Positions 1-64,000 of a DNA stretch of 64,000 nucleotides are shown here, one piece after another. Position 1 is the first letter of the stretch, and the number at the start of each line of letters is the position of its first letter. Location of the stretch: contig DASTAW010000033.1 of NCBI GenBank assembly GCA_035712365.1, positions 62,001 through 126,000 of the forward strand, written 5' to 3'. The stretch comes from Terriglobia bacterium. Lineage in GTDB: Bacteria; Acidobacteriota; Terriglobia; UBA7540. The notes beneath the pieces are model-generated. The model ran no database searches and was not told where the DNA came from. It saw only the letters and a list, made by a program, of their open reading frames with translations. The position numbers were made by a program, and so were the translations under genes.

Positions 1-1893
1 GTGGGTGGGCAGCTCACGCGACGATATCATGGGCTGCTGATTGCCGCCCTGCGCCCGCCGCTCGGACGCACTCTTCTGGTGCCGAAATTCGAGGAGATTG
101 TTGAATATGACGGTAGGCCGTATCCTCTTTCGACAAACCGTTGGCGCAGCGGAGTCATCGAACCGCAGGGCTACCGGCAGATTGAGGAGTTTCATCTTGA
201 AGGCATGAGCCCCGTGTGGACCTATGCCTGCGCCGACGCGCTGCTGAGCAAAAAAATCTGGATGGAGCAGGGCGCCAATACTACTTACATCCTCTACCGC
301 CTGGTGCGTGCCAGCGAACCCGCAACCCTGAGTATCAAGGCCCTGGTCAACTATCGTGACTTCCACAGCCTGACGCGCGCAGGCGCCTGGCGGATGGACG
401 TCAGCCAGATGGAGCGCGGCCTGCGCATCAATGCTTTTGACGGGGCGGTCCCGTTCTATCTGCTCAGTTCTACGGCCAGTGCGCAGCCCTGCCACCAGTG
501 GTACCGGGCTTTCGAGCTGTCTGCCGAGGCGTTCCGCGGCATGGGCCATCAGGAAGACCATCTTCACGCGGGAACTTTTGAGGTGGAACTGAAGCCAGGC
601 GGATCGGTACTGATGGTTATCAGCACCGATGCGCACACGAGCCTGGACGCCCAATCGGCACTTGATCGTCTTGAGGAGCGCGAGAAAACAGTTCTGGGAC
701 AGTTTCACGACCTGCATCGTGGCGTTCCAGTGCCAGAGTGGATTAACCAGCTTGCCCTGGCTGCGGACCAATTTGTCGTCAAGAGAAAGGTGAAGGACAC
801 GGACGGCTACACGGTGATCGCCGGTTACCACTGGTTCAGCGACTGGGGCCGCGACACATTCGTAGCACTCCCCGGATTGACCCTTGCAACCAGTCGCGCA
901 GGAGTTGCCCACGATATCCTGCTGGCGTGGTCCGGGCTGGTGGATGGCGGCATGCTTCCCAACCGATTTCTGGAATCGGGCGAGAACCCTGACTTCAATA
1001 GTGTGGATGCCGCCCTCTGGTATTTCAGTGCGGTGCGTTCCTACTGGAGTTGCACGCGCGACAAGGACTTTCTCAAGCAGGTGTTCCCGGCGCTCTGCGA
1101 CATCATCGCCGCCCACATGCGCGGCACTCGATACAACATTCATCTTGACCGAAGCGACGGGCTGCTCTACGCAGGGCAGGAAGGCCTGCAACTTACCTGG
1201 ATGGACGCCAAAGTGGGTGACCGTGTGGTGACGCCGCGGATCGGAAAGCCGGTGGAGATCAACGCCTTGTGGCTGAATGCGTTATCGGCCATGACCGAGT
1301 TTGCGGATGAGCTGGGAAGCCCCGCAGACGATTTCCGGTCTGCAGCGCAGGACGCAAAAAAGGGATTTGAGCGGTTCTGGAATGCTCCGAAGGGATACTG
1401 CTTCGATGTGCTGGACGGGCCCGAGGGCAATGACCCTTCGTTGCGGCCCAACCAGATCTTTACAGTGGCATTACCCGAAAGTCCGTTCGAGCCTGAACGG
1501 CAGCGGGACATCCTCGATGCAGTGGCCGGTATCTTACAGGCCTCCCCGGGACTAAGAACCCTGGCGCCGGATGATCCCCACTACAAGGGAACTTATGGCG
1601 GAAGCCAGGAAGACCGCGACGGCGCTTACCACCAGGGGACCGTGTGGGGATGGCTGCTGGGGCCTTTTGTGAAAGCGTATCTTCGGATCCACAATGACCC
1701 GGCGGCCGCATTATCATTTCTGGCGCCTGTGGCTCACCTGATCCAGGCACGGGGTCTCGGCACTGTTGGGGAGATTTATGACGCCGACCCGCCATTCGTA
1801 CCGCGCGGATGCATTGCCCAGGCGTGGACAGTGGGCGGAATCCTCGAGGCCTGGGAGAAGGCGGCGATGCACGATTTGTCCGTGGGGAAATAG
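1..1893 (+). CDS. Glycogen debranching enzyme / amylo-alpha-1,6-glucosidase (5' partial)
   Basis: It hydrolyses alpha-1,6 branch points of glycogen-like polymers in the cytoplasm. The frame is open from base 1, and the first residues (LTRRYHGLLIAAL) normally lie some tens of residues inside the N-terminal domain, so the true start is upstream of the window. The N-terminal beta domain is followed from about residue 250 by the (alpha/alpha)6 barrel. Visible family motifs are GYHWFSDWGRDTF near residue 276 and GGSQEDRDGAYHQGTVW near residue 533, which carry the acidic catalytic residues. The C-terminus is complete. It is not in an operon with the next gene, which is on the other strand. The family assignment is firm; the exact substrate is inferred. 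Confidence 0.9.
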   Translation: MGGQLTRRYHGLLIAALRPPLGRTLLVPKFEEIVEYDGRPYPLSTNRWRSGVIEPQGYRQIEEFHLEGMSPVWTYACADALLSKKIWMEQGANTTYILYRLVRASEPATLSIKALVNYRDFHSLTRAGAWRMDVSQMERGLRINAFDGAVPFYLLSSTASAQPCHQWYRAFELSAEAFRGMGHQEDHLHAGTFEVELKPGGSVLMVISTDAHTSLDAQSALDRLEEREKTVLGQFHDLHRGVPVPEWINQLALAADQFVVKRKVKDTDGYTVIAGYHWFSDWGRDTFVALPGLTLATSRAGVAHDILLAWSGLVDGGMLPNRFLESGENPDFNSVDAALWYFSAVRSYWSCTRDKDFLKQVFPALCDIIAAHMRGTRYNIHLDRSDGLLYAGQEGLQLTWMDAKVGDRVVTPRIGKPVEINALWLNALSAMTEFADELGSPADDFRSAAQDAKKGFERFWNAPKGYCFDVLDGPEGNDPSLRPNQIFTVALPESPFEPERQRDILDAVAGILQASPGLRTLAPDDPHYKGTYGGSQEDRDGAYHQGTVWGWLLGPFVKAYLRIHNDPAAALSFLAPVAHLIQARGLGTVGEIYDADPPFVPRGCIAQAWTVGGILEAWEKAAMHDLSVGK

Positions 1894-1961
1894 GCCATTG
1901 CGAAGCGCGCTGCAACGCTGCCGCTCTATGGGCCCCTGGCACAGGCCGGCGCCCGGCCCGT

Positions 1962-2204
1962 TTACGTTGTGGTTGGCTTCGGCACTGGAGGCGGTAGTGC
2001 GCGCGCTTTGATCTCAGATTGGAACTCCACTTTCTTATGGGACCCATCGCAGAAGGGCTTATTCTCCGAATGCCCGCAACGGCAAAGGCCGATCGTCGTG
2101 CGCCCAGCCAGGTCAAAGACCGCGCCGTCAGAATCGACGATTTCAAAATCTCCCTCGATACGAATTGAGCCGTTGCTGCGTACCGTAATTCTTGTTGCTG
2201 CCAA
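1962..2204 (-). CDS. CDGSH iron-sulfur domain protein
   Basis: A small 80-residue protein with the CDGSH signature CRCGHSENKPFCDGSHKK at residues about 41-58. The three Cys and the His of this motif bind a redox-active 2Fe-2S cluster in the family. The rest is a short N-terminal beta region and a Pro-rich tail. It is the last gene of the minus-strand block that begins with cytochrome oxidase subunit III and heme o synthase, which fits an electron-transfer or Fe-S role near respiration. The exact partner is unknown. No membrane segment is seen, so it is probably cytoplasmic. Confidence 0.88.
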   Translation of the reverse strand: MAATRITVRSNGSIRIEGDFEIVDSDGAVFDLAGRTTIGLCRCGHSENKPFCDGSHKKVEFQSEIKARALPPPVPKPTTT

Positions 2205-2256
2205 GGTTCCTCCTAACCGGATTGCGACAAAGACTGTCCATGAATTGCTGGCGCCC

Positions 2257-2697
2257 CTAAAAAGGCTTGACCAGGACCATAATCAGAATGCCGATAAAGA
2301 TCAACGCGATGCCGCCGTGCAGCATCATGCATTCCTTCCGCCGCAGCGTGGTCCTGCCGGCGTGAAAGGCCTTGGCGCGAATGTACGTGACGGCATCCAG
2401 CACGATCAGGATGATCACCAGCAACAGTTTGACGTGCAGCCATGCGGCGTGTAGATAATAGTCCACATTCCCGTAAATCAGAATCACGCCGGAAATTATC
2501 GTAATAGCAGCGCCCGGATGAGCAATGCCATTGAACAGCTTCACTTCCAGTCTGCTCAGAACTTCGTGGACTTCGGCAGATTCCGATTCGGCATCGCTCG
2601 CCAGAACATGGGTGACCACCAGGAGGCTTCCGAGCCAGAAAACGATGCCAAGAATGTGAAAGACCAAGGTCCACGTCGTTACAGTACTCATGAGCAT
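2257..2697 (-). CDS. HemJ/CopD-like integral membrane protein
   Basis: A 146-residue membrane protein with about four hydrophobic helices. Conserved His residues in the first helix (LVFHILGIVFWLGSL) and later (NGIAHPGAAITIISG, HGGIALIFIGIL) resemble the heme-binding HemJ (UPF0093) protoporphyrinogen oxidase fold and the related CopD-type family. Its place downstream of ctaB and the DUF420 gene supports a role in heme supply or oxidase assembly. Two start Met codons lie close together (MLMSTV); the first is given. A different ubiquinol or copper-related function cannot be excluded from sequence alone. Confidence 0.6.
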   Translation of the reverse strand: MLMSTVTTWTLVFHILGIVFWLGSLLVVTHVLASDAESESAEVHEVLSRLEVKLFNGIAHPGAAITIISGVILIYGNVDYYLHAAWLHVKLLLVIILIVLDAVTYIRAKAFHAGRTTLRRKECMMLHGGIALIFIGILIMVLVKPF

Positions 2698-2893
2698 TCG
2701 CCTCAGGGCTTTTGATTGAATTCGGATAACGAGTCTGAGATCCGCAGCGCCTTTGCTCCATTACGGCGCAACCCCCTATTGAAACACAAAACCCGTTTCG
2801 ATGCGAAGCGGATAAACGGACTGCAAAAGTGCAGGGTCGCCAAACTTCGCGGGCCGGCGGTTGAATCGGCGAAGGCTGTTAGATCGGGTCTCA

Positions 2894-3322
2894 TCAAACG
2901 GTGTGAAGATGATAAAGCATCCAGTAAACCGCCACGCCCGTGACGGAGACGTAGAGCCAGATGGGCAGCGTCCAGCGGGCAATTCGCTTGTGAAGAGCGA
3001 AGCGTTGGCGCAAGGCGCGGTAGAGAGTGACAAGGGCAAGCGGAACAATGACGGCTGCCAGTACGGAGTGCGTCCCCAGCAGCCCAAAATAGAGCGTCCG
3101 AATTGCTCCGCGACCCTGAAAATAGACAATACCGCGCAGGTAGTGGTCTGACAGGTAGAAAACCAGGAAAGCAGCAGAGGTGACAAAAGCCGACACCATA
3201 CACGCCTTATGGGCCTGAATTTGCTTTCTCCGGATGAAAACATATCCCGTGGCCAGCAACACGGCGCTGACCGTGTTGAGACAAGCTTCGATGGCTGGAA
3301 AGTAGGGAACCATGCCGCTCAA
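2894..3322 (-). CDS. DUF420 family membrane protein
   Basis: A 142-residue protein with four predicted membrane helices and a short cytoplasmic C-terminus. The pattern of His residues (RRKQIQAHKACM, YLSDHYLRG, GTHSVLAAVIVPL, FALHKRIARW) matches DUF420, whose members (CtaM-like) assist cytochrome c oxidase assembly. Its start codon overlaps the stop of the heme o synthase gene by 4 bases (ATGA type), so the two are translationally coupled. This places it firmly in the oxidase-biogenesis operon. Confidence 0.85.
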   Translation of the reverse strand: MSGMVPYFPAIEACLNTVSAVLLATGYVFIRRKQIQAHKACMVSAFVTSAAFLVFYLSDHYLRGIVYFQGRGAIRTLYFGLLGTHSVLAAVIVPLALVTLYRALRQRFALHKRIARWTLPIWLYVSVTGVAVYWMLYHLHTV

Positions 3323-4254
3323 AGGCCAATTTTATCAAACATCATCAGGCCGAACACGAGCGGGAGGTAGAGGACCGAGGCGAGCACCAGGCGTCTTGCC
3401 AGGGCATTGGTTCGGCTTCGGGCCATGCGTACGCCGTGAAGCAGGAAATAAGCGCCCAGGCCGGCGGCGCCGAACAGATAAACCTTCCCCATCTGGCCCG
3501 TCAGCGTTGGCACCAGGCTTACCGCCACCAGCGCCACAAGGAAGGCAATGATCTGTATGCTGGTCAGAAGGCCATCCCCATCTTCGGGCGGCAGCATGCG
3601 CAATCCCGCGCGCGAGTAATCTTCGCGATACATCCAGGCGATCGCCAGAAAATGGGGAAATTGCCAAAGAAAGAGAATGGCATAGAGAACCACTGAGTCG
3701 GCATCCAGGCTCCCGCGCGCCGCAGCCCACCCAATCAGTGGAGGCATGGCGCCGGGAAAAGCGCCGATCAGAGTGCAGAGAGCGGTTCGCTTCTTGAGCG
3801 GCGTGTAGATCAGCAGATAAGTCGTGAGCGTCAACAAAGCCAGAATGCTGGTTAGCGGATTGACCGTAACCCAGAGCAGCAGCCCCCCGCCGACAGCTAA
3901 CAGAATGCCGAAGACCAGCGCTTCGACAGCTTTGATGCGTCCGGACGGCAACGGTCGACGGGCTGTCCGCCGCATTGATGCGTCTGATTTGCGCTCAATA
4001 TATTGGTTGAGGGTTCCGGTGCCGCTGGCGACCATCAGCGTCCCCATCAGCATATTCATCAACACGAAGAAGTTCAGCGGACCGCGCAAGGCGACGTAGT
4101 ATCCTGCCAGCGTGCTGATGACCACCAGGAAATTGACCTCGGGTTTGGTCAATATCCAGTAATCACTGACTCTGCCCCACACCACTTCGCGGAAGTCCCT
4201 GGAGGCGCCGCTCCGGCGCAACTCCTGATTTTTACTTTCTGCTGACATACCCAT
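3319..4254 (-). CDS. ctaB: Protoheme IX farnesyltransferase (heme o synthase)
   Basis: A membrane UbiA-family prenyltransferase that adds a farnesyl group to heme b to make heme o for heme-copper oxidases. The polytopic sequence starts with SDYWILTKPEVNFLVVIST, a typical family start, and contains the Asp/Glu-rich substrate site around NQYIERKSDASMRRTARRPL and a second motif near YREDYSRAGLRMLP. The open frame extends to 4371, but the first 39 residues do not resemble the family, so the Met at 4254 (or 4248) is preferred. It overlaps the next gene (DUF420) by 4 bases and lies about 330 bases after cytochrome oxidase subunit III on the same strand. Confidence 0.9.
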   Translation of the reverse strand: MGMSAESKNQELRRSGASRDFREVVWGRVSDYWILTKPEVNFLVVISTLAGYYVALRGPLNFFVLMNMLMGTLMVASGTGTLNQYIERKSDASMRRTARRPLPSGRIKAVEALVFGILLAVGGGLLLWVTVNPLTSILALLTLTTYLLIYTPLKKRTALCTLIGAFPGAMPPLIGWAAARGSLDADSVVLYAILFLWQFPHFLAIAWMYREDYSRAGLRMLPPEDGDGLLTSIQIIAFLVALVAVSLVPTLTGQMGKVYLFGAAGLGAYFLLHGVRMARSRTNALARRLVLASVLYLPLVFGLMMFDKIGL

Positions 4255-4586
4255 GTTGCAACCTGCTGCCGGACCCTGACCCGTGGTGATACCGCCCCAG
4301 AGCTTGTGCAGGCTCGCACTCCCCGAACCTTCAGCTATACGGAAAGTATGGGGGCCCTCGTTGTGGCGCACGATCGGCCTGAGATCGAAATCAGCTATTC
4401 TACCACTTTTCCATCGATCTGTGGCATCCCTGCCTGCTTTTACTATGCCTGCCGTACTTTCACCGAACGGTAGCGCCGCCAGGTACCGTCCTGTTTTCGA
4501 ATCGTAGCGGCGAGTTCACTTCGCCATTTGGCGGCGTAAAGCCGCCGCTACGCTCAAACTAGGACAGCGCCCGCCACCATGCTGTA
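4255..4586. other. Intergenic gap with a GTAG-footed hairpin
   Basis: This stretch separates the ctaB start from the end of the subunit III gene. I see no convincing gene. It contains the hairpin repeat at 4504-4551, described separately. The upstream part of the long ctaB frame falls here and looks non-coding. Confidence 0.5.
4504..4551. repeat. REP-like double hairpin (GTAG...CTAC)
   Basis: A 48-base element that begins GTAGCGGCG and ends GCCGCCGCTAC. It folds as two small hairpins: one around GGCGA...TCGCC and one around GGCGGC-GTAAA-GCCGCC. The GTAG foot and its CTAC mirror are shared with the other REP-like elements in this window, though the stem sequence belongs to a different subfamily from the elements beside the transposase. 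Confidence 0.65.
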
Positions 4587-5267
4587 TTACAGCTTAACCG
4601 CGAGCAGAACGAGCAGATAGATCCACAAACCATCCATAAAGTGCCAGTAGGTGGCGGTGATATCCACAGCGATACGCCGTTGGGGATTATTGATGATCTT
4701 GCGCCTGCGAAAAACGACATACAGCAATGCCAGAATTCCACCCAGCAAATGCAAGCCGTGGGCAGCGGTAAGAACGTACAGGAATGCGCCGCTGGGATTG
4801 GTGGTGATGTATATTCCCTGAGAGGCCAGTTCCTTCCAGGCCACCAGTTGCCCCGCGATAAAGGTAACGCCCAGTGCGACAGTGAGGTAGAGCCATCGGA
4901 CAAATTGGGCCGGAGATTCCCTCTTCAAGGCCCTTTTTGAGAGCTCAAAGGTAAAGCTGCTGGTGACCAGGACAATCGTGTTGAAATAAAGCAGGCGTGG
5001 GACGGCCGTATGGACCCAGTCGCGTGACTCCGCTGCGCGCGCCACCATGACCAGCGTCAGCGCCAGGAAAAGCGTCGCAATCGAGGTAATGGCGATCCAA
5101 ATGGCGATCCGGTACGCACCCACAGGAAGAGGCGAGTTCGAAGGGCCGGGACCACCGTGTCCCCCTCGGCCTTCACCCCCGCCGCGGCCGTCATCGCCTC
5201 GTCCCGGAGGAGGAGCACAGTGCCCCGGCTCCTTGGGCTTGGGCGGCGTCAAAACTGCTGATCCCAT
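4587..5267 (-). CDS. Cytochrome c oxidase subunit III (CyoC/CtaE type)
   Basis: A 226-residue heme-copper oxidase subunit III. After a Pro/Gly-rich hydrophilic N-terminus (residues 1-48) there are five membrane helices. Family motifs are LLYFNTIVLVTSSFTFELS, WKELASQGIY, the His-bearing LTAAHGLHLLGGILAL and TATYWHFMDGLWIYLLVLL at the C-terminus. Subunits I and II are not in the window, so they lie elsewhere. It leads the minus-strand group that includes ctaB and DUF420. The low-complexity Gly-rich N-terminus is unusual but does not affect the assignment. Confidence 0.9.
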   Translation of the reverse strand: MGSAVLTPPKPKEPGHCAPPPGRGDDGRGGGEGRGGHGGPGPSNSPLPVGAYRIAIWIAITSIATLFLALTLVMVARAAESRDWVHTAVPRLLYFNTIVLVTSSFTFELSKRALKRESPAQFVRWLYLTVALGVTFIAGQLVAWKELASQGIYITTNPSGAFLYVLTAAHGLHLLGGILALLYVVFRRRKIINNPQRRIAVDITATYWHFMDGLWIYLLVLLAVKL

Positions 5268-5645
5268 CTTGTTGCCCCGTGCAGATTAGGTTAACACGAC
5301 GGAACGGCGTTCGACTGCGGAAATTTCAGGCGTTGCAGTTTGCGCCAATCCGGCCGGCTCCAGCGCGGAAGCCGCAAAATCTGGTTGCGGCAATCGAATT
5401 CAATGCTATCCTGTCGCCGTGCGCCCAGCACCCTGAATTGGCCGGGTCTCGGGCGCTTCGCGCCACTGCACACACCCCTGCTGCAAGCGCGCAGGCACAA
5501 GCAGCAGGATCCTTCTCCAGCGGGCTGGCCCATCAAATCAGGGCGGCCTCGTTGATCGAACAAGCTGCCTGGGTCCGTGCCATTTGGCTCCGGTTGGGCC
5601 TGGAAAATCCCTGGTTGAGGTCATAAGGCTGAAAGGAGGCGACTG
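5268..5645. other. Divergent intergenic region
   Basis: About 380 bases between the divergently read subunit III and protease genes. No convincing gene was found. It must hold promoters for both directions. A good ribosome-binding site (AAGGAGG, near 5632-5639) stands just before the protease ATG. Confidence 0.5.
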
Positions 5646-6608
5646 ATGGCAGGCACTCAGGACCGTTCTCTCCATCTTTTTAGTTTCAAAGGAATTGATG
5701 TATTTCTCCACTGGTCATGGTTTCTGATTGCTCTGCTTGAAATCGAGTCTCGATCAAGGGCCTATTCATCGATCACTTGGAACGTGCTTGAGTATCTCGC
5801 ACTGTTCGTGATCGTTTTATTGCACGAATTCGGCCATGCTCTTGCCTGCCGGCAAGTGGGAGGAAGAGCCAATACAATCCTCCTATGGCCGCTTGGCGGG
5901 ATCGCGTATGTGCAGCCACCGCAGCGGCCGGGAGCCACCCTTTGGAGCATCGCCGCAGGTCCCCTGGTCAACGTTGCCCTGGTGCCGGTCCTGTGGGCGC
6001 TGGTGATGATGAGCTCCGTCCTGGGCTGGTCCCGGTCCGCCCCTGATGTCCATACATTTCTGTCGACGCTTGCGCTCATCAACGGGGTCCTCCTTATCTT
6101 TAACCTGTTGCCGATCTATCCCTTGGACGGAGGACAGATATTGCGGTCGGTGCTCTGGTTTTGGCTGGGGCGCGCCCGCAGCCTGATGGCTGCCTCGGCG
6201 ATCGGGATGGTAGGTGTCGCCGGGCTGTTCTTGTTCTCGTACTGGACGCATTCCCTTTGGAACGCAGCCATCGCTGCTTTTGTGCTGATCTACTGCTGGG
6301 GCGGGCTACGCCAGGCCCAGGCGCTTTCGCGAGTTAACAGCGCCCCTCGCCGTGAGGGATTTGCCTGCCCATCGTGCAAGACCGCGCCGCCGCAGGGACC
6401 CTACTGGCTCTGTAGCCGATGCCAGAAAGCATTTGACACTTTCCAGGGAGGGGCCGTCTGCCCACATTGCCAGACGCGCTTCCCCAAGACATCGTGTCTC
6501 GAGTGCGGCGCCGCCAACCCGTTCAGCGCGTGGGCAATGCCAGCTTCGAGTGAGCCGTCGCCATTCGATGCTTCACACCGAGCGAGGTTAGCGCACAGTG
6601 CGGATTAA
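5646..6608 (+). CDS. Site-2 protease family (M50) metalloprotease with C-terminal zinc ribbons
   Basis: A 320-residue intramembrane metalloprotease. The zinc-binding HEFGH lies at residues 60-64 and the second ligand motif NLLPIYPLDGGQ at 153-164 (Asp161). Six or so membrane helices span residues 20-225. The C-terminal 75 residues carry four Cys pairs (CPSC, CSRC, CPHC, CLEC), which fits a double zinc-ribbon domain in place of the CBS domains often seen in this branch. A strong Shine-Dalgarno precedes the ATG. It stands alone on the plus strand, and its substrate, possibly an anti-sigma factor or membrane regulator, is unknown. Confidence 0.88.
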   Translation: MAGTQDRSLHLFSFKGIDVFLHWSWFLIALLEIESRSRAYSSITWNVLEYLALFVIVLLHEFGHALACRQVGGRANTILLWPLGGIAYVQPPQRPGATLWSIAAGPLVNVALVPVLWALVMMSSVLGWSRSAPDVHTFLSTLALINGVLLIFNLLPIYPLDGGQILRSVLWFWLGRARSLMAASAIGMVGVAGLFLFSYWTHSLWNAAIAAFVLIYCWGGLRQAQALSRVNSAPRREGFACPSCKTAPPQGPYWLCSRCQKAFDTFQGGAVCPHCQTRFPKTSCLECGAANPFSAWAMPASSEPSPFDASHRARLAHSAD

Positions 6609-6736
6609 TCGCTGTGATTGCCCGAGGGCAGATGCTGTCTGGAAGCGTGGCGGCAGGACCGCCGGCAGTGAGTAAGCTAGCATTCTAGCCTCTCGGTCGC
6701 GGCCACATTTCCCGCCCAAGAGCGTTTGCGGTTGAA

Positions 6737-6752
6737 TGTTTCACGTGAAACA
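6737..6752. promoter_or_regulatory. parS centromere site 1
   Basis: The sequence TGTTTCACGTGAAACA is a perfect 16-base palindrome and matches the canonical chromosomal parS consensus bound by ParB/Spo0J. It lies upstream of rsmG and less than 1.7 kb from parB, as expected for a chromosomal partition locus. Confidence 0.93.
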
Positions 6753-6788
6753 CATGTCTCCACTTACTGCTCCGCAGGGCGCCAAGCC

Positions 6789-6814
6789 GTAGCCCTGTCC
6801 TTCAGTCGGACAGG
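6789..6814. repeat. GTAG-footed hairpin
   Basis: GTAG is followed by CCTGTCC, a TTCAGTC loop and GGACAGG, forming a 7-bp stem. No T-run follows, so it does not look like a terminator. It shares the GTAG foot with the REP-like elements elsewhere in the window. Confidence 0.45.
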
Positions 6815-6825
6815 AGTCGGGTAAG

Positions 6826-6854
6826 TTGTCAGACGTCCTGGCCTAAACTACAAT
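6826..6854 (+). promoter_or_regulatory. Sigma-70-like promoter of rsmG
   Basis: TTGTCA (6826-6831) and TACAAT (6849-6854) are spaced by exactly 17 bases, close to the sigma-70 consensus. The expected start of transcription, about 7 bases downstream, falls within two or three bases of the rsmG ATG at 6863, and no Shine-Dalgarno is visible. This suggests a leaderless transcript. Confidence 0.55.
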
Positions 6855-6862
6855 ATCTCCCA

Positions 6863-7489
6863 ATGCTCGATCAAGTTCGTGTTCGGGAGTTGCTGGCACC
6901 CTTTGACCTCTCTCTCTCCGCGGAAGCGGTAAACAAACTCCTTGTCTATCTTGACCTGCTCATCCGATGGAACCGGAAGATTAATTTGACCGCCGTCGAG
7001 GCTCCTGAGGAGTGTGTTACAAGGCATTTCGGGGAAAGCTTTCTGGCTTCGAAGACAGTCCAGTTAAGCGGACGCCTGCTCGATATTGGTAGCGGTGCAG
7101 GTTTCCCTGGACTTGCTATTAAGCTGATCAGCCACGACCTCGACGTAGTTCTACTGGAACCTGTCGCAAAAAAGAGGGCCTTCCTGAAAGAGGCCGCCAG
7201 AGTCTGCGGCATAACAGGGGTTCAGGTTCTAGGCACCAGGATTGAGGAGTTTGCGCTCGCGCAAGAGTCGCAATCTTTTGATGTGATAACAGTACGGGCA
7301 GTAGGTGGTCTAGGATCCCTGATTCGTAATGCTGAGGTGCTGCTGAAATCCGGAGGCCATTTTTGCCTCTGGGTTGGGCGGCACCAGGTTACAAAAATAA
7401 GAGATGCCACTCCTGATTTTCAATGGCAGGAGCCGCTCGCGATCCCGATGAGTCATGGAAGATGTATTCTGACAGGAATCAGAAGGTGA
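6863..7489 (+). CDS. rsmG: 16S rRNA (guanine527-N7)-methyltransferase
   Basis: RsmG (GidB) uses SAM to methylate N7 of G527 in 16S rRNA. The 208-residue protein has the family N-terminus (LNKLLVYLDLLIRWNRKINLTAV), the SAM-binding motif LLDIGSGAGFPGL at about residues 73-85 and the motif around VRAVGGL. Length is normal. As in many bacteria it precedes parA-parB. Two parS sites bracket it. The ATG lies only 9 bases after a good -10 element and lacks a Shine-Dalgarno, so it is probably translated from a leaderless mRNA. Confidence 0.95.
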   Translation: MLDQVRVRELLAPFDLSLSAEAVNKLLVYLDLLIRWNRKINLTAVEAPEECVTRHFGESFLASKTVQLSGRLLDIGSGAGFPGLAIKLISHDLDVVLLEPVAKKRAFLKEAARVCGITGVQVLGTRIEEFALAQESQSFDVITVRAVGGLGSLIRNAEVLLKSGGHFCLWVGRHQVTKIRDATPDFQWQEPLAIPMSHGRCILTGIRR

Positions 7490-7554
7490 GCAGGAGACCC
7501 TTCGCACCGTGGTTTGTTGGAGATGCATCGAGATTGGCGGAGCCAACCATCCAT

Positions 7555-7570
7555 AGTTCCACGTGAAACA
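7555..7570. promoter_or_regulatory. parS centromere site 2 (one mismatch)
   Basis: AGTTCCACGTGAAACA differs only at its first base from the ParB site TGTTCCACGTGAAACA. It sits between rsmG and parA, 71 bases before the parA ATG, so ParB bound here could also repress parA. Confidence 0.85.
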
Positions 7571-7640
7571 GTGGATTTTGCTTGCTCTCACTATTCCGGT
7601 CTGATAGCTTTTATCCCACGCGGGTTGAAACGAGAGAACC

Positions 7641-8447
7641 ATGGGACGTGTCATAGCTATTGCCAATCAGAAGGGCGGCGTCGGTAAGACAACGACCGCA
7701 ATCAATCTCGCCGCGGCACTCGCCTCCCTGGACATGTGGACGCTGGTGATCGATTGCGATCCCCAAGGAAATACAACCAGCGGCTTTGGATTTCCAAAGG
7801 ATCCCTCGCGGCGCTCCCTCTACCATTCGCTGGTTCTGGATGCCCCTCTGATAGAACTCATCGTGCCCGGGCCCTCCGAGGGCATACAGTTGGTGCCGTC
7901 GGACAAAAACCTTGTTGGCGCCAACGTCGAGTTGGTTTCCAGATCTGGCAGGGAACAGGTCCTTCGCGAAAAACTTGCTCCCCTTCGTGACCGTCATAAC
8001 TATACTTTGCTCGACTGCCCTCCCGCACTCGACCTACTTACGCTCAATGCCCTCGTGGCTGCGGATTCGGTTTTGGTTCCCATTCAGTGTGAGTACTTTG
8101 CTCTGGAAGGTGTTTCGGAACTGCTTGATACGCTGATACGGATTCGGCGGATGCATAATCCTAAACTGGCCATCGAAGGAATACTTCTGACAATGTTCGA
8201 CGACAGGACAAATCTGTCACACCAGGTTCGCGACGATTTGAAGGATTTCTTTGGCGATCAGGTCTTCGAGACCATGATCCCCCGAAATGTCCGACTAGCT
8301 GAGGCGCCAAGCCACGGAAAGCCGGTGTTGCTGTACGACCCGGATTGTCGTGGCTCAGAGAGCTATATTAAACTAGCTAAAGAGGTTATAAGCCATGACC
8401 AGAAAGGCGTTGGGGCGAGGATTGAACGCTCTATTGCGGGAAACTGA
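7641..8447 (+). CDS. parA: Chromosome partitioning ATPase ParA/Soj
   Basis: A deviant Walker ATPase that binds the nucleoid with ATP and moves or separates ParB-parS complexes. The 268-residue protein has the P-loop QKGGVGKTTTAINLA at residues 9-23, the Walker A' motif VIDCDPQGNTTSG and the Walker B region YTLLDCPPAL. Its length is typical of chromosomal Soj without an N-terminal DNA-binding domain. Its 3' end overlaps the parB start by 53 bases, so the genes are coupled. parS site 2 lies just upstream, which suggests autoregulation by ParB. Confidence 0.96.
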   Translation: MGRVIAIANQKGGVGKTTTAINLAAALASLDMWTLVIDCDPQGNTTSGFGFPKDPSRRSLYHSLVLDAPLIELIVPGPSEGIQLVPSDKNLVGANVELVSRSGREQVLREKLAPLRDRHNYTLLDCPPALDLLTLNALVAADSVLVPIQCEYFALEGVSELLDTLIRIRRMHNPKLAIEGILLTMFDDRTNLSHQVRDDLKDFFGDQVFETMIPRNVRLAEAPSHGKPVLLYDPDCRGSESYIKLAKEVISHDQKGVGARIERSIAGN

Positions 8448-9246
8448 GCCGCCGCCAGCTTCCGCGGGGCTTGAGCAGATTCCGCTGGATCTCATCGATC
8501 CCAATCCCTTTCAGCCACGCACCCTGTTGTCAGCGGACGGTCTGGACGAGCTCGCCAACTCTATCCGCTCCAGCGGGCTGATCCAACCGATCGTTCTTCG
8601 CCCAGTCGGCGAACGCTACGAATTGATTGCAGGCGAACGGCGATGGCGGGCAGCGAGCAAGGCCGGCCTTGAGCAGATCCCGGCAATTGTCAGAGATATC
8701 GACGATAGCGAGGCGCTTGAGCTGGCGCTGGCTGAAAACCTCCTGCGCGAAGCACTCAATCCCATCGAAATCGCGCGGGCCTATGAACGGCTCCAGCAAC
8801 AATTCCATCTGACTCACGAGCAGATCGCCGAGCGGCTGGGTGTCAATCGCTCGACGGTAACCAACACGCTCCGGCTGCTGGGCCTTCCACCGGCCGTACA
8901 ATCCCTCCTGATAGAAGACAAGCTCTCCGCAGGACACGCGCGTGCTCTTCTGGCCGTGACCTCGCCGGATGCTCAAAAACAATTGGCAGAGGAGGTGATC
9001 GAAAAAAATCTTTCGGTCCGAAACCTGGAGTCGCTTGTTGCCTCCCGTACTCGCCCACTTGAAAGGCAGGAGAAAAAGCCATCGCCGAAGGTCGATCCGA
9101 ACCTGCGATCGGCTGTCGTTGAACTGGAACGCGCTCTGGGAACGCGGGTAAAAGTTGTGGGAAGTGAGCGGCGGGGGAAAATTGAGATCAGCTATTTCTC
9201 AGCCGATGACCTGACACGTATTTATGATTACATAATGCGAGTTTAG
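8395..9246 (+). CDS. parB: Chromosome partitioning protein ParB/Spo0J
   Basis: The 283-residue parS-binding CTPase loads onto the origin region and works with ParA and SMC. The N-terminal motif KALGRGLNALL recruits ParA. The CTP-binding/catalytic motif GERRWRA lies at about residues 81-87. Box II follows (AENLLREALNPIEIARAY), then the helix-turn-helix (LTHEQIAERLGVNRSTVTNTLRLL), and a short C-terminal dimerisation domain ends the protein. The start lies 53 bases inside parA. Two parS sites are present 0.8 and 1.7 kb upstream. Confidence 0.96.
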   Translation: MTRKALGRGLNALLRETEPPPASAGLEQIPLDLIDPNPFQPRTLLSADGLDELANSIRSSGLIQPIVLRPVGERYELIAGERRWRAASKAGLEQIPAIVRDIDDSEALELALAENLLREALNPIEIARAYERLQQQFHLTHEQIAERLGVNRSTVTNTLRLLGLPPAVQSLLIEDKLSAGHARALLAVTSPDAQKQLAEEVIEKNLSVRNLESLVASRTRPLERQEKKPSPKVDPNLRSAVVELERALGTRVKVVGSERRGKIEISYFSADDLTRIYDYIMRV

Positions 9247-9305
9247 GATATGATGATAAATTAGATAATGATAATTCTTGATCCAAGGCTGCGCTGAGTT
9301 ACGCG

Positions 9306-9977
9306 ATGGAACCGAGGGTCGTTGACTTTGAAGCCGGGTTAGCTATGAGGGCTGTCGTCATCGGCGGACATTCACGCAACATCGGCAAGACCTCGGTGAT
9401 GGCAAAACTGATCCGGCGTGTGCGGCCGCCTGAGTGGGCCGCCGTAAAGATCACGCACTTCGGGCACGGCGTCTGCTCTCTTGACGGCGAGCCGTGCTCC
9501 TGCGACCCGGGAGAGCACGGATTTGTGCTCACCGAAGAGCGCGAGCGTAACGGACGCAGCGACACGCGGCGGTTCCTCCAGGCTGGGGCCCGGCGCTCGC
9601 TGTGGCTGCGCGTCCGCCAGGGACAGCTTCATCGCGCCGTCCCAGCGCTTTTGCGGGCATTGCGCCGCGAGGAGTGGGTGATGATCGAAAGCAACAGCAT
9701 CCTGGGCCATATTGATCCTGCGCTTTATCTGTTTGTTCTCGACCCTTCGCGGAGCGATTTCAAAGCCTCGGCACGGAAATACCTGGAAAAAGCTGATGCG
9801 CTGGTCACAATTGGATCTTCGCTTTTCAATCACCCCTGGCCCGATATTGACGCCGGTCTGCTCAGCAATAAACCAGGCTTTCACCTGGCGCATCCCGACG
9901 AGACCAGTGATGATCTCATACGCTTCGTCCGGCAGAAGCTGAATCTGGACGGTGCTGCGCTCTCCAGCCCGAACTGA
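9306..9977 (+). CDS. MobB-like P-loop GTPase
   Basis: A 223-residue P-loop protein with GGHSRNIGKTSVMAKLIR near the N-terminus, as in the MobB family that assists assembly of the guanine-dinucleotide form of the molybdenum cofactor. A Cys cluster (CSLDGEPCSCD) follows at about residues 57-67 and could bind metal. The second Met (9345) is an equally good start because it stands directly before the P-loop strand. It converges with a molybdopterin-dependent oxidoreductase 55 bases away, which supports a cofactor role. It lacks several regions of classical MobB, so a different nucleotide-dependent function is possible. Confidence 0.65.
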   Translation: MEPRVVDFEAGLAMRAVVIGGHSRNIGKTSVMAKLIRRVRPPEWAAVKITHFGHGVCSLDGEPCSCDPGEHGFVLTEERERNGRSDTRRFLQAGARRSLWLRVRQGQLHRAVPALLRALRREEWVMIESNSILGHIDPALYLFVLDPSRSDFKASARKYLEKADALVTIGSSLFNHPWPDIDAGLLSNKPGFHLAHPDETSDDLIRFVRQKLNLDGAALSSPN

Positions 9978-10032
9978 AACTGTCTGCTGGCAACGAACCC
10001 GCTGTGATTAACTGCCGTAGCCTAGCCTCGGT

Positions 10033-12261
10033 CTACCTCCTTGATACTTCCACCACGGCGTTGTAATCCGGCACGCCGCTCTCGTCCAGCCGCCCGGAAG
10101 GGACCAGCGCGTTGCCTTCGGGCCAATGCACCTGCAGGCTTCCAGGCTTAACGCGATCAATCTTCACCCGGCCGCGGAGCCGCCCGTATTCATTTCTCAG
10201 GACCACCCTATCGCCGGCCCGCAGCGCCAGCCGAGCGGCGTCCTCGGCTGCCATCAGGACGTCGTCACGGCGCGCTCCGGTCAGCGGGTCGGCATTATCA
10301 TGGACAATGCTGTTGAATTGCATGCCGCGCCGCGTGCTCACCATGAACTTTCCCTTGGGGACCTGGTCCTGAGGCAAGTCCACGGCTGAAAAATAGCCCT
10401 TGCCGCTCGGCGTCCCAAAGCTATCGGCCAGCAGGCGCGGCCCGCCGTACTGGAAGCTGTCGCCCTTCCGCCTGAGATTACCGATGCCGTGATAGGTGGG
10501 ACAGATGCGATCGATTTCCTCGCGGATATCTGCCGTGTCCTTCCACGGGAAGGCTTTTGCGGCGCTTTCGGGGTCCATATGGCGCGCCAGCAGGACCGGA
10601 ATTTCCCACTCATCGCGCGCCTCACCCGGGCGCGGCCCGGGAATTTCCGGACTGTAGATCACGCGCCGCTCGGTGCTGGTCTCGGTGCCGCCGCCGCGTT
10701 GTTCATACCGGTTGCGCGAGGGCAGCAGCACCACGGTTTCTCCGGGATCGACCAGCATGGTGGGGTTTACCAAGATGTCCTGATGAACGCGCAGCCGCAG
10801 GCGGGCCAGGGCCTCCCGGACGCGCTCCGGCTCCGGCAGAGTGTCCATGAAATTCCCGCCGCTCTGCCACAGCATATCGATCTCGCCCCGCTCGGCGCCC
10901 AGCACCATTTCCGCTGCGCCCATGCCCTTCCAGGCGGGCGGCCGAAAGCCCCAGAGATCTGGGGAAGCAAAACGATCGGCGTTCTCCTCATTCACCGGAA
11001 ATCCCATGACGTAGGCGGAAGGCATGGCGCCCATTTCCGCCCCGCCTTGCACGCCGCTGTGTCCCCGAATGGGCATCAGGCCGGTCTGCGGCCGTCCCAC
11101 GTTTCCGCGCGCCAGTTGCAGATTTACAATGGCGCGCACGTTGTCGCTGCCATAGCGATGCTGCGTAACGCCCATGCTCCAGACGATAATCGCATGCCGG
11201 GCCGTGCCGAAAGCCTGGGCAAAGCGAAGCATGTCCGCCCGCGTCAGCCCGGAGCCGCGTTCCAGATCATCCCAGCGCAGGCCGCGGGTTTTCTTTTCAA
11301 GCGCGCGCCAACCCGTCGTACGTTCGTCAACAAAGTTGCGGTCCACCCAGTCGTTCTCAATCAGCAGCTTGAGCACGCCGTAAAAGAAAGGAATATCACC
11401 GCCGGGCAGGACCTGAAAGAAGTCGTCCGCGAGGCGCGTTCCAAACAGCGCGCTCTCCGTAACCGAGGGAATCCAATATCGCTCCATGCCGGGCTCGCGA
11501 TAGGGATTCACCACAAAAATCCTGGTGCCCGCCTTCTTCGCGTAGTAAAGATACTTGGTAGCCACCGGCTGGTTGTTGGCCACGTTGGTCCCCACAAAAA
11601 CCACCAGGTCGCTGCCAATCCAGTCACTGTAGCTGCACGTGGTGGCGGCGCAGCCCACGGTGGCCTTCAGCGCTGAGGTGCTCGGAGCGTGGCAGATGCG
11701 CGCGCTGGTGTCGATATGGTTGGTCCCGATAAACCGCGCCACTTTCTGGTGCGCGTAATAAGCCTCATTGGTAAGGCCGCGGGAAGTGAGATACCAGGCC
11801 AGGCCGCGCGGATCGGTCTGGCGCAGCTTGCTGGCGATCACCGCCATGGCCTCGTCCCAGGTGACTCGCCGAAAGCCTTTCTCGCCCCGCTGCCGTACCA
11901 TCGGCACGGCCAGCCGCCCCAGGCGCCGCAAATCCTGCTCGCTCTGGTTTTGAAGCGCCCCAACATTTTCCAGCAGGCGCCAGTCCATGGCCGGCATGGT
12001 GTTCAGCCGCAACAACCGCAGCCGCACGGCGCACAGATGGATGCCGCTCAGGGTCCAGTCGCGCATCCCTGTGGTTCCCAGCGCGCAACCGTCGCAGCAG
12101 CCGTCGTTGAGGATCCGCCAGGCGTACGGCAGGCTGGCGCGGTTCTCCCAGATGGCCTCCAGAATGTCCTTGTAGCCGTTCGGATGTTGCTGGTTCAGCC
12201 CGTATGGCACCAGGCTGACCCAATCCTTCGGATTCCAACCCTTCAGACGCTCTCTTCCCAT
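10033..12261 (-). CDS. FdhF/YdeP-type molybdopterin oxidoreductase (formate dehydrogenase-like)
   Basis: A 742-residue DMSO-reductase-family enzyme. An N-terminal Cys group (C55, C56, C59, C77) is placed to bind a 4Fe-4S cluster. Cys190, in ARICHAPSTSALK, occupies the Mo-ligand position that is Sec or Cys in formate dehydrogenases. The central bis-MGD domains (VVFVGTNVANNQP, WSMGVTQHRYGSDNVRAIVNLQLARGN) and the C-terminal MopB domain (PKGKFMVSTRRGMQFNSIVH) are complete. No twin-Arg signal is seen, so it is cytoplasmic. The electron acceptor is unknown, since no iron-sulfur or membrane subunit is adjacent. YdeP-like acid-resistance oxidoreductases belong to the same branch, so formate as substrate is only one option. 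Confidence 0.82.
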   Translation of the reverse strand: MGRERLKGWNPKDWVSLVPYGLNQQHPNGYKDILEAIWENRASLPYAWRILNDGCCDGCALGTTGMRDWTLSGIHLCAVRLRLLRLNTMPAMDWRLLENVGALQNQSEQDLRRLGRLAVPMVRQRGEKGFRRVTWDEAMAVIASKLRQTDPRGLAWYLTSRGLTNEAYYAHQKVARFIGTNHIDTSARICHAPSTSALKATVGCAATTCSYSDWIGSDLVVFVGTNVANNQPVATKYLYYAKKAGTRIFVVNPYREPGMERYWIPSVTESALFGTRLADDFFQVLPGGDIPFFYGVLKLLIENDWVDRNFVDERTTGWRALEKKTRGLRWDDLERGSGLTRADMLRFAQAFGTARHAIIVWSMGVTQHRYGSDNVRAIVNLQLARGNVGRPQTGLMPIRGHSGVQGGAEMGAMPSAYVMGFPVNEENADRFASPDLWGFRPPAWKGMGAAEMVLGAERGEIDMLWQSGGNFMDTLPEPERVREALARLRLRVHQDILVNPTMLVDPGETVVLLPSRNRYEQRGGGTETSTERRVIYSPEIPGPRPGEARDEWEIPVLLARHMDPESAAKAFPWKDTADIREEIDRICPTYHGIGNLRRKGDSFQYGGPRLLADSFGTPSGKGYFSAVDLPQDQVPKGKFMVSTRRGMQFNSIVHDNADPLTGARRDDVLMAAEDAARLALRAGDRVVLRNEYGRLRGRVKIDRVKPGSLQVHWPEGNALVPSGRLDESGVPDYNAVVEVSRR

Positions 12262-12955
12262 GGACTTGCCCAGGTTGACCGCACATTAAACCATAGATTG
12301 GCAGGAGTTGCACCGCCCAGGAAGTGAGCGGCAGCCGCAAGGGTGGTTGGCCCCCAATCGAGGTCGGATGGTCAGCTTAAATTTCTCACCAGGCCCGTTT
12401 TTGGCACTTCTTTATTTTCAATAACATGGCCCGCTTCGTTTTTCGGTTCGTTCCGGTTCGTTTTTTCCACTGCTACGTGCTTTCAACAACTTCTCCGCTT
12501 CGTTTTAGGTTCGTTTCCGGTTCGTTTTTTGGCAATTTCCCTTTGTTTTCAACAACCTCTCCGGTTCGTTTTTCAAAAAACGTATTTTTTTGTCCCATTC
12601 GTCTCAAAAACCAGTGTAGGAAATGGCTTTTTTTGACCTCAAAAATTGGCTCTTTACCGGCACCCATTCGTCACCCGCCACTGAGAAGACCGCCGGGCCA
12701 ACCACGGACCGCACGCCACAAACACCGCGCCTCAATCGCTGATCCTGCATCGCAACCTTCGCTGTTTAACCTGGCAGGTTTTGCCCGCCCCTCGACAAGA
12801 CGCGACCCGGCCCCGCCCCTTACCAGGAAGCACTATTGAGACTATCACGCTAGCCGACAAAAGTCAAGCAAATTCGGCGGGTCATCGCTTCAGAGGTGTT
12901 CCGGACTGAATAGGCATCCTGCCGAACCTACAACCGGTCGATAGTATTAACAATC
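12262..12955. other. Long gap with T-rich tandem repeat
   Basis: This 694-base stretch has no convincing gene. Its first half carries a strongly strand-asymmetric, T-rich tandem repeat (12434-12563, described separately) embedded in poly-T runs. The remainder (12660-12955) is ordinary sequence leading to the methyltransferase gene. Short open frames here look like translations of the repeat. Confidence 0.55.
12434..12563. repeat. Imperfect tandem repeat (64- and 66-base units)
   Basis: Two adjacent units (12434-12497 and 12498-12563) share CTTCGTTTT, GGTTCG, CCGGTTCGTTTTTT, TTTCAACAAC and TCTCCG in the same order. A degenerate partial unit precedes (about 12393-12433), and the next unit begins at 12564 before decaying into poly-T. 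On the minus strand the frame encodes repeated RTGEVVENKGK/KNEPE-like peptides, with the unit length near but not always a multiple of three. Confidence 0.8.
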
Positions 12956-13663
12956 ATGACACAGATGGAGTTAGAATACTTTGGGTTCGACAATTCAATG
13001 GCCACTCTACTGATATCCGAAAGCCCGAAAGCGAGGGAATACGATCCGATTCCATCCGTGTGGGACGGCGAAGATGCTGAACTGCTCGAAAGGATGTTGG
13101 AGCTCTATCCTCGCAAGCGGCCACGGCGGATCTTAGATGCGACCGTGAATGGCGGCCGCTTCTGGAGGGGCAGCGAACGTCCCGTCATCGGCATCGATCT
13201 TGAAATCAAGCATAGGCCGTCCATTGTGGCTGACAATACAGCCATGCCGTTCAGGAACAGATTCTTTGACGTGGTGGTGTATGATCCTCCGCACATCCCT
13301 AACCAGGGACGCGACAAGCAGAAGGATTTTCAACACCGCTTTGGTTTGGGTGGAAGATCACCGAAAGAACAAGGCTACACATTCACACACACCTACCCGC
13401 CGTTCGTTGAAGAGGCCTATCGCATTTTGAAGGATGAGGGCGTCCTATTCTGCAAGATTGCTGATTACGTCCACCACCACCGCTACCAGTGGGCTCATGT
13501 CGAGTTGGTTCGGTCGGCGAAAGATGCAGGGTTCCAGCCGTGTGACTGCATCGTCAAAATTCGTAAGGGCCCGATCATTGATCCCAAGTGGAAGGTGGCC
13601 CATCACAGCCGCCGCCAGCATTGCTACTGGCTGGTGTTTCGGAAGTCCACTAAGTGCGAATAG
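12956..13663 (+). CDS. DNA methyltransferase (amino-MTase, DPPH motif)
   Basis: A 235-residue SAM-dependent methyltransferase. Motif I is DATVNGGRFW at residues 61-70, an acidic strand end follows (GIDLE), then ADNTAMPF, and the catalytic motif IV is DPPH at 110-113, so the predicted product is N6-methyladenine or N4-methylcytosine. The motif order is that of the gamma-like class. No separate target-recognition domain is visible beyond residues 114-235. It converges with a probable nuclease gene that ends only 3 bases away, which fits a type II restriction-modification pair. A solitary phage-type methylase is the alternative. Codon use is less GC-biased than in the flanking core genes. Confidence 0.75.
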   Translation: MTQMELEYFGFDNSMATLLISESPKAREYDPIPSVWDGEDAELLERMLELYPRKRPRRILDATVNGGRFWRGSERPVIGIDLEIKHRPSIVADNTAMPFRNRFFDVVVYDPPHIPNQGRDKQKDFQHRFGLGGRSPKEQGYTFTHTYPPFVEEAYRILKDEGVLFCKIADYVHHHRYQWAHVELVRSAKDAGFQPCDCIVKIRKGPIIDPKWKVAHHSRRQHCYWLVFRKSTKCE

Positions 13664-13666
13664 GCC

Positions 13667-14296
13667 CTACCGACGCACTTCCCACGATTCCAGCAGAACG
13701 CAATGCCGAACGCCAAGTCCTCTTATCGAGCACTTACCGTCAGAAGCGTCAAAATGAACTCGGCAAATCTTTCCACCCTGGTCTAGAACATCAGCTCCAA
13801 GGCTCTGCCTGCCCGCTCGGTGGCCAACTGGCCCCAGATTGGCAGCAGCAACCAGCCGAAGTTTCTCCACTGGTATTTCAACAAGTTGGTATTGTATGGC
13901 CTGCGGGTCCCATACAGCACGAAGCATCAGGATGACATCGTACCTCGAAAGGTGATCCATCACCCGCTCGACCAGCACGCGCGCCTCCCATGGTTCACGC
14001 TCAGTTGTGCAGAGTTTCGCGATCGTAATCTGGTCCAGCTTTGTGCTGTCGCCGGTTTCAGTCTTGAGGGAAATTCTCACGTTCTCTACTAACAAATCGT
14101 GACGGGGCTGATTTTTGCCTCCTGGCTCGATGACGGCCACCGGCTTCCTGATTCGCTTAAATGCCTCTTCAACCAACGCCTCGAAATAGATTCCCTGTGG
14201 CGGAGTTTGCGGGTAGATGGATTGGTGTACGCCGATCAGCCCTCGGAGGGTTACGATGAAGTCCGCGGTGAAGATGTGGCGGTGGTGGTTCGGCAT
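13667..14296 (-). CDS. Putative restriction endonuclease (PD-(D/E)XK-like)
   Basis: A 209-residue protein I do not recognise by family. It has the layout of a PD-(D/E)XK nuclease core: an acidic helix (YFEALVEEAF, Glu39/43/44), Asp67 in RHDLLVENV and a following strand with Ser76-Leu77-Lys78 (RISLKTE). No membrane segment or signal is present. The gene converges with the methyltransferase, with 3 bases between the stop codons, and this is the main reason for calling it the cognate nuclease. The catalytic assignment is inference from motif spacing and is not proven. Confidence 0.5.
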   Translation of the reverse strand: MPNHHRHIFTADFIVTLRGLIGVHQSIYPQTPPQGIYFEALVEEAFKRIRKPVAVIEPGGKNQPRHDLLVENVRISLKTETGDSTKLDQITIAKLCTTEREPWEARVLVERVMDHLSRYDVILMLRAVWDPQAIQYQLVEIPVEKLRLVAAANLGPVGHRAGRQSLGADVLDQGGKICRVHFDASDGKCSIRGLGVRHCVLLESWEVRR

Positions 14297-14376
14297 AACC
14301 GCCGCATTGTATCAAGCCACATCTGAAGGAAGAAGCATAAAGAACATCCCGCGGGAGGATGGCAACCGTCCAGATA

Positions 14377-14628
14377 TTATGGGATTCTGTGTAGTTGCTT
14401 CCACCACGCCGAACCGTCGCGCAACATCTCGGCACCATAGACGATCCAGGCGAGAACGCCGACTTCTTCGAGTCCGGGACACTCCTGGAGAATTTCGCTG
14501 GTGTTCATCCCGCCGGCCAGCAGGTCAAGAATGAGTGACACCCAGAGTCGATGTCCCCGGACGCATGGCTTTCCGAAACAGACATCCGGATTGATCGTGA
14601 ATCTCGAAACCAGTTCTTCACGGGCCAT
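14377..14628 (-). CDS. DUF433 domain protein (orphan antitoxin-like)
   Basis: An 83-residue protein with the DUF433 signature FTINPDVCFGKPCVRGHRLWVSLILDLLAGG, a winged-helix-like domain found in VapB-type antitoxins. Such genes are usually followed by a PIN-like DUF5615 toxin. The 80 bases after this stop codon lead into the putative nuclease gene, and no toxin frame is present, so the partner is missing or the protein acts alone. The next upstream gene is the ADP-ribosylglycohydrolase. Confidence 0.8.
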   Translation of the reverse strand: MAREELVSRFTINPDVCFGKPCVRGHRLWVSLILDLLAGGMNTSEILQECPGLEEVGVLAWIVYGAEMLRDGSAWWKQLHRIP

Positions 14629-14687
14629 AGGATCCTATCTTTCCCTGGGCACAATATAGCACACCTTCCACTGCTTGCCTGCCGCGT

Positions 14688-15473
14688 TCACCCACGGTTA
14701 GTCGAAAGAGCGAACTGCTTGCGGAATTGCTGGACTGTTGCCGCCAGTTGGCCGTCGAGCCTGGACGCGGCTTGCTGCACCAGGTCGTCAGGGACGCCGC
14801 CGTAGAACGCCTCGGCCACTCCGCCGGTGATGCAAGCCAGCGTGTCAGCATCCCCGCCAAGAGAAATGGCGTTACGGACGGCATCTTCATAGTCTATCGA
14901 TTCCAGAAATGCAATCAGGGCCTCCGGGACGGTCCCCTGGCATGTTTCGTTGAACTTGTATGACGGCCTGATCTGGTCGAGCTTTCTGCCAAGGTCGTAA
15001 CCGAACCTCGACTCGATTTCACCCCTGATCTGTTTCTTTCCTTTCCCCATCCGCGCCAGGAATACGGCTGCGGCTGTCGCCTGCGCTCCGCGAATTCCCT
15101 CCGGGTGATTGTGGGTGACCGCCGCGCTGCGCTCAGCCCAGCCCAGCACTTCCTCCATTGCCGCGAATGCGAAGCCCACGGGGCTGGCGCGCATGGCGGC
15201 GCCATTGCCAAAACTGTTGTAGGGTTCGCGCAGACGATTGCGGGCCCACTGCCCATACATGCCTCCGTAACCACGCCCTGGATAGGCCTGAGTGTATTCG
15301 TGCAGAATATCGGTCAGATTACGCCCGCTCATGATCCAGTCAGCAACAGCCACGGTGAGGACAGTGTCGTCTGTAAAAGTTGACAGGGTAACAAAAAGAG
15401 GAAAGTCCTTGGTCTTCGTCCCGCTAAACTCGTGAACCGAACCAATTATGTCTCCAACAATTGCGCCAAGCAT
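14688..15473 (-). CDS. ADP-ribosylglycohydrolase family protein
   Basis: A hydrolase of the DraG/ARH fold that removes ADP-ribose from proteins or small molecules using two Mg ions. The start is set at the Met of MLGAIVGDIIGSVHEF, because the 17 residues further upstream do not fit the family. Metal-binding motifs are FTDDTVLTVAVADWI near residue 40 and GGDADTLACITGG near residue 215; NGAAMRASPVGF is also typical. Length 261 is normal. Its presence beside restriction-type and antitoxin-type genes suggests an accessory region, but these enzymes also occur alone. Confidence 0.88.
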   Translation of the reverse strand: MLGAIVGDIIGSVHEFSGTKTKDFPLFVTLSTFTDDTVLTVAVADWIMSGRNLTDILHEYTQAYPGRGYGGMYGQWARNRLREPYNSFGNGAAMRASPVGFAFAAMEEVLGWAERSAAVTHNHPEGIRGAQATAAAVFLARMGKGKKQIRGEIESRFGYDLGRKLDQIRPSYKFNETCQGTVPEALIAFLESIDYEDAVRNAISLGGDADTLACITGGVAEAFYGGVPDDLVQQAASRLDGQLAATVQQFRKQFALSTNRG

Positions 15474-15722
15474 CCGCGGCGGCCTCCAGGAGCAAAAGAA
15501 TACCACGGCGACAGCGCGTAGCACGGGCGTATTGGTACCAGCCTGCGGCGCTCACGTTGCGCTTTTCACGATCAGATGCGTCCTCCGAACTTGTCGGGGA
15601 GACTCAGATTTTCGTGATTTTCAGGGTCTGCGGGCGTTCTTCAGGAATTTGCTGGTGGGAAGGCCCTGGCGCGGGGGCTTTGCTCGAACTTGAGCATTGC
15701 CGCCCGCGCCAAGCCTTTTCAG

Positions 15723-17072
15723 TTACCGCCGAAAGTGGGGAGGATGGTTGTTATTGTCTTTGTTGTCGTTTCCGCCCCCACGACGGCCTTCATTTGGATT
15801 GGACTGCCGCTCCTGCCCGCCGCGGCCTTCATTGGGGCGAGCCTGAGGCTGGCGGGATTCACGCTGATTTCGCTGGGCCTGAGGCGGCTGCGACTCGCTG
15901 GGATTGCGCTGCATCTCTGGCGGCCGATTGTTCCGGTTCATGGAAGGTTCGTTCCGTGGCTGCTCCGGAGCGTTGCGGCCTTCATTCGGGCGCGCCTGAG
16001 GCGGCTGTGCTTCCGGCCGATTGCGCTGAACCTCTGGCGGCCGGTCATTCCGGTTCATGGAAGGTTCATTCCGTGGCTGCGCTGGAGCGCGGTTTTCCAT
16101 CCGCGGGTTTGCGGGCGCAGGGCTCGGACTGTTAACCACAGGACCCCGCTCGACAGGAGCCGGCTGGGACCGCCTGCCCACCTGCCCGTTATTCACTTGG
16201 CGAGGCGGTTCCTTATATGGAGCTCCGGCTCGGCTCGCCCGCACCGCCCCCTGGCCCTGGAACTCGCCCGGCCTTGCCGTCGCTGCAACAGCCGGACGCC
16301 CGTGATTTTCACGCGCTCGCTGTCCGGGATCGTTCCGGGCAAACTGTTCCTGGTCCACTTGCTGGTTCACGGCCCCGGAGCGCCGGCTGCGTTCGGCCGA
16401 GATTTCCGCAGTGGTGGGACGTGCATCGATTCCGCCTCTGCCGCCGTTGTAGCTGATGCGTGGACCGTTTTGGTTCACAACCACCCTCTCGTTGTACACG
16501 TTCACGATGTTAACGTTGGTGATGTGGGTGACTTCGCGGTTGTAGAAAAACCGGTCGCCGCGCCATTGTCCACCGTAGTAGCCGCGGCCCGGGTAGCCGT
16601 AGCCGTAGTCGATTCCTCCGTAGAAGCCGACCTCTGGCCCCCAGTAACCCGGATACCAGATGTAGCCGCTGTTATACCAGCCCCAGTACCCCGGCGTCCA
16701 AAGCGCGCCTACAAAGGGCGCAACCAACCAGGTGCCAGGCACCCAAAAGTAGCCGTAGTCCGGGTCCCAGGCCCAATACCCCGGCGTCCAGATATAGCCA
16801 ACCGACGGGCAAGGCGGCTGCACATAAACGGGGATCGCCGGTGGGCCGAAACTGACAAAAATACCGACCGAAGCGGACGATTTTGCCGGCGCCGCCAGCA
16901 TTGCCAGCACCAAAAGCAGCGAGCCGATCAGGCCCGAAACCATTGACCGCCGCATCCACACGCTATGCGCCCTCTTGCTGGGCTCAGCCGTGACACCTGG
17001 CGTGCCCAGGGTTTTATCCGGCGCTACTGCGCTGAAGTTAAACTCGCCGATGGTGATCTTCTCTTCTCTCAT
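15723..17072 (-). CDS. YXWGXW repeat-containing exported protein, copy 1
   Basis: A 449-residue protein of unknown function. A hydrophobic segment at about residues 45-62 (VSGLIGSLLLVLAMLAAPA) is the export signal. The middle carries aromatic repeats of the type W-x-P-G-x-W/Y (WTPGYWAWDP, WVPGTWLVAP, WTPGYWGWY, WYPGYWG). The C-terminal half is low complexity, rich in Pro, Asn, Arg and Gln, with three repeats of the NEPSMNRN/RPPE type. A Shine-Dalgarno (AGGAGG) stands 7 bases before the ATG. A paralog lies at 19443-20534, on the other side of the GH2 gene. A surface or envelope role is probable. Confidence 0.85.
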   Translation of the reverse strand: MREEKITIGEFNFSAVAPDKTLGTPGVTAEPSKRAHSVWMRRSMVSGLIGSLLLVLAMLAAPAKSSASVGIFVSFGPPAIPVYVQPPCPSVGYIWTPGYWAWDPDYGYFWVPGTWLVAPFVGALWTPGYWGWYNSGYIWYPGYWGPEVGFYGGIDYGYGYPGRGYYGGQWRGDRFFYNREVTHITNVNIVNVYNERVVVNQNGPRISYNGGRGGIDARPTTAEISAERSRRSGAVNQQVDQEQFARNDPGQRARENHGRPAVAATARPGEFQGQGAVRASRAGAPYKEPPRQVNNGQVGRRSQPAPVERGPVVNSPSPAPANPRMENRAPAQPRNEPSMNRNDRPPEVQRNRPEAQPPQARPNEGRNAPEQPRNEPSMNRNNRPPEMQRNPSESQPPQAQRNQRESRQPQARPNEGRGGQERQSNPNEGRRGGGNDNKDNNNHPPHFRR

Positions 17073-17332
17073 CGAAGCACCTCCTAAGGCACTTCCTTGA
17101 ATTCATGCTCTCCCCATCTGTAAGCAACCCTGTGCCCACTTTCCGAGCCAATCGGGCTACCTGCCAGTTCCCAGACTGGTAGACGTAGATGTATGGAGCC
17201 TGGTTTCATAAACCGTCCGGTCAGATTACACGGTTAACGTAAAATTTACATTCAAAATCCCTCCTTATTTGAAACAAGACACTTTGCATCCGTCTCTTTC
17301 GCGGTGTACACTTCCGGCACCGAGGAGGAGCC

Positions 17333-19282
17333 ATGGACAATGTGGAGGGCATCAGCAGAAGGGACTTTCTGATGAGCGTTGGGATTGCCGGGGGCGCGGC
17401 GGCGGCCGGTACAGGACCACTGTCAGCCGCAAGTCTTGTTCCAGAAGCGCCGCAAGACGACGCGCCGGCAGAAGCCGAAAAATCGGGCTTACTGGGCGCC
17501 ATGCGGCCGCAGCAGAACCAGTTTCGCAACCTGATGGATCTTTCGGGCTTCTGGCAATTTCAGCTTGACCCGAAAAGCGAGGGCGAGCAGGCCAACTGGA
17601 AGGACGGTTTGCCCTCGCCGCGCGTGATTCCGGTTCCCGCCAGTTGGAACGACTTGTTTGACGACGCCGCCAACTACCTCGGCTACGCCTGGTACTCGCA
17701 TGAGGCGTGGATTCCCACGGCGTGGCAGGGCCAGCGGATTTTCCTGCGGGTCTATTCCGTCAACTACGCTGCCAAAGTATGGATGAATGGCGTCCTGCTG
17801 GGCGAGCACCTGGGCGGGCATCTGCCCTTTGCGTTTGAGGTCTCAAGCCACGCGCGCCTCGGCGCTCCCAACCGCATTGTCATCCGCGTGGAGAATCTGC
17901 AGAAGCCCGATCGTGTTCCGCCCGCCAATCCGCCTGGTCGTCGCGGCTTCTTCAACGGTTTCCCCGACACCACCTATGACTTCTTTCCTTATGCCGGCAT
18001 TCACCGGCAGGTGGCGCTCTACACCTGCCCCCAGACGCACATCGAAGACATCACGATAACCACAGAAATTAGCGGCCAGGACGGCGTCATCAAGATAGCT
18101 GCGCGGGCGAGTGACGGCTGGAGCGGCAACGGGCGTGCCGTGGTCGAAACCGGGTCCGGCGGCGCCCCTGCCACGGCAGACATGAAGTACTCAAATGGCG
18201 AAGCGCATGCGGAACTGAGGCTGCCGGCGGCGCGATTCTGGTCTCCCGATCATCCCCATCTCTATCCGCTCACCCTGGAATTGCTGGAGGCTGGAAAGCC
18301 GGCCGATGCTTACCAGCTTGAAATCGGCGTCCGCACCTTCACCGCCAGCGGCGAGCAACTGCTGCTGAATGGTAAGCCTATAGAGCTGCGGGGATTTGGC
18401 AAGCACGAAGATTTTCCCTTGCACGGCAAGGGACTCGACCACGCGCAACTCGTTCGGGATTATGAGCTGCTGAAGTGGGTGGGCGCGAACTCTTACCGCA
18501 CGTCGCACTACCCCTACTCCGAAGAAGCCATGGAACTGGCCGACCGCTACGGCATTATGATTATTGATGAAATCCCGGCCGTGGGATTGAACTTCTCTGA
18601 GAACGAAGCGTACATCCAGGCCTGGACAAAGATGGCCAGCAGCCAGCTTCGCAGCCTGATCGCGCGCGACAAGAACCATCCGAGCGTCATCATGTGGTCC
18701 GTCGCCAACGAGCCCGGCGCGGGCCGTCCGCTCTCTGGCCAGACGGCTGGCCAGAGCGCCGTCGCCGCCGGCGATGGTTACTTTAACCAGTTGGTGGGGC
18801 TGGCCCATAAGCTCGACGCCACGCGTCCCGTCACCTTCGCCGCCGTGCAGGGCGGACCGGCGGAATGGCTGGCGCACGTGGACGTGGTGGCGCTCAACCG
18901 CTATTACGGCTGGTACACCCTGGGCGGCCAGCTCGACGCAGCGATCCAGGCGCTTGCCAAAGAACTGGACGCGCTGCACGCTTCCTATCCAAAGCCCACG
19001 ATCTTTACCGAGTTCGGGGCGGAGGCCCTGCCGGGCTCGCACGGCACGCCGGCGGAAATGTGGTCGGAAGAATATCAGGCGGAAACCATCAGCCGCTACC
19101 TCGACGTTGCGGCCCAGCGCTCGATGGCGGGGACCCTGATGTGGTGCTTTGCGGACTTTAAAACGTCACAGAGCATCATCCGCACCAACGGCATGAACAA
19201 TAAAGGCGTCTTTACGCGCGACCGGCACCCCAAGCAAGCCGCGAACATGCTCCACGAGCGGTGGCGAGGGGAAGGCGTTTAG
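17333..19282 (+). CDS. Glycoside hydrolase family 2 (beta-glucuronidase-like), Tat-exported
   Basis: A 649-residue glycosidase. The N-terminus has a twin-arginine signal (SRRDFLMSVGIAGGAAAA), so it is folded before export. The sugar-binding domain (residues 70-215) is followed by an immunoglobulin-like domain and a TIM barrel with acid/base Glu460 in SVANEPG and nucleophile Glu560 in FTEFGAEA. Motifs LLNGKPIELRGFGKHEDFPLHG and YRTSHYPYSEE are typical of beta-glucuronidases. The substrate could be a glucuronide or beta-galactoside. GAGGAGG precedes the ATG. It is flanked by paralogous YXWGXW genes read in the opposite direction. Confidence 0.9.
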   Translation: MDNVEGISRRDFLMSVGIAGGAAAAGTGPLSAASLVPEAPQDDAPAEAEKSGLLGAMRPQQNQFRNLMDLSGFWQFQLDPKSEGEQANWKDGLPSPRVIPVPASWNDLFDDAANYLGYAWYSHEAWIPTAWQGQRIFLRVYSVNYAAKVWMNGVLLGEHLGGHLPFAFEVSSHARLGAPNRIVIRVENLQKPDRVPPANPPGRRGFFNGFPDTTYDFFPYAGIHRQVALYTCPQTHIEDITITTEISGQDGVIKIAARASDGWSGNGRAVVETGSGGAPATADMKYSNGEAHAELRLPAARFWSPDHPHLYPLTLELLEAGKPADAYQLEIGVRTFTASGEQLLLNGKPIELRGFGKHEDFPLHGKGLDHAQLVRDYELLKWVGANSYRTSHYPYSEEAMELADRYGIMIIDEIPAVGLNFSENEAYIQAWTKMASSQLRSLIARDKNHPSVIMWSVANEPGAGRPLSGQTAGQSAVAAGDGYFNQLVGLAHKLDATRPVTFAAVQGGPAEWLAHVDVVALNRYYGWYTLGGQLDAAIQALAKELDALHASYPKPTIFTEFGAEALPGSHGTPAEMWSEEYQAETISRYLDVAAQRSMAGTLMWCFADFKTSQSIIRTNGMNNKGVFTRDRHPKQAANMLHERWRGEGV

Positions 19283-19315
19283 TGTAGTGCGTCAGCGATA
19301 TTGGCGCTTGTGGCC

Positions 19316-19354
19316 CCCACCTTCAGGTGGGCACGTGCCGAGCTAGAGCTCGGC
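19316..19354. repeat. Two adjacent hairpins
   Basis: CCCACCTTCAGGTGGG (19316-19331) and GCCGAGCT-AG-AGCTCGGC (19337-19354) are perfect inverted repeats between the convergent GH2 and YXWGXW genes. They resemble the double-hairpin REP elements elsewhere in the window and may also act as a bidirectional end of transcription, although no T-run is present. Confidence 0.55.
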
Positions 19355-19442
19355 GCTGCATGGGCAGGTCCTGCTTGTGCGCGAGCGCGCGGGTGCTGTG
19401 CCGGGCTCAGGCATGGCAACCCGCGTCGCTGCGCTCGCGCAA

Positions 19443-20534
19443 CTAGTGGCGACCGCCTCGCCCACCGTGGTTGTTTCCCCCACCGTGGCCGTTTCCTCCG
19501 CCGCGCATTTCATGCGGCGCAGAATTGCCATGCTGCTGCGGCGCGGGGCGGTTCTCAACCCGGCGCACTTCCTGCGGCCGGGCCTGTGGCTGGTTGCGCT
19601 CAAAAGAACGCTGCTGGTTGTTGGTGTACGCGGGCCGCTGGTTCACCCGCTCAACGGGAGCACGGTTATCAAAGCGTGCATTCTGTTCTGCGGGGCGCGA
19701 AATTTCGCGGCCGCGCGTTGTTGGCGAAGGCCCGCTATGCGGAGCTCCGGCCCGGTCGGCGCGAACAGCATCGCGTCCATGGAACTCTCCCGCCCTCGGC
19801 GTTGCCGTTACTTCCGGACGCCCGTGATTAACGGAGGCCCGCTGCATGCGGTCTGACCGCGCAAACTGCTGCTGCCGCATCTGCTCGCCAACGGGACCAA
19901 ACCGCCGGCCGCGCTCAGCCGACAGTTGTTCGCGCGTGGGGCGGGCATTGATGCCACCCCGGCCACCGTTATAGCTGACGCGGGGACCCCTTTCGTTCAC
20001 CACCACCCTTTGGTTGTAAACGTTTGTGATGTGGACGTTGGTGATATGGTTCACCTCGCGGTTATAATAATAATTTCCGCCGCGCCAGTAGCCGCCGTAG
20101 TAGCCGTGGCCGGTATAGCCAAACCCGTAGTTAATCCCTCCGTAGAACCCGACCGAGAGTCCCCAATAACCGGGATACCAGCGATAGCCGCCGCCATAAA
20201 AGCCCCAATAGCCCGGAGTCCAAAGCGCGCCGACAAAGGGCGCAGTCACCCAAGTGCCCGGCACCCAGTAGTATCCCGAAGCCGGGTCCCAGGCCCAGTA
20301 GCCAGGCGTCCACATATATCCAGGAGCCGGACAGGGCGGTTGCACATAAACCGGCAGCGCCGGCGGACCGAAGTTGACAAAGATTCCCACGCTCATCCGC
20401 GCAAACGACGGCGCAGGGGCCGCTGCCATCGCCAGCATCAGCAGCAGCGCCCCAATCAGTCCCGCCACAACAGGCCGCCTGCCCGCATGGCTGATGCTTT
20501 CGAGTCGGATCTCATTCATGTTGTGTTTTCTCAC
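19443..20534 (-). CDS. YXWGXW repeat-containing exported protein, copy 2
   Basis: A paralog of the protein at 15723-17072. The best start is GTG at 20534, because GGAGG (20541-20545 on the complementary strand) stands 6 bases before it; the open frame runs further to 20684 without support. A hydrophobic export segment (VVAGLIGALLLMLAMAAAP) is followed by aromatic repeats (WTPGYWAWDP, WVPGTW, WTPGYWGFYGGG, WYPGYWG) and a Tyr/Gly-rich region nearly colinear with copy 1. The C-terminus diverges and ends in a Gly/His-rich tail (GGGNGHGGGNNHGGRGGRH), which could bind metal. Confidence 0.85.
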   Translation of the reverse strand: MRKHNMNEIRLESISHAGRRPVVAGLIGALLLMLAMAAAPAPSFARMSVGIFVNFGPPALPVYVQPPCPAPGYMWTPGYWAWDPASGYYWVPGTWVTAPFVGALWTPGYWGFYGGGYRWYPGYWGLSVGFYGGINYGFGYTGHGYYGGYWRGGNYYYNREVNHITNVHITNVYNQRVVVNERGPRVSYNGGRGGINARPTREQLSAERGRRFGPVGEQMRQQQFARSDRMQRASVNHGRPEVTATPRAGEFHGRDAVRADRAGAPHSGPSPTTRGREISRPAEQNARFDNRAPVERVNQRPAYTNNQQRSFERNQPQARPQEVRRVENRPAPQQHGNSAPHEMRGGGNGHGGGNNHGGRGGRH

Positions 20535-20747
20535 CACGCACCTCCAGCGTTTGACCCCGGCCCCGGCAAATTTATCCGCCGTGCTCCTTCGCAAGCCTCC
20601 CTCCATTCCGACCGGGATTTGGCAAGGTACTGATTCGACAAGTAATGATAGTGATAATGGAGCGCACGCCTGAGAACCTGGCACGGCAAATTTCTCCGAG
20701 GCGAAGTAAAACTTACCTCACCGCAAGTACTTCAAGACTGGTTAGAG

Positions 20748-21845
20748 TTACGGAGTTATTGATCGTGAAGATAACCTTGGGGACGGGTAATCCACTTTGA
20801 AGTCATTGCGGGAATTGATCACCGTGAAGCCACCATCCGGACGCGCGGAAACCTCGAGATAGTGGCCCTGGTCCGGCTGCTTGTGCGCGTTGGCGATGTA
20901 GTCCGGTCCGGCATTGGCGTCCTTGCCGGCTGCCTCCGAATAGTGAAGCTGCCAGATGCGCTCGCGGCCCGGCGCTTCGTAGATCCGCTGCCACGCCTCG
21001 GGCGTGCCGCCCTTCGTCGCGCCATTGTCGATAAGGGTCACGCGCGGCTCGATCGCCCAAACGAGCGCCTTGGAATTCGAGATGGATTCCCCGTGATGAC
21101 TGGCCAGGAAGACGCCAATCCGGCCCAGCCGGTTCACCGGGCACATCAGCGCGATTTCTTTGTTCCAGGTGAGGTCACCAAGATCGACAAAACGGAATTT
21201 CCCATAAGTCAGCACTATGCCCGACGACTGGGCGTTCTCCGAAGGATCCATCTCCATGGGCCTGGTTTCGTTGCAATACGGGTTCGCCTGGCCGGCGCCG
21301 TCGAGCGGCTGTTCGAGATGCCTGCCCGCCGCCGCAACCACCACGACTTTCACCCCGCGTAGCGGGATTGTGTCGCCGGGCTTCACCACTCGATGCCGCC
21401 CCTTTTGCGTGGCCTTCAGGTAGGCGGAATAAAGCTTGGGGCCATCCGCGCTTTTCTCTACGTCCGGGCCGTGGTCCAGGAAGTTGTCTATGGGGATGCG
21501 CTCGGCGAGCTGCGGCACTCCGCCGACATGGTCGGCGTGATAGTGCGTGATCAGCAGAAAATTGATGCGATTGATTCCCGCCAGCTTCGCAGCCTGCACA
21601 ATGCGGTCCGCATCGCGGCCGTTGAAGCCCGCCCAGCCCGCATCCACCAGCAGCGACTGGTGAGCCGGCGTCACAATCAGCGTGGACTGCCCACCCTCAA
21701 CATCGATGACGTAGATCTGCAGGTTCGCCGGATTCGCGGCTGCTTGCGCGCGCGCGCCAGGGCTGGCGGCGAAAACAGGTCGCAAGCCCGGCCACGCGGC
21801 CAGCGCAAAAAGAGCGATAAAGGTGAATGCGGATTTCATTCGCAT
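20748..21845 (-). CDS. Exported metallo-beta-lactamase fold hydrolase (ComEC/Rec2-like domain)
   Basis: A secreted MBL-fold protein. The start is placed at the Met at 21845 because GGAGAG stands upstream and the sequence MRMKSAFTFIALFALAAWPG is a clear signal peptide; the frame upstream to 21980 lacks support. The metal motif is THYHADHVGGVP, followed by DHG and the later ASHHGES. The arrangement resembles the stand-alone C-terminal hydrolase domain of the DNA-uptake protein ComEC. The natural substrate is unknown. The 5' flank contains REP-like sequence (21893-22012). Confidence 0.85.
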   Translation of the reverse strand: MRMKSAFTFIALFALAAWPGLRPVFAASPGARAQAAANPANLQIYVIDVEGGQSTLIVTPAHQSLLVDAGWAGFNGRDADRIVQAAKLAGINRINFLLITHYHADHVGGVPQLAERIPIDNFLDHGPDVEKSADGPKLYSAYLKATQKGRHRVVKPGDTIPLRGVKVVVVAAAGRHLEQPLDGAGQANPYCNETRPMEMDPSENAQSSGIVLTYGKFRFVDLGDLTWNKEIALMCPVNRLGRIGVFLASHHGESISNSKALVWAIEPRVTLIDNGATKGGTPEAWQRIYEAPGRERIWQLHYSEAAGKDANAGPDYIANAHKQPDQGHYLEVSARPDGGFTVINSRNDFKVDYPSPRLSSRSITP

Positions 21846-21892
21846 AATGGCCCTCTCCGGGTGTGGATTGGCTTTCTCTCGCGCCATGCATT

Positions 21893-22012
21893 GTAGCGCG
21901 GATCGGTATGGCTCGTGGCTCTTGTTCTGGTAGCGTGGACCTTCGGTCTGGAGGTCCGCGGCCTTTTGGTCGAAAAGCACGTAAACCGCAGGCAGTGAGG
22001 ACCCTGCGCTAC
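21893..22012. repeat. REP-like region (GTAGCGCGG...CTGCGCTAC)
   Basis: A 120-base stretch between two genes starts with GTAGCGCGGAT and ends with GACCCTGCGCTAC. It contains internal inverted arms such as GTGGACCTTCGGTCTGGAGGTCC. It shares the GTAG/CTAC ends with the other elements and words such as GGACC and CCGCGGCC with the copies at 22511-22535 and 23328-23355. Confidence 0.5.
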
Positions 22013-22016
22013 GTTC

Positions 22017-22487
22017 TTAAAACGGCTGCCAGTTGGCGCTTGAGACGTACACGCTCTGCCCGTGGCCGGTGCTGTTGTCTTTGAGCGACAGGCAATAGAG
22101 CTGCCCTCGATTGAAACTGGCTTCGAGGGTGTGGTCCGTGCCGATCCAGGTCAGATGGAGCCCGTCGGCAAAATCCGTGGTGCTGGTGTCGGCCGCGCCG
22201 AGCGTCTGCTGCACGTTCGCGACCGCGGGAGTGCTCCTCAAACTTTGCGGGTGCGTCGTGCCGACGCCGGGCGCTTCCACCGTGCGGCCGTAATCCTCCG
22301 CCACCATGGAGTTGAAGAAATCCTGGATACGAGTGTCGCGCTCAGCGATTCGCGCGGCTGCCTGCGCCTTCTCCGCCCGCGGCTCGTAAACTTTGACGAA
22401 GGCGATCATCGCGGTGACTACCGCCAGCAAGACAAGCTGGACAACAATCACGCGCGTTGGAATCTTGCCAGTCTCGGATGAATTCAA
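22017..22487 (-). CDS. Hypothetical membrane-anchored protein
   Basis: A protein of about 156 residues that I do not recognise. One membrane helix (TRVIVVQLVLLAVVTAMIAFVKVY) near the N-terminus is followed by a short helical stretch and a C-terminal domain with a GLHLTWIGTDHTLEASFNRGQLYCLSL segment. The start is uncertain. The frame reaches 22586, but that upstream part lies in REP-like sequence. TTG at 22487, with GAGG 9 bases upstream, is a plausible start. A pilin-like or periplasmic role is possible but unsupported. Confidence 0.6.
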   Translation of the reverse strand: MNSSETGKIPTRVIVVQLVLLAVVTAMIAFVKVYEPRAEKAQAAARIAERDTRIQDFFNSMVAEDYGRTVEAPGVGTTHPQSLRSTPAVANVQQTLGAADTSTTDFADGLHLTWIGTDHTLEASFNRGQLYCLSLKDNSTGHGQSVYVSSANWQPF

Positions 22488-22510
22488 AATGCAATTCCTC
22501 GCCTTTTGTA

Positions 22511-22616
22511 TCGCGGTCTTTACGTCCCGCGGCCCTTGCTTTAATAAAACGCCTACTGAGGATCGCAAAATAAAATATGATGACAAGCTCGCGTAGCGCC
22601 GCCGTCCCGGCGCTAC
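22511..22616. repeat. REP-like elements upstream of the hypothetical gene
   Basis: GCGGTCTTTACGTCCCGC (near 22513-22530) resembles the copy at 23328-23355. A second short element at 22593-22616 is a hairpin of the form GTAGCGCCG...CGGCGCTAC. Together they occupy most of the spacer and part of the unsupported 5' end of the open frame. Confidence 0.55.
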
Positions 22617-22663
22617 GGAAATCCGTCATTCTATTATGCAATCCTCATTGAGAACCGCAGGCC

Positions 22664-22733
22664 GTAGGGGAGCCCTTCGGGCTCCCGCCGCATTCATTTG
22701 AATCAATAACGGGAGGGCGGAGCCCTCCCCTAC
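22664..22733. repeat. REP pair, family A copy 1 (70 bases)
   Basis: The element begins GTAGGGGAGCCCTTCGGG, whose 8-bp stem is GGGAGCCC-TTC-GGGCTCCC. A spacer containing TTGAATCAA follows, and a second hairpin GGGAGGGC-GGA-GCCCTCCC ends in CTAC. The outer ends are complementary to each other. The O-methyltransferase stop codon lies 2 bases away. The same 70-base layout occurs at 27914-27983 and 28583-28652 beside the transposase gene. Confidence 0.9.
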
Positions 22734-22734
22734 A

Positions 22735-23307
22735 TTATTGCGGAAATCGTGTCACTTCCAGGCCCTTGCCGATGTTCAGCGTAATGGACTCGGCTCCCGG
22801 GCGTTGTCTCACGTGCGCCACATAGTCTTCGAGGCCGTGCGAGAGAATATTGTCTGCCACCACGATTCCACCCTTGGCGATCTGAAGCATGTCGAAGAAG
22901 CGGATGTAATCTTCCTTCTCGCAATCGATCAGGGCAAAATCGACTTCGGAAAGCTGCGGCAGCAGCGAAGCGGCGTCTCCCAGGCGATAATCGACCACCT
23001 GCTCGAGACCAAGGGAGCTCAACGTCTCGCGCGACTCGGCCTGGCGCTCGGCTTCAATCTCAATCGAAATCAGTTTGCCGCCGGCATCTTTCGCCGCAGC
23101 GGTCAGGGCAATGGTTGAAATCCCGCTGGAGCCGCCGATCTCAACCAGCCTCTGTGCGCCCGCGCCAGCCGCCAGCGCGCAAATAAACTCCGCGCTTGCG
23201 GGCTCCAGATTGCGGTGCCGCTCCGCCTGAGGCAGCTTCTTCGCATCCTGCTCCAGCTTCCTCTGCCACAAACGGTCAATCGCCGCCCGCTCCTTTTCTC
23301 CTAGCAT
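22735..23307 (-). CDS. O-methyltransferase (class I, family 3 type)
   Basis: A SAM-dependent methyltransferase of about 190 residues. The start is the Met of MLGEKERAAID at 23307, with AGGAGG 4 bases upstream; the longer frame covers repeat sequence. SAM motif I is LVEIGGSSGISTIAL, followed by ISIEIE and the family motif FALIDCEKEDYIRFFDML, with GGIVVADNILSHG later. Such enzymes methylate catechol-like or small hydroxyl substrates; the substrate here is unknown. The gene is bordered by REP-like repeats on both sides. Confidence 0.85.
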   Translation of the reverse strand: MLGEKERAAIDRLWQRKLEQDAKKLPQAERHRNLEPASAEFICALAAGAGAQRLVEIGGSSGISTIALTAAAKDAGGKLISIEIEAERQAESRETLSSLGLEQVVDYRLGDAASLLPQLSEVDFALIDCEKEDYIRFFDMLQIAKGGIVVADNILSHGLEDYVAHVRQRPGAESITLNIGKGLEVTRFPQ

Positions 23308-23919
23308 CAAACCTCCTGCGGTTCTTGTCGCGCGGTCCTTTACGGCCCGCGGCCCTTCTCTTAGAAAAACACACAAGGACCGCAGCCCACAAGGGCCTGC
23401 GCTACAATCTGAGGCCCGGAGGGCCGATAGATTTTAGCCCACCGCGCAAGCGGTGGGATTCGGGTACGCAGCAAAAGATCCTCGCCCTCTCCGAGGGGAG
23501 AGGGTGCCCCGCAGCGCCGGGGCGGGTGAGGGGCCATTTCCGTGCGAATCAGCGCCCAGCGTTCGCGAACTGCGTCATACGCAGACAGAAGCCGAAAAAT
23601 CTGTCGCTTTGTTCTTGGCATGTCAGTAACCATTTACCCGCGCTTCGATAATTTCCTTTGCATTTAGCGTTACTGAGGTATATAAATTTGCGCGTGTCAT
23701 CGCACTTCACGAGCCCCGTGCGATGATCGAGCCCAATGCGCTTGCGGCCGAGACTTCAGAATTTCTCATTTCGTTTTGCTGAACAGGTTCTCAACATGGG
23801 CATTGGCCCCTGGTCGGGTTACTGCCGTCAGCGGTTTGCCGACGGTGGCCTTTTTCGAAACGAGTAGCCCACGGACAGGAGGAAATTGTCCGCGCCAACC
23901 AGCTGGGCGATACAAGTTG
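23308..23919. other. Repeat-rich divergent intergenic region
   Basis: About 610 bases between the O-methyltransferase and HD genes. Its first part is made of dispersed repeats: 23328-23355 (GCGCGGTCCTTTACGGCCCG), the hairpin CCCACCGC-GCAA-GCGGTGGG near 23438-23457 and the CCCTCTCC/GGTGAGGGG element at 23485-23533. No convincing gene is seen. The remainder must carry the promoter for the HD gene. Confidence 0.55.
23485..23533. repeat. Dispersed repeat, family B copy 1
   Basis: CCCTCTCCGAGGGGAGAGGG is followed by the hairpin TGCCCCGCAGCGCCGGGGCG and GGTGAGGGG. The same outer words, with a different inner hairpin, occur in the opposite orientation at 26309-26358. Confidence 0.6.
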
Positions 23920-25218
23920 ATGGCCAATAAATTTCACGAAATTCGCGATCCTTTACACGTTTTCATCAAATTCGACTCCGGCGAGCGGAGGGTGATCGAC
24001 AGCACTCCGGTGCAAAGGCTGCGTCATATTCATCAGCTAGCGATGAGTTATCTGGTGTATCCGGGGGCCACCCATCGCAGGTTCGAGCACTCCTTGGGGG
24101 TAATGGAACTTGCGGGTCGCGTTTACGATGTCGTTAGCCGTCCGGATAACATCTATCACGAAGTTGTCCGGGAGTTTGTACCGCAGCAACAGGGCTACGA
24201 ATACCAATATTGGCGATTAGTCCTTCGGCTCGCGGCCCTTTGCCACGATTTGGGCCACTTGCCCTTTTCACACGCGGCCGAAAAGGAGCTTCTTCCTGAC
24301 GGCTGGGATCACGAACGCCTTACTATTGAAATAATTCGTTCCGATGAAATGGCACCCCTCTGGAATAATCTTAAGGTCGAACCTGAAGACATCGCCAAGT
24401 TGGCTGTTGGGCCTGCGAAGTATCCTGACTCACTGAATCCGTGGGAGTCGATTCTCTCAGAGATTATTTGCGGCGACGCGTTCGGTGTTGACCGAATGGA
24501 TTACTTGCTTCGGGATTCAAAACACACCGGGGTCCCGTATGGCGGGTTTGATCATTACCGGCTCATTGACACTTTGCGAATTCTCCCCAAACCCGGCGAA
24601 TCTGACGAACCCGAGCTGGGCGTCGAAGAAGGTGGGCTCCAATCTGCCGAGGCTTTGCTTTGGGCCCGTTACTTCATGTACACGCAAGTTTATTTTCATC
24701 CCATCCGGAGAATCTACGATATCCATCTCAAGGATTTCTTGACGGCATGGTTGCAGGGTGGACATTTTCCCACCGACATAGACAAGCTCCTCGAAATCAC
24801 GGATAACGAAGTCACAACCGCCATGCTAAAGAGTTCGGCTGATTCGAACAGTCCTCAACACGACGCCGCACGGCGGATAATCGGGCGTGAACATTTTCGC
24901 CTTCTCTATCAAAGGAATCCGGACGATCTGGCTAAGAATATAGAATGTGTAGATTTGATATTTGAGGCGGTGAAAAAGGAATTCGGCCCTGAGCGGGTGA
25001 GGCGCGATTCATACAGCCAAAAAGGACGCGGAATCGATTTTCCAGTCTACACAAGAGACGGACGCATTGTCTCGTCCGTCTCAATGTCGGAAACCCTGAA
25101 AAAAATCCCCGTATTTGCAGTGGATTATGTTTTCATTGAGCCTTCAGCTCGTCAGGACGCGTTGCGCTGGCTTGGTCAAAACCGTGATACGATAATCAAA
25201 ACAAGGGAGGAAGAGTGA
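23920..25218 (+). CDS. HD-domain phosphohydrolase (SAMHD1/dGTPase-like, YwfO type)
   Basis: A 432-residue HD-superfamily protein. The start is set at ATG 23920 (ANKFHEIRDPLHVFIKF), the usual family start; the frame extends upstream without support. Metal ligands are His57 (RRFEHSLGV), His109-Asp110 (LCHDLGHLPFSH) and a later Asp in GVDRMDYLLRDSKHTGVPYGG, which is the dNTPase-type signature. It is probably a nucleotide hydrolase in the cytoplasm. Only 6 bases separate it from the next gene, so the two form an operon. Comparable enzymes include dGTPases of phage defence, but a housekeeping role is as likely. Confidence 0.85.
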   Translation: MANKFHEIRDPLHVFIKFDSGERRVIDSTPVQRLRHIHQLAMSYLVYPGATHRRFEHSLGVMELAGRVYDVVSRPDNIYHEVVREFVPQQQGYEYQYWRLVLRLAALCHDLGHLPFSHAAEKELLPDGWDHERLTIEIIRSDEMAPLWNNLKVEPEDIAKLAVGPAKYPDSLNPWESILSEIICGDAFGVDRMDYLLRDSKHTGVPYGGFDHYRLIDTLRILPKPGESDEPELGVEEGGLQSAEALLWARYFMYTQVYFHPIRRIYDIHLKDFLTAWLQGGHFPTDIDKLLEITDNEVTTAMLKSSADSNSPQHDAARRIIGREHFRLLYQRNPDDLAKNIECVDLIFEAVKKEFGPERVRRDSYSQKGRGIDFPVYTRDGRIVSSVSMSETLKKIPVFAVDYVFIEPSARQDALRWLGQNRDTIIKTREEE

Positions 25219-25224
25219 GCTTCT

Positions 25225-25767
25225 ATGCTCAAACAATTTCAACAGGACGCCATTCTGTTGTCTCTGGCTGAAGAGTTGCTTGCGAACGGGAGTTGGACTG
25301 GGGAGACCCATTTGCAGAAGGCTACGTATTTTCTGCAAGAGCTTGCGCGTGTTCCGCTTGGCTTCACTTTCATTCTCTATAAGTACGGCCCCTTCTCATT
25401 CGATTTGCGGGATGAGTTGACCGGAATGCAGGCAAACCTGCTGTTGAGCCTCAAGCCTCAGATGCCATACGGTCCGTCCTTGGTTCCCGGCGAGCTCAGC
25501 GGAACTTTCAAATCAGCCTACGAGAAGACAATCTCTCGCTATAGGGACGAGGTGCAGTTTATCGCTAAATGGCTGGGGGGGAAGGGCGTCGCAGAACTCG
25601 AAAGGCTTTCTACGGCTCTGATGGTTACGTTAGCGGATGCCGAACTCTGCGGATCTGACCAGGCTGGTCGTCTGCGCGAATTGAAACCGCACGTTTCATC
25701 GCAAGATGCCGATGCTGCGATCAATGAAGTTTGTAACATGCGAAGAAACTGGCGTGCGGTAGCCTGA
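25225..25767 (+). CDS. YwgA/Panacea-like protein
   Basis: A 180-residue protein with the motif LQKATYFLQELARVPLGFTFILYKYGPFSFDLRDEL, which resembles the core of YwgA-like and Panacea/SocA-type (DUF4065-like) proteins. Panacea domains often act as antitoxin-like or chaperone modules. No signal or membrane segment is present. It starts 6 bases after the HD phosphohydrolase stop, so it probably works with that enzyme, either as its regulator or partner. The family link is by motif resemblance only. Confidence 0.6.
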   Translation: MLKQFQQDAILLSLAEELLANGSWTGETHLQKATYFLQELARVPLGFTFILYKYGPFSFDLRDELTGMQANLLLSLKPQMPYGPSLVPGELSGTFKSAYEKTISRYRDEVQFIAKWLGGKGVAELERLSTALMVTLADAELCGSDQAGRLRELKPHVSSQDADAAINEVCNMRRNWRAVA

Positions 25768-25966
25768 CAGCTACCGTTTTGGTCCTCTCTTCGCTGTTGT
25801 CGGCAGGCGTGCTTATCTCGCAGCACGCACCTGAACGTCGGGCCGGCCGCCGGTAGCTAATCCAACGAATACACGAGTTAGAGGTAACTGGTTTCGGGCG
25901 CCGGTTGCAGCATGGCTGAAGCCACGCATCCCGAGACCAGACCGCCACGGGCTTAGCTACGCGTTC

Positions 25967-26197
25967 CTACCGGGCTTTTTCCGACGTGCGGCTGGCGATC
26001 CAGTTCAGGATGCCGAGCGCCGGGACCCAATAGGGGAAAATTCCGTAGAGCGTGTCGCTCACGGAATGCGAATGGCGGTCAATTGCCAGGAAAGTATTGG
26101 CGCAGAACAGGAGCGTGAGAACCACGGCCAGCCATCCCGCCGCCGAAACCGGCGCGTAAATCCATCTCCAGGGCTTGAACCAGATTCGATTGTTCAT
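25967..26197 (-). CDS. Small hypothetical membrane protein
   Basis: A 76-residue protein with two hydrophobic helices (VSAAGWLAVVLTLLFCANTFLAI and YGIFPYWVPALGILNWIA). The start is the Met of MNNRIWFKPW at 26197; the longer frame to 26338 runs through repeat sequence. The family is not recognised. It ends the minus-strand membrane-protein group. Confidence 0.6.
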   Translation of the reverse strand: MNNRIWFKPWRWIYAPVSAAGWLAVVLTLLFCANTFLAIDRHSHSVSDTLYGIFPYWVPALGILNWIASRTSEKAR

Positions 26198-26254
26198 GGG
26201 TGCATCCCTTCCGTTGTTCTTGAAGGAGAGCTCTCGAAGCTCCTGCGGGTACTT

Positions 26255-26302
26255 GTAGCGCCGCCCTTCAGGGCGGCATGCCGGGCTGACGCCCGGCGCT
26301 TC
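26255..26302. repeat. REP-like double hairpin
   Basis: The element starts GTAGCGCCGCCC. Its two perfect stems are GCCGCCC-TTCA-GGGCGGC and GCCGGGC-TGAC-GCCCGGC. It has the GTAG foot but a different stem sequence from the family beside the transposase. Confidence 0.65.
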
Positions 26303-26308
26303 GAAATA

Positions 26309-26358
26309 CCCCTCACCTGTCACGCCAAGTCGTGACACCCTCTCCTTGAGGGAGAGGG
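26309..26358. repeat. Dispersed repeat, family B copy 2 (inverted)
   Basis: CCCCTCACC is followed by the hairpin TGTCACG-CCAAGT-CGTGACA and CCCTCTCCTTGAGGGAGAGGG. It is the same layout as 23485-23533 in the opposite orientation, with an unrelated inner stem. Confidence 0.6.
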
Positions 26359-26372
26359 CTTTATTTTTTGGC

Positions 26373-26397
26373 GCGGGAGGGCAGGGCCCTCCCCTAC
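26373..26397. repeat. REP half-element, family A
   Basis: GGGAGGGC-AGG-GCCCTCCC followed by CTAC corresponds to the second hairpin of the 70-base family A pairs. It lies 5 bases from the stop of the DUF4173 gene. Confidence 0.75.
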
Positions 26398-26401
26398 AAG
26401 A

Positions 26402-27892
26402 TCATCGCCTGCCCGTGCCGGACACCTGTTCCAACATGGCCCGATGGCTTTCGACGGCTTCGGCGGCACGTGCGCGGCCCCAACTCCACGACCGCCAGTC
26501 GCCGCGCTGGCCGGCTGGCCATTGCTTCAGGATTCGTGTGGCGATCGTGCGGCTGTCCTGTGGTTTCAGTTCCGAAAGATGCGCCGCCAGCGCCGGCACA
26601 GCGTCGGCGCTCAACTCGACAACGTAGCCCGCATCAAAGCGCCGCCCTTCCAGGGCACGCTCCACGTTGACCCGTGCGATCAGCGCGTCGGGGCTTACAA
26701 CATGCAGCACGCCGATCAGCGCAAAGCCTGCAAGCATGGCGCCGAAGGCAAAGCGTTCCCGGCGGCCCCGCAGAACTGTGAAGGCAAACCACACAAACAC
26801 CACCGCCAGCCAGCCCATGAAGGCGGTGGCGTAAAGGCGCTGCTCGGTCAATCCGAACTGCTCCGTGTAAAGCCGCATGCGCTCGAGCGCCGAGGCCATG
26901 ATGACGAAGAGAAGAATGATCTGCACCCCCGCCACCGCCCGGAAGACGCGCGCTTGCGCGGGATTTTCCTGCCGCAGCAGCCAATGCGCCGCCAGCAGCA
27001 GTGGCAAGACCAGCGCGGCAACGGCAACCAGCTCAAAGAACCCACGGCGCGCATACTCGGCGTAGCTCAGCCCCGGGGTGATTCCCACCAGCGACGCGCC
27101 TCCAAACAGGTAGCGCACCTGGACGGCGACGAAGGCCAGGAACAGCAGATCGAGAAGTCCCAGCACGATGCCCACTTCGGTGATGCCCAATGAAAACAGG
27201 CGGGGAAGTTCGCCCGGTTGCTGGGGCAGTGCGTTTGCTATCAAGAGGCTGCGCAGCCAGCCTGCCACGATCCAGCCGCAAAAGAGAATCGTAAAAGCGT
27301 GCACGAACAGCCGCTCCAAATTGATGTGGAACGTTGTACGCACCAGGTTGTCAAACACGACGTCAGCCGACATCAGCAGCACGCCGAAAACCAGCAGCGG
27401 CGGCACCGCCAGCGCCACGCCACGGCCCACCGCCAGCGCCGGCCGCCCCTGGTTTTCGCGCGAGACTTCTTTCCACTCGATGTCGCCGAAAACCAGTGCC
27501 AAAGTTCCGAGTGCCGTATAAGCGCCTGCTGCCACCGCGGCTGCAAAATAATGGAAAAGGCTGGCCAGCGGCACTCGCACCCGGCCCAGCAGGGGAGAAG
27601 CCAGCGCCAGCGCCACCAGAATCGCCAGGGCATCCATCAGCTTGAGAGGAACGGAGGCCCGCCAGGCAAAACACGCCCCGAAAACGACCACGGGCGCCAG
27701 CATCCAGCGGTTTACCCGGGCACCGGCGGAAGGGTGAAGCCGGAGAATGATGGCCACCGTCGCCGCCAGCGCTGTCAGCCACAGGAAGACGTTCAGGCCC
27801 CAGGGAAACTGCCGAAGTAGAAGGTCGCCGAGAACTCCCATCACCGCCGCCCCGGCGAGTACACGCAATGCCAAAACAGTTTTGTCGCCCAT
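26402..27892 (-). CDS. Polytopic membrane protein (DUF4173/DUF4153-like)
   Basis: A 496-residue integral membrane protein with about 11-12 helices over residues 1-400 and a soluble C-terminus. LFHYFAAAVAAGAYTALG, FVAVQVRYLFGG and LSYAEYARRGFFELVAVAALVLP fit the DUF4173/DUF4153 group. The function is unknown. It belongs to the minus-strand group that includes uppS and a winged-helix regulator but is separated from uppS by the transposase gene and its REP elements. Confidence 0.75.
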   Translation of the reverse strand: MGDKTVLALRVLAGAAVMGVLGDLLLRQFPWGLNVFLWLTALAATVAIILRLHPSAGARVNRWMLAPVVVFGACFAWRASVPLKLMDALAILVALALASPLLGRVRVPLASLFHYFAAAVAAGAYTALGTLALVFGDIEWKEVSRENQGRPALAVGRGVALAVPPLLVFGVLLMSADVVFDNLVRTTFHINLERLFVHAFTILFCGWIVAGWLRSLLIANALPQQPGELPRLFSLGITEVGIVLGLLDLLFLAFVAVQVRYLFGGASLVGITPGLSYAEYARRGFFELVAVAALVLPLLLAAHWLLRQENPAQARVFRAVAGVQIILLFVIMASALERMRLYTEQFGLTEQRLYATAFMGWLAVVFVWFAFTVLRGRRERFAFGAMLAGFALIGVLHVVSPDALIARVNVERALEGRRFDAGYVVELSADAVPALAAHLSELKPQDSRTIATRILKQWPAGQRGDWRSWSWGRARAAEAVESHRAMLEQVSGTGRR

Positions 27893-27913
27893 GGGATTTC
27901 CTCTCCGCTTTTC

Positions 27914-27983
27914 GTAGGGGAGCCCTTCGGGCTCCCGCTGTACTGAGTTGAATCAAGAACGGGAGGGCGGAGCCTTCCCCTAC
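27914..27983. repeat. REP pair, family A copy 2 (70 bases)
   Basis: Same layout as 22664-22733: GTAG foot, 8-bp stem GGGAGCCC-TTC-GGGCTCCC, spacer with TTGAATCAA, second hairpin GGGAGGGC-GGA and mirror CTAC. One arm base differs (GCCTTCCC in place of GCCCTCCC). It lies immediately downstream of the transposase gene. Confidence 0.9.
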
Positions 27984-27994
27984 AAGGCCGAACG

Positions 27995-28486
27995 TCAACT
28001 GATCTGCACGCTACCGGTCCATGGCCAATCATCTGGATGGTCAACTAGGCCGGCCCGTACCGGATTCATGCTGATGTATTCGTACTGCTCCATCTCGCTC
28101 TCGTACGAGCGAAGCCGATGATCGAAAAAGCTGCGTTGCCAGAGCTTCTTGATCCCGCAGGTCTCGCGCGCGAGGTCGGCTGTCTTCTTCTTGAACGCGC
28201 CAACAAGGTCGATTAGCGAACGCGACCCGGGGTTCGCCAGCAGGTGGAGGTGCGTCGGCATCAAGCAATAGATCCGAATGGGGCATCGGCACCGCACAGC
28301 CTCCCCGCGCAACACAGCAACGACTTCGTCATTAAATTGCGGTTTCACGAAGTATCGCTGGCGCTGTTCGGCATCGATTGTCAGGTTGAATACGCTCGCG
28401 GGATTCGCGTAGTCGATCCGAGGCAGGCGGATGGGCTTGCGCTTTGGTAAGGAAGTTTTTTTGTCGTCTGATGCCTCATCATGCAT
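27995..28486 (-). mobile_element. REP-associated tyrosine transposase (RAYT, Y1 family)
   Basis: A 163-residue single-strand transposase of the HUH/Y1 family. The HUH core is MPTHLHLLANPG; the catalytic Tyr lies in EQYEYISMNPVRAGLVDHPDDW, a sequence typical of REP-associated transposases. The start is the Met at 28486; the frame continues upstream to 28555 into REP sequence. REP elements of one family lie on both sides (27914-27983, 28544-28568 and 28583-28652), each with the GTAG tetranucleotide that these enzymes recognise in studied cases. The HUH and Tyr motifs and length are intact, so it may be active. It interrupts an otherwise continuous membrane-protein operon. Confidence 0.9.
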
Positions 28487-28543
28487 ATAGCGGCGCCTCG
28501 GTTGATTGCAGGTTTTCGTAGTTGTATTCACTTTGGACCAAAA

Positions 28544-28568
28544 GCGGGAGGGCAAAGCCCTCCCCTAC
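28544..28568. repeat. REP half-element, family A, upstream of RAYT
   Basis: GCGGGAGGGC-AAA-GCCCTCCC ends in CTAC. It overlaps the unsupported 5' extension of the transposase frame and stands 15 bases from the full REP pair at 28583-28652. Confidence 0.8.
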
Positions 28569-28582
28569 AAACCGCGGTTTTC

Positions 28583-28652
28583 GTAGGGGAGCCCCCTGGG
28601 CTCCCGCTGTACTGACTTGAATCAAGAACGGGAGGGCGGAGCCCTCCTCTAC
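28583..28652. repeat. REP pair, family A copy 3 (70 bases), overlapping the end of uppS
   Basis: GTAGGGGAGCCCCCTGGGCT starts the element; the spacer has TTGAATCAA and the second hairpin GGGAGGGC-GGA-GCCCTCCT ends CTAC at 28652. On the minus strand the terminal TAG of the foot is the uppS stop codon (28649-28651). Confidence 0.9.
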
Positions 28653-29392
28653 AATTGCTCTACCGCGGCGGGGACGGCGCCGAAGCGGCGGTCGCGCGAA
28701 TGGAATTCCTTGAGGGCGTCGCGGAGGTCTTCGCCGGTAAAGTCCGGCCAGAGCACGGAAGTAAAATAGAGCTCGGCGTAGGCGCATTCCCACAGCATAA
28801 AATCGCTGAGCCGCTGCTCGCCGCCGGTGCGAATCAGAAGATCGACTTCGGGAACCGCTTCGCCCTCTGTGCCGGCCAATAGCTGCTCGAATTCTGCCTT
28901 CTGATCTTCGGGGCTTGACCCCTGCGGGCCCGCCGCATTCCACCGCTGGGCGGCTTCGAGAATGGCGTGCCGCGCGGAGTAATCAATTGCCAGGCGCAGG
29001 TGGAATCGCGTGCAGCCGCTGGTTGCGCTCTCGGCGTACTCGATGGTCTGGAGCAGCGAGGCGGGCAGGCGGTCGCGCCGGCCGATGACGCTCAAGCGGA
29101 CGCCGCTCAAAATCCAGAGCGTGGGCTCGGTGAAGAGGAAATCCTCAAAAATTCCGAACAGGCGCGCCACTTCTTCCGGCGGGCGCTGCCAGTTGCCCGA
29201 GCTGAAGGAATGGAGCGTGAGCGTGCTGACGCCCGCATCGGCCGCGGCGGCAATCATCCGCCGCACGGTTTCCACGCCGGCCAGGTGGCCTTCCGGGCGC
29301 TCCAGGCCACGCTCGCGTGCCCACCGTCCGCTGCCATCCATGATGATGGCCACGTGAAGACCGGTGCGATCAGACTGGGAAGGACTTTGCAT
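28649..29392 (-). CDS. uppS: Isoprenyl transferase, undecaprenyl-diphosphate synthase-like (divergent)
   Basis: A cis-prenyltransferase that condenses isopentenyl diphosphate onto farnesyl diphosphate to make the polyprenyl carrier lipid. The start MQSPSQSD is preferred over the Met 7 codons upstream. The Asp of HVAIIMDGSGRWA, the FSSGNWQRP motif and the RTGGEQRLSDFMLWECAYAELYF motif are in place, but several usually invariant residues differ: MDGNGRWA has Ser for Asn, SxENW has Gly for Glu, RTSGE has Gly for Ser and RLSNF has Asp for Asn. This suggests a second, specialised copy. The stop codon is supplied by a REP element. It is in a group with membrane proteins and a winged-helix regulator. 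Confidence 0.85.
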   Translation of the reverse strand: MQSPSQSDRTGLHVAIIMDGSGRWARERGLERPEGHLAGVETVRRMIAAAADAGVSTLTLHSFSSGNWQRPPEEVARLFGIFEDFLFTEPTLWILSGVRLSVIGRRDRLPASLLQTIEYAESATSGCTRFHLRLAIDYSARHAILEAAQRWNAAGPQGSSPEDQKAEFEQLLAGTEGEAVPEVDLLIRTGGEQRLSDFMLWECAYAELYFTSVLWPDFTGEDLRDALKEFHSRDRRFGAVPAAVEQL

Positions 29393-29467
29393 CTTGAAAC
29401 AACCTCCGGGCATTTACGACTCGTTCCGGGCCTCGGGGCCGGCCCCGCACTCCCCGCTGCGAGGGCC

Positions 29468-29890
29468 TCAGCCCACGATCAGTTGATGGACTGCAAATGT
29501 GAGAATGCCTCCTGCCGCGAGAACCGCCGCCGCAAGAAGCACCGTCCCAAGCTGCCGCGCCAGGAGTTGAACGGCCGCGGCTGCGTCACGGCGAAGGGCC
29601 TGGCTTCTGCACCACTCGCGCCAAAGCGCCGAGCCGCCCACCACCAAAGCGGCCAGGGGAAGGGCGAGGAACATCAGCGCCGCATCCAGATGCGAGACGT
29701 GCGTCCTGGCCCATTCAAAGATCATCCAACCCGCGCTGCCCGGCTGAGCTAGCCTGGGCTGAAGCTGGCGAGCCACTGCGCCTGCCAGGAAAAAGCCTGC
29801 CGGCAACACCAGCAACCATCCGGCAAGAGCGGCGAGAAACAATTTCGGGCGGCGGCTGCCCTGAATTTCAACGATTGCACTTTGCATCAT
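29468..29890 (-). CDS. Hypothetical membrane protein
   Basis: A 140-residue protein with about three hydrophobic helices (FLAALAGWLLVLPAGFFLAGAVA, AALMFLALPLAALVVGGSAL, LGTVLLAAAVLAAGGILTF). The family is not recognised. It lies 32 bases after the winged-helix regulator gene and 75 bases before uppS, all on the minus strand, so it is probably cotranscribed with them. Confidence 0.65.
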   Translation of the reverse strand: MMQSAIVEIQGSRRPKLFLAALAGWLLVLPAGFFLAGAVARQLQPRLAQPGSAGWMIFEWARTHVSHLDAALMFLALPLAALVVGGSALWREWCRSQALRRDAAAAVQLLARQLGTVLLAAAVLAAGGILTFAVHQLIVG

Positions 29891-29921
29891 AAAGTTGCCT
29901 GCGAAAAAAATTTTGCCGTGC

Positions 29922-30314
29922 TCACTGCGCGCGCGTGGCCCGGATCAATGCCTCCATGTGGTCAAGGTAATTCTCAAGCGCCTTGCGGCCCGCGGGCGTC
30001 AGGCGATAGACGGTGCGGGGCAGGCGCCCGTCAAACGACTTGACACACTCGATATATTCGGCGTCCTCCAGCTTGCGCGCGTGGACGCTGAGATTGCCGT
30101 CAGTGGTCTTGAGCAACTGCTTGAGCTCGTTGTGGCTGAGGGAAGTGTTCACCGCCAGCGCGCTCACAATGCCCAGGCGAATGCGCTCATGGATCAGGCG
30201 GTCAAGCCGAGACGCGCGGCTGACCTTTTCCACTCGAACGCTCCGTTCCTCGGGAGCGTCGTTGGCGGCTTCCGCGCCCTGCTCGCGTATCCATGCGTTT
30301 GTCTTACCCACCAT
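29922..30314 (-). CDS. Winged-helix transcriptional regulator (HTH_27 type)
   Basis: A small regulator of about 130 residues. A winged-helix DNA-binding domain spans residues about 40-120: [20 protein letters not shown], the recognition region [31 protein letters not shown], and the wing [21 protein letters not shown]. It starts inside the end of the preceding membrane-protein gene (11-base overlap), so the two are coupled. Such regulators often control their own operon; a palindrome upstream of that operon (30954-30974) is a candidate site. Confidence 0.82.
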
Positions 30315-30933
30315 GCCTCCAGGCGATAATCGCGCCGAAAATGAGATGCAGGCCGCCAAAACCTACGGCCATGTAAATTTCTCCCCAGGCGGCGGGCGAA
30401 AAGAGTGCGGCCGTGCCCAGAACCATGAAGGCCACGCCCATCGCCGGAACGACTCGGACGGAGAACGCTCCGCCAGTGACCACTCCCGCTCCGTAAAGCA
30501 GCAGCCACAGGCCCGGGAGAACGGCGATGGAGCCGGCGCGGAAAAGAAATAGACTGAGCAGGGCTCCGGCAACCAGCGGAGGAGAAAGGCTCAGCGCAAA
30601 ACGACGGCCCGGCTGGGAGAGCAACGGCGTGTCTGCCTTGCGCGCCTTCTGCAGCATGGCGACGGCGCCAATCAGGCAGGAAACCGCCGCCTCAATAATC
30701 CAGACGCCCAGCCAGAGGGTAGCGTCAGGCTGCGCGGAGGCAATGTAAGCCGCCACCAGCGCCGTTACGCCCATCAACATGCCGCCAAAGCCCGGAACCG
30801 CCGTGAACGATGCCGCGCCTTCCATCGTCTCGCGGATGTAACGGAGATTGTCCATGGCGCGGGCTTCGAGCGCCAGGGGGTCGGATGAGCCGGGGCGGAT
30901 GGGACGAATTCCAGCCATAAAGAAGAAATACAC
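30304..30933 (-). CDS. Hypothetical six-helix membrane protein
   Basis: A 209-residue protein with a short hydrophilic N-terminus ([28 protein letters not shown]) and about six membrane helices. This sequence type often precedes a winged-helix regulator in Acidobacteriota, as here. Its function is unknown. Met27 (MDNLRYIRE) is an alternative start. It leads the minus-strand operon that continues to the uppS-like gene. Confidence 0.7.
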
Positions 30934-30953
30934 CTGCTGATTAGCGTTGTCAA

Positions 30954-30974
30954 GTACTTTGTATCACAAAGTAC
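30954..30974. promoter_or_regulatory. Candidate operator palindrome
   Basis: GTACTTTGT (30954-30962) and ACAAAGTAC (30966-30974) are perfect 9-base arms around ATC. The site lies 20 bases before the first gene of the operon that encodes a winged-helix regulator, the usual place for an autoregulatory operator. Confidence 0.55.
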
Positions 30975-31124
30975 CACCCCTCTGCCCTGCGGAAATGTGT
31001 GCAATTTTGGCACATTTTCGCTTTTTCTGCTTCAAAGAAATTCCATTGGTGTAGCATTATGTTGGACTTAACTCCAGAAATGCCATTGCTGCGTCAGAGC
31101 GAGATCGACCAAGAGAGTGGCGCC

Positions 31125-31391
31125 ATGAAGCTCAAGGATTGGGAGAACAAACTCCACGAGGAGGGTTTTGGCAGGACCTTTGTCTGGCAGGATGGTCCTG
31201 GAGCCTACTATCCCGATCATACCCACTCAATGATCACCGCGCATGTGATCCTCGATGGGGAGATGACGCTGACTTCCGAGGGCGAGACGCGCACCTACAA
31301 GGCTGGTGATCGCTGTGATGTTGCCGCCGATACGATCCATTCCGCTCGCATGGGACCGCAGGGTTGCCGATACTTGATCGGGGAGCAGTAA
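31125..31391 (+). CDS. Cupin-domain protein
   Basis: A small protein (88 residues from ATG 31125) made of one cupin barrel. The metal-binding motif YYPDHTHSMITAHVILDGEM has two His and a distal Glu, and the second motif is YKAGDRCDVAADTIHSARMG. Upstream Met codons at 31059 or 30999 would add a poorly supported N-terminus. The role, binding or enzymatic, is not determinable. It converges with kdsB, leaving 39 bases between the genes. Confidence 0.75.
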   Translation: MKLKDWENKLHEEGFGRTFVWQDGPGAYYPDHTHSMITAHVILDGEMTLTSEGETRTYKAGDRCDVAADTIHSARMGPQGCRYLIGEQ

Positions 31392-31430
31392 GCACGTGAC
31401 GCTCGACTATCGCGCACGACGCAAGAATCC

Positions 31431-32183
31431 TTATCGTGTAACGGGCAGAGTGATGTTCTCCCGCTGGAAGTACTCCTCCACTTTGCGCAGGTCGCCTTCC
31501 GTATCCACTCCCACCGTATCGTTCGCGGTCTCAACCACATCAATCGGGATTCCATTCTCGAGAAACCGAAGCTGCTCGAGCGCCTCTGCCGATTCCAGCT
31601 CTGACGGCGCCAGCTTGCCAAACGTCGCGAGCGCCTCTCGCGTGTAAGCGTAAAATCCCAGATGCTTGGAATATCGCACACCACCTGCGCCGGCGCGGTC
31701 ATATGGGATCGACGAGCGCGAAAAATAAAGCGCGCGGCCGCTATGGTCCGTCACAACCTTGACGTCATTCGGATTCGCGGCCTCTTCGGGAGTGATCGCC
31801 ACCTTCAGCGTTGTAACCGTCGTGACCTTCTGCTGGCGAAAAGGCGCGATGAGCAGCTCGATGTGCTGCGCGGTCACCATGGGTTCGTCGCCCTGGATGT
31901 TGACGTATAAATCCGCAGGCTCGCGGCCCATCACCTCGATCACGCGATCTGAACCCGAGCGGTGCGCGGATGAAGTCAGCGTGGCCGGGATCCCGAGCGC
32001 GCCACAATGCGCCATCACCTCTTCAGAATCGGTCGCCACCACCAGTCGCGCAAAGCCGGGCCAGGCGCGCGCGCGGCAATAGATCCACTCGATCATGGAA
32101 TGCCCGCAAATCAGCCGGAGCGCCTTGCGAGGCAGGCGAGTTGATTCCAAACGCACCGGAATAACGCCGATCACCTTGTTCAT
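31431..32183 (-). CDS. kdsB: 3-deoxy-manno-octulosonate cytidylyltransferase
   Basis: It activates Kdo with CTP to CMP-Kdo for lipid A core synthesis, so the organism is expected to make lipopolysaccharide. The 250-residue protein starts at the Met of MNKVIGVIPVRLESTRLPRKAL, the nucleotide-binding loop. DLYVNIQGDEPMV, SRSSIPYDR, KHLGFYAYTREAL and NGIPIDVVETANDTVGVDTEGDL are typical. The frame extends upstream to 32366 without support. The next gene is divergent. Confidence 0.95.
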   Translation of the reverse strand: MNKVIGVIPVRLESTRLPRKALRLICGHSMIEWIYCRARAWPGFARLVVATDSEEVMAHCGALGIPATLTSSAHRSGSDRVIEVMGREPADLYVNIQGDEPMVTAQHIELLIAPFRQQKVTTVTTLKVAITPEEAANPNDVKVVTDHSGRALYFSRSSIPYDRAGAGGVRYSKHLGFYAYTREALATFGKLAPSELESAEALEQLRFLENGIPIDVVETANDTVGVDTEGDLRKVEEYFQRENITLPVTR

Positions 32184-32296
32184 AGTCGCCAAGAGAGCGA
32201 GGTTACCCTTTTGCGCGGGTCCTGACAAGCCTCTGCTGCTGCGGCTTACCCGGACCGACTGTTCTGCCGGCGCGCGGCGCGATATACTCGGCTGCA

Positions 32297-33319
32297 ATGC
32301 CGCAATCAAAACCGCTTCCGGCTGGAAAACTTCCGCCGCGCCTGCTCGAACAATTGTTGAAATCATGCGCAGCCCCAGCGTCCTCCGGAGTTGTTCTCGG
32401 GCCGCGTTATGGCGAGGACGCAGCGGTGCTCGAGACCAGCGGGAAGCTTCTGGTTGCCAAGACCGATCCCATAACCTTCACGGCTGACCGCATCGGCTGG
32501 TACGCGGTCAACATCAATGCCAACGACCTTGCAACGATGGGCGCGCGCCCGCGGTGGTTCCTCGCCACGTTTCTTTTTCCGGAGAAGAAGACCACGGACG
32601 CCCTGGTCAAGAAAGTTTTTGGTGAAACGTTGAAGGCCTGTCGCGCGCTTGGCATCACGCTGTGCGGCGGTCACACCGAGATCACCATAGGTCTCGACCG
32701 TCCGATTATTGTGGGCCAGATGCTGGGTGAAGTCGAGCTGGACAAACTGGTGCGCAAGGAAAGGCAGAGGCTGGGCGACCAGGTGATCCTCACTAAGGGC
32801 GTGGCCATTGAAGGCACCGCCATCCTGGCGCTAGAGAAAGCGCACGAATTGCGGGGAAGGATTGCGGCAAAGCATCTCAAACACGCGCAGCGATTACTCT
32901 CGAAGCCCGGCATCAGCGTGGTGCGTGACGCACAGGTGGCGGTCGCGCACGGGGAAGTCCACGCGATGCACGACCCCACCGAAGGCGGCTTGCTCACCGG
33001 GCTCGTTGAACTGGCGCGTGCAGGCCGCGTGGGCATGCGAGTGTGGAAAGAAAAGATTCCGGTGCTTCATGAAACGCGGCTGCTGGCGCGCCTGCTCGGG
33101 TTCGATCCGCTCGCTATGCTCGCTTCCGGGGCTTTGCTGATTGTCGCTGGACCTCGCAGCGCGATGCGAATCGTCCAGGCATTACGGCGCAACCGGGTAG
33201 CCGCGCAAATAATAGGCGAGGTTTGCAGGCCAAGCGATGGCATCACGATGGTGGAAAACGGTCGCGCCCGACCGATCAGAGTTCCCGAAAGCGATGAAAT
33301 CGCCCGCCTGCTGGAGTGA
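32297..33319 (+). CDS. AIR synthase-related protein (HypE/ThiL-like)
   Basis: A 340-residue protein of the PurM/HypE/SelD fold. The N-terminal dimerisation strand (YGEDAAVLETSGKLLVAKTDPITFTADRIGWYAVNINANDLATMGARPRWFLATFLFP), GGHTEIT and the phosphate-binding HDPTEGGLLTGLVELA are the family ATP-binding features. It resembles HypE-type hydrogenase maturation proteins but lacks the C-terminal Cys that HypE uses. No other hyp gene is in the window, so the substrate is unknown. It is divergent from kdsB. Confidence 0.78.
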   Translation: MPQSKPLPAGKLPPRLLEQLLKSCAAPASSGVVLGPRYGEDAAVLETSGKLLVAKTDPITFTADRIGWYAVNINANDLATMGARPRWFLATFLFPEKKTTDALVKKVFGETLKACRALGITLCGGHTEITIGLDRPIIVGQMLGEVELDKLVRKERQRLGDQVILTKGVAIEGTAILALEKAHELRGRIAAKHLKHAQRLLSKPGISVVRDAQVAVAHGEVHAMHDPTEGGLLTGLVELARAGRVGMRVWKEKIPVLHETRLLARLLGFDPLAMLASGALLIVAGPRSAMRIVQALRRNRVAAQIIGEVCRPSDGITMVENGRARPIRVPESDEIARLLE

Positions 33320-33557
33320 GCCGCTGGGGCGACCTCCGACGCGCCGATCGACGCTACTTCAATGCGCCATCCTCCTGAGAATGGGTGTTGGCGCCGACCT
33401 TCTACTACGGGAAGGAACTGCTCATTGGATAGCGGATGGATTTTCTTTGAGTTTCGCTAGCGGCGGGATTAACACGTCATGATGGCGATCGCGCCCCGGC
33501 GGGATCCCCGCGCCTGCTCTTGCATCTACGTTTCCAGAGACATCTTCAGCGGCGCCG

Positions 33558-35678
33558 TTACGGCGCAGTCCAGTCAACCGCATAGATTTCGTCGATACTG
33601 GTGTCGAGCAGAAGCATCGGCGAGTCATCAGGCGCAAGCCCCGTCCACTGTTCGCCAGCCATGGTCATTCCCGCGAGACTCGCGACTTGCTCGACCTTTC
33701 GGTCCCTCACCCGCACGCGGTAGAAGGCTGTGTTGCTGGCGTCATTGAAGTAAACGTATTTGCTGTCTCGCGACCAACTTGGGAAGCCAATCGCCATCTT
33801 CACCAGCTCTTGCCACTTCTGACTTTTGAAATCGAAGAGCGTCAGGCGTGTGGAATCGCGCGGCATCGCCACCAGGTACCTGCCATCGGGCGACCAGCGC
33901 GCGGAATACAGACCTTCCGATCCTGGCACCGGCGTAACCTGCCTGGTTCTCAGATCTACGACCTCAATATCTCGCTCCTGGAGCGAGCGGACTTCCACAA
34001 AAGAATTCTTCGAAAAAACCAGCCGGTTGCCGTCTGGCGACCAGACGGGGTCAGTCTCTTCGCCCGTATCCTGCGGCAACACTCGCTCGGGTTCGCCGCC
34101 ATCGGCCGGCACGACATAAATCTTCACAGCTTCCCCTTCTCCGAGCTTCAGGCCGATAAACGCAACTTGTTTCCCATCCGGCGACCAGCGGGGCAGAAGC
34201 GCCTGAAGTGGGGGGAAGGTGAGTTGAAGCTTGCTGCTTCCATCCGCCTTGCTGCGCCAGAGACTGTTTTGGGGATAAGAAAGATACGCGATCCATTTAC
34301 CGTTTTTCGAGAAATCCACGTCCTCAATGGACGCACCACCAAGATAGGGAACGAAACTCTTCGACCGCGCGTCGTATCGAACCAGTTTCCCCCGAGGCTG
34401 AATACCCAGCGAAAAAATCCTCTTGCCGTCCCTGCTCAGGACCGGAGACAGCATGTCCATCGGCCCGGTGGTCAACTGGATGGGCTGGCGCGAAGCTCGG
34501 CTGAATAAGCCGGTCGTCTGCGGCAGCGCCCACAATGCGGTGACGCCGTTGCGGGTTGCCTGGAAGACGAGGTATTTCCCGTCCGGCGTCCAAACACCGC
34601 AGCACTCAGCCGGGGGATTACTCCAACCCGGGAGAAGCTGATGGAGATTTGTACCGTCGGCCCGCAGCTCCCACAAGGATTGGGCGCCGGTCTTTTTGTT
34701 CAGAACGCTGATATCCAGGCAGGAGCTATCCGGCGACCAATGAAAGCCAAAGCCATCGCCAGGGAGGCTCACAAGTTTTTTTGCATCCGTGCCGTCCGGG
34801 CTGGCTGTGTAGAGGTCGTCCCCCCTTGCAAAAGCGATTCGTTGCATATCCTGCGACCACGCAGCAGTTTGCGGGTTCAGGTTTACCATCAAATTGCCAA
34901 CACGTCGTGGCGATCCTGCCAGGACGGGCACAACCCAAACTGGCGCCATGTCGGCCGTCGTTGTGAACTGAGTCATGAGGAACTCGCTGCCGTCGGGAGA
35001 AATATCCAGCGGAAATGCCTGCGGGACTGAAATCGCGGCAGCGGGCGCAACCTCGCCACCATGCACGGAGACCTGCGCCATTTCCAAGGAGGGGATATTC
35101 CCCTCGCCGAAATAAATGCGCGAGCCATCGCTGAGCAGCGGGCCGGACTTGGCTTGTCCGTCGTTGGTGAGCTGGACCATTCCCGTGACTTCGGGTCTAG
35201 TAGAAGGTCGAGACAGCCAATAAGCGCCTGCCAGCAACGCGGCGAGCACCCCGGCCGCTACCATGACCCATCGTCGTGATGATGGCGCCCCTTGGCGTAC
35301 ATGTACTGGCTCCTCATTCCCAGTAGATGAAGTGTGATCAGTGCGTTCTACCGGGCCGAGAAAACGGTACCCCCGCCGCGTCAGGGTCTCAACAAAACGC
35401 GGATTGCTGGCGTCGTCGCCCAGCGCCTCCCGCAGCTTGTTGATGGCCTTGCTTAATCCGTGCTCGAAATCCACAAAGGTATCGGCTGGCCACAGCCTCT
35501 TGCGCAGGTCCTCCCGCGTCACCACTTCCCCCGGCCGTTCCAGCAAAGACACCAGCACCTGGAAGGGCAGCTCTTGAATTTTTATCTTCAGCCCATCGCG
35601 GCGCAGTTCTCCCGAGCGGAGGTCTGCCTCGAAAATCCCAAACCGAACCCGCGTTCCCGGGGCCGGATCTGTTTTCAT
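33558..35678 (-). CDS. Winged-helix regulator with TolB-like beta-propeller (CadC-like)
   Basis: A 706-residue one-component signalling protein. An OmpR/PhoB-type DNA-binding domain covers residues 10-110 (LQVLVSLLERPGEVVTREDLRKRLWP-like wing, GYRFLGPVE end). One membrane helix lies at about residues 140-157 (WVMVAAGVLAALLAGAYWL). The C-terminal half has repeated WSPDGK/SRDG blades of a TolB/WD40-like propeller outside the membrane. This architecture is very common in Acidobacteriota. The ligand and target genes are unknown. Confidence 0.88.
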   Translation of the reverse strand: MKTDPAPGTRVRFGIFEADLRSGELRRDGLKIKIQELPFQVLVSLLERPGEVVTREDLRKRLWPADTFVDFEHGLSKAINKLREALGDDASNPRFVETLTRRGYRFLGPVERTDHTSSTGNEEPVHVRQGAPSSRRWVMVAAGVLAALLAGAYWLSRPSTRPEVTGMVQLTNDGQAKSGPLLSDGSRIYFGEGNIPSLEMAQVSVHGGEVAPAAAISVPQAFPLDISPDGSEFLMTQFTTTADMAPVWVVPVLAGSPRRVGNLMVNLNPQTAAWSQDMQRIAFARGDDLYTASPDGTDAKKLVSLPGDGFGFHWSPDSSCLDISVLNKKTGAQSLWELRADGTNLHQLLPGWSNPPAECCGVWTPDGKYLVFQATRNGVTALWALPQTTGLFSRASRQPIQLTTGPMDMLSPVLSRDGKRIFSLGIQPRGKLVRYDARSKSFVPYLGGASIEDVDFSKNGKWIAYLSYPQNSLWRSKADGSSKLQLTFPPLQALLPRWSPDGKQVAFIGLKLGEGEAVKIYVVPADGGEPERVLPQDTGEETDPVWSPDGNRLVFSKNSFVEVRSLQERDIEVVDLRTRQVTPVPGSEGLYSARWSPDGRYLVAMPRDSTRLTLFDFKSQKWQELVKMAIGFPSWSRDSKYVYFNDASNTAFYRVRVRDRKVEQVASLAGMTMAGEQWTGLAPDDSPMLLLDTSIDEIYAVDWTAP

Positions 35679-35994
35679 GGGGTTCCCCTGAGTGCCCCGA
35701 TTATACGGCGGCGGTGCCGGTTGATCAAGACGAGTAGGGAAACTCGCACGGGAGGCAGTTGATTCAGCATAGTTTGCCAGGGGAAATGCATTTCCACCAG
35801 AAAGGACACGCCGTCCATTGATCTCCTCACACTTCAGGCCCAGGCTGGCGCTGCGTCGAGGCGTTTGGGGCGACAGCCAACCGGGGCGATGACTTCAGGG
35901 ATTCCCCTTTCACTGCTCGACTTGTTTGGACTTGCCCTCCATAGAAAGCGAAGCCGAGACGCCAGCCTTGCGCTGCACAGGGAAGGAGGGGAGC
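35679..35994. other. Intergenic gap
   Basis: About 315 bases between two divergent genes. I see no gene or repeat. A strong Shine-Dalgarno (AAGGAGGGG, about 35983-35991) stands before the ATG at 35995. Confidence 0.5.
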
Positions 35995-36687
35995 ATGAAA
36001 ACAAAAGCTTCGGAGGTGTTGAAGCATTCCAGGCGGGCATGCAAGCTGCTTTTGGCAACCTGCGTTTTCATCGGACCGGTGGGAAGTAGCCTGGCAAGGT
36101 CACGCAAGGTCCAGGACCAGGCTGTGGTTAGCGTAGCGATTTACGACTACGCAAATGTCGGCAGGACCCACCTTGGGCAGGCCGAAGGCCATGCCGCAGG
36201 GATTTTCGCGAAAGTGGGTGTGCGCATCGCGTGGACGGATTACTCGCTGAGACCGGGAACGGGCAGGGCCAAGCCTGAAAACTCGGACGCGGATTTTTTC
36301 GTTCGGATACTTCCTGGCTCCATGGCAAGGCGAGGGAATCGCAGAGCCGGCGCACTGGGCGAGTCGGTCATTTCACCGACGGCCGAAGGACCATTGCCAG
36401 GGGGGACTGCAAACGTGTTCTATGATCGAGTGGAGCACATTTCTTCCTTATGGGACCTCGACCCTGGGAAAATTCTGGGTGATGCCATCGCGCACGAACT
36501 GGGCCATCTGCTGCTTGGCGCTAACCATTCGGACCAGGGCATCATGAAAGCACTCTGGAGTGTCGAGGATTTGGAAATGGCAAAAAGCGGCAAACTTTGG
36601 TTCTGCTCGGCAGAGACGGCGGCAATTCAGCGCGCGGCGCGGTCATTGCCGCAAAATCTCTCAACGATGGCCGCCGCTCCGAACTGA
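35995..36687 (+). CDS. Exported zincin-like metalloprotease
   Basis: A 230-residue protein. The ATG at 35995 is chosen because AAGGAGGGG precedes it. A hydrophobic N-terminus (ACKLLLATCVFIGPVGSSLA) is a signal peptide. The zinc motif AHELGHLLLGANHSDQGIM is a full HExxHxxGxxH with a following Met, as in metzincins. No propeptide is obvious, and the substrate is unknown. It stands between a winged-helix/TolB regulator and a kinase gene, both read independently. Confidence 0.65.
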   Translation: MKTKASEVLKHSRRACKLLLATCVFIGPVGSSLARSRKVQDQAVVSVAIYDYANVGRTHLGQAEGHAAGIFAKVGVRIAWTDYSLRPGTGRAKPENSDADFFVRILPGSMARRGNRRAGALGESVISPTAEGPLPGGTANVFYDRVEHISSLWDLDPGKILGDAIAHELGHLLLGANHSDQGIMKALWSVEDLEMAKSGKLWFCSAETAAIQRAARSLPQNLSTMAAAPN

Positions 36688-37038
36688 TTTGCCGGACGGG
36701 GTGTGCATTCGCACGCGCGAAAACGCCCCTCACCCGGCCGCTTGCGCGTCCACTGCCCTCGGGATTTCAGATTCAAGATTCCAGAGCGAAAGCGATGGGT
36801 GCATGGGAGCCGGCGAAAAGCAGGCAGGAGGCAATGGGCAGGGGGCTGTCAGCAGGTGGGAGGCAGGCCGTGCTGCGGTAGAAGACACGGCCGGGCCCGC
36901 CCTGAGCGAAGCGAACGGGATGGCCATGCTACGAAATAGTAACCCCACCTGGGCCCCCACCATTCGATCCTCTGGACTGCCTTTTGCGAAAGTGCTAGAA
37001 TTCAGACATTCTAGTCCTTACTCCGAGGCGAATAACCC
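36688..37038. other. Intergenic gap
   Basis: About 350 bases between the metalloprotease and the truncated sigma-factor gene. No convincing gene was found. Short open frames here overlap one another and show no family. Confidence 0.5.
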
Positions 37039-37296
37039 ATGCGGCGGGCGATTTTTGCCCACGACGTCACCCCGCTACTCCGGGGCTGGAGCCGGGGAGA
37101 CGCTCAAGTCCTGAATCGGATCGTGGGTTTCGCCGACCGTAATGTTCGCCGAATCGCGGACCGGTGCCTGGCCCGCGAATACTCCATCCAAACCGTGCAG
37201 CCCACGGCTTTCATCAATGAAGCACATCTACTGTTGATAGACGTGCAGCACGTCCGCTATCGCGAACCGCGCGGAGATAGACGAGATGCAACCTGA
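37039..37296 (+). pseudogene. Truncated ECF sigma factor
   Basis: An 85-residue frame that matches only the N-terminal (sigma-2) part of the ECF subfamily typical of Acidobacteriota: VTPLLRGWSRGDAQVLNRIV, LAREYSIQTVQPTAFINEAHLLLID. The sequence that should follow (linker and sigma-4 DNA-binding region) is absent. The frame ends in a charged tail and overlaps the kinase gene by 11 bases. Intact versions normally precede such kinases, so this is best read as a deletion remnant. It may still drive translation of the kinase by coupling. Confidence 0.75.
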
Positions 37297-40144
37297 ACGC
37301 TGGCAGGAGATCGACAGGCTCTTCCACGCGGCGCTGCGGCGCGAGAAGAACGAGCGGCACGCCTTTTTAGCGAGCGCCTGCGCGGGGAACAAAGACCTGC
37401 GCCGGGAAGTGGAATCACTGCTGGAGGTGGATGAACAGGCGGGAAGCTTCCTCGAGACTCCGGCCATCGAAGAGGCTGCCGAGGCCCTGGCAAGGGCAGA
37501 GTCTGAATCGCACCACAGTGATGATTTGCAACTGGCAGGTAGCACGGTTTACCACTACCACATTCTGAAAAAACTGGGCGGAGGCGGGATGGGAATCGTC
37601 TACGAAGCCGAAGACACCCAACTCGGCCGTCGTGTCGCCCTCAAGTTCCTGCCGATCGACGCCGCAGCGGATGCAAGATCGCTCGAGCGCTTTCACCGCG
37701 AGGCGCGCGCGGCTTCGGCACTGGGCCATCCCAACATCTGCACGGTATACGATATCGGTGAACACGACGGCCGGCCCTTCATCGCCATGGAGCTGATCGA
37801 GGGGCAAACCATCGCGGAGGTGGTGAGGCGTGGACCTTTGGCGACTGAGGAAGCAGTGGGAATTTCCCGTCAGATTGCTGAAGCCCTCGTAGAAGCTCAC
37901 GAACGCAACATCATCCATCGTGACCTGAAGCCGGCCAATGTTATGGTGACTGCAAAGGGCCGGGTCAAGGTGCTGGACTTCGGACTGGCAAAGTGGGTGC
38001 GGCCTGTCGAAGCAGACGCATCCACCGAGGAAAGCCTCTCGCAGACTCGGCCGGGCGCCATCATGGGCACGATTCCATACATGGCGCCGGAGCAATTGCG
38101 CGGGGAAGCGGTAGACAGACGCACCGACTTGTATGCTCTGGGAGTAATTCTTTATGAAATGGCGACGGGCGTGCGTCCGTTCCCTGAAGAGGATACAACC
38201 CGGTTGATCGTAGCCATTTTGACACAGGCGCCTCGCGCGCCGCGTGAACTGAACCCCCGGATTACCCCACAATTGGAAGCAGTCATCCTTAGGGCGCTTG
38301 CTAAAGAACAGGAGAAGAGGTACCAAACTGCGCAGGAATTGCTTGCAGATCTTGGCTATTCAAATAAGGTCGCGAGCCTTGCGGCGGCGCCGAGCGAAGC
38401 CTGGTGGCGTCCGACCTCATCGCGCCGGCGGGCGACACTTATTCTCACTGCGGGAACCGTCACTGCCGCATTAGCAGCGATACTTTTTCTTGCGGTCCCG
38501 GCCTTGCAACGCCACCTCAAACTGTCATCGTCTTCCTGGAGTCTTCCCAACCAAAAGCAACTTGCCGTCCTGCCTTTCTCCGTTCGTGGCGGGATGCCGG
38601 ATGACAACGCATTCAGCCGTGGCCTTGCTGAGACAGTGGCCGCGAAGCTCACGGAGCTTTCACCCGATCGCTCGCTCCAGGTGGTTCCGGTTGGCGACCT
38701 CTCAGCGCGACACGTCGAGACCGCGACGGAAGCGCAAAAAGCCTTCGGGGTGAACCTCGTTCTCACCGGGAGTTTCGAGCGGGTGGGCGACCGAGTTCGC
38801 ATCTCGTATGCGCTCGTTGATCCCTCCTCAATACGCCAGTTGCGGGCTGAGACCCTCACCCTTGCCGCCTCAGATCCGTTCGGCATCGAGGACCGCGTCG
38901 TGCAGGGTACAGCCGCAATGCTTCGGCTGGACGTTCCGCCCGCCGCGCGCCAGTCTGTCGAATTGCATGGCACAAAGGTGGCCGGCGCGTTTGAGGAATA
39001 CCTCAAGGGGCTTGGCTATCTGCAGAACTACGAAAGGGCCGAAAACATAGACAAAGCCGTAGATTCTTTTCAATCCGCGCTCAACGTTGACAGTGCTTAC
39101 ACTCTCGCCCATGCGGGACTCGGGCAGGCCTACTGGCTGAAATACACTGCAACGGCAGACACCGGCTGGGTGGATAAGGCGCAGGAATCGTGCGGCCACG
39201 CCGTCACACTTGACTCAAAGCTCCCTGCCTCACACCTTTGCCTTGGCATTCTCGAAAGCGGTACCGGCAGATATGCTCAAGCGGCCGGCCAATTCCAAAA
39301 GGTGCTCGAAGCCGAGCCGACCAACACATCTGCCTATCAGGGCCTGGCTGACGCTCAATACCACCTGAAGAGGACCAGCGAGGCTGAAGCGACCTACCAG
39401 CGCGCCATCAGCATGCGGCCCAATTACTGGGCCCCCTATAACTGGCTGGGAGTGCTCTATTTCAATACCGGCCAATCAGAGAAGGCCGCGGTGATGTTCA
39501 AAAAAGTGAACGATCTCGCGCCAGGCAACCACGTTGGCTTATACAACCTGGGTGCGGCGTACTATGTGCTCGGAAAATGGCCCGAAGCGGAAGAAGTACT
39601 CAAGAAATCCATCGCCAACCATCCCAGCGAAGTGGCGTATTCAAATCTCGGCACACTGCAATACTCTGAGGGGCACTTCGGGCAATCGGCCGGGTATTTG
39701 GAGAAGGCCGTCCAGCTCAACCCAAAGGACGCGATGCTATGGGGCAACCTGGCCGACGCTTACAAGTGGTCATCCCATGGCCGGGTCAAGGCCGTCACCG
39801 CTTATCAGAGAGCTGCTGCCCTTACACGAGACGGCCTGCGTGTGAATCCCAAGTCTTACGACAAGCTGGGGGAATTAGCAACCTATGAAGCCCAAAGCTC
39901 GAACTTTAAACAGGCAATGCATGACCTGCGACGGGCCCTTTCGTTTGCGCCAAAAGATGTTCAACTAATGTACAACGCTGCGCTTGTTTACCGCTTGGCA
40001 GGTCAGCGGGCCAGGGCTCTCGAATACCTCCGGCGCGCCATCAGAAGCGGATATCCTGTCCAAGCGATCCGTTCTGACCCTGAATGGAGCGCGCTGAAAG
40101 TTGATCCGGAATTTCAAGAACTTGTCCAAACCGAGTCGCATTAG
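37286..40144 (+). CDS. Ser/Thr protein kinase with TPR repeats
   Basis: A 952-residue membrane kinase. A short helical N-terminus (MQPERWQEIDRLFHAALRRE...) precedes the kinase domain (residues 90-350) with GGGGMGIVYEAED at 98-110, Lys120, HRDLKPANVM at 211-220 and DFGLAK at 231-236; all catalytic residues are present. One membrane helix lies at about 384-406. The outer part has a TolB/FlgO-like domain (AVLPFSVRGGMPDDNAFSRGLAETVAAKL) followed by about eight TPR units to the C-terminus. It follows a truncated sigma-factor gene with 11 bases of overlap. The signal and targets are unknown. Confidence 0.93.
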   Translation: MQPERWQEIDRLFHAALRREKNERHAFLASACAGNKDLRREVESLLEVDEQAGSFLETPAIEEAAEALARAESESHHSDDLQLAGSTVYHYHILKKLGGGGMGIVYEAEDTQLGRRVALKFLPIDAAADARSLERFHREARAASALGHPNICTVYDIGEHDGRPFIAMELIEGQTIAEVVRRGPLATEEAVGISRQIAEALVEAHERNIIHRDLKPANVMVTAKGRVKVLDFGLAKWVRPVEADASTEESLSQTRPGAIMGTIPYMAPEQLRGEAVDRRTDLYALGVILYEMATGVRPFPEEDTTRLIVAILTQAPRAPRELNPRITPQLEAVILRALAKEQEKRYQTAQELLADLGYSNKVASLAAAPSEAWWRPTSSRRRATLILTAGTVTAALAAILFLAVPALQRHLKLSSSSWSLPNQKQLAVLPFSVRGGMPDDNAFSRGLAETVAAKLTELSPDRSLQVVPVGDLSARHVETATEAQKAFGVNLVLTGSFERVGDRVRISYALVDPSSIRQLRAETLTLAASDPFGIEDRVVQGTAAMLRLDVPPAARQSVELHGTKVAGAFEEYLKGLGYLQNYERAENIDKAVDSFQSALNVDSAYTLAHAGLGQAYWLKYTATADTGWVDKAQESCGHAVTLDSKLPASHLCLGILESGTGRYAQAAGQFQKVLEAEPTNTSAYQGLADAQYHLKRTSEAEATYQRAISMRPNYWAPYNWLGVLYFNTGQSEKAAVMFKKVNDLAPGNHVGLYNLGAAYYVLGKWPEAEEVLKKSIANHPSEVAYSNLGTLQYSEGHFGQSAGYLEKAVQLNPKDAMLWGNLADAYKWSSHGRVKAVTAYQRAAALTRDGLRVNPKSYDKLGELATYEAQSSNFKQAMHDLRRALSFAPKDVQLMYNAALVYRLAGQRARALEYLRRAIRSGYPVQAIRSDPEWSALKVDPEFQELVQTESH

Positions 40145-40180
40145 GGAGAGTGTCAAAAATCTAAAATAAGGAGGGGTACT

Positions 40181-40489
40181 ATGCCACAGCCACAAACGCA
40201 GTTACAGCCACAGGTAAAGCACGTCAAGATTCAGAAGGGAAACCCATCCAATGTGGATAATGATCCCGTGGAGGTATCCAAGAAGAATAGAGACCAGGTT
40301 GAGTGGTCAGGTCCAGGGGACTGGTTGGTTGTTTTCGATGGCCCGAGCCCCTTTGAGCGCGATCACTTCGATCCTGCACACCCCGGAAACACTGACATCG
40401 TGGTCGCGGGAGACGACCATCAGTACAAGTACACAGTCTACGTCGATGGAAAGAAAGGAGCCGACCCGATCATTATCGTAAGGCCGTGA
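40181..40489 (+). CDS. Hypothetical small protein
   Basis: A 102-residue protein that I do not recognise. AAGGAGGGG precedes the ATG, so it is very probably translated. The first 20 residues are Gln-rich. The rest looks like a small beta-sandwich with an acidic loop (DGPSPFERDHFDPAHPGNTDIVVAGDD), and the C-terminus is YKYTVYVDGKKGADPIIIVRP. No signal peptide. It follows the kinase gene by 36 bases on the same strand and may be cotranscribed with it. Confidence 0.65.
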   Translation: MPQPQTQLQPQVKHVKIQKGNPSNVDNDPVEVSKKNRDQVEWSGPGDWLVVFDGPSPFERDHFDPAHPGNTDIVVAGDDHQYKYTVYVDGKKGADPIIIVRP

Positions 40490-40523
40490 GACGCTGGCGC
40501 CTGCCCCAGGCGCCTGCCGGGGT

Positions 40524-42035
40524 CTAAAACAAATTTCCCTGGTCGCGGTCGGCGGGATAATCGATTTCGTCGCGCAGGGGGCCGCTGAGGCTGAAGCGGG
40601 CGTGGTCTTCCTGGATGACGAGCCGTCTTGAAAGCTCCTGGAGCAGGCTTTCGGTGAATTCTATCGGCCGCTCGATGACGCGCGCCAGTTGGCCGACGTC
40701 CGCCTGGGGCGTTCTGTGCAGGTGTTTGAGGACCAGCAGGCTTTCGAGCCGCGTGAATTCTGTTCCCCGGTAGCGGATGAATTGGGCGAAGTTGGCGTCT
40801 GTCTCGAGCGGAACCAGGGCGGTGAATGCTTCGGGATTGCCGTCGAAATAGGGGAAGTCGTGCCCGGAGGCCACGGCCTCCTGGTAGACGATGTCAATTC
40901 CGCTGCCGCTCTTCTCACAGAAGCCGAGCAGGGACGCCGCCTCGGTCAGCAAGGGGTTTCGGTGCACAGGGCTGGCGTTGATGAGGTTTCGAGGGCCGAG
41001 GTTGCGGAGAAAGCCACCGGGGTTCTGAATTTCGAGCAGATGGTCGGGCGTGATTCGTACGTTGACGGGCTCCGAAGAGCGATAGGAGCGGTGGAGCAGC
41101 GCGTTCACCATCAGTTCGCGCAGGCACCTTTCGGGAAGTGACGATGCCGTGAGGGCCGTAATGTCTCCCCGGCACGTCCACAAATCCCGGAAAGTGTCGG
41201 CAATGTTCTGCTGGATGTGGGTGGTGTACGGCTCTGGAGAAGCGCTGCCTGAGCCATTGACAGTGACCCGCAGAAATGCGGATCCCGACACTCGGGACAG
41301 GAACTCCCTGGCGCCGAACAGCAGCGCCGCCGCCAGCGTAAGCGCGGGGCCTGTTCCGCGCGGGCTGACAAGATTGAAATCCACCAGCAGGTCTTCAATG
41401 GAGCGCCCGGATTCCCGCCAGCGCTGCGGCTGCCGCGGGCGCACGACCTGGTTGGTAAAAGCCCAGTCGAGTGATTCCTCTGAAAGGCTCTCGATGCCTG
41501 CGCCGTCCAGCAGAACGCTGGTGTAGTCTTCCTGGGATGCCAGATGGTCCACCTCGCAGCGGCCGCCGCGCCGGATGAGGCATACGCCCTGATCGGTCCG
41601 GTGCATGCCGGCGATGGCCCTTCTGGGCACGAGCAGGACAACGCACTGTTGCGCGGCAGCCGGCGTGGCCGGCACTGCTTCACCCAGCCGGCAGGCGGCG
41701 CATTCCACTGCAGGATGGCTGTGGCTTCGAACCGACTCCTGCAACCACTCCGGGGTGACATTTTCGTGCGGGCACGGCGCCGCCTCTTCGATCAGGCGTT
41801 CCGGATCAAGGCCTAGCAGGACAATTCCGCCTTCCGCATTGGCCAGACAGACGGCGGCATCGGCGGCCTCTTTCTCAAGCTGGTTCCTGCTCTCGCACCA
41901 CCCTTTGACCTCAAGAATACCTCTCTCCACATGGACGGGCGGAGCAGCACGCAAACGCTCCACGAAGCCCGGGAGGCGCCCAAGCAGTTCGTAGGGTGTC
42001 ATCGGCATCCCAAATTGCTGAAAAATTGTTGTCAC
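40524..42035 (-). CDS. AlbA_2/Schlafen-like ATP-binding regulator
   Basis: A 503-residue protein with an N-terminal AlbA_2 (Schlafen-like) domain (LEVKGWCESRNQLEKEAADAAVCLANAEGGIVLLGLD), a middle region (DWAFTNQVVRPRQPQ) and a HATPase_c_4-type module (RCLRELMVNALLHRSYRSSEPVNVRITPDHLLEIQNPGGF, GFCEKSGSGIDIVYQEA). A winged-helix segment lies near the C-terminus. Such proteins are commonly called ATP-dependent transcriptional regulators; some take part in defence. It is alone on the minus strand. Confidence 0.78.
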   Translation of the reverse strand: MTTIFQQFGMPMTPYELLGRLPGFVERLRAAPPVHVERGILEVKGWCESRNQLEKEAADAAVCLANAEGGIVLLGLDPERLIEEAAPCPHENVTPEWLQESVRSHSHPAVECAACRLGEAVPATPAAAQQCVVLLVPRRAIAGMHRTDQGVCLIRRGGRCEVDHLASQEDYTSVLLDGAGIESLSEESLDWAFTNQVVRPRQPQRWRESGRSIEDLLVDFNLVSPRGTGPALTLAAALLFGAREFLSRVSGSAFLRVTVNGSGSASPEPYTTHIQQNIADTFRDLWTCRGDITALTASSLPERCLRELMVNALLHRSYRSSEPVNVRITPDHLLEIQNPGGFLRNLGPRNLINASPVHRNPLLTEAASLLGFCEKSGSGIDIVYQEAVASGHDFPYFDGNPEAFTALVPLETDANFAQFIRYRGTEFTRLESLLVLKHLHRTPQADVGQLARVIERPIEFTESLLQELSRRLVIQEDHARFSLSGPLRDEIDYPADRDQGNLF

Positions 42036-42795
42036 GCGAATTTGTTATTTTAGCAGACCGGGGGCAACCTGGCCTTGGGCTTCAAGGCCCCGCCTTTCTA
42101 CCGCTCAACTGGGAAGGCTGAAACACCGAGACAGGCGAACTCCCCCCACGTTCCCCATCCTCTGTCAGGATTTTTGTTGTCTTCGTTTGTATACCATTGG
42201 AGACGCGTGCGAATCAAGCGGAAAGCTTGGGCGCCGGCAAGCTGCTGCGCAAAATTTGGAGAAACCCCAGCAACCGCATGAGAGAGACGCTCCTCCGAAA
42301 CGCCAGCTTAGCGGGTGCGCGCAGGCAACATGCTCACGCAGTTCTGGCGGGAAGGAGTTTTTGACACATCGGCACCAGACTATCCTGGATGTGGTTGCAG
42401 GCATCAGCGTGCGCGGCCCTAGGAGGTCAGAGGACGCCGGTTTACGTGCCTAAGCAAGAGCCGATGGAAGGGATTTTTGGGCCGATTCCGGCTTTTCGTT
42501 CAGCAGCCCCCGAACTGCCCTGTGGAAATCCTTGTAAGCATCACATTCCAAGTGGGAAAGATGGGTTGGAATTGAACCACCTTTCTGTGCTAAACTATCT
42601 GACTGAACGAGGCCATAACCGACATTACAGGGCACCCGCGTCGAAAACTTCTAAACGCTTAAAACGCAGGAGAAGATCTGGGGAATTTAACCATAGAATG
42701 GAACCCCTGGAACGCGCGAGGTTGAAGAAGTGAGGCCCTGTTTGCGCAATAGCGATGTGGCCGATCCGTGGGTCTTTCTCACCAACTAAACTGCT
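42036..42795. other. Long gap upstream of dnaA
   Basis: About 760 bases with no convincing gene on either strand. No rpmH was found. I see no clear DnaA boxes here; the nearest word is TGTGGAAAT near 42520, with two mismatches on the complementary strand. This gap must hold the dnaA promoter and could still be part of the origin. Confidence 0.5.
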
Positions 42796-44118
42796 ATGAA
42801 TGCCTGGCAAGAAGTTCTGAATTACCTGAAGACGAAGGTAAACCCTCAAAGCTACCAGACCTGGCTGAAGCCCACGCGGTACAGCCATTCTGAGGCGGAA
42901 ACTCTGGTAATCCGCGTTCCCAACCAGGAATTTCAGGAATGGATACAGGACCACTACAACTCGATAATTCAGGATGCGCTCGAAAAGCTCCGGCTGGGAT
43001 TCAGCGGGGTCCGGTATGAGATGGAGATCCTGCCGGAAAAGAAGTCTTCGGGAAATGGGGAGACAAAACTCAGGCAGGCCATGCTTGACTTCGAGTCAGT
43101 CGATCATCAGTTGAATGCGCGGTACACGTTCGAAACCTTCGTGGTGGGTTCCTGCAATCAGTTCGCGAACGCCGCTGCCCGGGCCGTAGCGGAAACTCCA
43201 GCCAAGGCTTACAACCCGCTTTACCTGTACGGAGGCGTGGGACTGGGGAAGACGCACCTGATGCAGGCTGTCGGGCATGTGATCAAGCAGCGCCAGAGGG
43301 AGATGCGCCTGGCCTATGTCTCCTCGGAGGCTTTCACCAACGATGTCATCAACTCCCTGCGGTACGATCGGATGGTCTCTTTCCGCGACAAGTACAGAAA
43401 CGTTGATGTCCTGTTGATGGACGACATCCAGTTCATCGCCGGGAAGGAACGCACGCAAGAAGAGTTTTTCCATACGTTTAACACTCTCTACGAGGCCCAG
43501 AAGCAGGTGGTGATCTCGAGCGACCAGCCGCCGAAGGATATTGCAGGGCTTGAAGAACGGTTGCGCTCGCGCTTTGCGTGGGGTTTGACGGCAGACCTGC
43601 AACCTCCTGATACGGAGACCAAGCGCGCGATTCTGGATAAAAAGAGCGAGGAGCAGGGCGTTAAACTGCCGGAGGCGGTCGGCGAATTCATCGCCACGCG
43701 AATCAAAACCAGCATCCGGGACCTGGAAGGAGCATTGACGCGTTTGATTGCATACTCGTCGCTGACGGGCGCTGAAATCTCACTGCCCATGGCCCAGCAG
43801 GTATTGAAAAGCATCATCGATCTGGACCAGCGGCGCGTCTCAATCGAGCACATTCAGCGCCTGGTATGCCAGGAATACGGACTCTCGCTGACGCAATTGA
43901 AGGCCAGGGACAACAGCCACGCGGTTGCTTTCCCGCGTCAGGTGGCCATGTATCTTGCAAAAGAATTGACACCCGCCTCTCTGCCTCAGATCGGCAGGGA
44001 GTTTGGCGGAAAACATCACACGACCGTGCTGCATTCAATACAGAAAATTGACCTGTTGAGGAAGACTGACAGAGATTTGAACAGAATCCTCAACAGGCTT
44101 CGGGACACATTGAGTTAG
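42796..44118 (+). CDS. dnaA: Chromosomal replication initiator DnaA
   Basis: The AAA+ initiator binds DnaA boxes and opens oriC. The 440-residue protein has the N-terminal DnaB-binding domain (WQEVLNYLKTKVNPQSYQTWLKP), domain III with Walker A GGVGLGKTHL and Walker B VLLMDDIQFIAG, and the domain IV signature (REFGGKHHTTVLHSI). Domain II is short. No Shine-Dalgarno stands out before the ATG. It is followed by dnaN in the usual order. A cluster of near-consensus DnaA boxes lies in the gap after it. Confidence 0.97.
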   Translation: MNAWQEVLNYLKTKVNPQSYQTWLKPTRYSHSEAETLVIRVPNQEFQEWIQDHYNSIIQDALEKLRLGFSGVRYEMEILPEKKSSGNGETKLRQAMLDFESVDHQLNARYTFETFVVGSCNQFANAAARAVAETPAKAYNPLYLYGGVGLGKTHLMQAVGHVIKQRQREMRLAYVSSEAFTNDVINSLRYDRMVSFRDKYRNVDVLLMDDIQFIAGKERTQEEFFHTFNTLYEAQKQVVISSDQPPKDIAGLEERLRSRFAWGLTADLQPPDTETKRAILDKKSEEQGVKLPEAVGEFIATRIKTSIRDLEGALTRLIAYSSLTGAEISLPMAQQVLKSIIDLDQRRVSIEHIQRLVCQEYGLSLTQLKARDNSHAVAFPRQVAMYLAKELTPASLPQIGREFGGKHHTTVLHSIQKIDLLRKTDRDLNRILNRLRDTLS

Positions 44119-44128
44119 GCTTATGGCG

Positions 44129-44282
44129 TTTTCAACAGGCGAAGTCAAAAATCTATTTGTGAATTTAGAAACACGGCCAAAGCATGCACAGCAATGCACA
44201 GAAAGAGCTAAGGTATCCACAGACATCGGGCCGCGATTACAGGCGCCGGTAGCGGTGTTATGGCTTTTTCCACAAGTCCACA
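44129..44282. promoter_or_regulatory. Candidate DnaA-box cluster (possible oriC)
   Basis: In the dnaA-dnaN spacer four words resemble TTATCCACA on the plus strand: TTTTCAACA (44129-44137), GTATCCACA (44213-44221, one mismatch), TTTTCCACA (44266-44274) and AAGTCCACA (44274-44282). A spacer of 205 bases between dnaA and dnaN is a common origin position. An AT-rich stretch, AGGAATTTAATTAA, lies near the dnaN start. Proof needs box scoring and skew analysis. Confidence 0.35.
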
Positions 44283-44323
44283 GCCACTACTACTAAGACT
44301 CTATAGAGAAGGAATTTAATTAA

Positions 44324-45439
44324 ATGGAATTCTCAGTAGAAAAGAGCCTCCTCCTGAAAGAACTGAACCTGACCCAGGGTGTTGTTGAGAGAAAGACCAC
44401 CATTCCAATTCTTTCAAATCTTCTTCTGGAAGCGGCGGATTCTTCCCTTCGAATCAGCGCCACTGACCTGGAGCTTGGCGTTTGCTGTGGTTGTTCGGCC
44501 AAGATCAAAAAACCAGGATCGGGAACGATTCCGGCGAAGCGATTGTTTGAAATCGTACGGTCCCTGCCGGAAAAGGATGTGAAGCTCAAGCTTCTTGAAA
44601 ATCACTGGGTGCAGGTAACCTGCGATCGCGCGTCATTCAAGCTGGTGGGAATGGCGAAGGACAATTATCCCACTCTGCCTTCGCTTCCGGATTCTCTGGT
44701 TTCACTGCCGGCCCATGTGCTTTCTACGATGATCAAGCGGACAATCTTTTCCATTTCGAGCGAAGAGTCGCGCTATACACTGAATGGCGCTCTGCTGATC
44801 CTGAAGCCGGACAACGTGGCCATGGTGGCGACCGACGGGCATCGGCTGGCGCTGATTGAGCGTGACATGGAAGTGGATGGACTGAAGAATGAGCTTCGGA
44901 TACTGATTCCCAAAAAAGCGATGGCGGAGCTGCAAAGACTGCTGGCTGAAGCCGAAGAGGATGCAAAAGTCGGGCTGTCGAAAGACGACAGCCATCTCTA
45001 CTTTTCAATGGGACACCGCGTGCTGATTTCCCGGATGCTGACCGGGCAGTTTCCCAATTACGAGGCCGTGCTGCCGCGGGAAAACAAGCTGGTGATTGAG
45101 ATTGACAAGGGCGCGCTGTCCACAGCCATCAGCCGCGTGGCGCTGCTGGCTGACCAGCGATCGAGGGCCGTCCGGATGAAGCTTGCTGACGGGCAGATGG
45201 AAATCTCTTCCTCCAGCGGTGAATTTGGCGAGGCCCATGAAGTGCTGGAGGTGGGATACGAAGGCGAGCCCATGCAGGTTGGTTTTAACTATGAGTATCT
45301 GCTGGATTTTCTGAACGTCGTTGACGAGGAGGGAAAAGTCCGGCTGGAATTGAAAGACGAGCAGAGCGCGGGCCAGATGCGCTCTGGAGAAGAAAAAAAC
45401 TTTCGATACCGGTACGTCGTGATGCCGATGAGGGTATGA
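44324..45439 (+). CDS. dnaN: DNA polymerase III sliding clamp (beta subunit)
   Basis: A 371-residue clamp of normal length that tethers the replicative polymerase. It has the three repeated clamp domains. Typical segments are MEFSVEKSLLLKELNLTQGVVERKTTIPILSNLLLEA at the start, ATDGHRLALIERD in the middle and the C-terminal YRYVVMPMRV. GAAGGAA precedes the ATG. It lies between dnaA and gyrB in conserved order. Confidence 0.97.
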   Translation: MEFSVEKSLLLKELNLTQGVVERKTTIPILSNLLLEAADSSLRISATDLELGVCCGCSAKIKKPGSGTIPAKRLFEIVRSLPEKDVKLKLLENHWVQVTCDRASFKLVGMAKDNYPTLPSLPDSLVSLPAHVLSTMIKRTIFSISSEESRYTLNGALLILKPDNVAMVATDGHRLALIERDMEVDGLKNELRILIPKKAMAELQRLLAEAEEDAKVGLSKDDSHLYFSMGHRVLISRMLTGQFPNYEAVLPRENKLVIEIDKGALSTAISRVALLADQRSRAVRMKLADGQMEISSSSGEFGEAHEVLEVGYEGEPMQVGFNYEYLLDFLNVVDEEGKVRLELKDEQSAGQMRSGEEKNFRYRYVVMPMRV

Positions 45440-45534
45440 GTGCTTTACATACCGCGTGCCGATTATTGGGAGATAGCTTTTGGTGTCGCTGCGCGAAGCC
45501 ATGGCGAGTTGGGTCCCGCAGTAGAGAGGAATAG

Positions 45535-47946
<2,412 letters not shown>

Positions 47947-48079
47947 CAAGTATGAGTGTTCCGGCTCTCGCAGAGAATCAAGGTCGATTGATTTGGGTTT
48001 CCGTGTATGCCGGTTTGTTGCCTTCTGTGCTAGACTGATCCATCCTTTGCCACAAGCTTACGGAGACTAACATTCGCTC

Positions 48080-48817
48080 ATGACTGAAGTCTTCCCTAAG
48101 GCACCAATCACCGAAGCGCTCATCGACGTCAGAACCCAACTTCCTCAGGATGTTTCACTAGATAAACTAGAGGCACTGCATGACTGGGTCAGGGTTGAAT
48201 ATCCCGAAAAGCAAAAACGCACAATGTGGGAGGGTCTTTTTGAGCTAAAGAACGAGAAGGATCCCCTTACTACGTCTCGACATCAGCTTGTCGGCTATTT
48301 GTTCAGGAGCGCGGATGGGACCCAGGCAGTCCAGTTTCGCCTTGATGGTTTCACTTTTAGTCGGCTTCGACCATACACTCGATGGGAACAAGTGTTTAGT
48401 GAGGCAAAAAGGCTTTGGGACATCTACAGAGTCCACGCGAAGCCTGTTCGTGTGAATCGACTTGCTACGCGGTACATAAATTCCATTGAGATTCCATTTA
48501 AGAAATTCGACTATGATGACTACTTCACAATGGCTCCCAAAATGCCTAATGGCCTACCGCAGGTGCTCACACACTTCTTCACGCGTGTCGTGGTGCCCTT
48601 CCCCGAAGAGGGAGTTACTGCGATAATCGCCCAAACCCCGTCCGAGAAGCCCGACCCGATCAAGTCGTCTGTTATTCTCGATATAGATGTCTTTAAGGAG
48701 GTAAGTCTCTCGCCGGAAGATGCAAAGATCGATGAGATACTTGCTATACTGAGGAAGGTCAAGAATGCGATTTTCTTTGGAAGTATAACCCCCAAGACTA
48801 AGGAGCTCTTTCGATGA
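48080..48817 (+). CDS. TIGR04255-type protein
   Basis: A 245-residue protein with the start APITEALIDVRTQLPQDVSLDKLE, the FRLDGFTFSRLRPYTRWEQVFSEAKRLWDIY core and VRVNRLATRYINSIEIPF, which match the sporadically distributed family TIGR04255. The function of the family is not known to me. Base composition is clearly lower in G+C than that of gyrB and gyrA (for example 22 of 60 bases in 48481-48540), which suggests horizontal acquisition. Its stop overlaps the next start (ATGA), so the two genes are coupled. Confidence 0.78.
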   Translation: MTEVFPKAPITEALIDVRTQLPQDVSLDKLEALHDWVRVEYPEKQKRTMWEGLFELKNEKDPLTTSRHQLVGYLFRSADGTQAVQFRLDGFTFSRLRPYTRWEQVFSEAKRLWDIYRVHAKPVRVNRLATRYINSIEIPFKKFDYDDYFTMAPKMPNGLPQVLTHFFTRVVVPFPEEGVTAIIAQTPSEKPDPIKSSVILDIDVFKEVSLSPEDAKIDEILAILRKVKNAIFFGSITPKTKELFR

Positions 48818-49314
48818 ACGCCCCTTTAGAAATCACCCCCTACGACCTAGGAAACTTGTGGTTGCCAGTGGGCATCAGCAGCGAGGCGGAAGAGACTACT
48901 AGGCAACGCGCGAAGGAATATGGTCCGGATCGGCAAACTCCCGCATCTTTTGCATGGAGGGACTTACTAATCGAGGAGATCGCGGAGATTCTGCAGACCT
49001 GTTCCGTACGCGATTGGGATGGTTATGGTGGAGAGCCCGTTTCGCACGTCTCAGGTCATCGGGCAGTTGAGGTGGTCAGAAGTTTGCCTGAAGGGATTCA
49101 ATGCCCAACCGTCGTGCCAGAACCTGACGGAGACATTGCGCTCGAATGGCAGACCGAAGACAATCGTCTCTTTTCCATGAGCGTGACAACGGCAACGCTG
49201 GTGTACGCCGGGAGATTTGGGGGATCATCCAGGCAGTATGGAGAGGAGCCGTTCTTTGGAGCAATACCTCGAACAATTCTGGATATTCTTGCTCGGCATT
49301 TTCCTTCGGATTGA
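48814..49314 (+). CDS. Hypothetical protein, partner of the TIGR04255 gene
   Basis: A 166-residue protein of unknown family. It has no signal or membrane segment. Notable segments are VRDWDGYGGEPVSHVSGHRAVEVVRSLPEGI and VVPEPDGDIALEWQTEDNRLFSMSVTT, the latter like a beta-rich domain. It starts 4 bases inside the upstream gene and lies in the same low-GC block. Genes with WDGYG-type words next to TIGR04255 genes are consistent with a conserved pair, but I cannot verify this here. Confidence 0.7.
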   Translation: MNAPLEITPYDLGNLWLPVGISSEAEETTRQRAKEYGPDRQTPASFAWRDLLIEEIAEILQTCSVRDWDGYGGEPVSHVSGHRAVEVVRSLPEGIQCPTVVPEPDGDIALEWQTEDNRLFSMSVTTATLVYAGRFGGSSRQYGEEPFFGAIPRTILDILARHFPSD

Positions 49315-49378
49315 TTGGACCTCTCGGGTCGTCTCCCTGGACGAGCGCATATCCCGATATATTGTTAATAAGCATCAC

Positions 49379-49705
49379 ATGAAAAAGCGCATATCACCCG
49401 CCGCATTCATGCCAAGGACTGGATGTACCTCTGTTTATCGAACCACTGGTTGCGCCGAGAAAAGGGTCTGGCTCTTAGGCCTTCTCTTTGTGGAGCGCAA
49501 ACGTAGAGACAATGTCAAAATTTTGGGCCGAGCGGATCTGGGCTCCAAAATTGTATTTGATGAGGGTCTCAACATTCGCCCTTCGCTGGGCCCTCATCCT
49601 CGTCACGCTAATCTAATCGGCTGGCCCGAGGACAAGGCCGAGCAGAAGGACAAAGCTGCGGCATTGGCACAGGCCGCTGCCCTTGTTCTTCGGCCGAAAC
49701 CCTAG
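49379..49705 (+). CDS. Hypothetical protein, third gene of the TIGR04255 module
   Basis: A 108-residue protein. The frame is open further upstream to 49217, but the start MKKRISPAAFMPRTGCTSVYRT at 49379 looks like a genuine N-terminus. The C-terminal part has GPHPRHANLIGWPEDKAEQKDKAAALAQAA. No family is recognised. It follows the second gene by 64 bases on the same strand and precedes gyrA by 186 bases. A three-gene operon with the two upstream genes is inferred from spacing and composition. Confidence 0.55.
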   Translation: MKKRISPAAFMPRTGCTSVYRTTGCAEKRVWLLGLLFVERKRRDNVKILGRADLGSKIVFDEGLNIRPSLGPHPRHANLIGWPEDKAEQKDKAAALAQAAALVLRPKP

Positions 49706-49891
49706 GGATTACAGACCTCCTGGACACCCCCATGCTTTATAAGCACGCCGTCCGCGAGGGAGTATGCTGACCTGTACCGTGGCGATCCGCATGTTAGAAT
49801 GGAAGTTATTCTTACTCCGGGTGCAAACCACAAATTGTGGGCAGATACCACACGAAACGTAAGCAGCAAGAAAACATAACGGGACGTACTT

Positions 49892-52405
<2,514 letters not shown>

Positions 52406-52471
52406 ACCTTCTGCTGCGACGCGGGTTGAGGGCCTGCGGTCCACCTGCTATGCTGGTTTTATGAGGGGCGT

Positions 52472-53296
52472 ATGTTAGGCGAACTGGAGAACAAGCAGAA
52501 ACGCCTGGAAGGCGAGCTGAAGAAACTGCCTTCGCTGATCGTTGCCTATTCAGGCGGCGTCGATTCCGCCTATCTGGTTTATGCGGCGCACGTGGCTTTG
52601 GGCGATCGCATGCTCGCCGTAACGGCCCTCAGCGCCAGCTACTCAGAACGCGACCGGCGAGAGGCTGAGGCCTGCGTCGAACGGTTCCAGGTGCCGCACG
52701 AGTTCATCAACACTTCCGAACTTTTAAATCCCGACTATCGCGCCAACAATCCTGACCGCTGCTACTTCTGCAAGGACGAGCTTTTCAGCCAGCTTGACCA
52801 GCTTGCCGCCCGGCGCGGCTATTCAGCGGTCGCCTACGGCGTGAATGTGGATGACCAGGGCGACTGGCGGCCCGGCCAGCAGGCGGCCCGCAAGCACAAG
52901 GTTCTCACCCCGCTGCTCGACGCGGGCCTCACCAAGGCTGACATTCGTGAACTATCGCGGCGAGCGGAATTACCCGTCTGGGACCGACCGGCTTCGGCCT
53001 GCCTTTCTTCGCGTATCGCCTACGGGATTGAAGTCACTCCGGAACGGTTGGCGGTGGTGGAAAAAGGCGAAGAGGCGCTTCGGGCCCTCGGATTCCGCCA
53101 GTTCCGCGTCCGGCATCATGACACTCTGGTGCGCCTGGAAATCGCCCCCGACGAGCTGCCCCGGGCTTTAACGCCGGAGATGGCTGTGAAGTTCGTGGAG
53201 ATCTTCAAGCCCCTGGGATTCAACTTCGTAACACTGGATCTGGAAGGCTATCGCAGCGGGTCTCTCAACACCCACCTTGTGAAGCTTGCCGGCTGA
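52472..53296 (+). CDS. larE: ATP-dependent sacrificial sulfur transferase LarE
   Basis: LarE is a PP-loop enzyme that gives a Cys sulfur to the pyridinium cofactor of nickel enzymes such as lactate racemase. The 274-residue protein has the PP-loop SGGVDS at 27-32, NPDRCYFCKDELF and the Cys177-bearing PASACLSSRI, where this Cys corresponds to the sacrificial one in studied LarE. No larB, larC or larA is seen in the window, so partners lie elsewhere or the enzyme acts in another thiolation. It follows gyrA on the same strand. Confidence 0.9.
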   Translation: MLGELENKQKRLEGELKKLPSLIVAYSGGVDSAYLVYAAHVALGDRMLAVTALSASYSERDRREAEACVERFQVPHEFINTSELLNPDYRANNPDRCYFCKDELFSQLDQLAARRGYSAVAYGVNVDDQGDWRPGQQAARKHKVLTPLLDAGLTKADIRELSRRAELPVWDRPASACLSSRIAYGIEVTPERLAVVEKGEEALRALGFRQFRVRHHDTLVRLEIAPDELPRALTPEMAVKFVEIFKPLGFNFVTLDLEGYRSGSLNTHLVKLAG

Positions 53297-53422
53297 CTTC
53301 CGCAGCTTCCATTTTTCGCCGGTCCCTGAATCGAATTGAACAAAGACAAAAACTAACGGGCGGGTGTATTCTGTCGTGGCTCGATCGCCATGTTGCTCCA
53401 GCCATATCCCGGAGGTGCTGCA

Positions 53423-54361
53423 TTGAAGAGAATAGTTGTCCATTCACTTCTGATCCTGCTCCCAGTCGTGTTCTTTGGAGACGTTGCCAGCGCGCAGATG
53501 CAGCACATCGCCGAAAAGCTCGGTTATCCGCCGGATTCGAAACTGCTGATCATCCATGCTGACGACCTGGGCGTGGCCCATTCACAAAACGTGGCCAGCT
53601 TCAAGGCGCTGGAAGAGAAGTACGTTACCGCGGCAAGCGTGATGGTCCCGTGCCCGTGGTTCACGGAAGTCGCTGATTTTGCCAAGTCACATCCCGGCGT
53701 GGATATGGGCCTGCACCTGACGCTGACGAGCGAATGGAAAACCTATCGCTGGGGCCCTGTGGCGCCCAGAGATCAGGTGGCTAGCCTGCTGGATCCGAAC
53801 GGCTATTTCTATGGTGACAATGGCCCGGTTGCGGCCCATGCCATGCCCGAAGAAGCCGAGCTTGAGGTCCGCGCCCAGATCAAGCGCGCGCTCGCGATGG
53901 GAATTCGTCCCACCCATCTGGACATCCACATGGGAACACTCGCTGCGACGCCGCAGCTCTACTCCGTCCTTATCAAGGTGGCTCATGAATATCATTTGCC
54001 TTATATGGCGGTCAAACTGCCAGGCCGGCAAGGCGAAGAGATGCTGAAACTGGTGTCACCGAACGACATTGTTCTCAACCATCTGGTGATGTTCACTCCG
54101 CAGGTCCCTGCCGGCCGCTGGACGGAAAATTATGTAAAAGCCATTGAATCTCTCAAACCCGGTTTGACCGAAATGATTGTCCATCTGGCGTATGATGATT
54201 CCGAAATGCGGGCCATCACGGTGGACCATCCCGATTACGGAGCGGCGTGGCGGCAGCGCGATTTCAACGCGGTGAGCAGTCCGGAGTTCAAGCGAGCGCT
54301 CAGCAGGAACCACATTGTCCTGGTGGGCTGGAAACAGTTAGACAAGCTGGTGCAAGAATAA
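53423..54361 (+). CDS. ChbG/YdjC-type deacetylase, exported
   Basis: A polysaccharide-deacetylase-like hydrolase (312 residues). The best start is TTG at 53423, because GGAGGT stands 6 bases before it; the ATG at 53390 would precede this site. It has a signal peptide (VVHSLLILLPVVFFGDVASA). Motifs LLIIHADDLGVAHSQN and DIHMGTLA, and DMGLHLTLTSEW, are the metal-binding positions of the YdjC family that removes acetyl groups from chito-oligosaccharides. Export is unusual for ChbG, so the substrate may be extracellular. The gene converges with the HDAC-like gene 15 bases away. Confidence 0.85.
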   Translation: MKRIVVHSLLILLPVVFFGDVASAQMQHIAEKLGYPPDSKLLIIHADDLGVAHSQNVASFKALEEKYVTAASVMVPCPWFTEVADFAKSHPGVDMGLHLTLTSEWKTYRWGPVAPRDQVASLLDPNGYFYGDNGPVAAHAMPEEAELEVRAQIKRALAMGIRPTHLDIHMGTLAATPQLYSVLIKVAHEYHLPYMAVKLPGRQGEEMLKLVSPNDIVLNHLVMFTPQVPAGRWTENYVKAIESLKPGLTEMIVHLAYDDSEMRAITVDHPDYGAAWRQRDFNAVSSPEFKRALSRNHIVLVGWKQLDKLVQE

Positions 54362-54376
54362 GAGGGCGCTGTCGCC

Positions 54377-55297
54377 TTATGCCTCAGCCGGGAATGCGGC
54401 TGAGCCGGCAAAGTCTCTCGCGACCTTGACCGTATTGCAGTGGATGCGGACGGTATCCGGCACCTGGCGGGCATAGCCACCCGCAAGGGTTACCACCACT
54501 GGAATGTTCTTAACCCGCATCTTCTCGAACAGAATGCGGTCGCGATGTTCAAGGCCTTGCAGGCTGAGCTTCAGCCCGCCCAACTGGTCTTCACGGTACG
54601 GATCGGCGCCTGCAAGGTAGAACACGACCTGTGGATTAAACTCCGCCAGCGCCTTGTCCAGACTATCTTCAAGCACGGCGAGGTACTCCGCGTCCTGGAC
54701 ACCGTTGTGGAGGTTCACGTCCAGGTTACTGGGTGGCTTGGGGTAGGGGTAATTGTTTTCCTGGTGGATTGAAAGGGTGTAGACGGATTCGTCACCGCCG
54801 AAAATGGCCGCGGTGCCATTGCCCTGGTGGACGTCGCAATCGACGGTCATGGCGCGCTCGATGAGCTTATCGTTCTGCAGCCGCCGGATGGCCACGGCAA
54901 CGTCATGAATTACGCAGAACCCTTCGCCGTGGTCGGGGAAGGCGTGATGAAAGCCGCCGCCAATGTTGACGCCGACGCCTTCCTCAAGCGCCAATCGTCC
55001 TGCAAGAATCGAACCGCCCGCCGAAAGCCAGACGGCCCGGACGAGTTCGGGGGAATACGGAATTTCCATCCGCAGGATTTCAACATGGGAAAGTTTTGCA
55101 TTCTTCAGTTTCCAGATGTAATCGCTATCGTGTACCAGGGCCACATCGTCGTCCGAGGCAGGAGAGGGCTCGACAATCTCCTCAGCCCTGACTAAGTTTT
55201 CCTGAAGCAGGCGCTCCTTCACCAGGCGATACTTCGCGGAAGGAAAGACGTGGTCGCCCAGGTTCAGGTCGTATTGGTCCGAATAAACGACTCTCAT
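54377..55297 (-). CDS. Histone deacetylase superfamily amidohydrolase
   Basis: A 306-residue zinc amidohydrolase of the HDAC/AcuC/Apah group. NIGGGFHHAFPDHGEGFCVIHDVAVAI holds the catalytic His pair, TVDCDVHQGNGTAAIF has the zinc Asp and His, and LAGADPYREDQLGG the second Asp; VTLAGGYA ends the catalytic site. The bacterial substrate is probably an acetylated polyamine or protein. Normal length. It converges with the deacetylase gene at its 3' end. Confidence 0.9.
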   Translation of the reverse strand: MRVVYSDQYDLNLGDHVFPSAKYRLVKERLLQENLVRAEEIVEPSPASDDDVALVHDSDYIWKLKNAKLSHVEILRMEIPYSPELVRAVWLSAGGSILAGRLALEEGVGVNIGGGFHHAFPDHGEGFCVIHDVAVAIRRLQNDKLIERAMTVDCDVHQGNGTAAIFGGDESVYTLSIHQENNYPYPKPPSNLDVNLHNGVQDAEYLAVLEDSLDKALAEFNPQVVFYLAGADPYREDQLGGLKLSLQGLEHRDRILFEKMRVKNIPVVVTLAGGYARQVPDTVRIHCNTVKVARDFAGSAAFPAEA

Positions 55298-55404
55298 ATC
55301 GCGCTTGCTTCCATTCCCACCAATTCTACCAGCTCTAGTATCCCCGCACTGCCGTCGGCGCCGCTCCTGTCTTCACCGCGGCACTCGTGGGCCGCTCCAC
55401 GGAA

Positions 55405-57879
55405 TCAGAACCCAAAGTAGTATGAGAACTTCACAAAAAACTGCCGTCCATCGTTCAGGAAACGGTTGGTGCGGAGCAGTTCCGAGCCGGTGGATGTGGG
55501 AATCAGATTGATGTTCTGCTGGTCGCTGTTATATCCCACGTAGAGGGCCGTCCAGGGGTTCACGATGTATGAAACCAGGAAGTCGGCGTTGAATTGCTTT
55601 GTCGGTTGCAGGGAGGTGAGCGCCTGGTTGGGAAGAATGCTGTTGTATTGGAAAATTGTCCGCACGCCCAGACGTGGACTGAATTGCCAGTTCCACTTGG
55701 AGCGGATGATGTGGTTGTCAAAGATGCTCGCTCCGCCCTGGCGGCTGGTGAGCCGCTCCAGGATGTAAGTGTTATCAACCTCCAGCTTGGTGAGAGGCCG
55801 AAGGGTCAACAGCGCCTGGGCATGAGTGAGATTGGCCAGCACAGGAGCCTGGCCTGAAGGCGGCACAAAGTTCACGTCCGTGCCCCACTCGTATTGCGCG
55901 CTGAAGGTGAATGGTTGATAGTACTGGCTGCCCAGATAGACGCCCTTGTGCTGGTGGACATAAGTGCGGTTGGAAGGCAGCACGGAAAAATCCTGGGGCC
56001 GCAGCAGTTCATGGTCCCCGGCCTGATAGAGTTCAAAGTAGGTCTGGCCGGTCAGTTCAAAGGTCAGCCCGGTGTCGTAGTACTCGTCCAGCGGGTTGCC
56101 GGCGTGGTCCCAGACGGGATCGACGTAAAGATTGGGCCCCCAGGAGATCAGCGTTTTTCCTTCCGGCCGAAAGCGGTAGGTGATGAACTGCCCCAGGCCT
56201 CTGAAGTCCGGGCGCAACGCCGGCCTTGGAATCGTTCGGCTGTAGGGAACAAACCGGTCCACTGTGTTTTCGCCCAGGAACCCGGTTTCGGTGTTGAAGC
56301 CGGTGCTGAGGTCCTCATAATTGAGGTCGTAATAAAACTGATAGCCGGTGCGCTGCAAGTGGAATTTGTACGCCGGGCCGGCGGATCGCAGATTGCCGGG
56401 CAAGGTGGTTGCGCTGGTGACTCCCTGCCAGTCCAACGTCCAATTGGGCGTGAATTTGAAGTGGCCGTCAACACCTCCTACGCGGTTATGGGAGCCGGCG
56501 AATTCGCGATCGGTATAAATCATGCCGATCGTCGATTGCCTCCCGACGTCGCGATTGATTCTTACAACGCTGAAACGCGCGTTCTTGCCCGCAAGCGGAT
56601 CGTTCGGCGCGACGCTTTCTCCCGGCGATTGGTCATCAGAGAAAAGGGTCCCGATGGCGTAATGTCCTACCTTGCCGGTCAGCCTGACGCCGTACAGCGG
56701 ATCGGCGATGTTGCGGGAGAAAAACAGATCGAGGGGCGTTTGAAAAAAGTTTGCGTTCTCGAGAAAAAACGGGCGCTTCTCTGGAAAAAAGACCGCGAAC
56801 CGCTGATTGACCGTTACCTGCGGCTGATCGGATTCCACCTGGCTGAAGTCGGGATTAACCGTGGCGTCAAGCACCAGGCTGTCTTTCAGGACCGTTTTGC
56901 CGTCGATCCCTGCCTGCGGATCAAACGCTCTCGAGACGAACCGTGGATCGTTAGGGTCGCGCGTATCCAGGGCGCGGTAGGAACGTTCAAAGGCGTAAGG
57001 AATAAACTGCACATTATGTCCCCGCGATATCGAGTCCAAACCTTCCAGAGTGGCCTCCTGCCCCAGGCGTCCCTGAATGCGAGTTGAAACGCGCGGCCAC
57101 GTGTCGGAGCCGTTGTTGCGCGGAATCCAGCGGATGAAAAGAATTCCCCAAGTTTGCTTTTGAGTTGCCGGGAAACGCAAGCTCTTGAAGGGAATCGCTT
57201 CCCACACAACAAAGCCGCGCCGGGTCCGCTGGCCTTTGGATTTCCAAACGGTGTCGAATGAGCTGTCATAGTTCGGACTTGCGTTTTCATCATAGCTGCC
57301 GTCCTGCTGCAGCCCAAACGGATTGACTGTGAAGACGTAGGCATGGCGATGATCGTGGAATGTGTCGAGAAACAGGTCCAGCCGTTCGTCGCCGGACAGA
57401 TGGTCGCGCACCGTCATATGGGCCCGCACTTGGCTGGGATCCTCATCGAAAGCGACGAAAACCGCGTAGAGGTAGTTGCTGTCGTAGCCCAGATAGACGT
57501 CGGTACGCTGGTTGGGCGCGACGTCGTCCTTTGGCGTGCGCTGGATGAACCCATCGATCCTGAGCATCTTGCCGGCCATCGCAGCGTCCGGCTTCATCTC
57601 GAGAAAGTCAGACAGCTTCGGCGCAGAACTGACGCGAGGGATGGTGACGGTCGGGCGGGGCCCGGCGAGGTCCGACGAAATCGAGGTTTGGGCGAAGGCC
57701 GTTCGTCCCGCAGCCATGATCCCCAGGCCCAGCGCCAGAGCGGGCCATAGGACGCGACCGAGCCAAGCCCCGACCGTGCAAGGCCGGACGATCTTTCCGC
57801 AGGAACACGCCCGGCTGGGATGCAAGAAGCTACGACGTCGATTTCTTTGCTTCATCAGCCGGACCGGTCTACGCCTCAT
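55405..57879 (-). CDS. DUF5916/CBM9-like outer membrane-associated protein
   Basis: An 824-residue protein with a signal-like N-terminus (LALGLGIMAAGRTAFA). Residues about 100-270 form a carbohydrate-binding family 9-like domain (DGFIQRTPKDDVAPNQRTDVYLGYD, DERLDLFLDTFHDHRHAYVFTVN); the rest is a DUF5916 beta-rich region (VNQRFAVFFPEKRPFFLENANFF) that ends in Phe, as outer membrane barrels do (KFSYYFGF). Start at 57855 is also possible. Function unknown; substrate uptake or surface binding is inferred. Confidence 0.85.
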   Translation of the reverse strand: MRRRPVRLMKQRNRRRSFLHPSRACSCGKIVRPCTVGAWLGRVLWPALALGLGIMAAGRTAFAQTSISSDLAGPRPTVTIPRVSSAPKLSDFLEMKPDAAMAGKMLRIDGFIQRTPKDDVAPNQRTDVYLGYDSNYLYAVFVAFDEDPSQVRAHMTVRDHLSGDERLDLFLDTFHDHRHAYVFTVNPFGLQQDGSYDENASPNYDSSFDTVWKSKGQRTRRGFVVWEAIPFKSLRFPATQKQTWGILFIRWIPRNNGSDTWPRVSTRIQGRLGQEATLEGLDSISRGHNVQFIPYAFERSYRALDTRDPNDPRFVSRAFDPQAGIDGKTVLKDSLVLDATVNPDFSQVESDQPQVTVNQRFAVFFPEKRPFFLENANFFQTPLDLFFSRNIADPLYGVRLTGKVGHYAIGTLFSDDQSPGESVAPNDPLAGKNARFSVVRINRDVGRQSTIGMIYTDREFAGSHNRVGGVDGHFKFTPNWTLDWQGVTSATTLPGNLRSAGPAYKFHLQRTGYQFYYDLNYEDLSTGFNTETGFLGENTVDRFVPYSRTIPRPALRPDFRGLGQFITYRFRPEGKTLISWGPNLYVDPVWDHAGNPLDEYYDTGLTFELTGQTYFELYQAGDHELLRPQDFSVLPSNRTYVHQHKGVYLGSQYYQPFTFSAQYEWGTDVNFVPPSGQAPVLANLTHAQALLTLRPLTKLEVDNTYILERLTSRQGGASIFDNHIIRSKWNWQFSPRLGVRTIFQYNSILPNQALTSLQPTKQFNADFLVSYIVNPWTALYVGYNSDQQNINLIPTSTGSELLRTNRFLNDGRQFFVKFSYYFGF

Positions 57880-57931
57880 TCAATGGGTGGGACTGGATTT
57901 TTTTGAATGCGAGCTTTGAAGTCGTGCTCAT

Positions 57932-59806
57932 CTATTCCACGGTCACCGATTTCGCCAGATTTCTGGGCTGGTCAACGTCGCAGCCGCGCAAGACCGCGAT
58001 GTGATAAGCCAGCAACTGAAGAGGTATGACCTCAAGGACCGCGGAAAGGTATTCATTGGTCTGTGGAATGGTGATCAGGTGGTCTGCCATCTCCTGCACT
58101 TCGCGGTCGCCCTCCGTAACCAGGCCGACGATCACGGCCCCGCGGGCTTTGGCTTCCTTGATGTTCGAAACTGTCCTTTCGTAGCGAAGCCTGGAGTCGG
58201 CGGACTTGTTGTCGCACGTCGCCATCACCACCACGGGCAGGCCCTCCGTGATGAGAGCGATCGGTCCGTGCTTCAGTTCGCCGGCTGGATAGGCTTCCGC
58301 GTGAATATAGGATACCTTTTTCATTTTCATCGCGCCTTCCAGGGCCACCGGAAAATGGACGCCACGGCCAAGGAAGAGGAAGTCTGAAGCGCGGTCAAAG
58401 TGGCGGGCCAGCTCCTCGTATTCTTCATCTTTTTGCAGGACGTGCTCAAGTTGCCGCGGCAGCGCCGTTAGAGCGCTGAGCAATTCCCTGGACTCGGCCG
58501 GCGGAACGAGGCCGCGAAGCTGGCCCAGGTAAACCGCGAACAGGTAAAGTCCAATGAGCTGCGAGGTAAAGGTTTTGGTGGAACCGACGCCAATTTCCGG
58601 CCCCGCATGCGTATAGATGGTCCCGTTGGCTTCCCGGGGCACCATGCTGCCGAGCACGTTGCAGATGGCCAGGGTCTTGGAGCCTTTGGCCTGGGCCTCG
58701 CGCTGGCCCGCGATGGTGTCCGCCGTCTCGCCCGACTGCGTGATCAGCACCGTCAGTGTGCGGGAGTCTACTAGCGGATCGCGATAGCGGAATTCCGATG
58801 CGTAATCCACCTCTGTGGGTACTCGCGCCAGCCGCTCAAACATGATCTTGCCTGCCAGCCCGGCATGGCGCGACGTGCCGGCGGCCACGATCTTGATCTC
58901 CCGGAAGGCGCAGAATTCGTCCTCGGTGATTTCCATTTCGTCGAGGAAAATCTGGCCCGTTTCCGACGAAACACGGCCCAGCGCCGTATCGCGCACGGCG
59001 CGCGGCTGCTCGTAGATCTCCTTCAGCGTGAAGTGCTTGAATCCGCCTTTTTCCGCCAGAATCGGGTCCCAACTGATGTGTTGCACGCGGCGGGTGACGG
59101 GCTCGCCATGAAAATCCATCAGCTTCACGCCGTTCGGTGTCAGCACCGCAATGTCGCCATCAGCGAGGAAAAACAGATCGCGAGTGTGATAAAGGATGGC
59201 GGGGACGTCGCTGGCAACCAGGTATTCGTTCTTTCCCAGCCCGATCACAGCCGGAGGTCCCTGGCGGACGACGACAATCTTGTCCAGGTCCCCTGCCGAC
59301 ATGATCGCCAGGGCGAATGACCCGGTCAGCCGCTCGACGGCGGCCCGCACCGCATCGTCCAGCGTAACGCGCCCCGCAGGCGGCGAAGGCCCGTCCAGAT
59401 ATTTCTCAATCAGATGCGCAATCACCTCGGTGTCGGTCTCGGTGGTGAATGTATGCCCTTCTTCCGCCAGCTCCTGCTTCAGCTCCATGTAGTTTTCAAT
59501 GATGCCGTTATGCACCACCGCTACCGTGCCATGGCAGTCGCGATGCGGGTGGGCGTTTTCTTCCGTCGGCGCTCCGTGCGTGGCCCATCGCGTCTCACCG
59601 ATGCCGCACGTGCCGTCCAGTGGATTGAGCCGAATGACGTCTTCGAGGTTCCGAAGTTTCCCTATAGCCCGCCGGATGGTCAGCTTGCCGTCCTTCATCA
59701 CCGCCAGGCCCGCGGAGTCATACCCGCGATATTGAAGCCGCTGCAGCCCTTCCAGCAGCACAGGGACTACGCGTTTATTTCCAAGGTATCCGATTATTCC
59801 TGACAT
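57932..59806 (-). CDS. glmS: Glutamine-fructose-6-phosphate aminotransferase with Ser in place of the catalytic Cys
   Basis: GlmS makes glucosamine-6-phosphate from fructose-6-phosphate and glutamine. The start is the Met of MSGIIGYLGNK at 59806; the frame extends to 59926 without support. Residue 2 is Ser (TCA), where all characterised GlmS have the Cys that becomes the N-terminal nucleophile after Met removal. Other glutaminase features are intact (YRGYDSAG, RWATHGAPTEENAHPH, NGIIENYMELKQEL, ETDTEVIAHLIE). Both SIS domains (GTSRHAGLAGK, STKTFTSQLIG) and the C-terminal PRNLAKSVTVE are complete. Activity with ammonia, or a Ser nucleophile, are the options; see the finding. Confidence 0.92.
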   Translation of the reverse strand: MSGIIGYLGNKRVVPVLLEGLQRLQYRGYDSAGLAVMKDGKLTIRRAIGKLRNLEDVIRLNPLDGTCGIGETRWATHGAPTEENAHPHRDCHGTVAVVHNGIIENYMELKQELAEEGHTFTTETDTEVIAHLIEKYLDGPSPPAGRVTLDDAVRAAVERLTGSFALAIMSAGDLDKIVVVRQGPPAVIGLGKNEYLVASDVPAILYHTRDLFFLADGDIAVLTPNGVKLMDFHGEPVTRRVQHISWDPILAEKGGFKHFTLKEIYEQPRAVRDTALGRVSSETGQIFLDEMEITEDEFCAFREIKIVAAGTSRHAGLAGKIMFERLARVPTEVDYASEFRYRDPLVDSRTLTVLITQSGETADTIAGQREAQAKGSKTLAICNVLGSMVPREANGTIYTHAGPEIGVGSTKTFTSQLIGLYLFAVYLGQLRGLVPPAESRELLSALTALPRQLEHVLQKDEEYEELARHFDRASDFLFLGRGVHFPVALEGAMKMKKVSYIHAEAYPAGELKHGPIALITEGLPVVVMATCDNKSADSRLRYERTVSNIKEAKARGAVIVGLVTEGDREVQEMADHLITIPQTNEYLSAVLEVIPLQLLAYHIAVLRGCDVDQPRNLAKSVTVE

Positions 59807-59906
59807 CTGTTTGGACTCCCGCCCACCAAACCCCGCGTTTTCAGAGGGGAACCCTGAGGATAACACACTTGGACGGCCACGAAGACCGTCCAAAGGAGGA
59901 CAGCCA

Positions 59907-60011
59907 ATGGACAGCAGAGTGTCCAAACCGACGAGCTACGGCGTGGCGCATACAATCGCGCTGTTTGCGATGTGTCCGGTTGTCGGGTCCGCCTTCAAGG
60001 CAATTTTGTGA
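59907..60011 (+). CDS. Putative 34-residue membrane peptide
   Basis: ATG at 59907 is preceded by AAAGGAGG with a spacing of 7 bases. The peptide starts MDSRVSKPTSYGVAHTIALF and ends in a hydrophobic stretch, KAIL. It is not a recognised family. A second small frame with its own strong ribosome-binding site follows 9 bases after its stop. Both lie in the gap between glmS and argJ. Confidence 0.4.
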   Translation: MDSRVSKPTSYGVAHTIALFAMCPVVGSAFKAIL

Positions 60012-60020
60012 GGAGGGTTT

Positions 60021-60086
60021 ATGTGGTATCGGCTGGACTACCACCGCGACACCTACCCTGCAGCCGCTGCAGTCCGAGACCTATGA
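60021..60086 (+). CDS. Putative 21-residue peptide
   Basis: ATG at 60021 is preceded by AGGAGGG with a spacing of 3 bases. The peptide starts MWYRLDYHRDTYPAAAAVRD. Its last codons overlap the end of argJ, which is read from the other strand. It may be translationally coupled to the upstream small frame. Evidence rests only on ribosome-binding sites and spacing. Confidence 0.3.
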   Translation: MWYRLDYHRDTYPAAAAVRDL

Positions 60087-61298
60087 CCTTGAAGCATTGA
60101 TTCGAATATATTCGTGGGTAAAGTCGCAGGTCCACACCCAGGCGTTGGTCTTGCCCTGGTGCAGATTAATACTGATCGTGAGTTCGCTCTTGTCGAGTTC
60201 CTTTTTCGCGGCGGCTTCGTCAAAGCCTGCGTGGACGCCGCGGCGGCAAAGGTAGAGGCCGTTGACAGAGACGTCCACCGTTGAGGCATCGATGGCGGCG
60301 CCGGAGTAACCTGCGGCGCATACAATCCGCCCCCAGTTGGGATCGCCTCCTGCAAGCGCCGTTTTCACCAGTGGCGAATTGGCCACCGCCCGGGCCACGC
60401 GCTCGGCGTCAGACCGGCTCCCGGCCCCGCGAACGTCGATTCGCGCGATCTTTGTGGCGCCTTCACCATCCTTGACAATCATCCGGGCAAGCGTCTGGCA
60501 GAGTTCGGCCAGTCCCTGCTGGAACGTTTTTGCCTCAGGCCCGCCGGGCCGGATGGCGGCTCCGGATTGGCCACTCGCGAGCGCCACCACGCTGTCATTG
60601 GTTGAAGTGTCTCCGTCAACGGTGATGCGGTTGAATGATGCATCCACAGCATCGCGCAGCATCTTTTGCAGAGCCGAGGGGGCAACAGCGGCGTCCGTCG
60701 TGACGTAAGAGAGCATGGTGGCCATTTTGGGATGGATCATGCCGGCGCCTTTGGCTACTCCGGCGAGCGTCACGGTCTTGCCGCCGATCGTTGATTGCAG
60801 CACTGCAGATTTGGGAAAGCTGTCAGTGGTCATGATTGCTCGCGCAACTTCCGGAGCGCTTTCGACGGAGAGGATCTCAATCAAGGCCGGAAGCTGGTGC
60901 AGAATCAAATCCAGGTTCAAGGGTGTTCCGATCACGCCGGTGGAGGAGACAAAAACCTCTTCGGGACGCACTCCCAGCATTTTGGCCACGGCTTTGGCCG
61001 TCTGCTCAGCCACCGCTAGCCCCGCGCGCCCCGTGCAGGCATTGGCGTTGCCTGAGTTGACGATGATCGCCCGCGCGCGCCCCCGGTTCTTCTTCAGATG
61101 TTGCCGGCACAGGAGCACCGGCGCGGCGGCCGCCCGGTTCGTCGTGAACACCGCGGCGGCGCTTGCTCCAGGAGCGTCGCAAACAATCAGCGCAAGGTCC
61201 AGTGCGCCGGGGGCTTTCTTGATTCCAGCGGCAGCCGCGGCGGCGCGGAAGCCTTTGGGCGTAGCAAGGCTTCCTTCAACGGCATTCCAACTGGGCAT
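60081..61298 (-). CDS. argJ: Bifunctional glutamate N-acetyltransferase / N-acetylglutamate synthase
   Basis: ArgJ moves the acetyl group from acetylornithine to glutamate and can also make acetylglutamate from acetyl-CoA, in arginine synthesis. The 405-residue precursor cuts itself before a Thr; here that site is HPKMATMLSYVTTDAAV, with Ala193-Thr194. NSGNANACTG and STGVIGTPLNLD (oxyanion region), and DGEGATKIARIDVRGA, are typical. Normal length. It is divergent from no neighbour; selD and a hypothetical gene lie upstream on the same strand. Confidence 0.95.
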   Translation of the reverse strand: MPSWNAVEGSLATPKGFRAAAAAAGIKKAPGALDLALIVCDAPGASAAAVFTTNRAAAAPVLLCRQHLKKNRGRARAIIVNSGNANACTGRAGLAVAEQTAKAVAKMLGVRPEEVFVSSTGVIGTPLNLDLILHQLPALIEILSVESAPEVARAIMTTDSFPKSAVLQSTIGGKTVTLAGVAKGAGMIHPKMATMLSYVTTDAAVAPSALQKMLRDAVDASFNRITVDGDTSTNDSVVALASGQSGAAIRPGGPEAKTFQQGLAELCQTLARMIVKDGEGATKIARIDVRGAGSRSDAERVARAVANSPLVKTALAGGDPNWGRIVCAAGYSGAAIDASTVDVSVNGLYLCRRGVHAGFDEAAAKKELDKSELTISINLHQGKTNAWVWTCDFTHEYIRINASRS

Positions 61299-61415
61299 GG
61301 GTCAGTCACACTCCTTGTTCGTGTGGCACTTTAGAGTTGCACAGTGTAGCAGAAATTCGCGCGGTCGCGGAGAGAGTGTTCAGGGTCCCTTGCCAGCGCG
61401 GGCACGCCCAAATCT

Positions 61416-62093
61416 CTAATGGATGGGTTTGACGTTTTTCAGTTCCAGTACTCCGGGTCCGGGCTTTTCCTGGGGCGGGGGCCCGCTCACCTTGATGGAC
61501 TGGATGCTTTCCTCGCAGGCCCGCAGGAATAGCGTCGGGTCGCTCGATCCGGGCCGGCAATTGGCCTCGACAATGTGGTCGGGCGAAATGATGTGTCCCG
61601 TCACCAGATCCGCGTTTTCCGAGCTTGACACGTCAAAGCTGATAGCCGGCAGCACTTTGGCATGTTCGGCGGATTGCCAGGTCATCGCGGCATCGCGGCC
61701 CTGAATTTTCATATGCTCAAAGCGATAATCGGGGATCTGCTGGTAGGTCCCGGCGGTTTGCCATTTCGCCAAAAGCTGCGGCGAAAACTCTTCGGCGTTA
61801 TTCGGGTTTGATTGCGACGTTATGATGAGCGCCGGTCCTCGGCTGAACAGGTGGGAACGGTAAATCCTCACGCCTCCCGGAAAATCATCCACCTTGCCAT
61901 AGATGCCCGCGGCGACCTGCATGTCGATTCCCAGCGTGGCGTTCTGGTAAGGAAGAGTTGCGAGCACCTTATTGGCCTTGTGACCCTGATAGTACGGATA
62001 CCATTTGACCAGAAAGTATTCAGCCGCGAGCGCTCCACCCCCGATCAGGATGATTCCAAGCATAAACTTCGCTTGCATGGAGAGCTTCTTCAT
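61416..62093 (-). CDS. Hypothetical membrane-anchored protein
   Basis: A 225-residue protein with an N-terminal membrane helix (MLGIILIGGGALAAEYFLVKW). The rest is soluble and of unknown family; segments include NATLGIDMQVAAGIYGKVDDFPGGVRIYRSHLF and a C-terminal Pro-rich tail. It lies about 50 bases after selD on the same strand and about 120 bases before argJ. Its role is not inferable. Confidence 0.65.
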   Translation of the reverse strand: MKKLSMQAKFMLGIILIGGGALAAEYFLVKWYPYYQGHKANKVLATLPYQNATLGIDMQVAAGIYGKVDDFPGGVRIYRSHLFSRGPALIITSQSNPNNAEEFSPQLLAKWQTAGTYQQIPDYRFEHMKIQGRDAAMTWQSAEHAKVLPAISFDVSSSENADLVTGHIISPDHIVEANCRPGSSDPTLFLRACEESIQSIKVSGPPPQEKPGPGVLELKNVKPIH

Positions 62094-62142
62094 GGGGTCA
62101 TCTTAGCCTGAGAAAGGGGCTTGCGCAATTCTTCGGGGCGCC

Positions 62143-63183
62143 TTAATCCACCCGCAGCAAGGGGGTGGTTTTTTCCACCACTCGGCCCACCTGCCGGGCG
62201 CGAACTCCGCGTTCTGTGAGCTTCTTTACCAGCGCTGCTGAATCGCTTTCGCCTACCACCAGCAGCAGTCCGCCGCTGGTCTGCGGATCGAAAAACAGGT
62301 TGCGGATTTCCTGCGGGACCTTCGGGTCAAACTCGACGCAGGCGCTCACGAACTCGGCGTTTCTTTTCAGCCCACCGGGAAGATAGCCCTGGCGCGAATA
62401 GTCGAGAGCGCCGGGAAGGAACTCGATCTCGGTATGGTCGATCACCATGCTGACCTTGCTGGCCGAGGCCATGGCGTGCAGGTGGCCCAGCAACCCGAAG
62501 CCCGTGATGTCCGTGGCGGCATGCACATCGAATTCGAGGGCCACTTCGCTGCCCACGCGGTTAAGCGTCCGCATCGATTCAACGGAGGCGCTGACTGCGG
62601 CTTCACTCGCTTTCCGCTTTTTCAGCGCCGTGGCGATGATCCCGGTGCCGAGACGCTTGGTGAGGACCAGCCGGTCGCCCGGGCGCGCTCCCCGGTTGGC
62701 CAGCACACGCTTGGGGTCCACCACTCCTGTGACAGCGAATCCGAACTTGATTTCGTCATCCCCGATCGAGTGCCCGCCAATCACCGTGCAGCCCGCCTCC
62801 TGCATCTTGGCCACGCCGCCCTGCAGGATTTGTTCCAGCATGTCCAGGTCGCGGCCCGTGTTTGGGAAACCTACGATCGAAAGCGCGGAAACCGGACGTC
62901 CACCCATGGCGTAAACGTCGCTCAGGGAGTTTGTGGCGGCAATCTGGCCAAACGTCCACGGATCATCCACGATGGGCGTGAAGAAGTCAACCGTCTGCAC
63001 CAGCGCGATGTCAGGTGCGATCAGATACACGCCCGCATCGTCGCCGGTATCGAAGCCGACGAGAACGTTGGGATCAGACTGTTTCGGCAGCCTGGGCAGC
63101 ACCGAGTCCAAAATACTTGGACTCAACTTGGCTGCTCAACCCGCCGCCTTCACCATCGCTGTGAGGCGCTTTCGTTCGTCCAT
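62143..63183 (-). CDS. selD: Selenide, water dikinase with in-frame UGA (selenocysteine)
   Basis: SelD makes selenophosphate from selenide and ATP, the selenium donor for Sec and selenouridine. The frame starts at ATG 63183 and runs MDERKRLTAMVKAAG-UGA-AAKLSPSIL; the TGA is at 63136-63138, codon 16, at the active-site position that is Cys or Sec in this family (GxxxK with following Lys). The rest has DDAGVY, GGHSIGDDEIKFGF, ATDITGFGLLGHLH and FDPQTSGGLL. A hairpin at 63104-63124 fits a bacterial SECIS. Gene callers would start at TTG 63126 and lose the active site. The result is 346 residues with one Sec. Confidence 0.9.
63104..63124 (-). promoter_or_regulatory. SECIS-like hairpin of selD
   Basis: In mRNA sense, GAGTCCAA-GTATT-TTGGACTC is a perfect 8-bp stem with a 5-base loop beginning GT. 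The stem starts 11 bases after the UGA, the spacing known for the apical part of the fdhF SECIS that binds SelB. It lies wholly inside the coding region, as bacterial SECIS do. Confidence 0.8.
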
Positions 63184-63265
63184 AACTGGCATTATAGGAT
63201 GAAGTCCGAGATTGATGTGGGGGTGATGCTTCGCGCGTGCAATTGAGGAAGTGTATACGAATGCC

Positions 63266-64000
63266 TTACGCTATCGAGGCCTGCACTTCCTTAAAGCTCT
63301 GCACAGCGAACTCGAGGTCGTCTCGTGTGTGCGCGGCGGAAATCTGCACGCGGATGCGCGCCTTGCCCTGTGGCACCACGGGATAGGAGAAGCCGACCAC
63401 GTAGATGCCCTTCTGGAGCAGCGCATCGGCCATGCGCGTGGCCTTGGCGGCATCGCCGATCATGATGGGCACAATCGGGTGCTCGCCCGGCACAATAGAG
63501 AACCCCAGCGCCGTCATCCGCTGGCGAAAGAAGCGCGTGTTTTCCATCAATCGCTCGCGCAGCTCCCCTGACCCCTGCAGCAGGTCGAGCACTTTCAGTG
63601 ACGCAGCTACGATGGAGGGTGACACGGAATTGGAAAAAAGGTAAGGCCTCGAGCGCTGGCGCAGCAGTTCGATGATTTCTTTGCGCCCCGTGGTGTAGCC
63701 GCCACTCGCGCCGCCGAGCGCCTTGCCCAGCGTCCCTGTAATGATGTCCACCCGGCCCTCGACGCCGCAATGTTCCGGTGTGCCACGCCCGTGCTCGCCC
63801 ATGAATCCCACGGCGTGCGAATCGTCCACCATCACCAGCGCGCCATACTTTTCAGCGAGATCGCAGATCTCGTCGAGCTTCGCGACGTACCCGTCCATGG
63901 AGAACACGCCGTCCGTCGCCACGAGCGCGTAGCGAGCCTCCGCTTTGGCCTGTTTCAACTTTTCTTCCAGGTCGCTCATGTCGCCATTGCGATAGCGATA
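63266..64000 (-). CDS. kbl: Glycine C-acetyltransferase / 2-amino-3-ketobutyrate CoA ligase (5' partial)
   Basis: A PLP enzyme of the alpha-oxoamine synthase family; it cleaves 2-amino-3-ketobutyrate with CoA to glycine and acetyl-CoA in threonine breakdown. The frame is open to the window end ([15 protein letters not shown]), so about 150 N-terminal residues lie outside. [22 protein letters not shown] and the PLP Lys in [20 protein letters not shown] are visible, as is the C-terminal [20 protein letters not shown]. Other members (BioF, HemA) differ in these parts. Its stop is 83 bases upstream of the selD start on the same strand. Confidence 0.9.

What the first reader, a model, noticed from the sequence alone, without database searches (positions are those of the whole stretch)
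48080..49705. Three-gene low-GC module between gyrB and gyrA
A TIGR04255 gene, a coupled gene (4-base overlap) and a third small gene lie between two core replication genes. The block is visibly AT-richer than gyrB and gyrA, so it was probably acquired. The family is known as sporadic in distribution, and no function is known to me. Tight coupling suggests a functional unit, possibly a defence or toxin-antitoxin-like system.
Basis: partly seen in the sequence, partly recalled or inferred. Interest (0 to 1): 0.65.

Follow-up and report, generated by a model that had tools for sequence, protein, structure and literature searches.

The report
Three-gene toxin-antitoxin-like cassette beside gyrA
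Between two core DNA gyrase genes this bacterium has acquired a tightly packed three-gene cassette whose first gene, of unknown function, turns up in many bacterial phyla in front of interchangeable gene pairs that often end in known toxins, so it looks like a widespread, undescribed kind of three-part toxin-antitoxin system.

Summary
Three intact, conserved, overlapping genes (TIGR04255 48080-48817; gene 2 48814-49314; gene 3 from TTG 49256 to 49705) form an inserted, AT-richer block: two same-genus genomes have gyrB directly followed by gyrA, while two other Acidobacteriota carry the block at the same site. Our gene 2-gene 3 pair recurs in about eight phyla. Elsewhere it is swapped for other pairs ending in recognised toxins (PemK/MazF, PIN, zeta; weaker HEPN, HicA-like) or uncharacterised families. 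A TIGR04255 tree needs at least 17 partner changes. Unrelated middle proteins share a weak N-terminal motif, predicted disordered here; one locus fuses TIGR04255 to gene 2. AlphaFold places gene 3 nearest to ADP-ribosyltransferase folds (KptA/Tpt1 Z 8.1; RES Z 4.4); TIGR04255 is a pseudo-symmetric saddle without sequence similarity to SecB. Best reading: a tripartite toxin-antitoxin system working like SecB-type TAC/CmdTAC, but with a different constant protein and an N-terminal rather than C-terminal antitoxin extension. Toxicity, neutralisation and phage defence are inferred, not shown. No paper naming TIGR04255 was found in the library.

The parts
48080..48817 (+). TIGR04255 family gene, 245 aa: constant first gene of the module; predicted pseudo-symmetric saddle fold
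   Evidence: NCBIfam E 4e-41; AF2 mean pLDDT 87.3, pTM 0.83; conserved in L071 at 66% identity
48814..49314 (+). Gene 2, 166 aa: proposed antitoxin/adaptor (WDGYG domain); starts inside the stop of gene 1 (ATGA)
   Evidence: Homologues directly downstream of TIGR04255 in 13 of 41 phylum loci and in many phyla; under purifying selection
48814..48948 (+). N-terminal segment of gene 2 (residues 1-45), predicted disordered with one helix; carries the weak motif shared with unrelated middle proteins (here GISSEAEE)
   Evidence: pLDDT 38-71 over residues 1-50 against >90 in the folded part; N-terminal profile test
49240..49248 (+). Shine-Dalgarno-like GGAGAGGAG for gene 3, inside gene 2
   Evidence: Same position and sequence type in L071
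49256..49705 (+). Gene 3, 149 aa from TTG 49256 (alternative ATG 49238): proposed toxin/effector with a predicted ADP-ribosyltransferase-like fold
   Evidence: Homologues in 33+ loci; dN/dS 0.17; KptA/Tpt1 Z 7.4-8.1 and RES toxin Z 4.4
49256..49314 (+). Out-of-frame overlap of gene 2 and gene 3 (59 nt); long overlap also in L043, L050, L059 and L071
47947..49865 (.). Approximate extent of the block inserted between gyrB (ends 47946) and gyrA (starts 49892); right edge uncertain by tens of bases
   Evidence: Alignment with the empty sites L184 and L185

Best explanation
A mobile tripartite toxin-antitoxin cassette. Gene 3 is the toxin, probably an ADP-ribosyltransferase-fold (KptA/RES-like) enzyme acting on NAD+ or adding ADP-ribose to a nucleic acid or protein. 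Gene 2 is the antitoxin or adaptor that binds it. TIGR04255 is the constant, dedicated stabiliser: its saddle-shaped, pseudo-symmetric sheet binds the disordered N-terminal tag of gene 2 as it leaves the ribosome and keeps the antitoxin folded and protected. When TIGR04255 is lost, diluted or captured by an invader's protein, gene 2 would be degraded and gene 3 freed. Shown: the operon, its conservation, its insertion, the swapping of middle-plus-third pairs, recognised toxins as third genes, the shared N-terminal motif, one gene 1-gene 2 fusion. Inferred: toxicity, neutralisation, binding of the tag, the trigger, the enzymatic activity.
For: Constant first gene with swapped pairs: third-gene census at 115 usable loci is gene 3 family 35, DUF7689 27, CDL 21, HEPN 5, PemK 2, PIN 2, HicA-like 2 and others. 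Recognised toxins in third (or second) position: PemK 5.8e-19 in L056, PIN 1.7e-11 in L040 and 7e-8 in L061, zeta toxin 3.1e-12 on a Vibrio plasmid with an unknown gene between. Xre-like HTH in a middle protein, an antitoxin domain. Start-stop coupling -4 in 78 of 115. N-terminal profile: type A profile scores type B N-termini mean 3.5 against -0.9 for shuffles, p 6e-10; reverse 7.5e-10; a CDL-type middle protein (L086) hits the type B N-terminal profile with 22.8 bits. Fusion L103 keeps the tag. Disordered gene 2 N-terminus. Gene 3 fold: the only matches to that domain in the list are KptA/Tpt1 (Z 7.4-8.1, 2.5-3.5 A, about 90 residues) and an Xre-RES toxin (Z 4.4); its conserved R, S and H lie on strands 1, 2 and 5, where ADP-ribosyltransferases keep catalytic residues (own knowledge). 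Partner type clusters on the TIGR04255 tree (17 changes, shuffled mean 57) yet swaps at supported forks. Family relatives carry Doc/AbrB-like and Phd/PIN-like pairs at the same gyrB-gyrA site. SecB-type precedent: one chaperone family with different toxin-antitoxin pairs and graftable tags, also when placed at the N-terminus (PMC5105189); CmdTAC couples this to an ADP-ribosyltransferase and phage sensing (PMC11618068).
Against: No experiment. Profile comparison of gene 3 with RES or KptA found nothing, but RES against KptA also failed, so it has no power. Z about 8 is only slightly above background for unmatched models. The strong toxin matches are few; most third genes have no known function. 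The N-terminal motif is weak, not significant for the A2 and 'other' groups, and control segments also differ slightly from shuffles. No evidence that TIGR04255 binds gene 2 beyond one fusion and synteny.
Confidence: 0.6

Rival explanations
1. A phage-defence sensor-effector system rather than an addiction module: TIGR04255 is the sensor of an invader's protein or nucleic acid, gene 2 an adaptor, gene 3 an effector that is inactive until triggered, with no antitoxin needed in resting cells.
For: Some loci lie beside restriction-modification genes: type I methyltransferase 4, type III methyltransferase 3, specificity subunit 3 of 131 flanking ORFs, while no restriction-modification family is in the visible top list of 131 control ORFs; modules in or beside restriction loci L035, L033, L058, L181; a prophage moron-like position in Pantoea; gene 2 domain matches PADLOC candidate PDC-M32A weakly.
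Against: Most loci are not in defence islands by this test, and PADLOC has no model for TIGR04255 or gene 3. Recognised toxins in third position act without a trigger.
Confidence: 0.22
2. TIGR04255 is itself an enzyme (its predicted fold is nearest to the guanidino-kinase catalytic domain) and the downstream genes are substrates or regulators.
For: VIA-align Z up to 9.6 over 184 residues with arginine/taurocyamine kinases and McsB.
Against: 7% identity; TBP and S-adenosylmethionine decarboxylase, unrelated saddle folds, also match; the invariant residues (P9, E12, W113, R131, N134, P139, D201, K228) were not matched to kinase catalytic sites; the downstream genes change while TIGR04255 stays.
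Confidence: 0.08
3. A gyrase-related accessory operon that regulates or protects gyrase.
For: Position between gyrB and gyrA in this genome and in L071 and L072.
Against: Absent from the same site in two same-genus genomes; homologues lie in unrelated contexts, including plasmids and virus-like contigs.
Confidence: 0.03
4. A decaying selfish remnant without present function.
For: A low-GC insertion with a non-ATG start for gene 3.
Against: All three frames are open, overlapping and under purifying selection; start and Shine-Dalgarno of gene 3 are conserved in L071.
Confidence: 0.04

Closest known systems
SecB-type toxin-antitoxin-chaperone (TAC) systems (HigBA-Rv1957, HicAB, MqsRA types; PMC5105189)
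   Same: A constant third protein family accompanies different toxin-antitoxin pairs; the antitoxin carries an extra disordered segment that can be grafted.
   Different: Constant protein is TIGR04255, with no sequence match to SecB and about 245 aa instead of about 150-180; it is the first gene, not the last; the extra segment is N-terminal, not C-terminal.
CmdTAC (CmdT ADP-ribosyltransferase, CmdA, SecB-like CmdC; PMC11618068)
   Same: Three genes; toxin of ADP-ribosyltransferase fold (here predicted only); partly disordered antitoxin.
   Different: Gene 3 is far smaller and nearest to KptA/RES folds; constant protein not SecB-like by sequence; phage sensing untested here.
Xre-RES toxin-antitoxin systems
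   Same: Weak fold match of gene 3 to a RES toxin; Xre-like HTH in some middle genes of other TIGR04255 loci.
   Different: No sequence match; our gene 2 has no HTH; three genes, not two.
PADLOC candidate PDC-M32A
   Same: C-terminal part (positions 275-352 of 375) resembles the gene 2 domain, E 5.7e-5; L167, a 366-aa protein with this domain followed by a gene 3-like protein, lies beside a restriction gene.
   Different: Not next to TIGR04255; function unknown.
TIGR04255 (sporadTIGR04255, NCBIfam)
   Same: Our gene 1 is a clear member.
   Different: The family record gives no function; the modular operon described here was not found in the paper library.

Membership tests
TIGR04255 (NCBIfam) | Score above the curated cut-off of 30 bits over the whole model | tested here: met
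   141.5 bits, model positions 2-251 of 252
SecB-type TAC system | Constant component is a SecB-family chaperone | tested here: inconclusive
   No SecB match in Pfam and none in the structure lists; a distant relation is not excluded
SecB-type TAC system | Antitoxin with a C-terminal chaperone-addiction extension | tested here: not met
   The disordered extension of gene 2 is N-terminal; its C-terminal part is confidently folded
SecB-type TAC system | Gene order toxin-antitoxin-chaperone | tested here: not met
   Order is TIGR04255-middle-third in the window and in nearly all loci
Type II toxin-antitoxin system | Toxin and antitoxin genes coupled in one operon | tested here: met
   Overlapping gene 2 and gene 3 conserved in many phyla; recognised toxins in the same slot elsewhere
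Type II toxin-antitoxin system | Toxin inhibits growth and the antitoxin protein neutralises it | not testable with these tools
   Needs expression tests
ADP-ribosyltransferase superfamily (gene 3) | ADP-ribosyltransferase fold | tested here: inconclusive
   KptA/Tpt1 Z 7.4-8.1 and RES Z 4.4 are the only matches to that domain in the list, but from a predicted model and near the background level
ADP-ribosyltransferase superfamily (gene 3) | Catalytic residues on strands 1, 2 and 5 | tested here: inconclusive
   Conserved R (strand 1), S (strand 2), H (strand 5); the combination is not one of the classical triads known to me
ADP-ribosyltransferase superfamily (gene 3) | Profile similarity to RES (PF08808) or KptA (PF01885) | tested here: inconclusive
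   No similarity, but RES against KptA also gives none
PADLOC defence systems | Member genes match defence models | tested here: inconclusive
   Only gene 2 matches, weakly, PDC-M32A

The most novel reading that the evidence does not exclude
TIGR04255 is the founding member of a second, SecB-unrelated class of toxin-antitoxin-dedicated chaperone or guard protein: a saddle-shaped protein that recognises a short N-terminal tag shared by otherwise unrelated antitoxins and so puts many different toxins (ADP-ribosyltransferase-like, PemK, PIN, zeta, HEPN) under one control, possibly released when an invader's protein competes for the saddle.
Probability: 0.35. Interest if true: 0.86.

Novelty: new variant of a known kind. 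Interest (0 to 1): 0.7.

Why it matters
TIGR04255 is an annotated but unexplained family found on chromosomes and plasmids in many phyla. If it is the constant part of tripartite toxin-antitoxin modules, several thousand 'hypothetical' neighbours (my estimate of scale, not counted) gain a testable role: middle genes as antitoxins, third genes as toxins, including two large unknown families (DUF7689 and the CDL protein) and a possible new group of ADP-ribosyltransferase-fold toxins. It would also show that dependence of antitoxins on a dedicated partner evolved more than once.

Tried and rejected
First genome scan with the single window protein found nothing; the alignment A1 worked. SecB fold for TIGR04255: suspected from the strand order, not seen in either structure list. 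Sequence search of the Protein Data Bank with all three alignments: nothing usable. hhalign of gene 3 against RES and KptA: no signal, no power. Co-occurrence counts of gene 3 (7 strong hits in 396 genomes, all beside TIGR04255) are partly circular, because the profile was built from those loci; what they do show is that no clear gene 3 was found away from TIGR04255 (one partial hit, G104). The gene 2 domain does occur elsewhere (G131, G115, G342, G108). Defence-island enrichment by PADLOC counts: modest and not a formal test, because only the top 25 families are listed. Gene 3 relatives on plasmids: none by tblastn; TIGR04255 in phage records: none. Gene 3 beginning at ATT 49310 or ATG 49379 was rejected because the upstream coding stretch and Shine-Dalgarno are conserved. 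The single-chain gene 2 plus gene 3 model used a four-letter codon only to join the two frames for folding; no frameshift is claimed. No coordinates of the models were available, so the gene 1-gene 2 and gene 2-gene 3 interfaces could not be inspected. A full-paper library search cannot exclude subscription papers or preprints.

Full report
What is there. The window lies on contig C33 of a 4.67-Mb Acidobacteriota genome (phylum name from the relatives' titles). Between gyrB (45538-47946) and gyrA (49892-52405) there are three forward genes. Gene 1 (48080-48817) is a clear TIGR04255 member (NCBIfam 4e-41). Gene 2 (48814-49314) begins inside the stop codon of gene 1. Gene 3 ends at 49705. Its frame has no ATG at the expected place, but a TTG at 49256 lies behind GGAGAGGAG, and the nearest relative L071 has the same Shine-Dalgarno and the same TTG with an ATG behind it. 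Gene 3 therefore overlaps gene 2 by 59 nt in another frame; similarly long overlaps are seen in L043, L050 and L059. Codon-position differences against L071 show that all three are translated and selected.

It is an insertion. GC of the block is 51.2% against a window mean of 58.5%, and third-position GC falls from 0.75-0.78 in the gyrase genes to 0.53-0.56. Two genomes of the same genus (G396, G397; gyrA N-terminus 96-97% identical) have gyrB and gyrA 40-50 bp apart, and the alignments show the break right after the gyrB stop and just before gyrA. Two other Acidobacteriota MAGs (L071, L072) have the module (65-66% identical gene 1) at the same place. In further family members the same gap holds other small gene pairs that read like Phd/PIN and AbrB/Doc toxin-antitoxin systems (L188, L191, identified by eye only), so the site seems to be a favourite landing place for such elements.

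Recurrence. In 396 genomes of the phylum, 39 have TIGR04255. Of 41 loci examined, 13 have a gene 2 homologue directly downstream and 8 a gene 3 homologue. A scan of 84,980 genomes with the alignment brought 80 loci. Gene 2 and gene 3 together follow TIGR04255 in Acidobacteriota, Nitrospirota, Planctomycetota, Pseudomonadota, Chloroflexota, Gemmatimonadota, Fidelibacterota (Neomarinimicrobiota) and SAR324. At 115 loci with a middle ORF, the distance between gene 1 and the middle gene is -4 in 78 and -1 in 11. In L103 gene 1 and gene 2 are one protein.

Modularity. Where gene 2 and gene 3 are missing, another middle gene and another third gene take their place. The census (classification by profile and motif) is: gene 3 family 35, DUF7689 27 (Pfam 6.2e-43 for one example), CDL protein 21, A2 type 6, HEPN-like 5, RRIHP..SV type 4, PemK 2, PIN 2, HicA-like 2, unassigned 11, contig ends 7. 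PemK (5.8e-19), PIN (1.7e-11, 7e-8) and zeta toxin (3.1e-12, Vibrio plasmid) are clear; HEPN (0.009-0.027 in Pfam, 0.0011 in PADLOC) and HicA (0.038) are weak. One middle protein has an Xre-like HTH. On a tree of 101 TIGR04255 proteins partner types cluster (17 changes; shuffled mean 57; least possible 8), but well-supported sister pairs differ in partner: L055 HEPN with L060 gene 3 (100/98), L145 DUF7689 with L149 gene 3 (100/95), L040 PIN with L049 CDL (100/99), L051 PemK with L042 CDL (100/96). So whole middle-plus-third cassettes have been exchanged behind a constant first gene.

A shared tag. The middle proteins have little in common beyond their first 50 residues, where a motif like G-[ISV]-[SG]-x-E-[AS] recurs. 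A profile of type A N-termini scores type B N-termini above shuffles that keep the first six residues (mean 3.5 against -0.9, p 6e-10), the reverse holds too (p 7.5e-10), and type C is weaker (p 1.4e-3); residues 60-110 of the same proteins give small differences; the A2 and 'other' sets are not significant. L086, a CDL-type locus, has a type B N-terminus (22.8 bits). In our gene 2 the first 45 residues are predicted disordered apart from one helix, whereas the rest is confident. This is what a binding tag for the constant protein would look like, by analogy with the chaperone-addiction region of SecB-type TAC antitoxins, which can be grafted onto other proteins and also works at the N-terminus (PMC5105189). 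Binding was not tested.

Folds. TIGR04255 (mean pLDDT 87.3, pTM 0.83) is a two-fold repeat of a strand-helix-sheet-helix unit. Its best matches are guanidino-kinase catalytic domains (Z 9.6, 184 residues, 3.9 A), then AdoMet decarboxylase and TBP: saddle folds of unlike function. Gene 2 and gene 3 were folded as one chain by joining the two frames with a four-letter codon, which is only a device. For the gene 3 part the only matches listed are KptA/Tpt1 tRNA 2'-phosphotransferases (Z 7.4-8.1, about 90 residues, 2.5-3.5 A; one further entry at Z 5.2) and the Xre-RES toxin complex (Z 4.4), both ADP-ribosyltransferase-fold families (superfamily membership from established knowledge). The order of strands and helices agrees, and the residues most conserved in 33 homologues, R8, S33 and H91 of alignment A4, fall on strands 1, 2 and 5. 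This is suggestive, not proof: Z is close to the background of unmatched models and profile comparison has no power.

Context. On plasmids the three-gene pattern appears on conjugative elements and in a Pantoea prophage between lysis genes and the terminase. Some loci adjoin restriction-modification genes, a ThiF/multiubiquitin locus, VapC genes or a Fic gene. This fits mobile conflict genes, without deciding between addiction and phage defence.

Conclusion. The most economical account is a tripartite toxin-antitoxin family with TIGR04255 as dedicated partner of a tagged antitoxin, working like TAC/CmdTAC but differing in the constant protein, the gene order and the end that bears the tag; it should therefore not be filed as a TAC member. 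I put 0.6 on the tripartite toxin-antitoxin reading, about 0.45 on TIGR04255 acting as a chaperone-like stabiliser and about 0.5 on an ADP-ribosyltransferase fold for gene 3.

Noticed in passing
L188 and L191 (gyrB-gyrA gap of same-family genomes G400, G401): The same intergenic site holds other small pairs that look like Phd plus PIN (L188) and AbrB plus Doc (L191): a possible toxin-antitoxin landing site between gyrB and gyrA.
   Followed up: partly
L103:7977-9221: TIGR04255 and gene 2 are fused in one ORF in a betaproteobacterium, with gene 3 in the same frame 21 nt downstream.
   Followed up: partly
L096, L085, L077, L150 and 20+ further loci: DUF7689 proteins (conserved YNCIAWA, HAARQL, WTSKLG, which looks like a Cys-His enzyme) are the third gene behind TIGR04255 in many phyla; no literature found.
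   Followed up: partly
L114, L037, L041, L289 and others: A 'TQSCDL/SQDCDL' protein without Pfam match is a frequent third gene, in some loci behind an HTH middle gene.
   Followed up: partly
L167:814-2291: A 366-aa protein ending in the gene 2 domain is followed by a gene 3-like protein beside a restriction-type gene, without TIGR04255: perhaps the PADLOC PDC-M32 candidate.
   Followed up: partly
L181 (IMG/VR contig) and L058: The full module sits between restriction-modification-like genes and a large helicase-like gene that begins 'DFRIADTFTDSLARL' or 'DVRIADTFTDSLAKL'.
   Followed up: no
L290 (Pantoea sp. Lij88 plasmid): A TIGR04255 three-gene set lies between lysis genes and terminase of a prophage, a typical place for phage-carried accessory genes.
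   Followed up: no
window 40524-42035 (-): A 503-aa protein near dnaA whose start resembles AlbA_2/Schlafen-like DNA-binding proteins by eye; not tested.
   Followed up: no

What the first reader, a model, noticed from the sequence alone, without database searches (positions are those of the whole stretch)
63104..63183. SelD is a selenoprotein hidden by an in-frame UGA
Seen: ATG at 63183 leads through LTAMVKAAG to TGA (63136-63138) and the frame continues as AAKLSPSIL into a complete SelD. The TGA is at the position where SelD has its active Cys or Sec. A perfect 8-bp hairpin with a 5-base loop starting GT begins 11 bases after the TGA, matching the bacterial SECIS layout. Known: selD is a selenoprotein gene in several lineages. 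Inferred: the organism decodes Sec. Automated annotation would give a SelD without its active site.
Basis: partly seen in the sequence, partly recalled or inferred. Interest (0 to 1): 0.8.

Follow-up and report, generated by a model that had tools for sequence, protein, structure and literature searches.

The report
Selenocysteine-containing SelD in soil Acidobacteriota
The gene for the enzyme that activates selenium carries an in-frame UGA that this bacterium almost certainly reads as selenocysteine; it is a clear new example of a well-known kind of selenoprotein gene.

Summary
The selD frame (63183-62143, minus strand) is interrupted only by TGA at 63138-63136, which aligns with Cys17 of E. 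coli SelD; 11 nt later comes a perfect 8-bp hairpin with loop GUAUU. The genome has tRNA-Sec (anticodon UCA), selA and selB above curated cut-offs. Of 39 family genomes 27 have the TGA, 5 have Cys, 3 were not read, 4 lack a clear selD. Over 25 Sec loci, synonymous variation is lowest at the hairpin codons; against a related family one stem pair changes A-U to G-C. Five Cys loci form one clade and keep intact or decaying hairpins. What is the selenium for? No selenouridine synthase, YqeB or UGA-bearing formate dehydrogenase was found in this genome, but six more genes have UGA at a redox-active Cys position (four peroxiredoxins, one TlpA/ResA-like, one AhpD-like), so SelD is not the only predicted selenoprotein. 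Sec-SelD is an established bacterial family, and Acidobacteria were listed with selenoproteins in 2006. A solid, ordinary new member; interest low. Sec insertion itself is inferred, not shown.

The parts
62143..63183 (-). selD coding sequence, 346 aa with one predicted Sec (UGA read through)
63136..63138 (-). UGA, codon 16, predicted Sec codon at the catalytic Cys/Sec position
63127..63129 (-). codon 19, Lys aligned with Lys20 of E. coli SelD
63104..63124 (-). bacterial SECIS hairpin: 8-bp stem, 5-nt loop GUAUU, 19 nt from UGA to the loop
63125..63135 (-). 11-nt spacer between UGA and the stem
63181..63183 (-). start codon ATG
63191..63196 (-). TATAAT (-10 like) 7 nt before the ATG; kept at 6-10 nt in 23 of 25 Sec-SelD family loci
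63266..64000 (-). upstream neighbour, C-terminal part of a glycine C-acetyltransferase-like gene cut by the window end; not part of the system

Best explanation
selD encodes a selenophosphate synthetase whose catalytic residue 16 is selenocysteine. Inferred from the known bacterial pathway: SelB with GTP and Sec-tRNA-Sec binds the hairpin at 63104-63124 just after the UGA, and the ribosome inserts Sec instead of terminating. SelD makes selenophosphate from selenide and ATP; SelA uses it to turn Ser-tRNA-Sec into Sec-tRNA-Sec. The enzyme therefore needs its own product to be made. Selenium also goes to at least six further predicted selenoproteins, mostly of peroxiredoxin type. Shown here: the frame, the alignment, the machinery genes, the conservation, the hairpin and the other UGA-bearing genes. 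Not shown: Sec in the protein, SelB binding, enzyme activity.
For: Machinery in the own genome: tRNA-Sec, selA, selB. TGA in SelD of 27 of 39 family genomes; 5 of 39 read as Cys; 3 of 39 without a stop and not read (G004 in two pieces, G029, G035); 4 of 39 without a strong selD match. Synonymous variation over 25 Sec loci: mean 0.36 over 274 codons, 0.063 in codons 18-26, the lowest of 291 nine-codon windows. With no choice by pairing: all six core stem pairs stand in 30 of 30 distinct Sec sequences of this family and family f2 (0 of 2,000 column shuffles reach this), and 87% of pairs stand over all 47 distinct placed Sec sequences (0 of 2,000 shuffles). The Cys loci of the family are one clade among Sec loci and keep remnant hairpins. 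Six other own-genome genes have UGA at a redox-active Cys position.
Against: No protein or ribosome data. Within the family the six core pairs are nearly invariant, so the family alone gives no covariation test (2,000 of 2,000 shuffles as good); the evidence for pairing comes from few changes (A-U to G-C at one pair, G-U at two), shared by related sequences. Of 25 placed Sec loci outside the family, 14 do not have the hairpin in this register; in all 14 my search found a hairpin of 4-9 pairs elsewhere, weak in L150 (4 pairs). The motif search left 12 of 74 SelD loci unplaced. Rfam gave no family match above its cut-off. A 327-aa ORF that starts after the UGA exists. selB was sought only in the own genome.
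Confidence: 0.97

Rival explanations
1. The UGA is a real stop and SelD is made from a later start (TTG 63126), without the active-site residue.
For: A 327-aa ORF from TTG 63126 is listed.
Against: The residues just before the UGA (LTxMVKAxG) are kept in all 30 family loci read, TGA or Cys; in the 62 placed SelD loci the codon is TGA, TGC or TGT in each; the eight lowest windows of synonymous change in the gene begin at codons 13-20, around the UGA.
Confidence: 0.01
2. Assembly or sequencing error, or a decayed gene, at 63136-63138.
For: The window is from a draft genome in 65 contigs.
Against: The same single TGA occurs in 27 of 39 genomes of the family with an otherwise open frame, and in 28 of the 30 best loci in a draw of 396 genomes of the phylum.
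Confidence: 0.005
3. UGA is read as another residue (Cys or Trp) because the organism has a changed code.
For: A tRNA with anticodon UCA exists.
Against: That tRNA is tRNA-Sec by covariance model; open frames of the same genome end at TGA, for example L165 and the second gene of L166; the UGA is tied to a hairpin.
Confidence: 0.01
4. SelD is the only selenoprotein, so the Sec machinery serves only itself.
For: No mnmH (0 of 39), no yqeB (0 of 39), no TGA in the one own Fdh-alpha match at E 1e-40.
Against: Six other own-genome genes have UGA at redox-active Cys positions, and four of them recur with TGA in both other genomes of the genus.
Confidence: 0.01

Closest known systems
Sec-containing SelD (bacterial selenophosphate synthetase), NCBIfam TIGR00476; Zhang et al. 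2006 (PMC1794560), Mariotti et al. 2015 (PMC4561486)
   Same: Sec at the single known position, SECIS inside the coding region, selA/selB/selC in the genome; 19% of the SelD genes found in a reference set of 223 genomes carried Sec (PMC4561486 section 4).
   Different: Nothing of substance; Ala in place of the second Cys, shared with Aquifex SelD 2yye.
E. coli SelD (PDB 3u0o)
   Same: Homology at 252.1 bits, query residues 5-336.
   Different: E. coli has Cys17 where this has Sec16, and Cys19 where this has Ala18.
Cys homologs with remnant bacterial SECIS (PMC1794560, passages and figure 4 legend: FdhA, HesB-like)
   Same: The Cys-SelD clade here keeps an intact (L035, TGT) or decaying hairpin (TGC loci).
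   Different: Here in SelD; that paper also counts Sec-to-Cys changes in SelD.

Membership tests
SelD, selenide water dikinase | Profile match above the curated cut-off over nearly full length | tested here: met
   TIGR00476 383.9 bits against 125, profile 1-309 of 311; Pfam AIRS and AIRS_C
SelD, selenide water dikinase | Cys or Sec at the active site followed by the conserved Lys | tested here: met
   U16 on Cys17 and K19 on Lys20 of 3u0o; that these two residues are needed for catalysis is recalled
SelD, selenide water dikinase | Makes selenophosphate | not testable with these tools
   needs an enzyme assay
Bacterial selenoprotein gene | In-frame UGA aligned with Cys in homologs | tested here: met
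Bacterial selenoprotein gene | bSECIS: loop 3-9 nt, stem 4-16 bp, G in the first two loop positions, 16-37 nt from UGA to loop, MFE -7.5 kcal/mol or lower (PMC13188914 figure 2 legend) | tested here: met
   loop 5, stem 8, G first and U second, 19 nt, -10.2 kcal/mol for the bare hairpin; limits applied by hand
Bacterial selenoprotein gene | selA, selB and tRNA-Sec in the genome | tested here: met
Bacterial selenoprotein gene | Sec present in the purified protein | not testable with these tools
   needs mass spectrometry or 75Se label

The most novel reading that the evidence does not exclude
In this family the selD message is leaderless: TATAAT lies 6-10 nt before the ATG in 23 of 25 Sec-SelD loci, so transcription would start at or next to the ATG, and Sec would be decoded at codon 16 of a message without a ribosome-binding site. 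Because Sec-SelD also needs its own product to be made, selD would be a self-feeding loop fed by leaderless initiation.
Probability: 0.35. Interest if true: 0.4.

Novelty: new member of a known kind. Interest (0 to 1): 0.2.

Why it matters
It matters mainly for annotation: SelD loses its active site if the gene is called from the first start after the UGA. It also points to an Acidobacteriota lineage that keeps Sec decoding without a UGA-bearing formate dehydrogenase, selenouridine synthase or YqeB that I could find in this genome, and spends it on peroxiredoxin-type genes. The single Sec-to-Cys change in one clade of the family, with hairpins from intact to decayed, is a neat natural series for watching a SECIS decay.

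Tried and rejected
SelD as sole selenoprotein: suggested by the absence of mnmH, yqeB and a TGA-bearing Fdh-alpha in the own genome, rejected after the PF00578 and PF02627 searches found TGA in other redox genes.

Scans of the window and of own-genome stretches for other UGA-bearing ORFs, by codon score and by hairpin, gave no convincing gene besides SelD. Both missed the peroxiredoxin at C20:147761, which lies in L155, and one search did not list SelD either, so they have low sensitivity and I draw no negative conclusion from them.

Not every TGA in those hits is Sec: in G037 C17:22332 (L176) the CxxC is intact and the TGA lies elsewhere; the hairpin of own C9:31599 is not clear.

Rfam on the selD start gave only a chance miRNA match far below its cut-off. 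A three-row alignment was useless because one row was given on the wrong strand; not used.

A first pairing test used 11 outside loci that I had picked because they pair, which is circular; one search repeats it without that choice and is the one relied on.

A link 'Cys-SelD goes with TGA-bearing Fdh-alpha' (5 of 5 genomes with Cys read, against 3 of 27 with TGA) is not claimed: the Cys loci are one clade and many genomes are partial.

Full report
Observation. On the minus strand the frame from ATG 63183 runs through TGA at 63138-63136 and on to TAA at 62143. Read through, it is a 346-aa SelD (TIGR00476, 383.9 bits, cut-off 125). The TGA falls on the Cys of E. coli SelD 3u0o and Aquifex SelD 2yye, with the conserved Lys three residues later. 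The hairpin is as described: 11 nt after the TGA, 8 bp, loop GTATT.

Is it chance? Recoding the 20 codons after the TGA with random synonymous codons gives a Watson-Crick stem this long in the bSECIS position in 31 of 20,000 trials; 13 of 2,539 codon positions in six window genes (selD included) also have such a stem, so the hairpin alone is only suggestive. The 46-nt RNA has z = -4.4 against shuffles. The hairpin meets the bSECIS limits that I read in PMC13188914, section 5.

Machinery. The own genome (4.67 Mb in 65 contigs, completeness 98.89) has tRNA-Sec at C20:141469-141559, 68.9 bits, anticodon tca; selA at C29, 580.5 bits; selB at C50, 353.7 bits over model positions 1-579 of 581 (named selB also). 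With selD on C33 the four genes lie on four contigs. In the family selA is found in 35 of 39 genomes at E 1e-40 and tRNA-Sec in 31 of 39 at E 1e-8; every genome without a match is below 90% complete. The tRNA match of G001 is weak (50.1 bits, at a contig end). selB was not searched beyond the own genome.

Conservation. Of 39 family genomes 27 have SelD with one TGA; five (G001, G005-G008) have a Cys codon that I read; three have no stop but were not read (G004 in two pieces, G029 at 46% identity, G035); four (G009, G014, G024, G027) have only weak matches, best E 1e-8 to 1e-13. Over the phylum 237 of 396 drawn genomes match at E 1e-60; of the 30 loci returned, 28 have the TGA and two (L148, L149) do not. 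The closest named relatives (L051-L054, 67-84% identity) are Acidobacteria and Terriglobia MAGs; at the selD start they equal L023, L025, L049 and L040, so I do not count them as extra genomes.

SECIS under selection. Among 25 Sec-SelD loci of the family, the fraction of sequences not using the commonest synonymous codon averages 0.36 over 274 codons; the lowest of 291 nine-codon windows is codons 18-26 at 0.063, covering the end of the spacer, the loop and most of the stem. Of 28 family Sec loci (three of them the named duplicates), 27 have 8 Watson-Crick pairs of 8 and one has 7. Pairing test without choice by pairing: in the family alone the six core pairs are nearly invariant and shuffles say nothing (2,000 of 2,000 as good). 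In family plus the six placed loci of family f2, 30 distinct sequences, all core pairs stand, with A-U to G-C at pair 19/25 and A-U to G-U at 18/26 and 19/25 (0 of 2,000 shuffles). Over all 47 distinct placed Sec sequences 87% of the pairs stand (0 of 2,000 shuffles; slid partners 0.17-0.56). These sequences are related, so the shuffles are not a probability. Of 25 placed Sec loci outside the family, 11 have all six pairs in this register and 14 do not; in the 14 my search finds a hairpin with a G in the first two loop positions elsewhere, with 4-9 pairs, weak in L150. Twelve of 74 loci were not placed by the motif search.

Sec to Cys. In a tree of 37 SelD proteins the five family Cys loci form one clade (support 99/99) among Sec loci; with L055 as a second case the tree needs two changes. 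L035 (TGT) keeps 8 Watson-Crick pairs of 8, the TGC loci 5-7, and the more distant Cys loci L055, L057, L148 3-6. Such remnants are known: PMC1794560 reports remnant SECIS in Cys homologs and Sec-to-Cys changes in SelD (passages).

What is the selenium for? mnmH/ybbB: 0 of 39. yqeB: 0 of 39. Fdh-alpha matches with TGA: 11 of 39 genomes, fragments counted; seven of them I read (L158-L164) and the UGA lies in CNRTUHAP with a hairpin in the same layout. The own genome has one Fdh-alpha match at E 1e-40, an FdhF/YdeP-type protein without TGA (window 10033-12261). AhpC-TSA: 5 of 23 own-genome matches at E 5 contain one TGA; CMD: 1 of 6. Reading them: C20:147761 BCP-type peroxiredoxin TPGU; C41:49932 and C41:50468, a tandem pair (TGGU, TPGU); C9:31599 peroxiredoxin TPVU; C58:133417 TlpA/ResA-like WUGFC; C1:18031 AhpD-like CFYU. 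For C20, C9 and C1 the U aligns with Cys of a solved homolog; for the tandem pair and the TlpA-like gene the position rests on the motif. The C20, C41 pair and C9 types recur with TGA in G037 and G038; the AhpD type recurs in G037, and G038 has two other CMD genes with TGA; for the TlpA-like gene I saw UGA only in the own genome. G037 and G038 each also have an AhpC-type gene with FTFVU, G037 four genes with a WUPxC motif, and G038 one SHTUPPFR gene, deiodinase-like by recall. So at least seven selenoprotein genes are predicted in the own genome, and SelD does not serve only itself.

Promoter. TATAAT lies 6-10 nt before the ATG in 23 of 25 Sec-SelD family loci (not L030, L041); of the five Cys loci L035 has it and the four TGC loci do not. 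This suggests a leaderless message. Leaderless bacterial genes, also with a -10 region next to the start codon, are in print (PMC3160421, PMC12340547; listing and start of abstract only).

Novelty. [quoted passage not shown] In 2006 Acidobacteria were listed with 3 families and 4 selenoproteins (PMC1794560 table passage). deep-Sep (PMC12013277, passage) lists one Acidobacteriota species with three known selenoprotein genes. The rows listed by my searches (5 of 5 papers; 15 of 103; 20 of 54; 15 of 3,333; 12 of 79) name no paper on a peroxiredoxin-rich selenoproteome in Acidobacteriota; that is a partial look at open-licence papers. PMC5029168 was seen in passages and PMC4561486 in passages and section 4. 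Verdict: real, correctly read, ordinary.

Noticed in passing
63191-63196 (minus strand) and L021-L050: TATAAT 6-10 nt upstream of the selD ATG in 23 of 25 Sec-SelD family loci, although much of the upstream region differs: probable leaderless selD mRNA. The four TGC Cys-SelD loci have neither this box nor an ATG at that place.
   Followed up: partly
L166 (G000 C41:48800-52000), 983-1594 and 1654-2124: Tandem pair of peroxiredoxin genes, each with UGA at the active-site position; the pair recurs in G037 (L171) and G038 (L179).
   Followed up: partly
L182 (G038 C12:7500-12600), TGA at 1271: A gene with the motif SHTUPPFR that resembles deiodinase-like selenoproteins (name by recall), with a G-loop hairpin after the UGA.
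   Followed up: no
L158-L164, Fdh-alpha genes of other family members: UGA in CNRTUHAP, 11-nt spacer and an 8-pair stem with G first in the loop: the same hairpin layout as in selD.
   Followed up: partly
32297-33319 (plus strand): A second AIR-synthase-type protein in the window; best hit HypE at 125.9 bits, below the cut-off of 251.6, next hits SelD and ThiL; identity unclear.
   Followed up: no
10033-12261 (minus strand): FdhF/YdeP family molybdopterin oxidoreductase (TIGR01701, 629.8 bits) without TGA.
   Followed up: no
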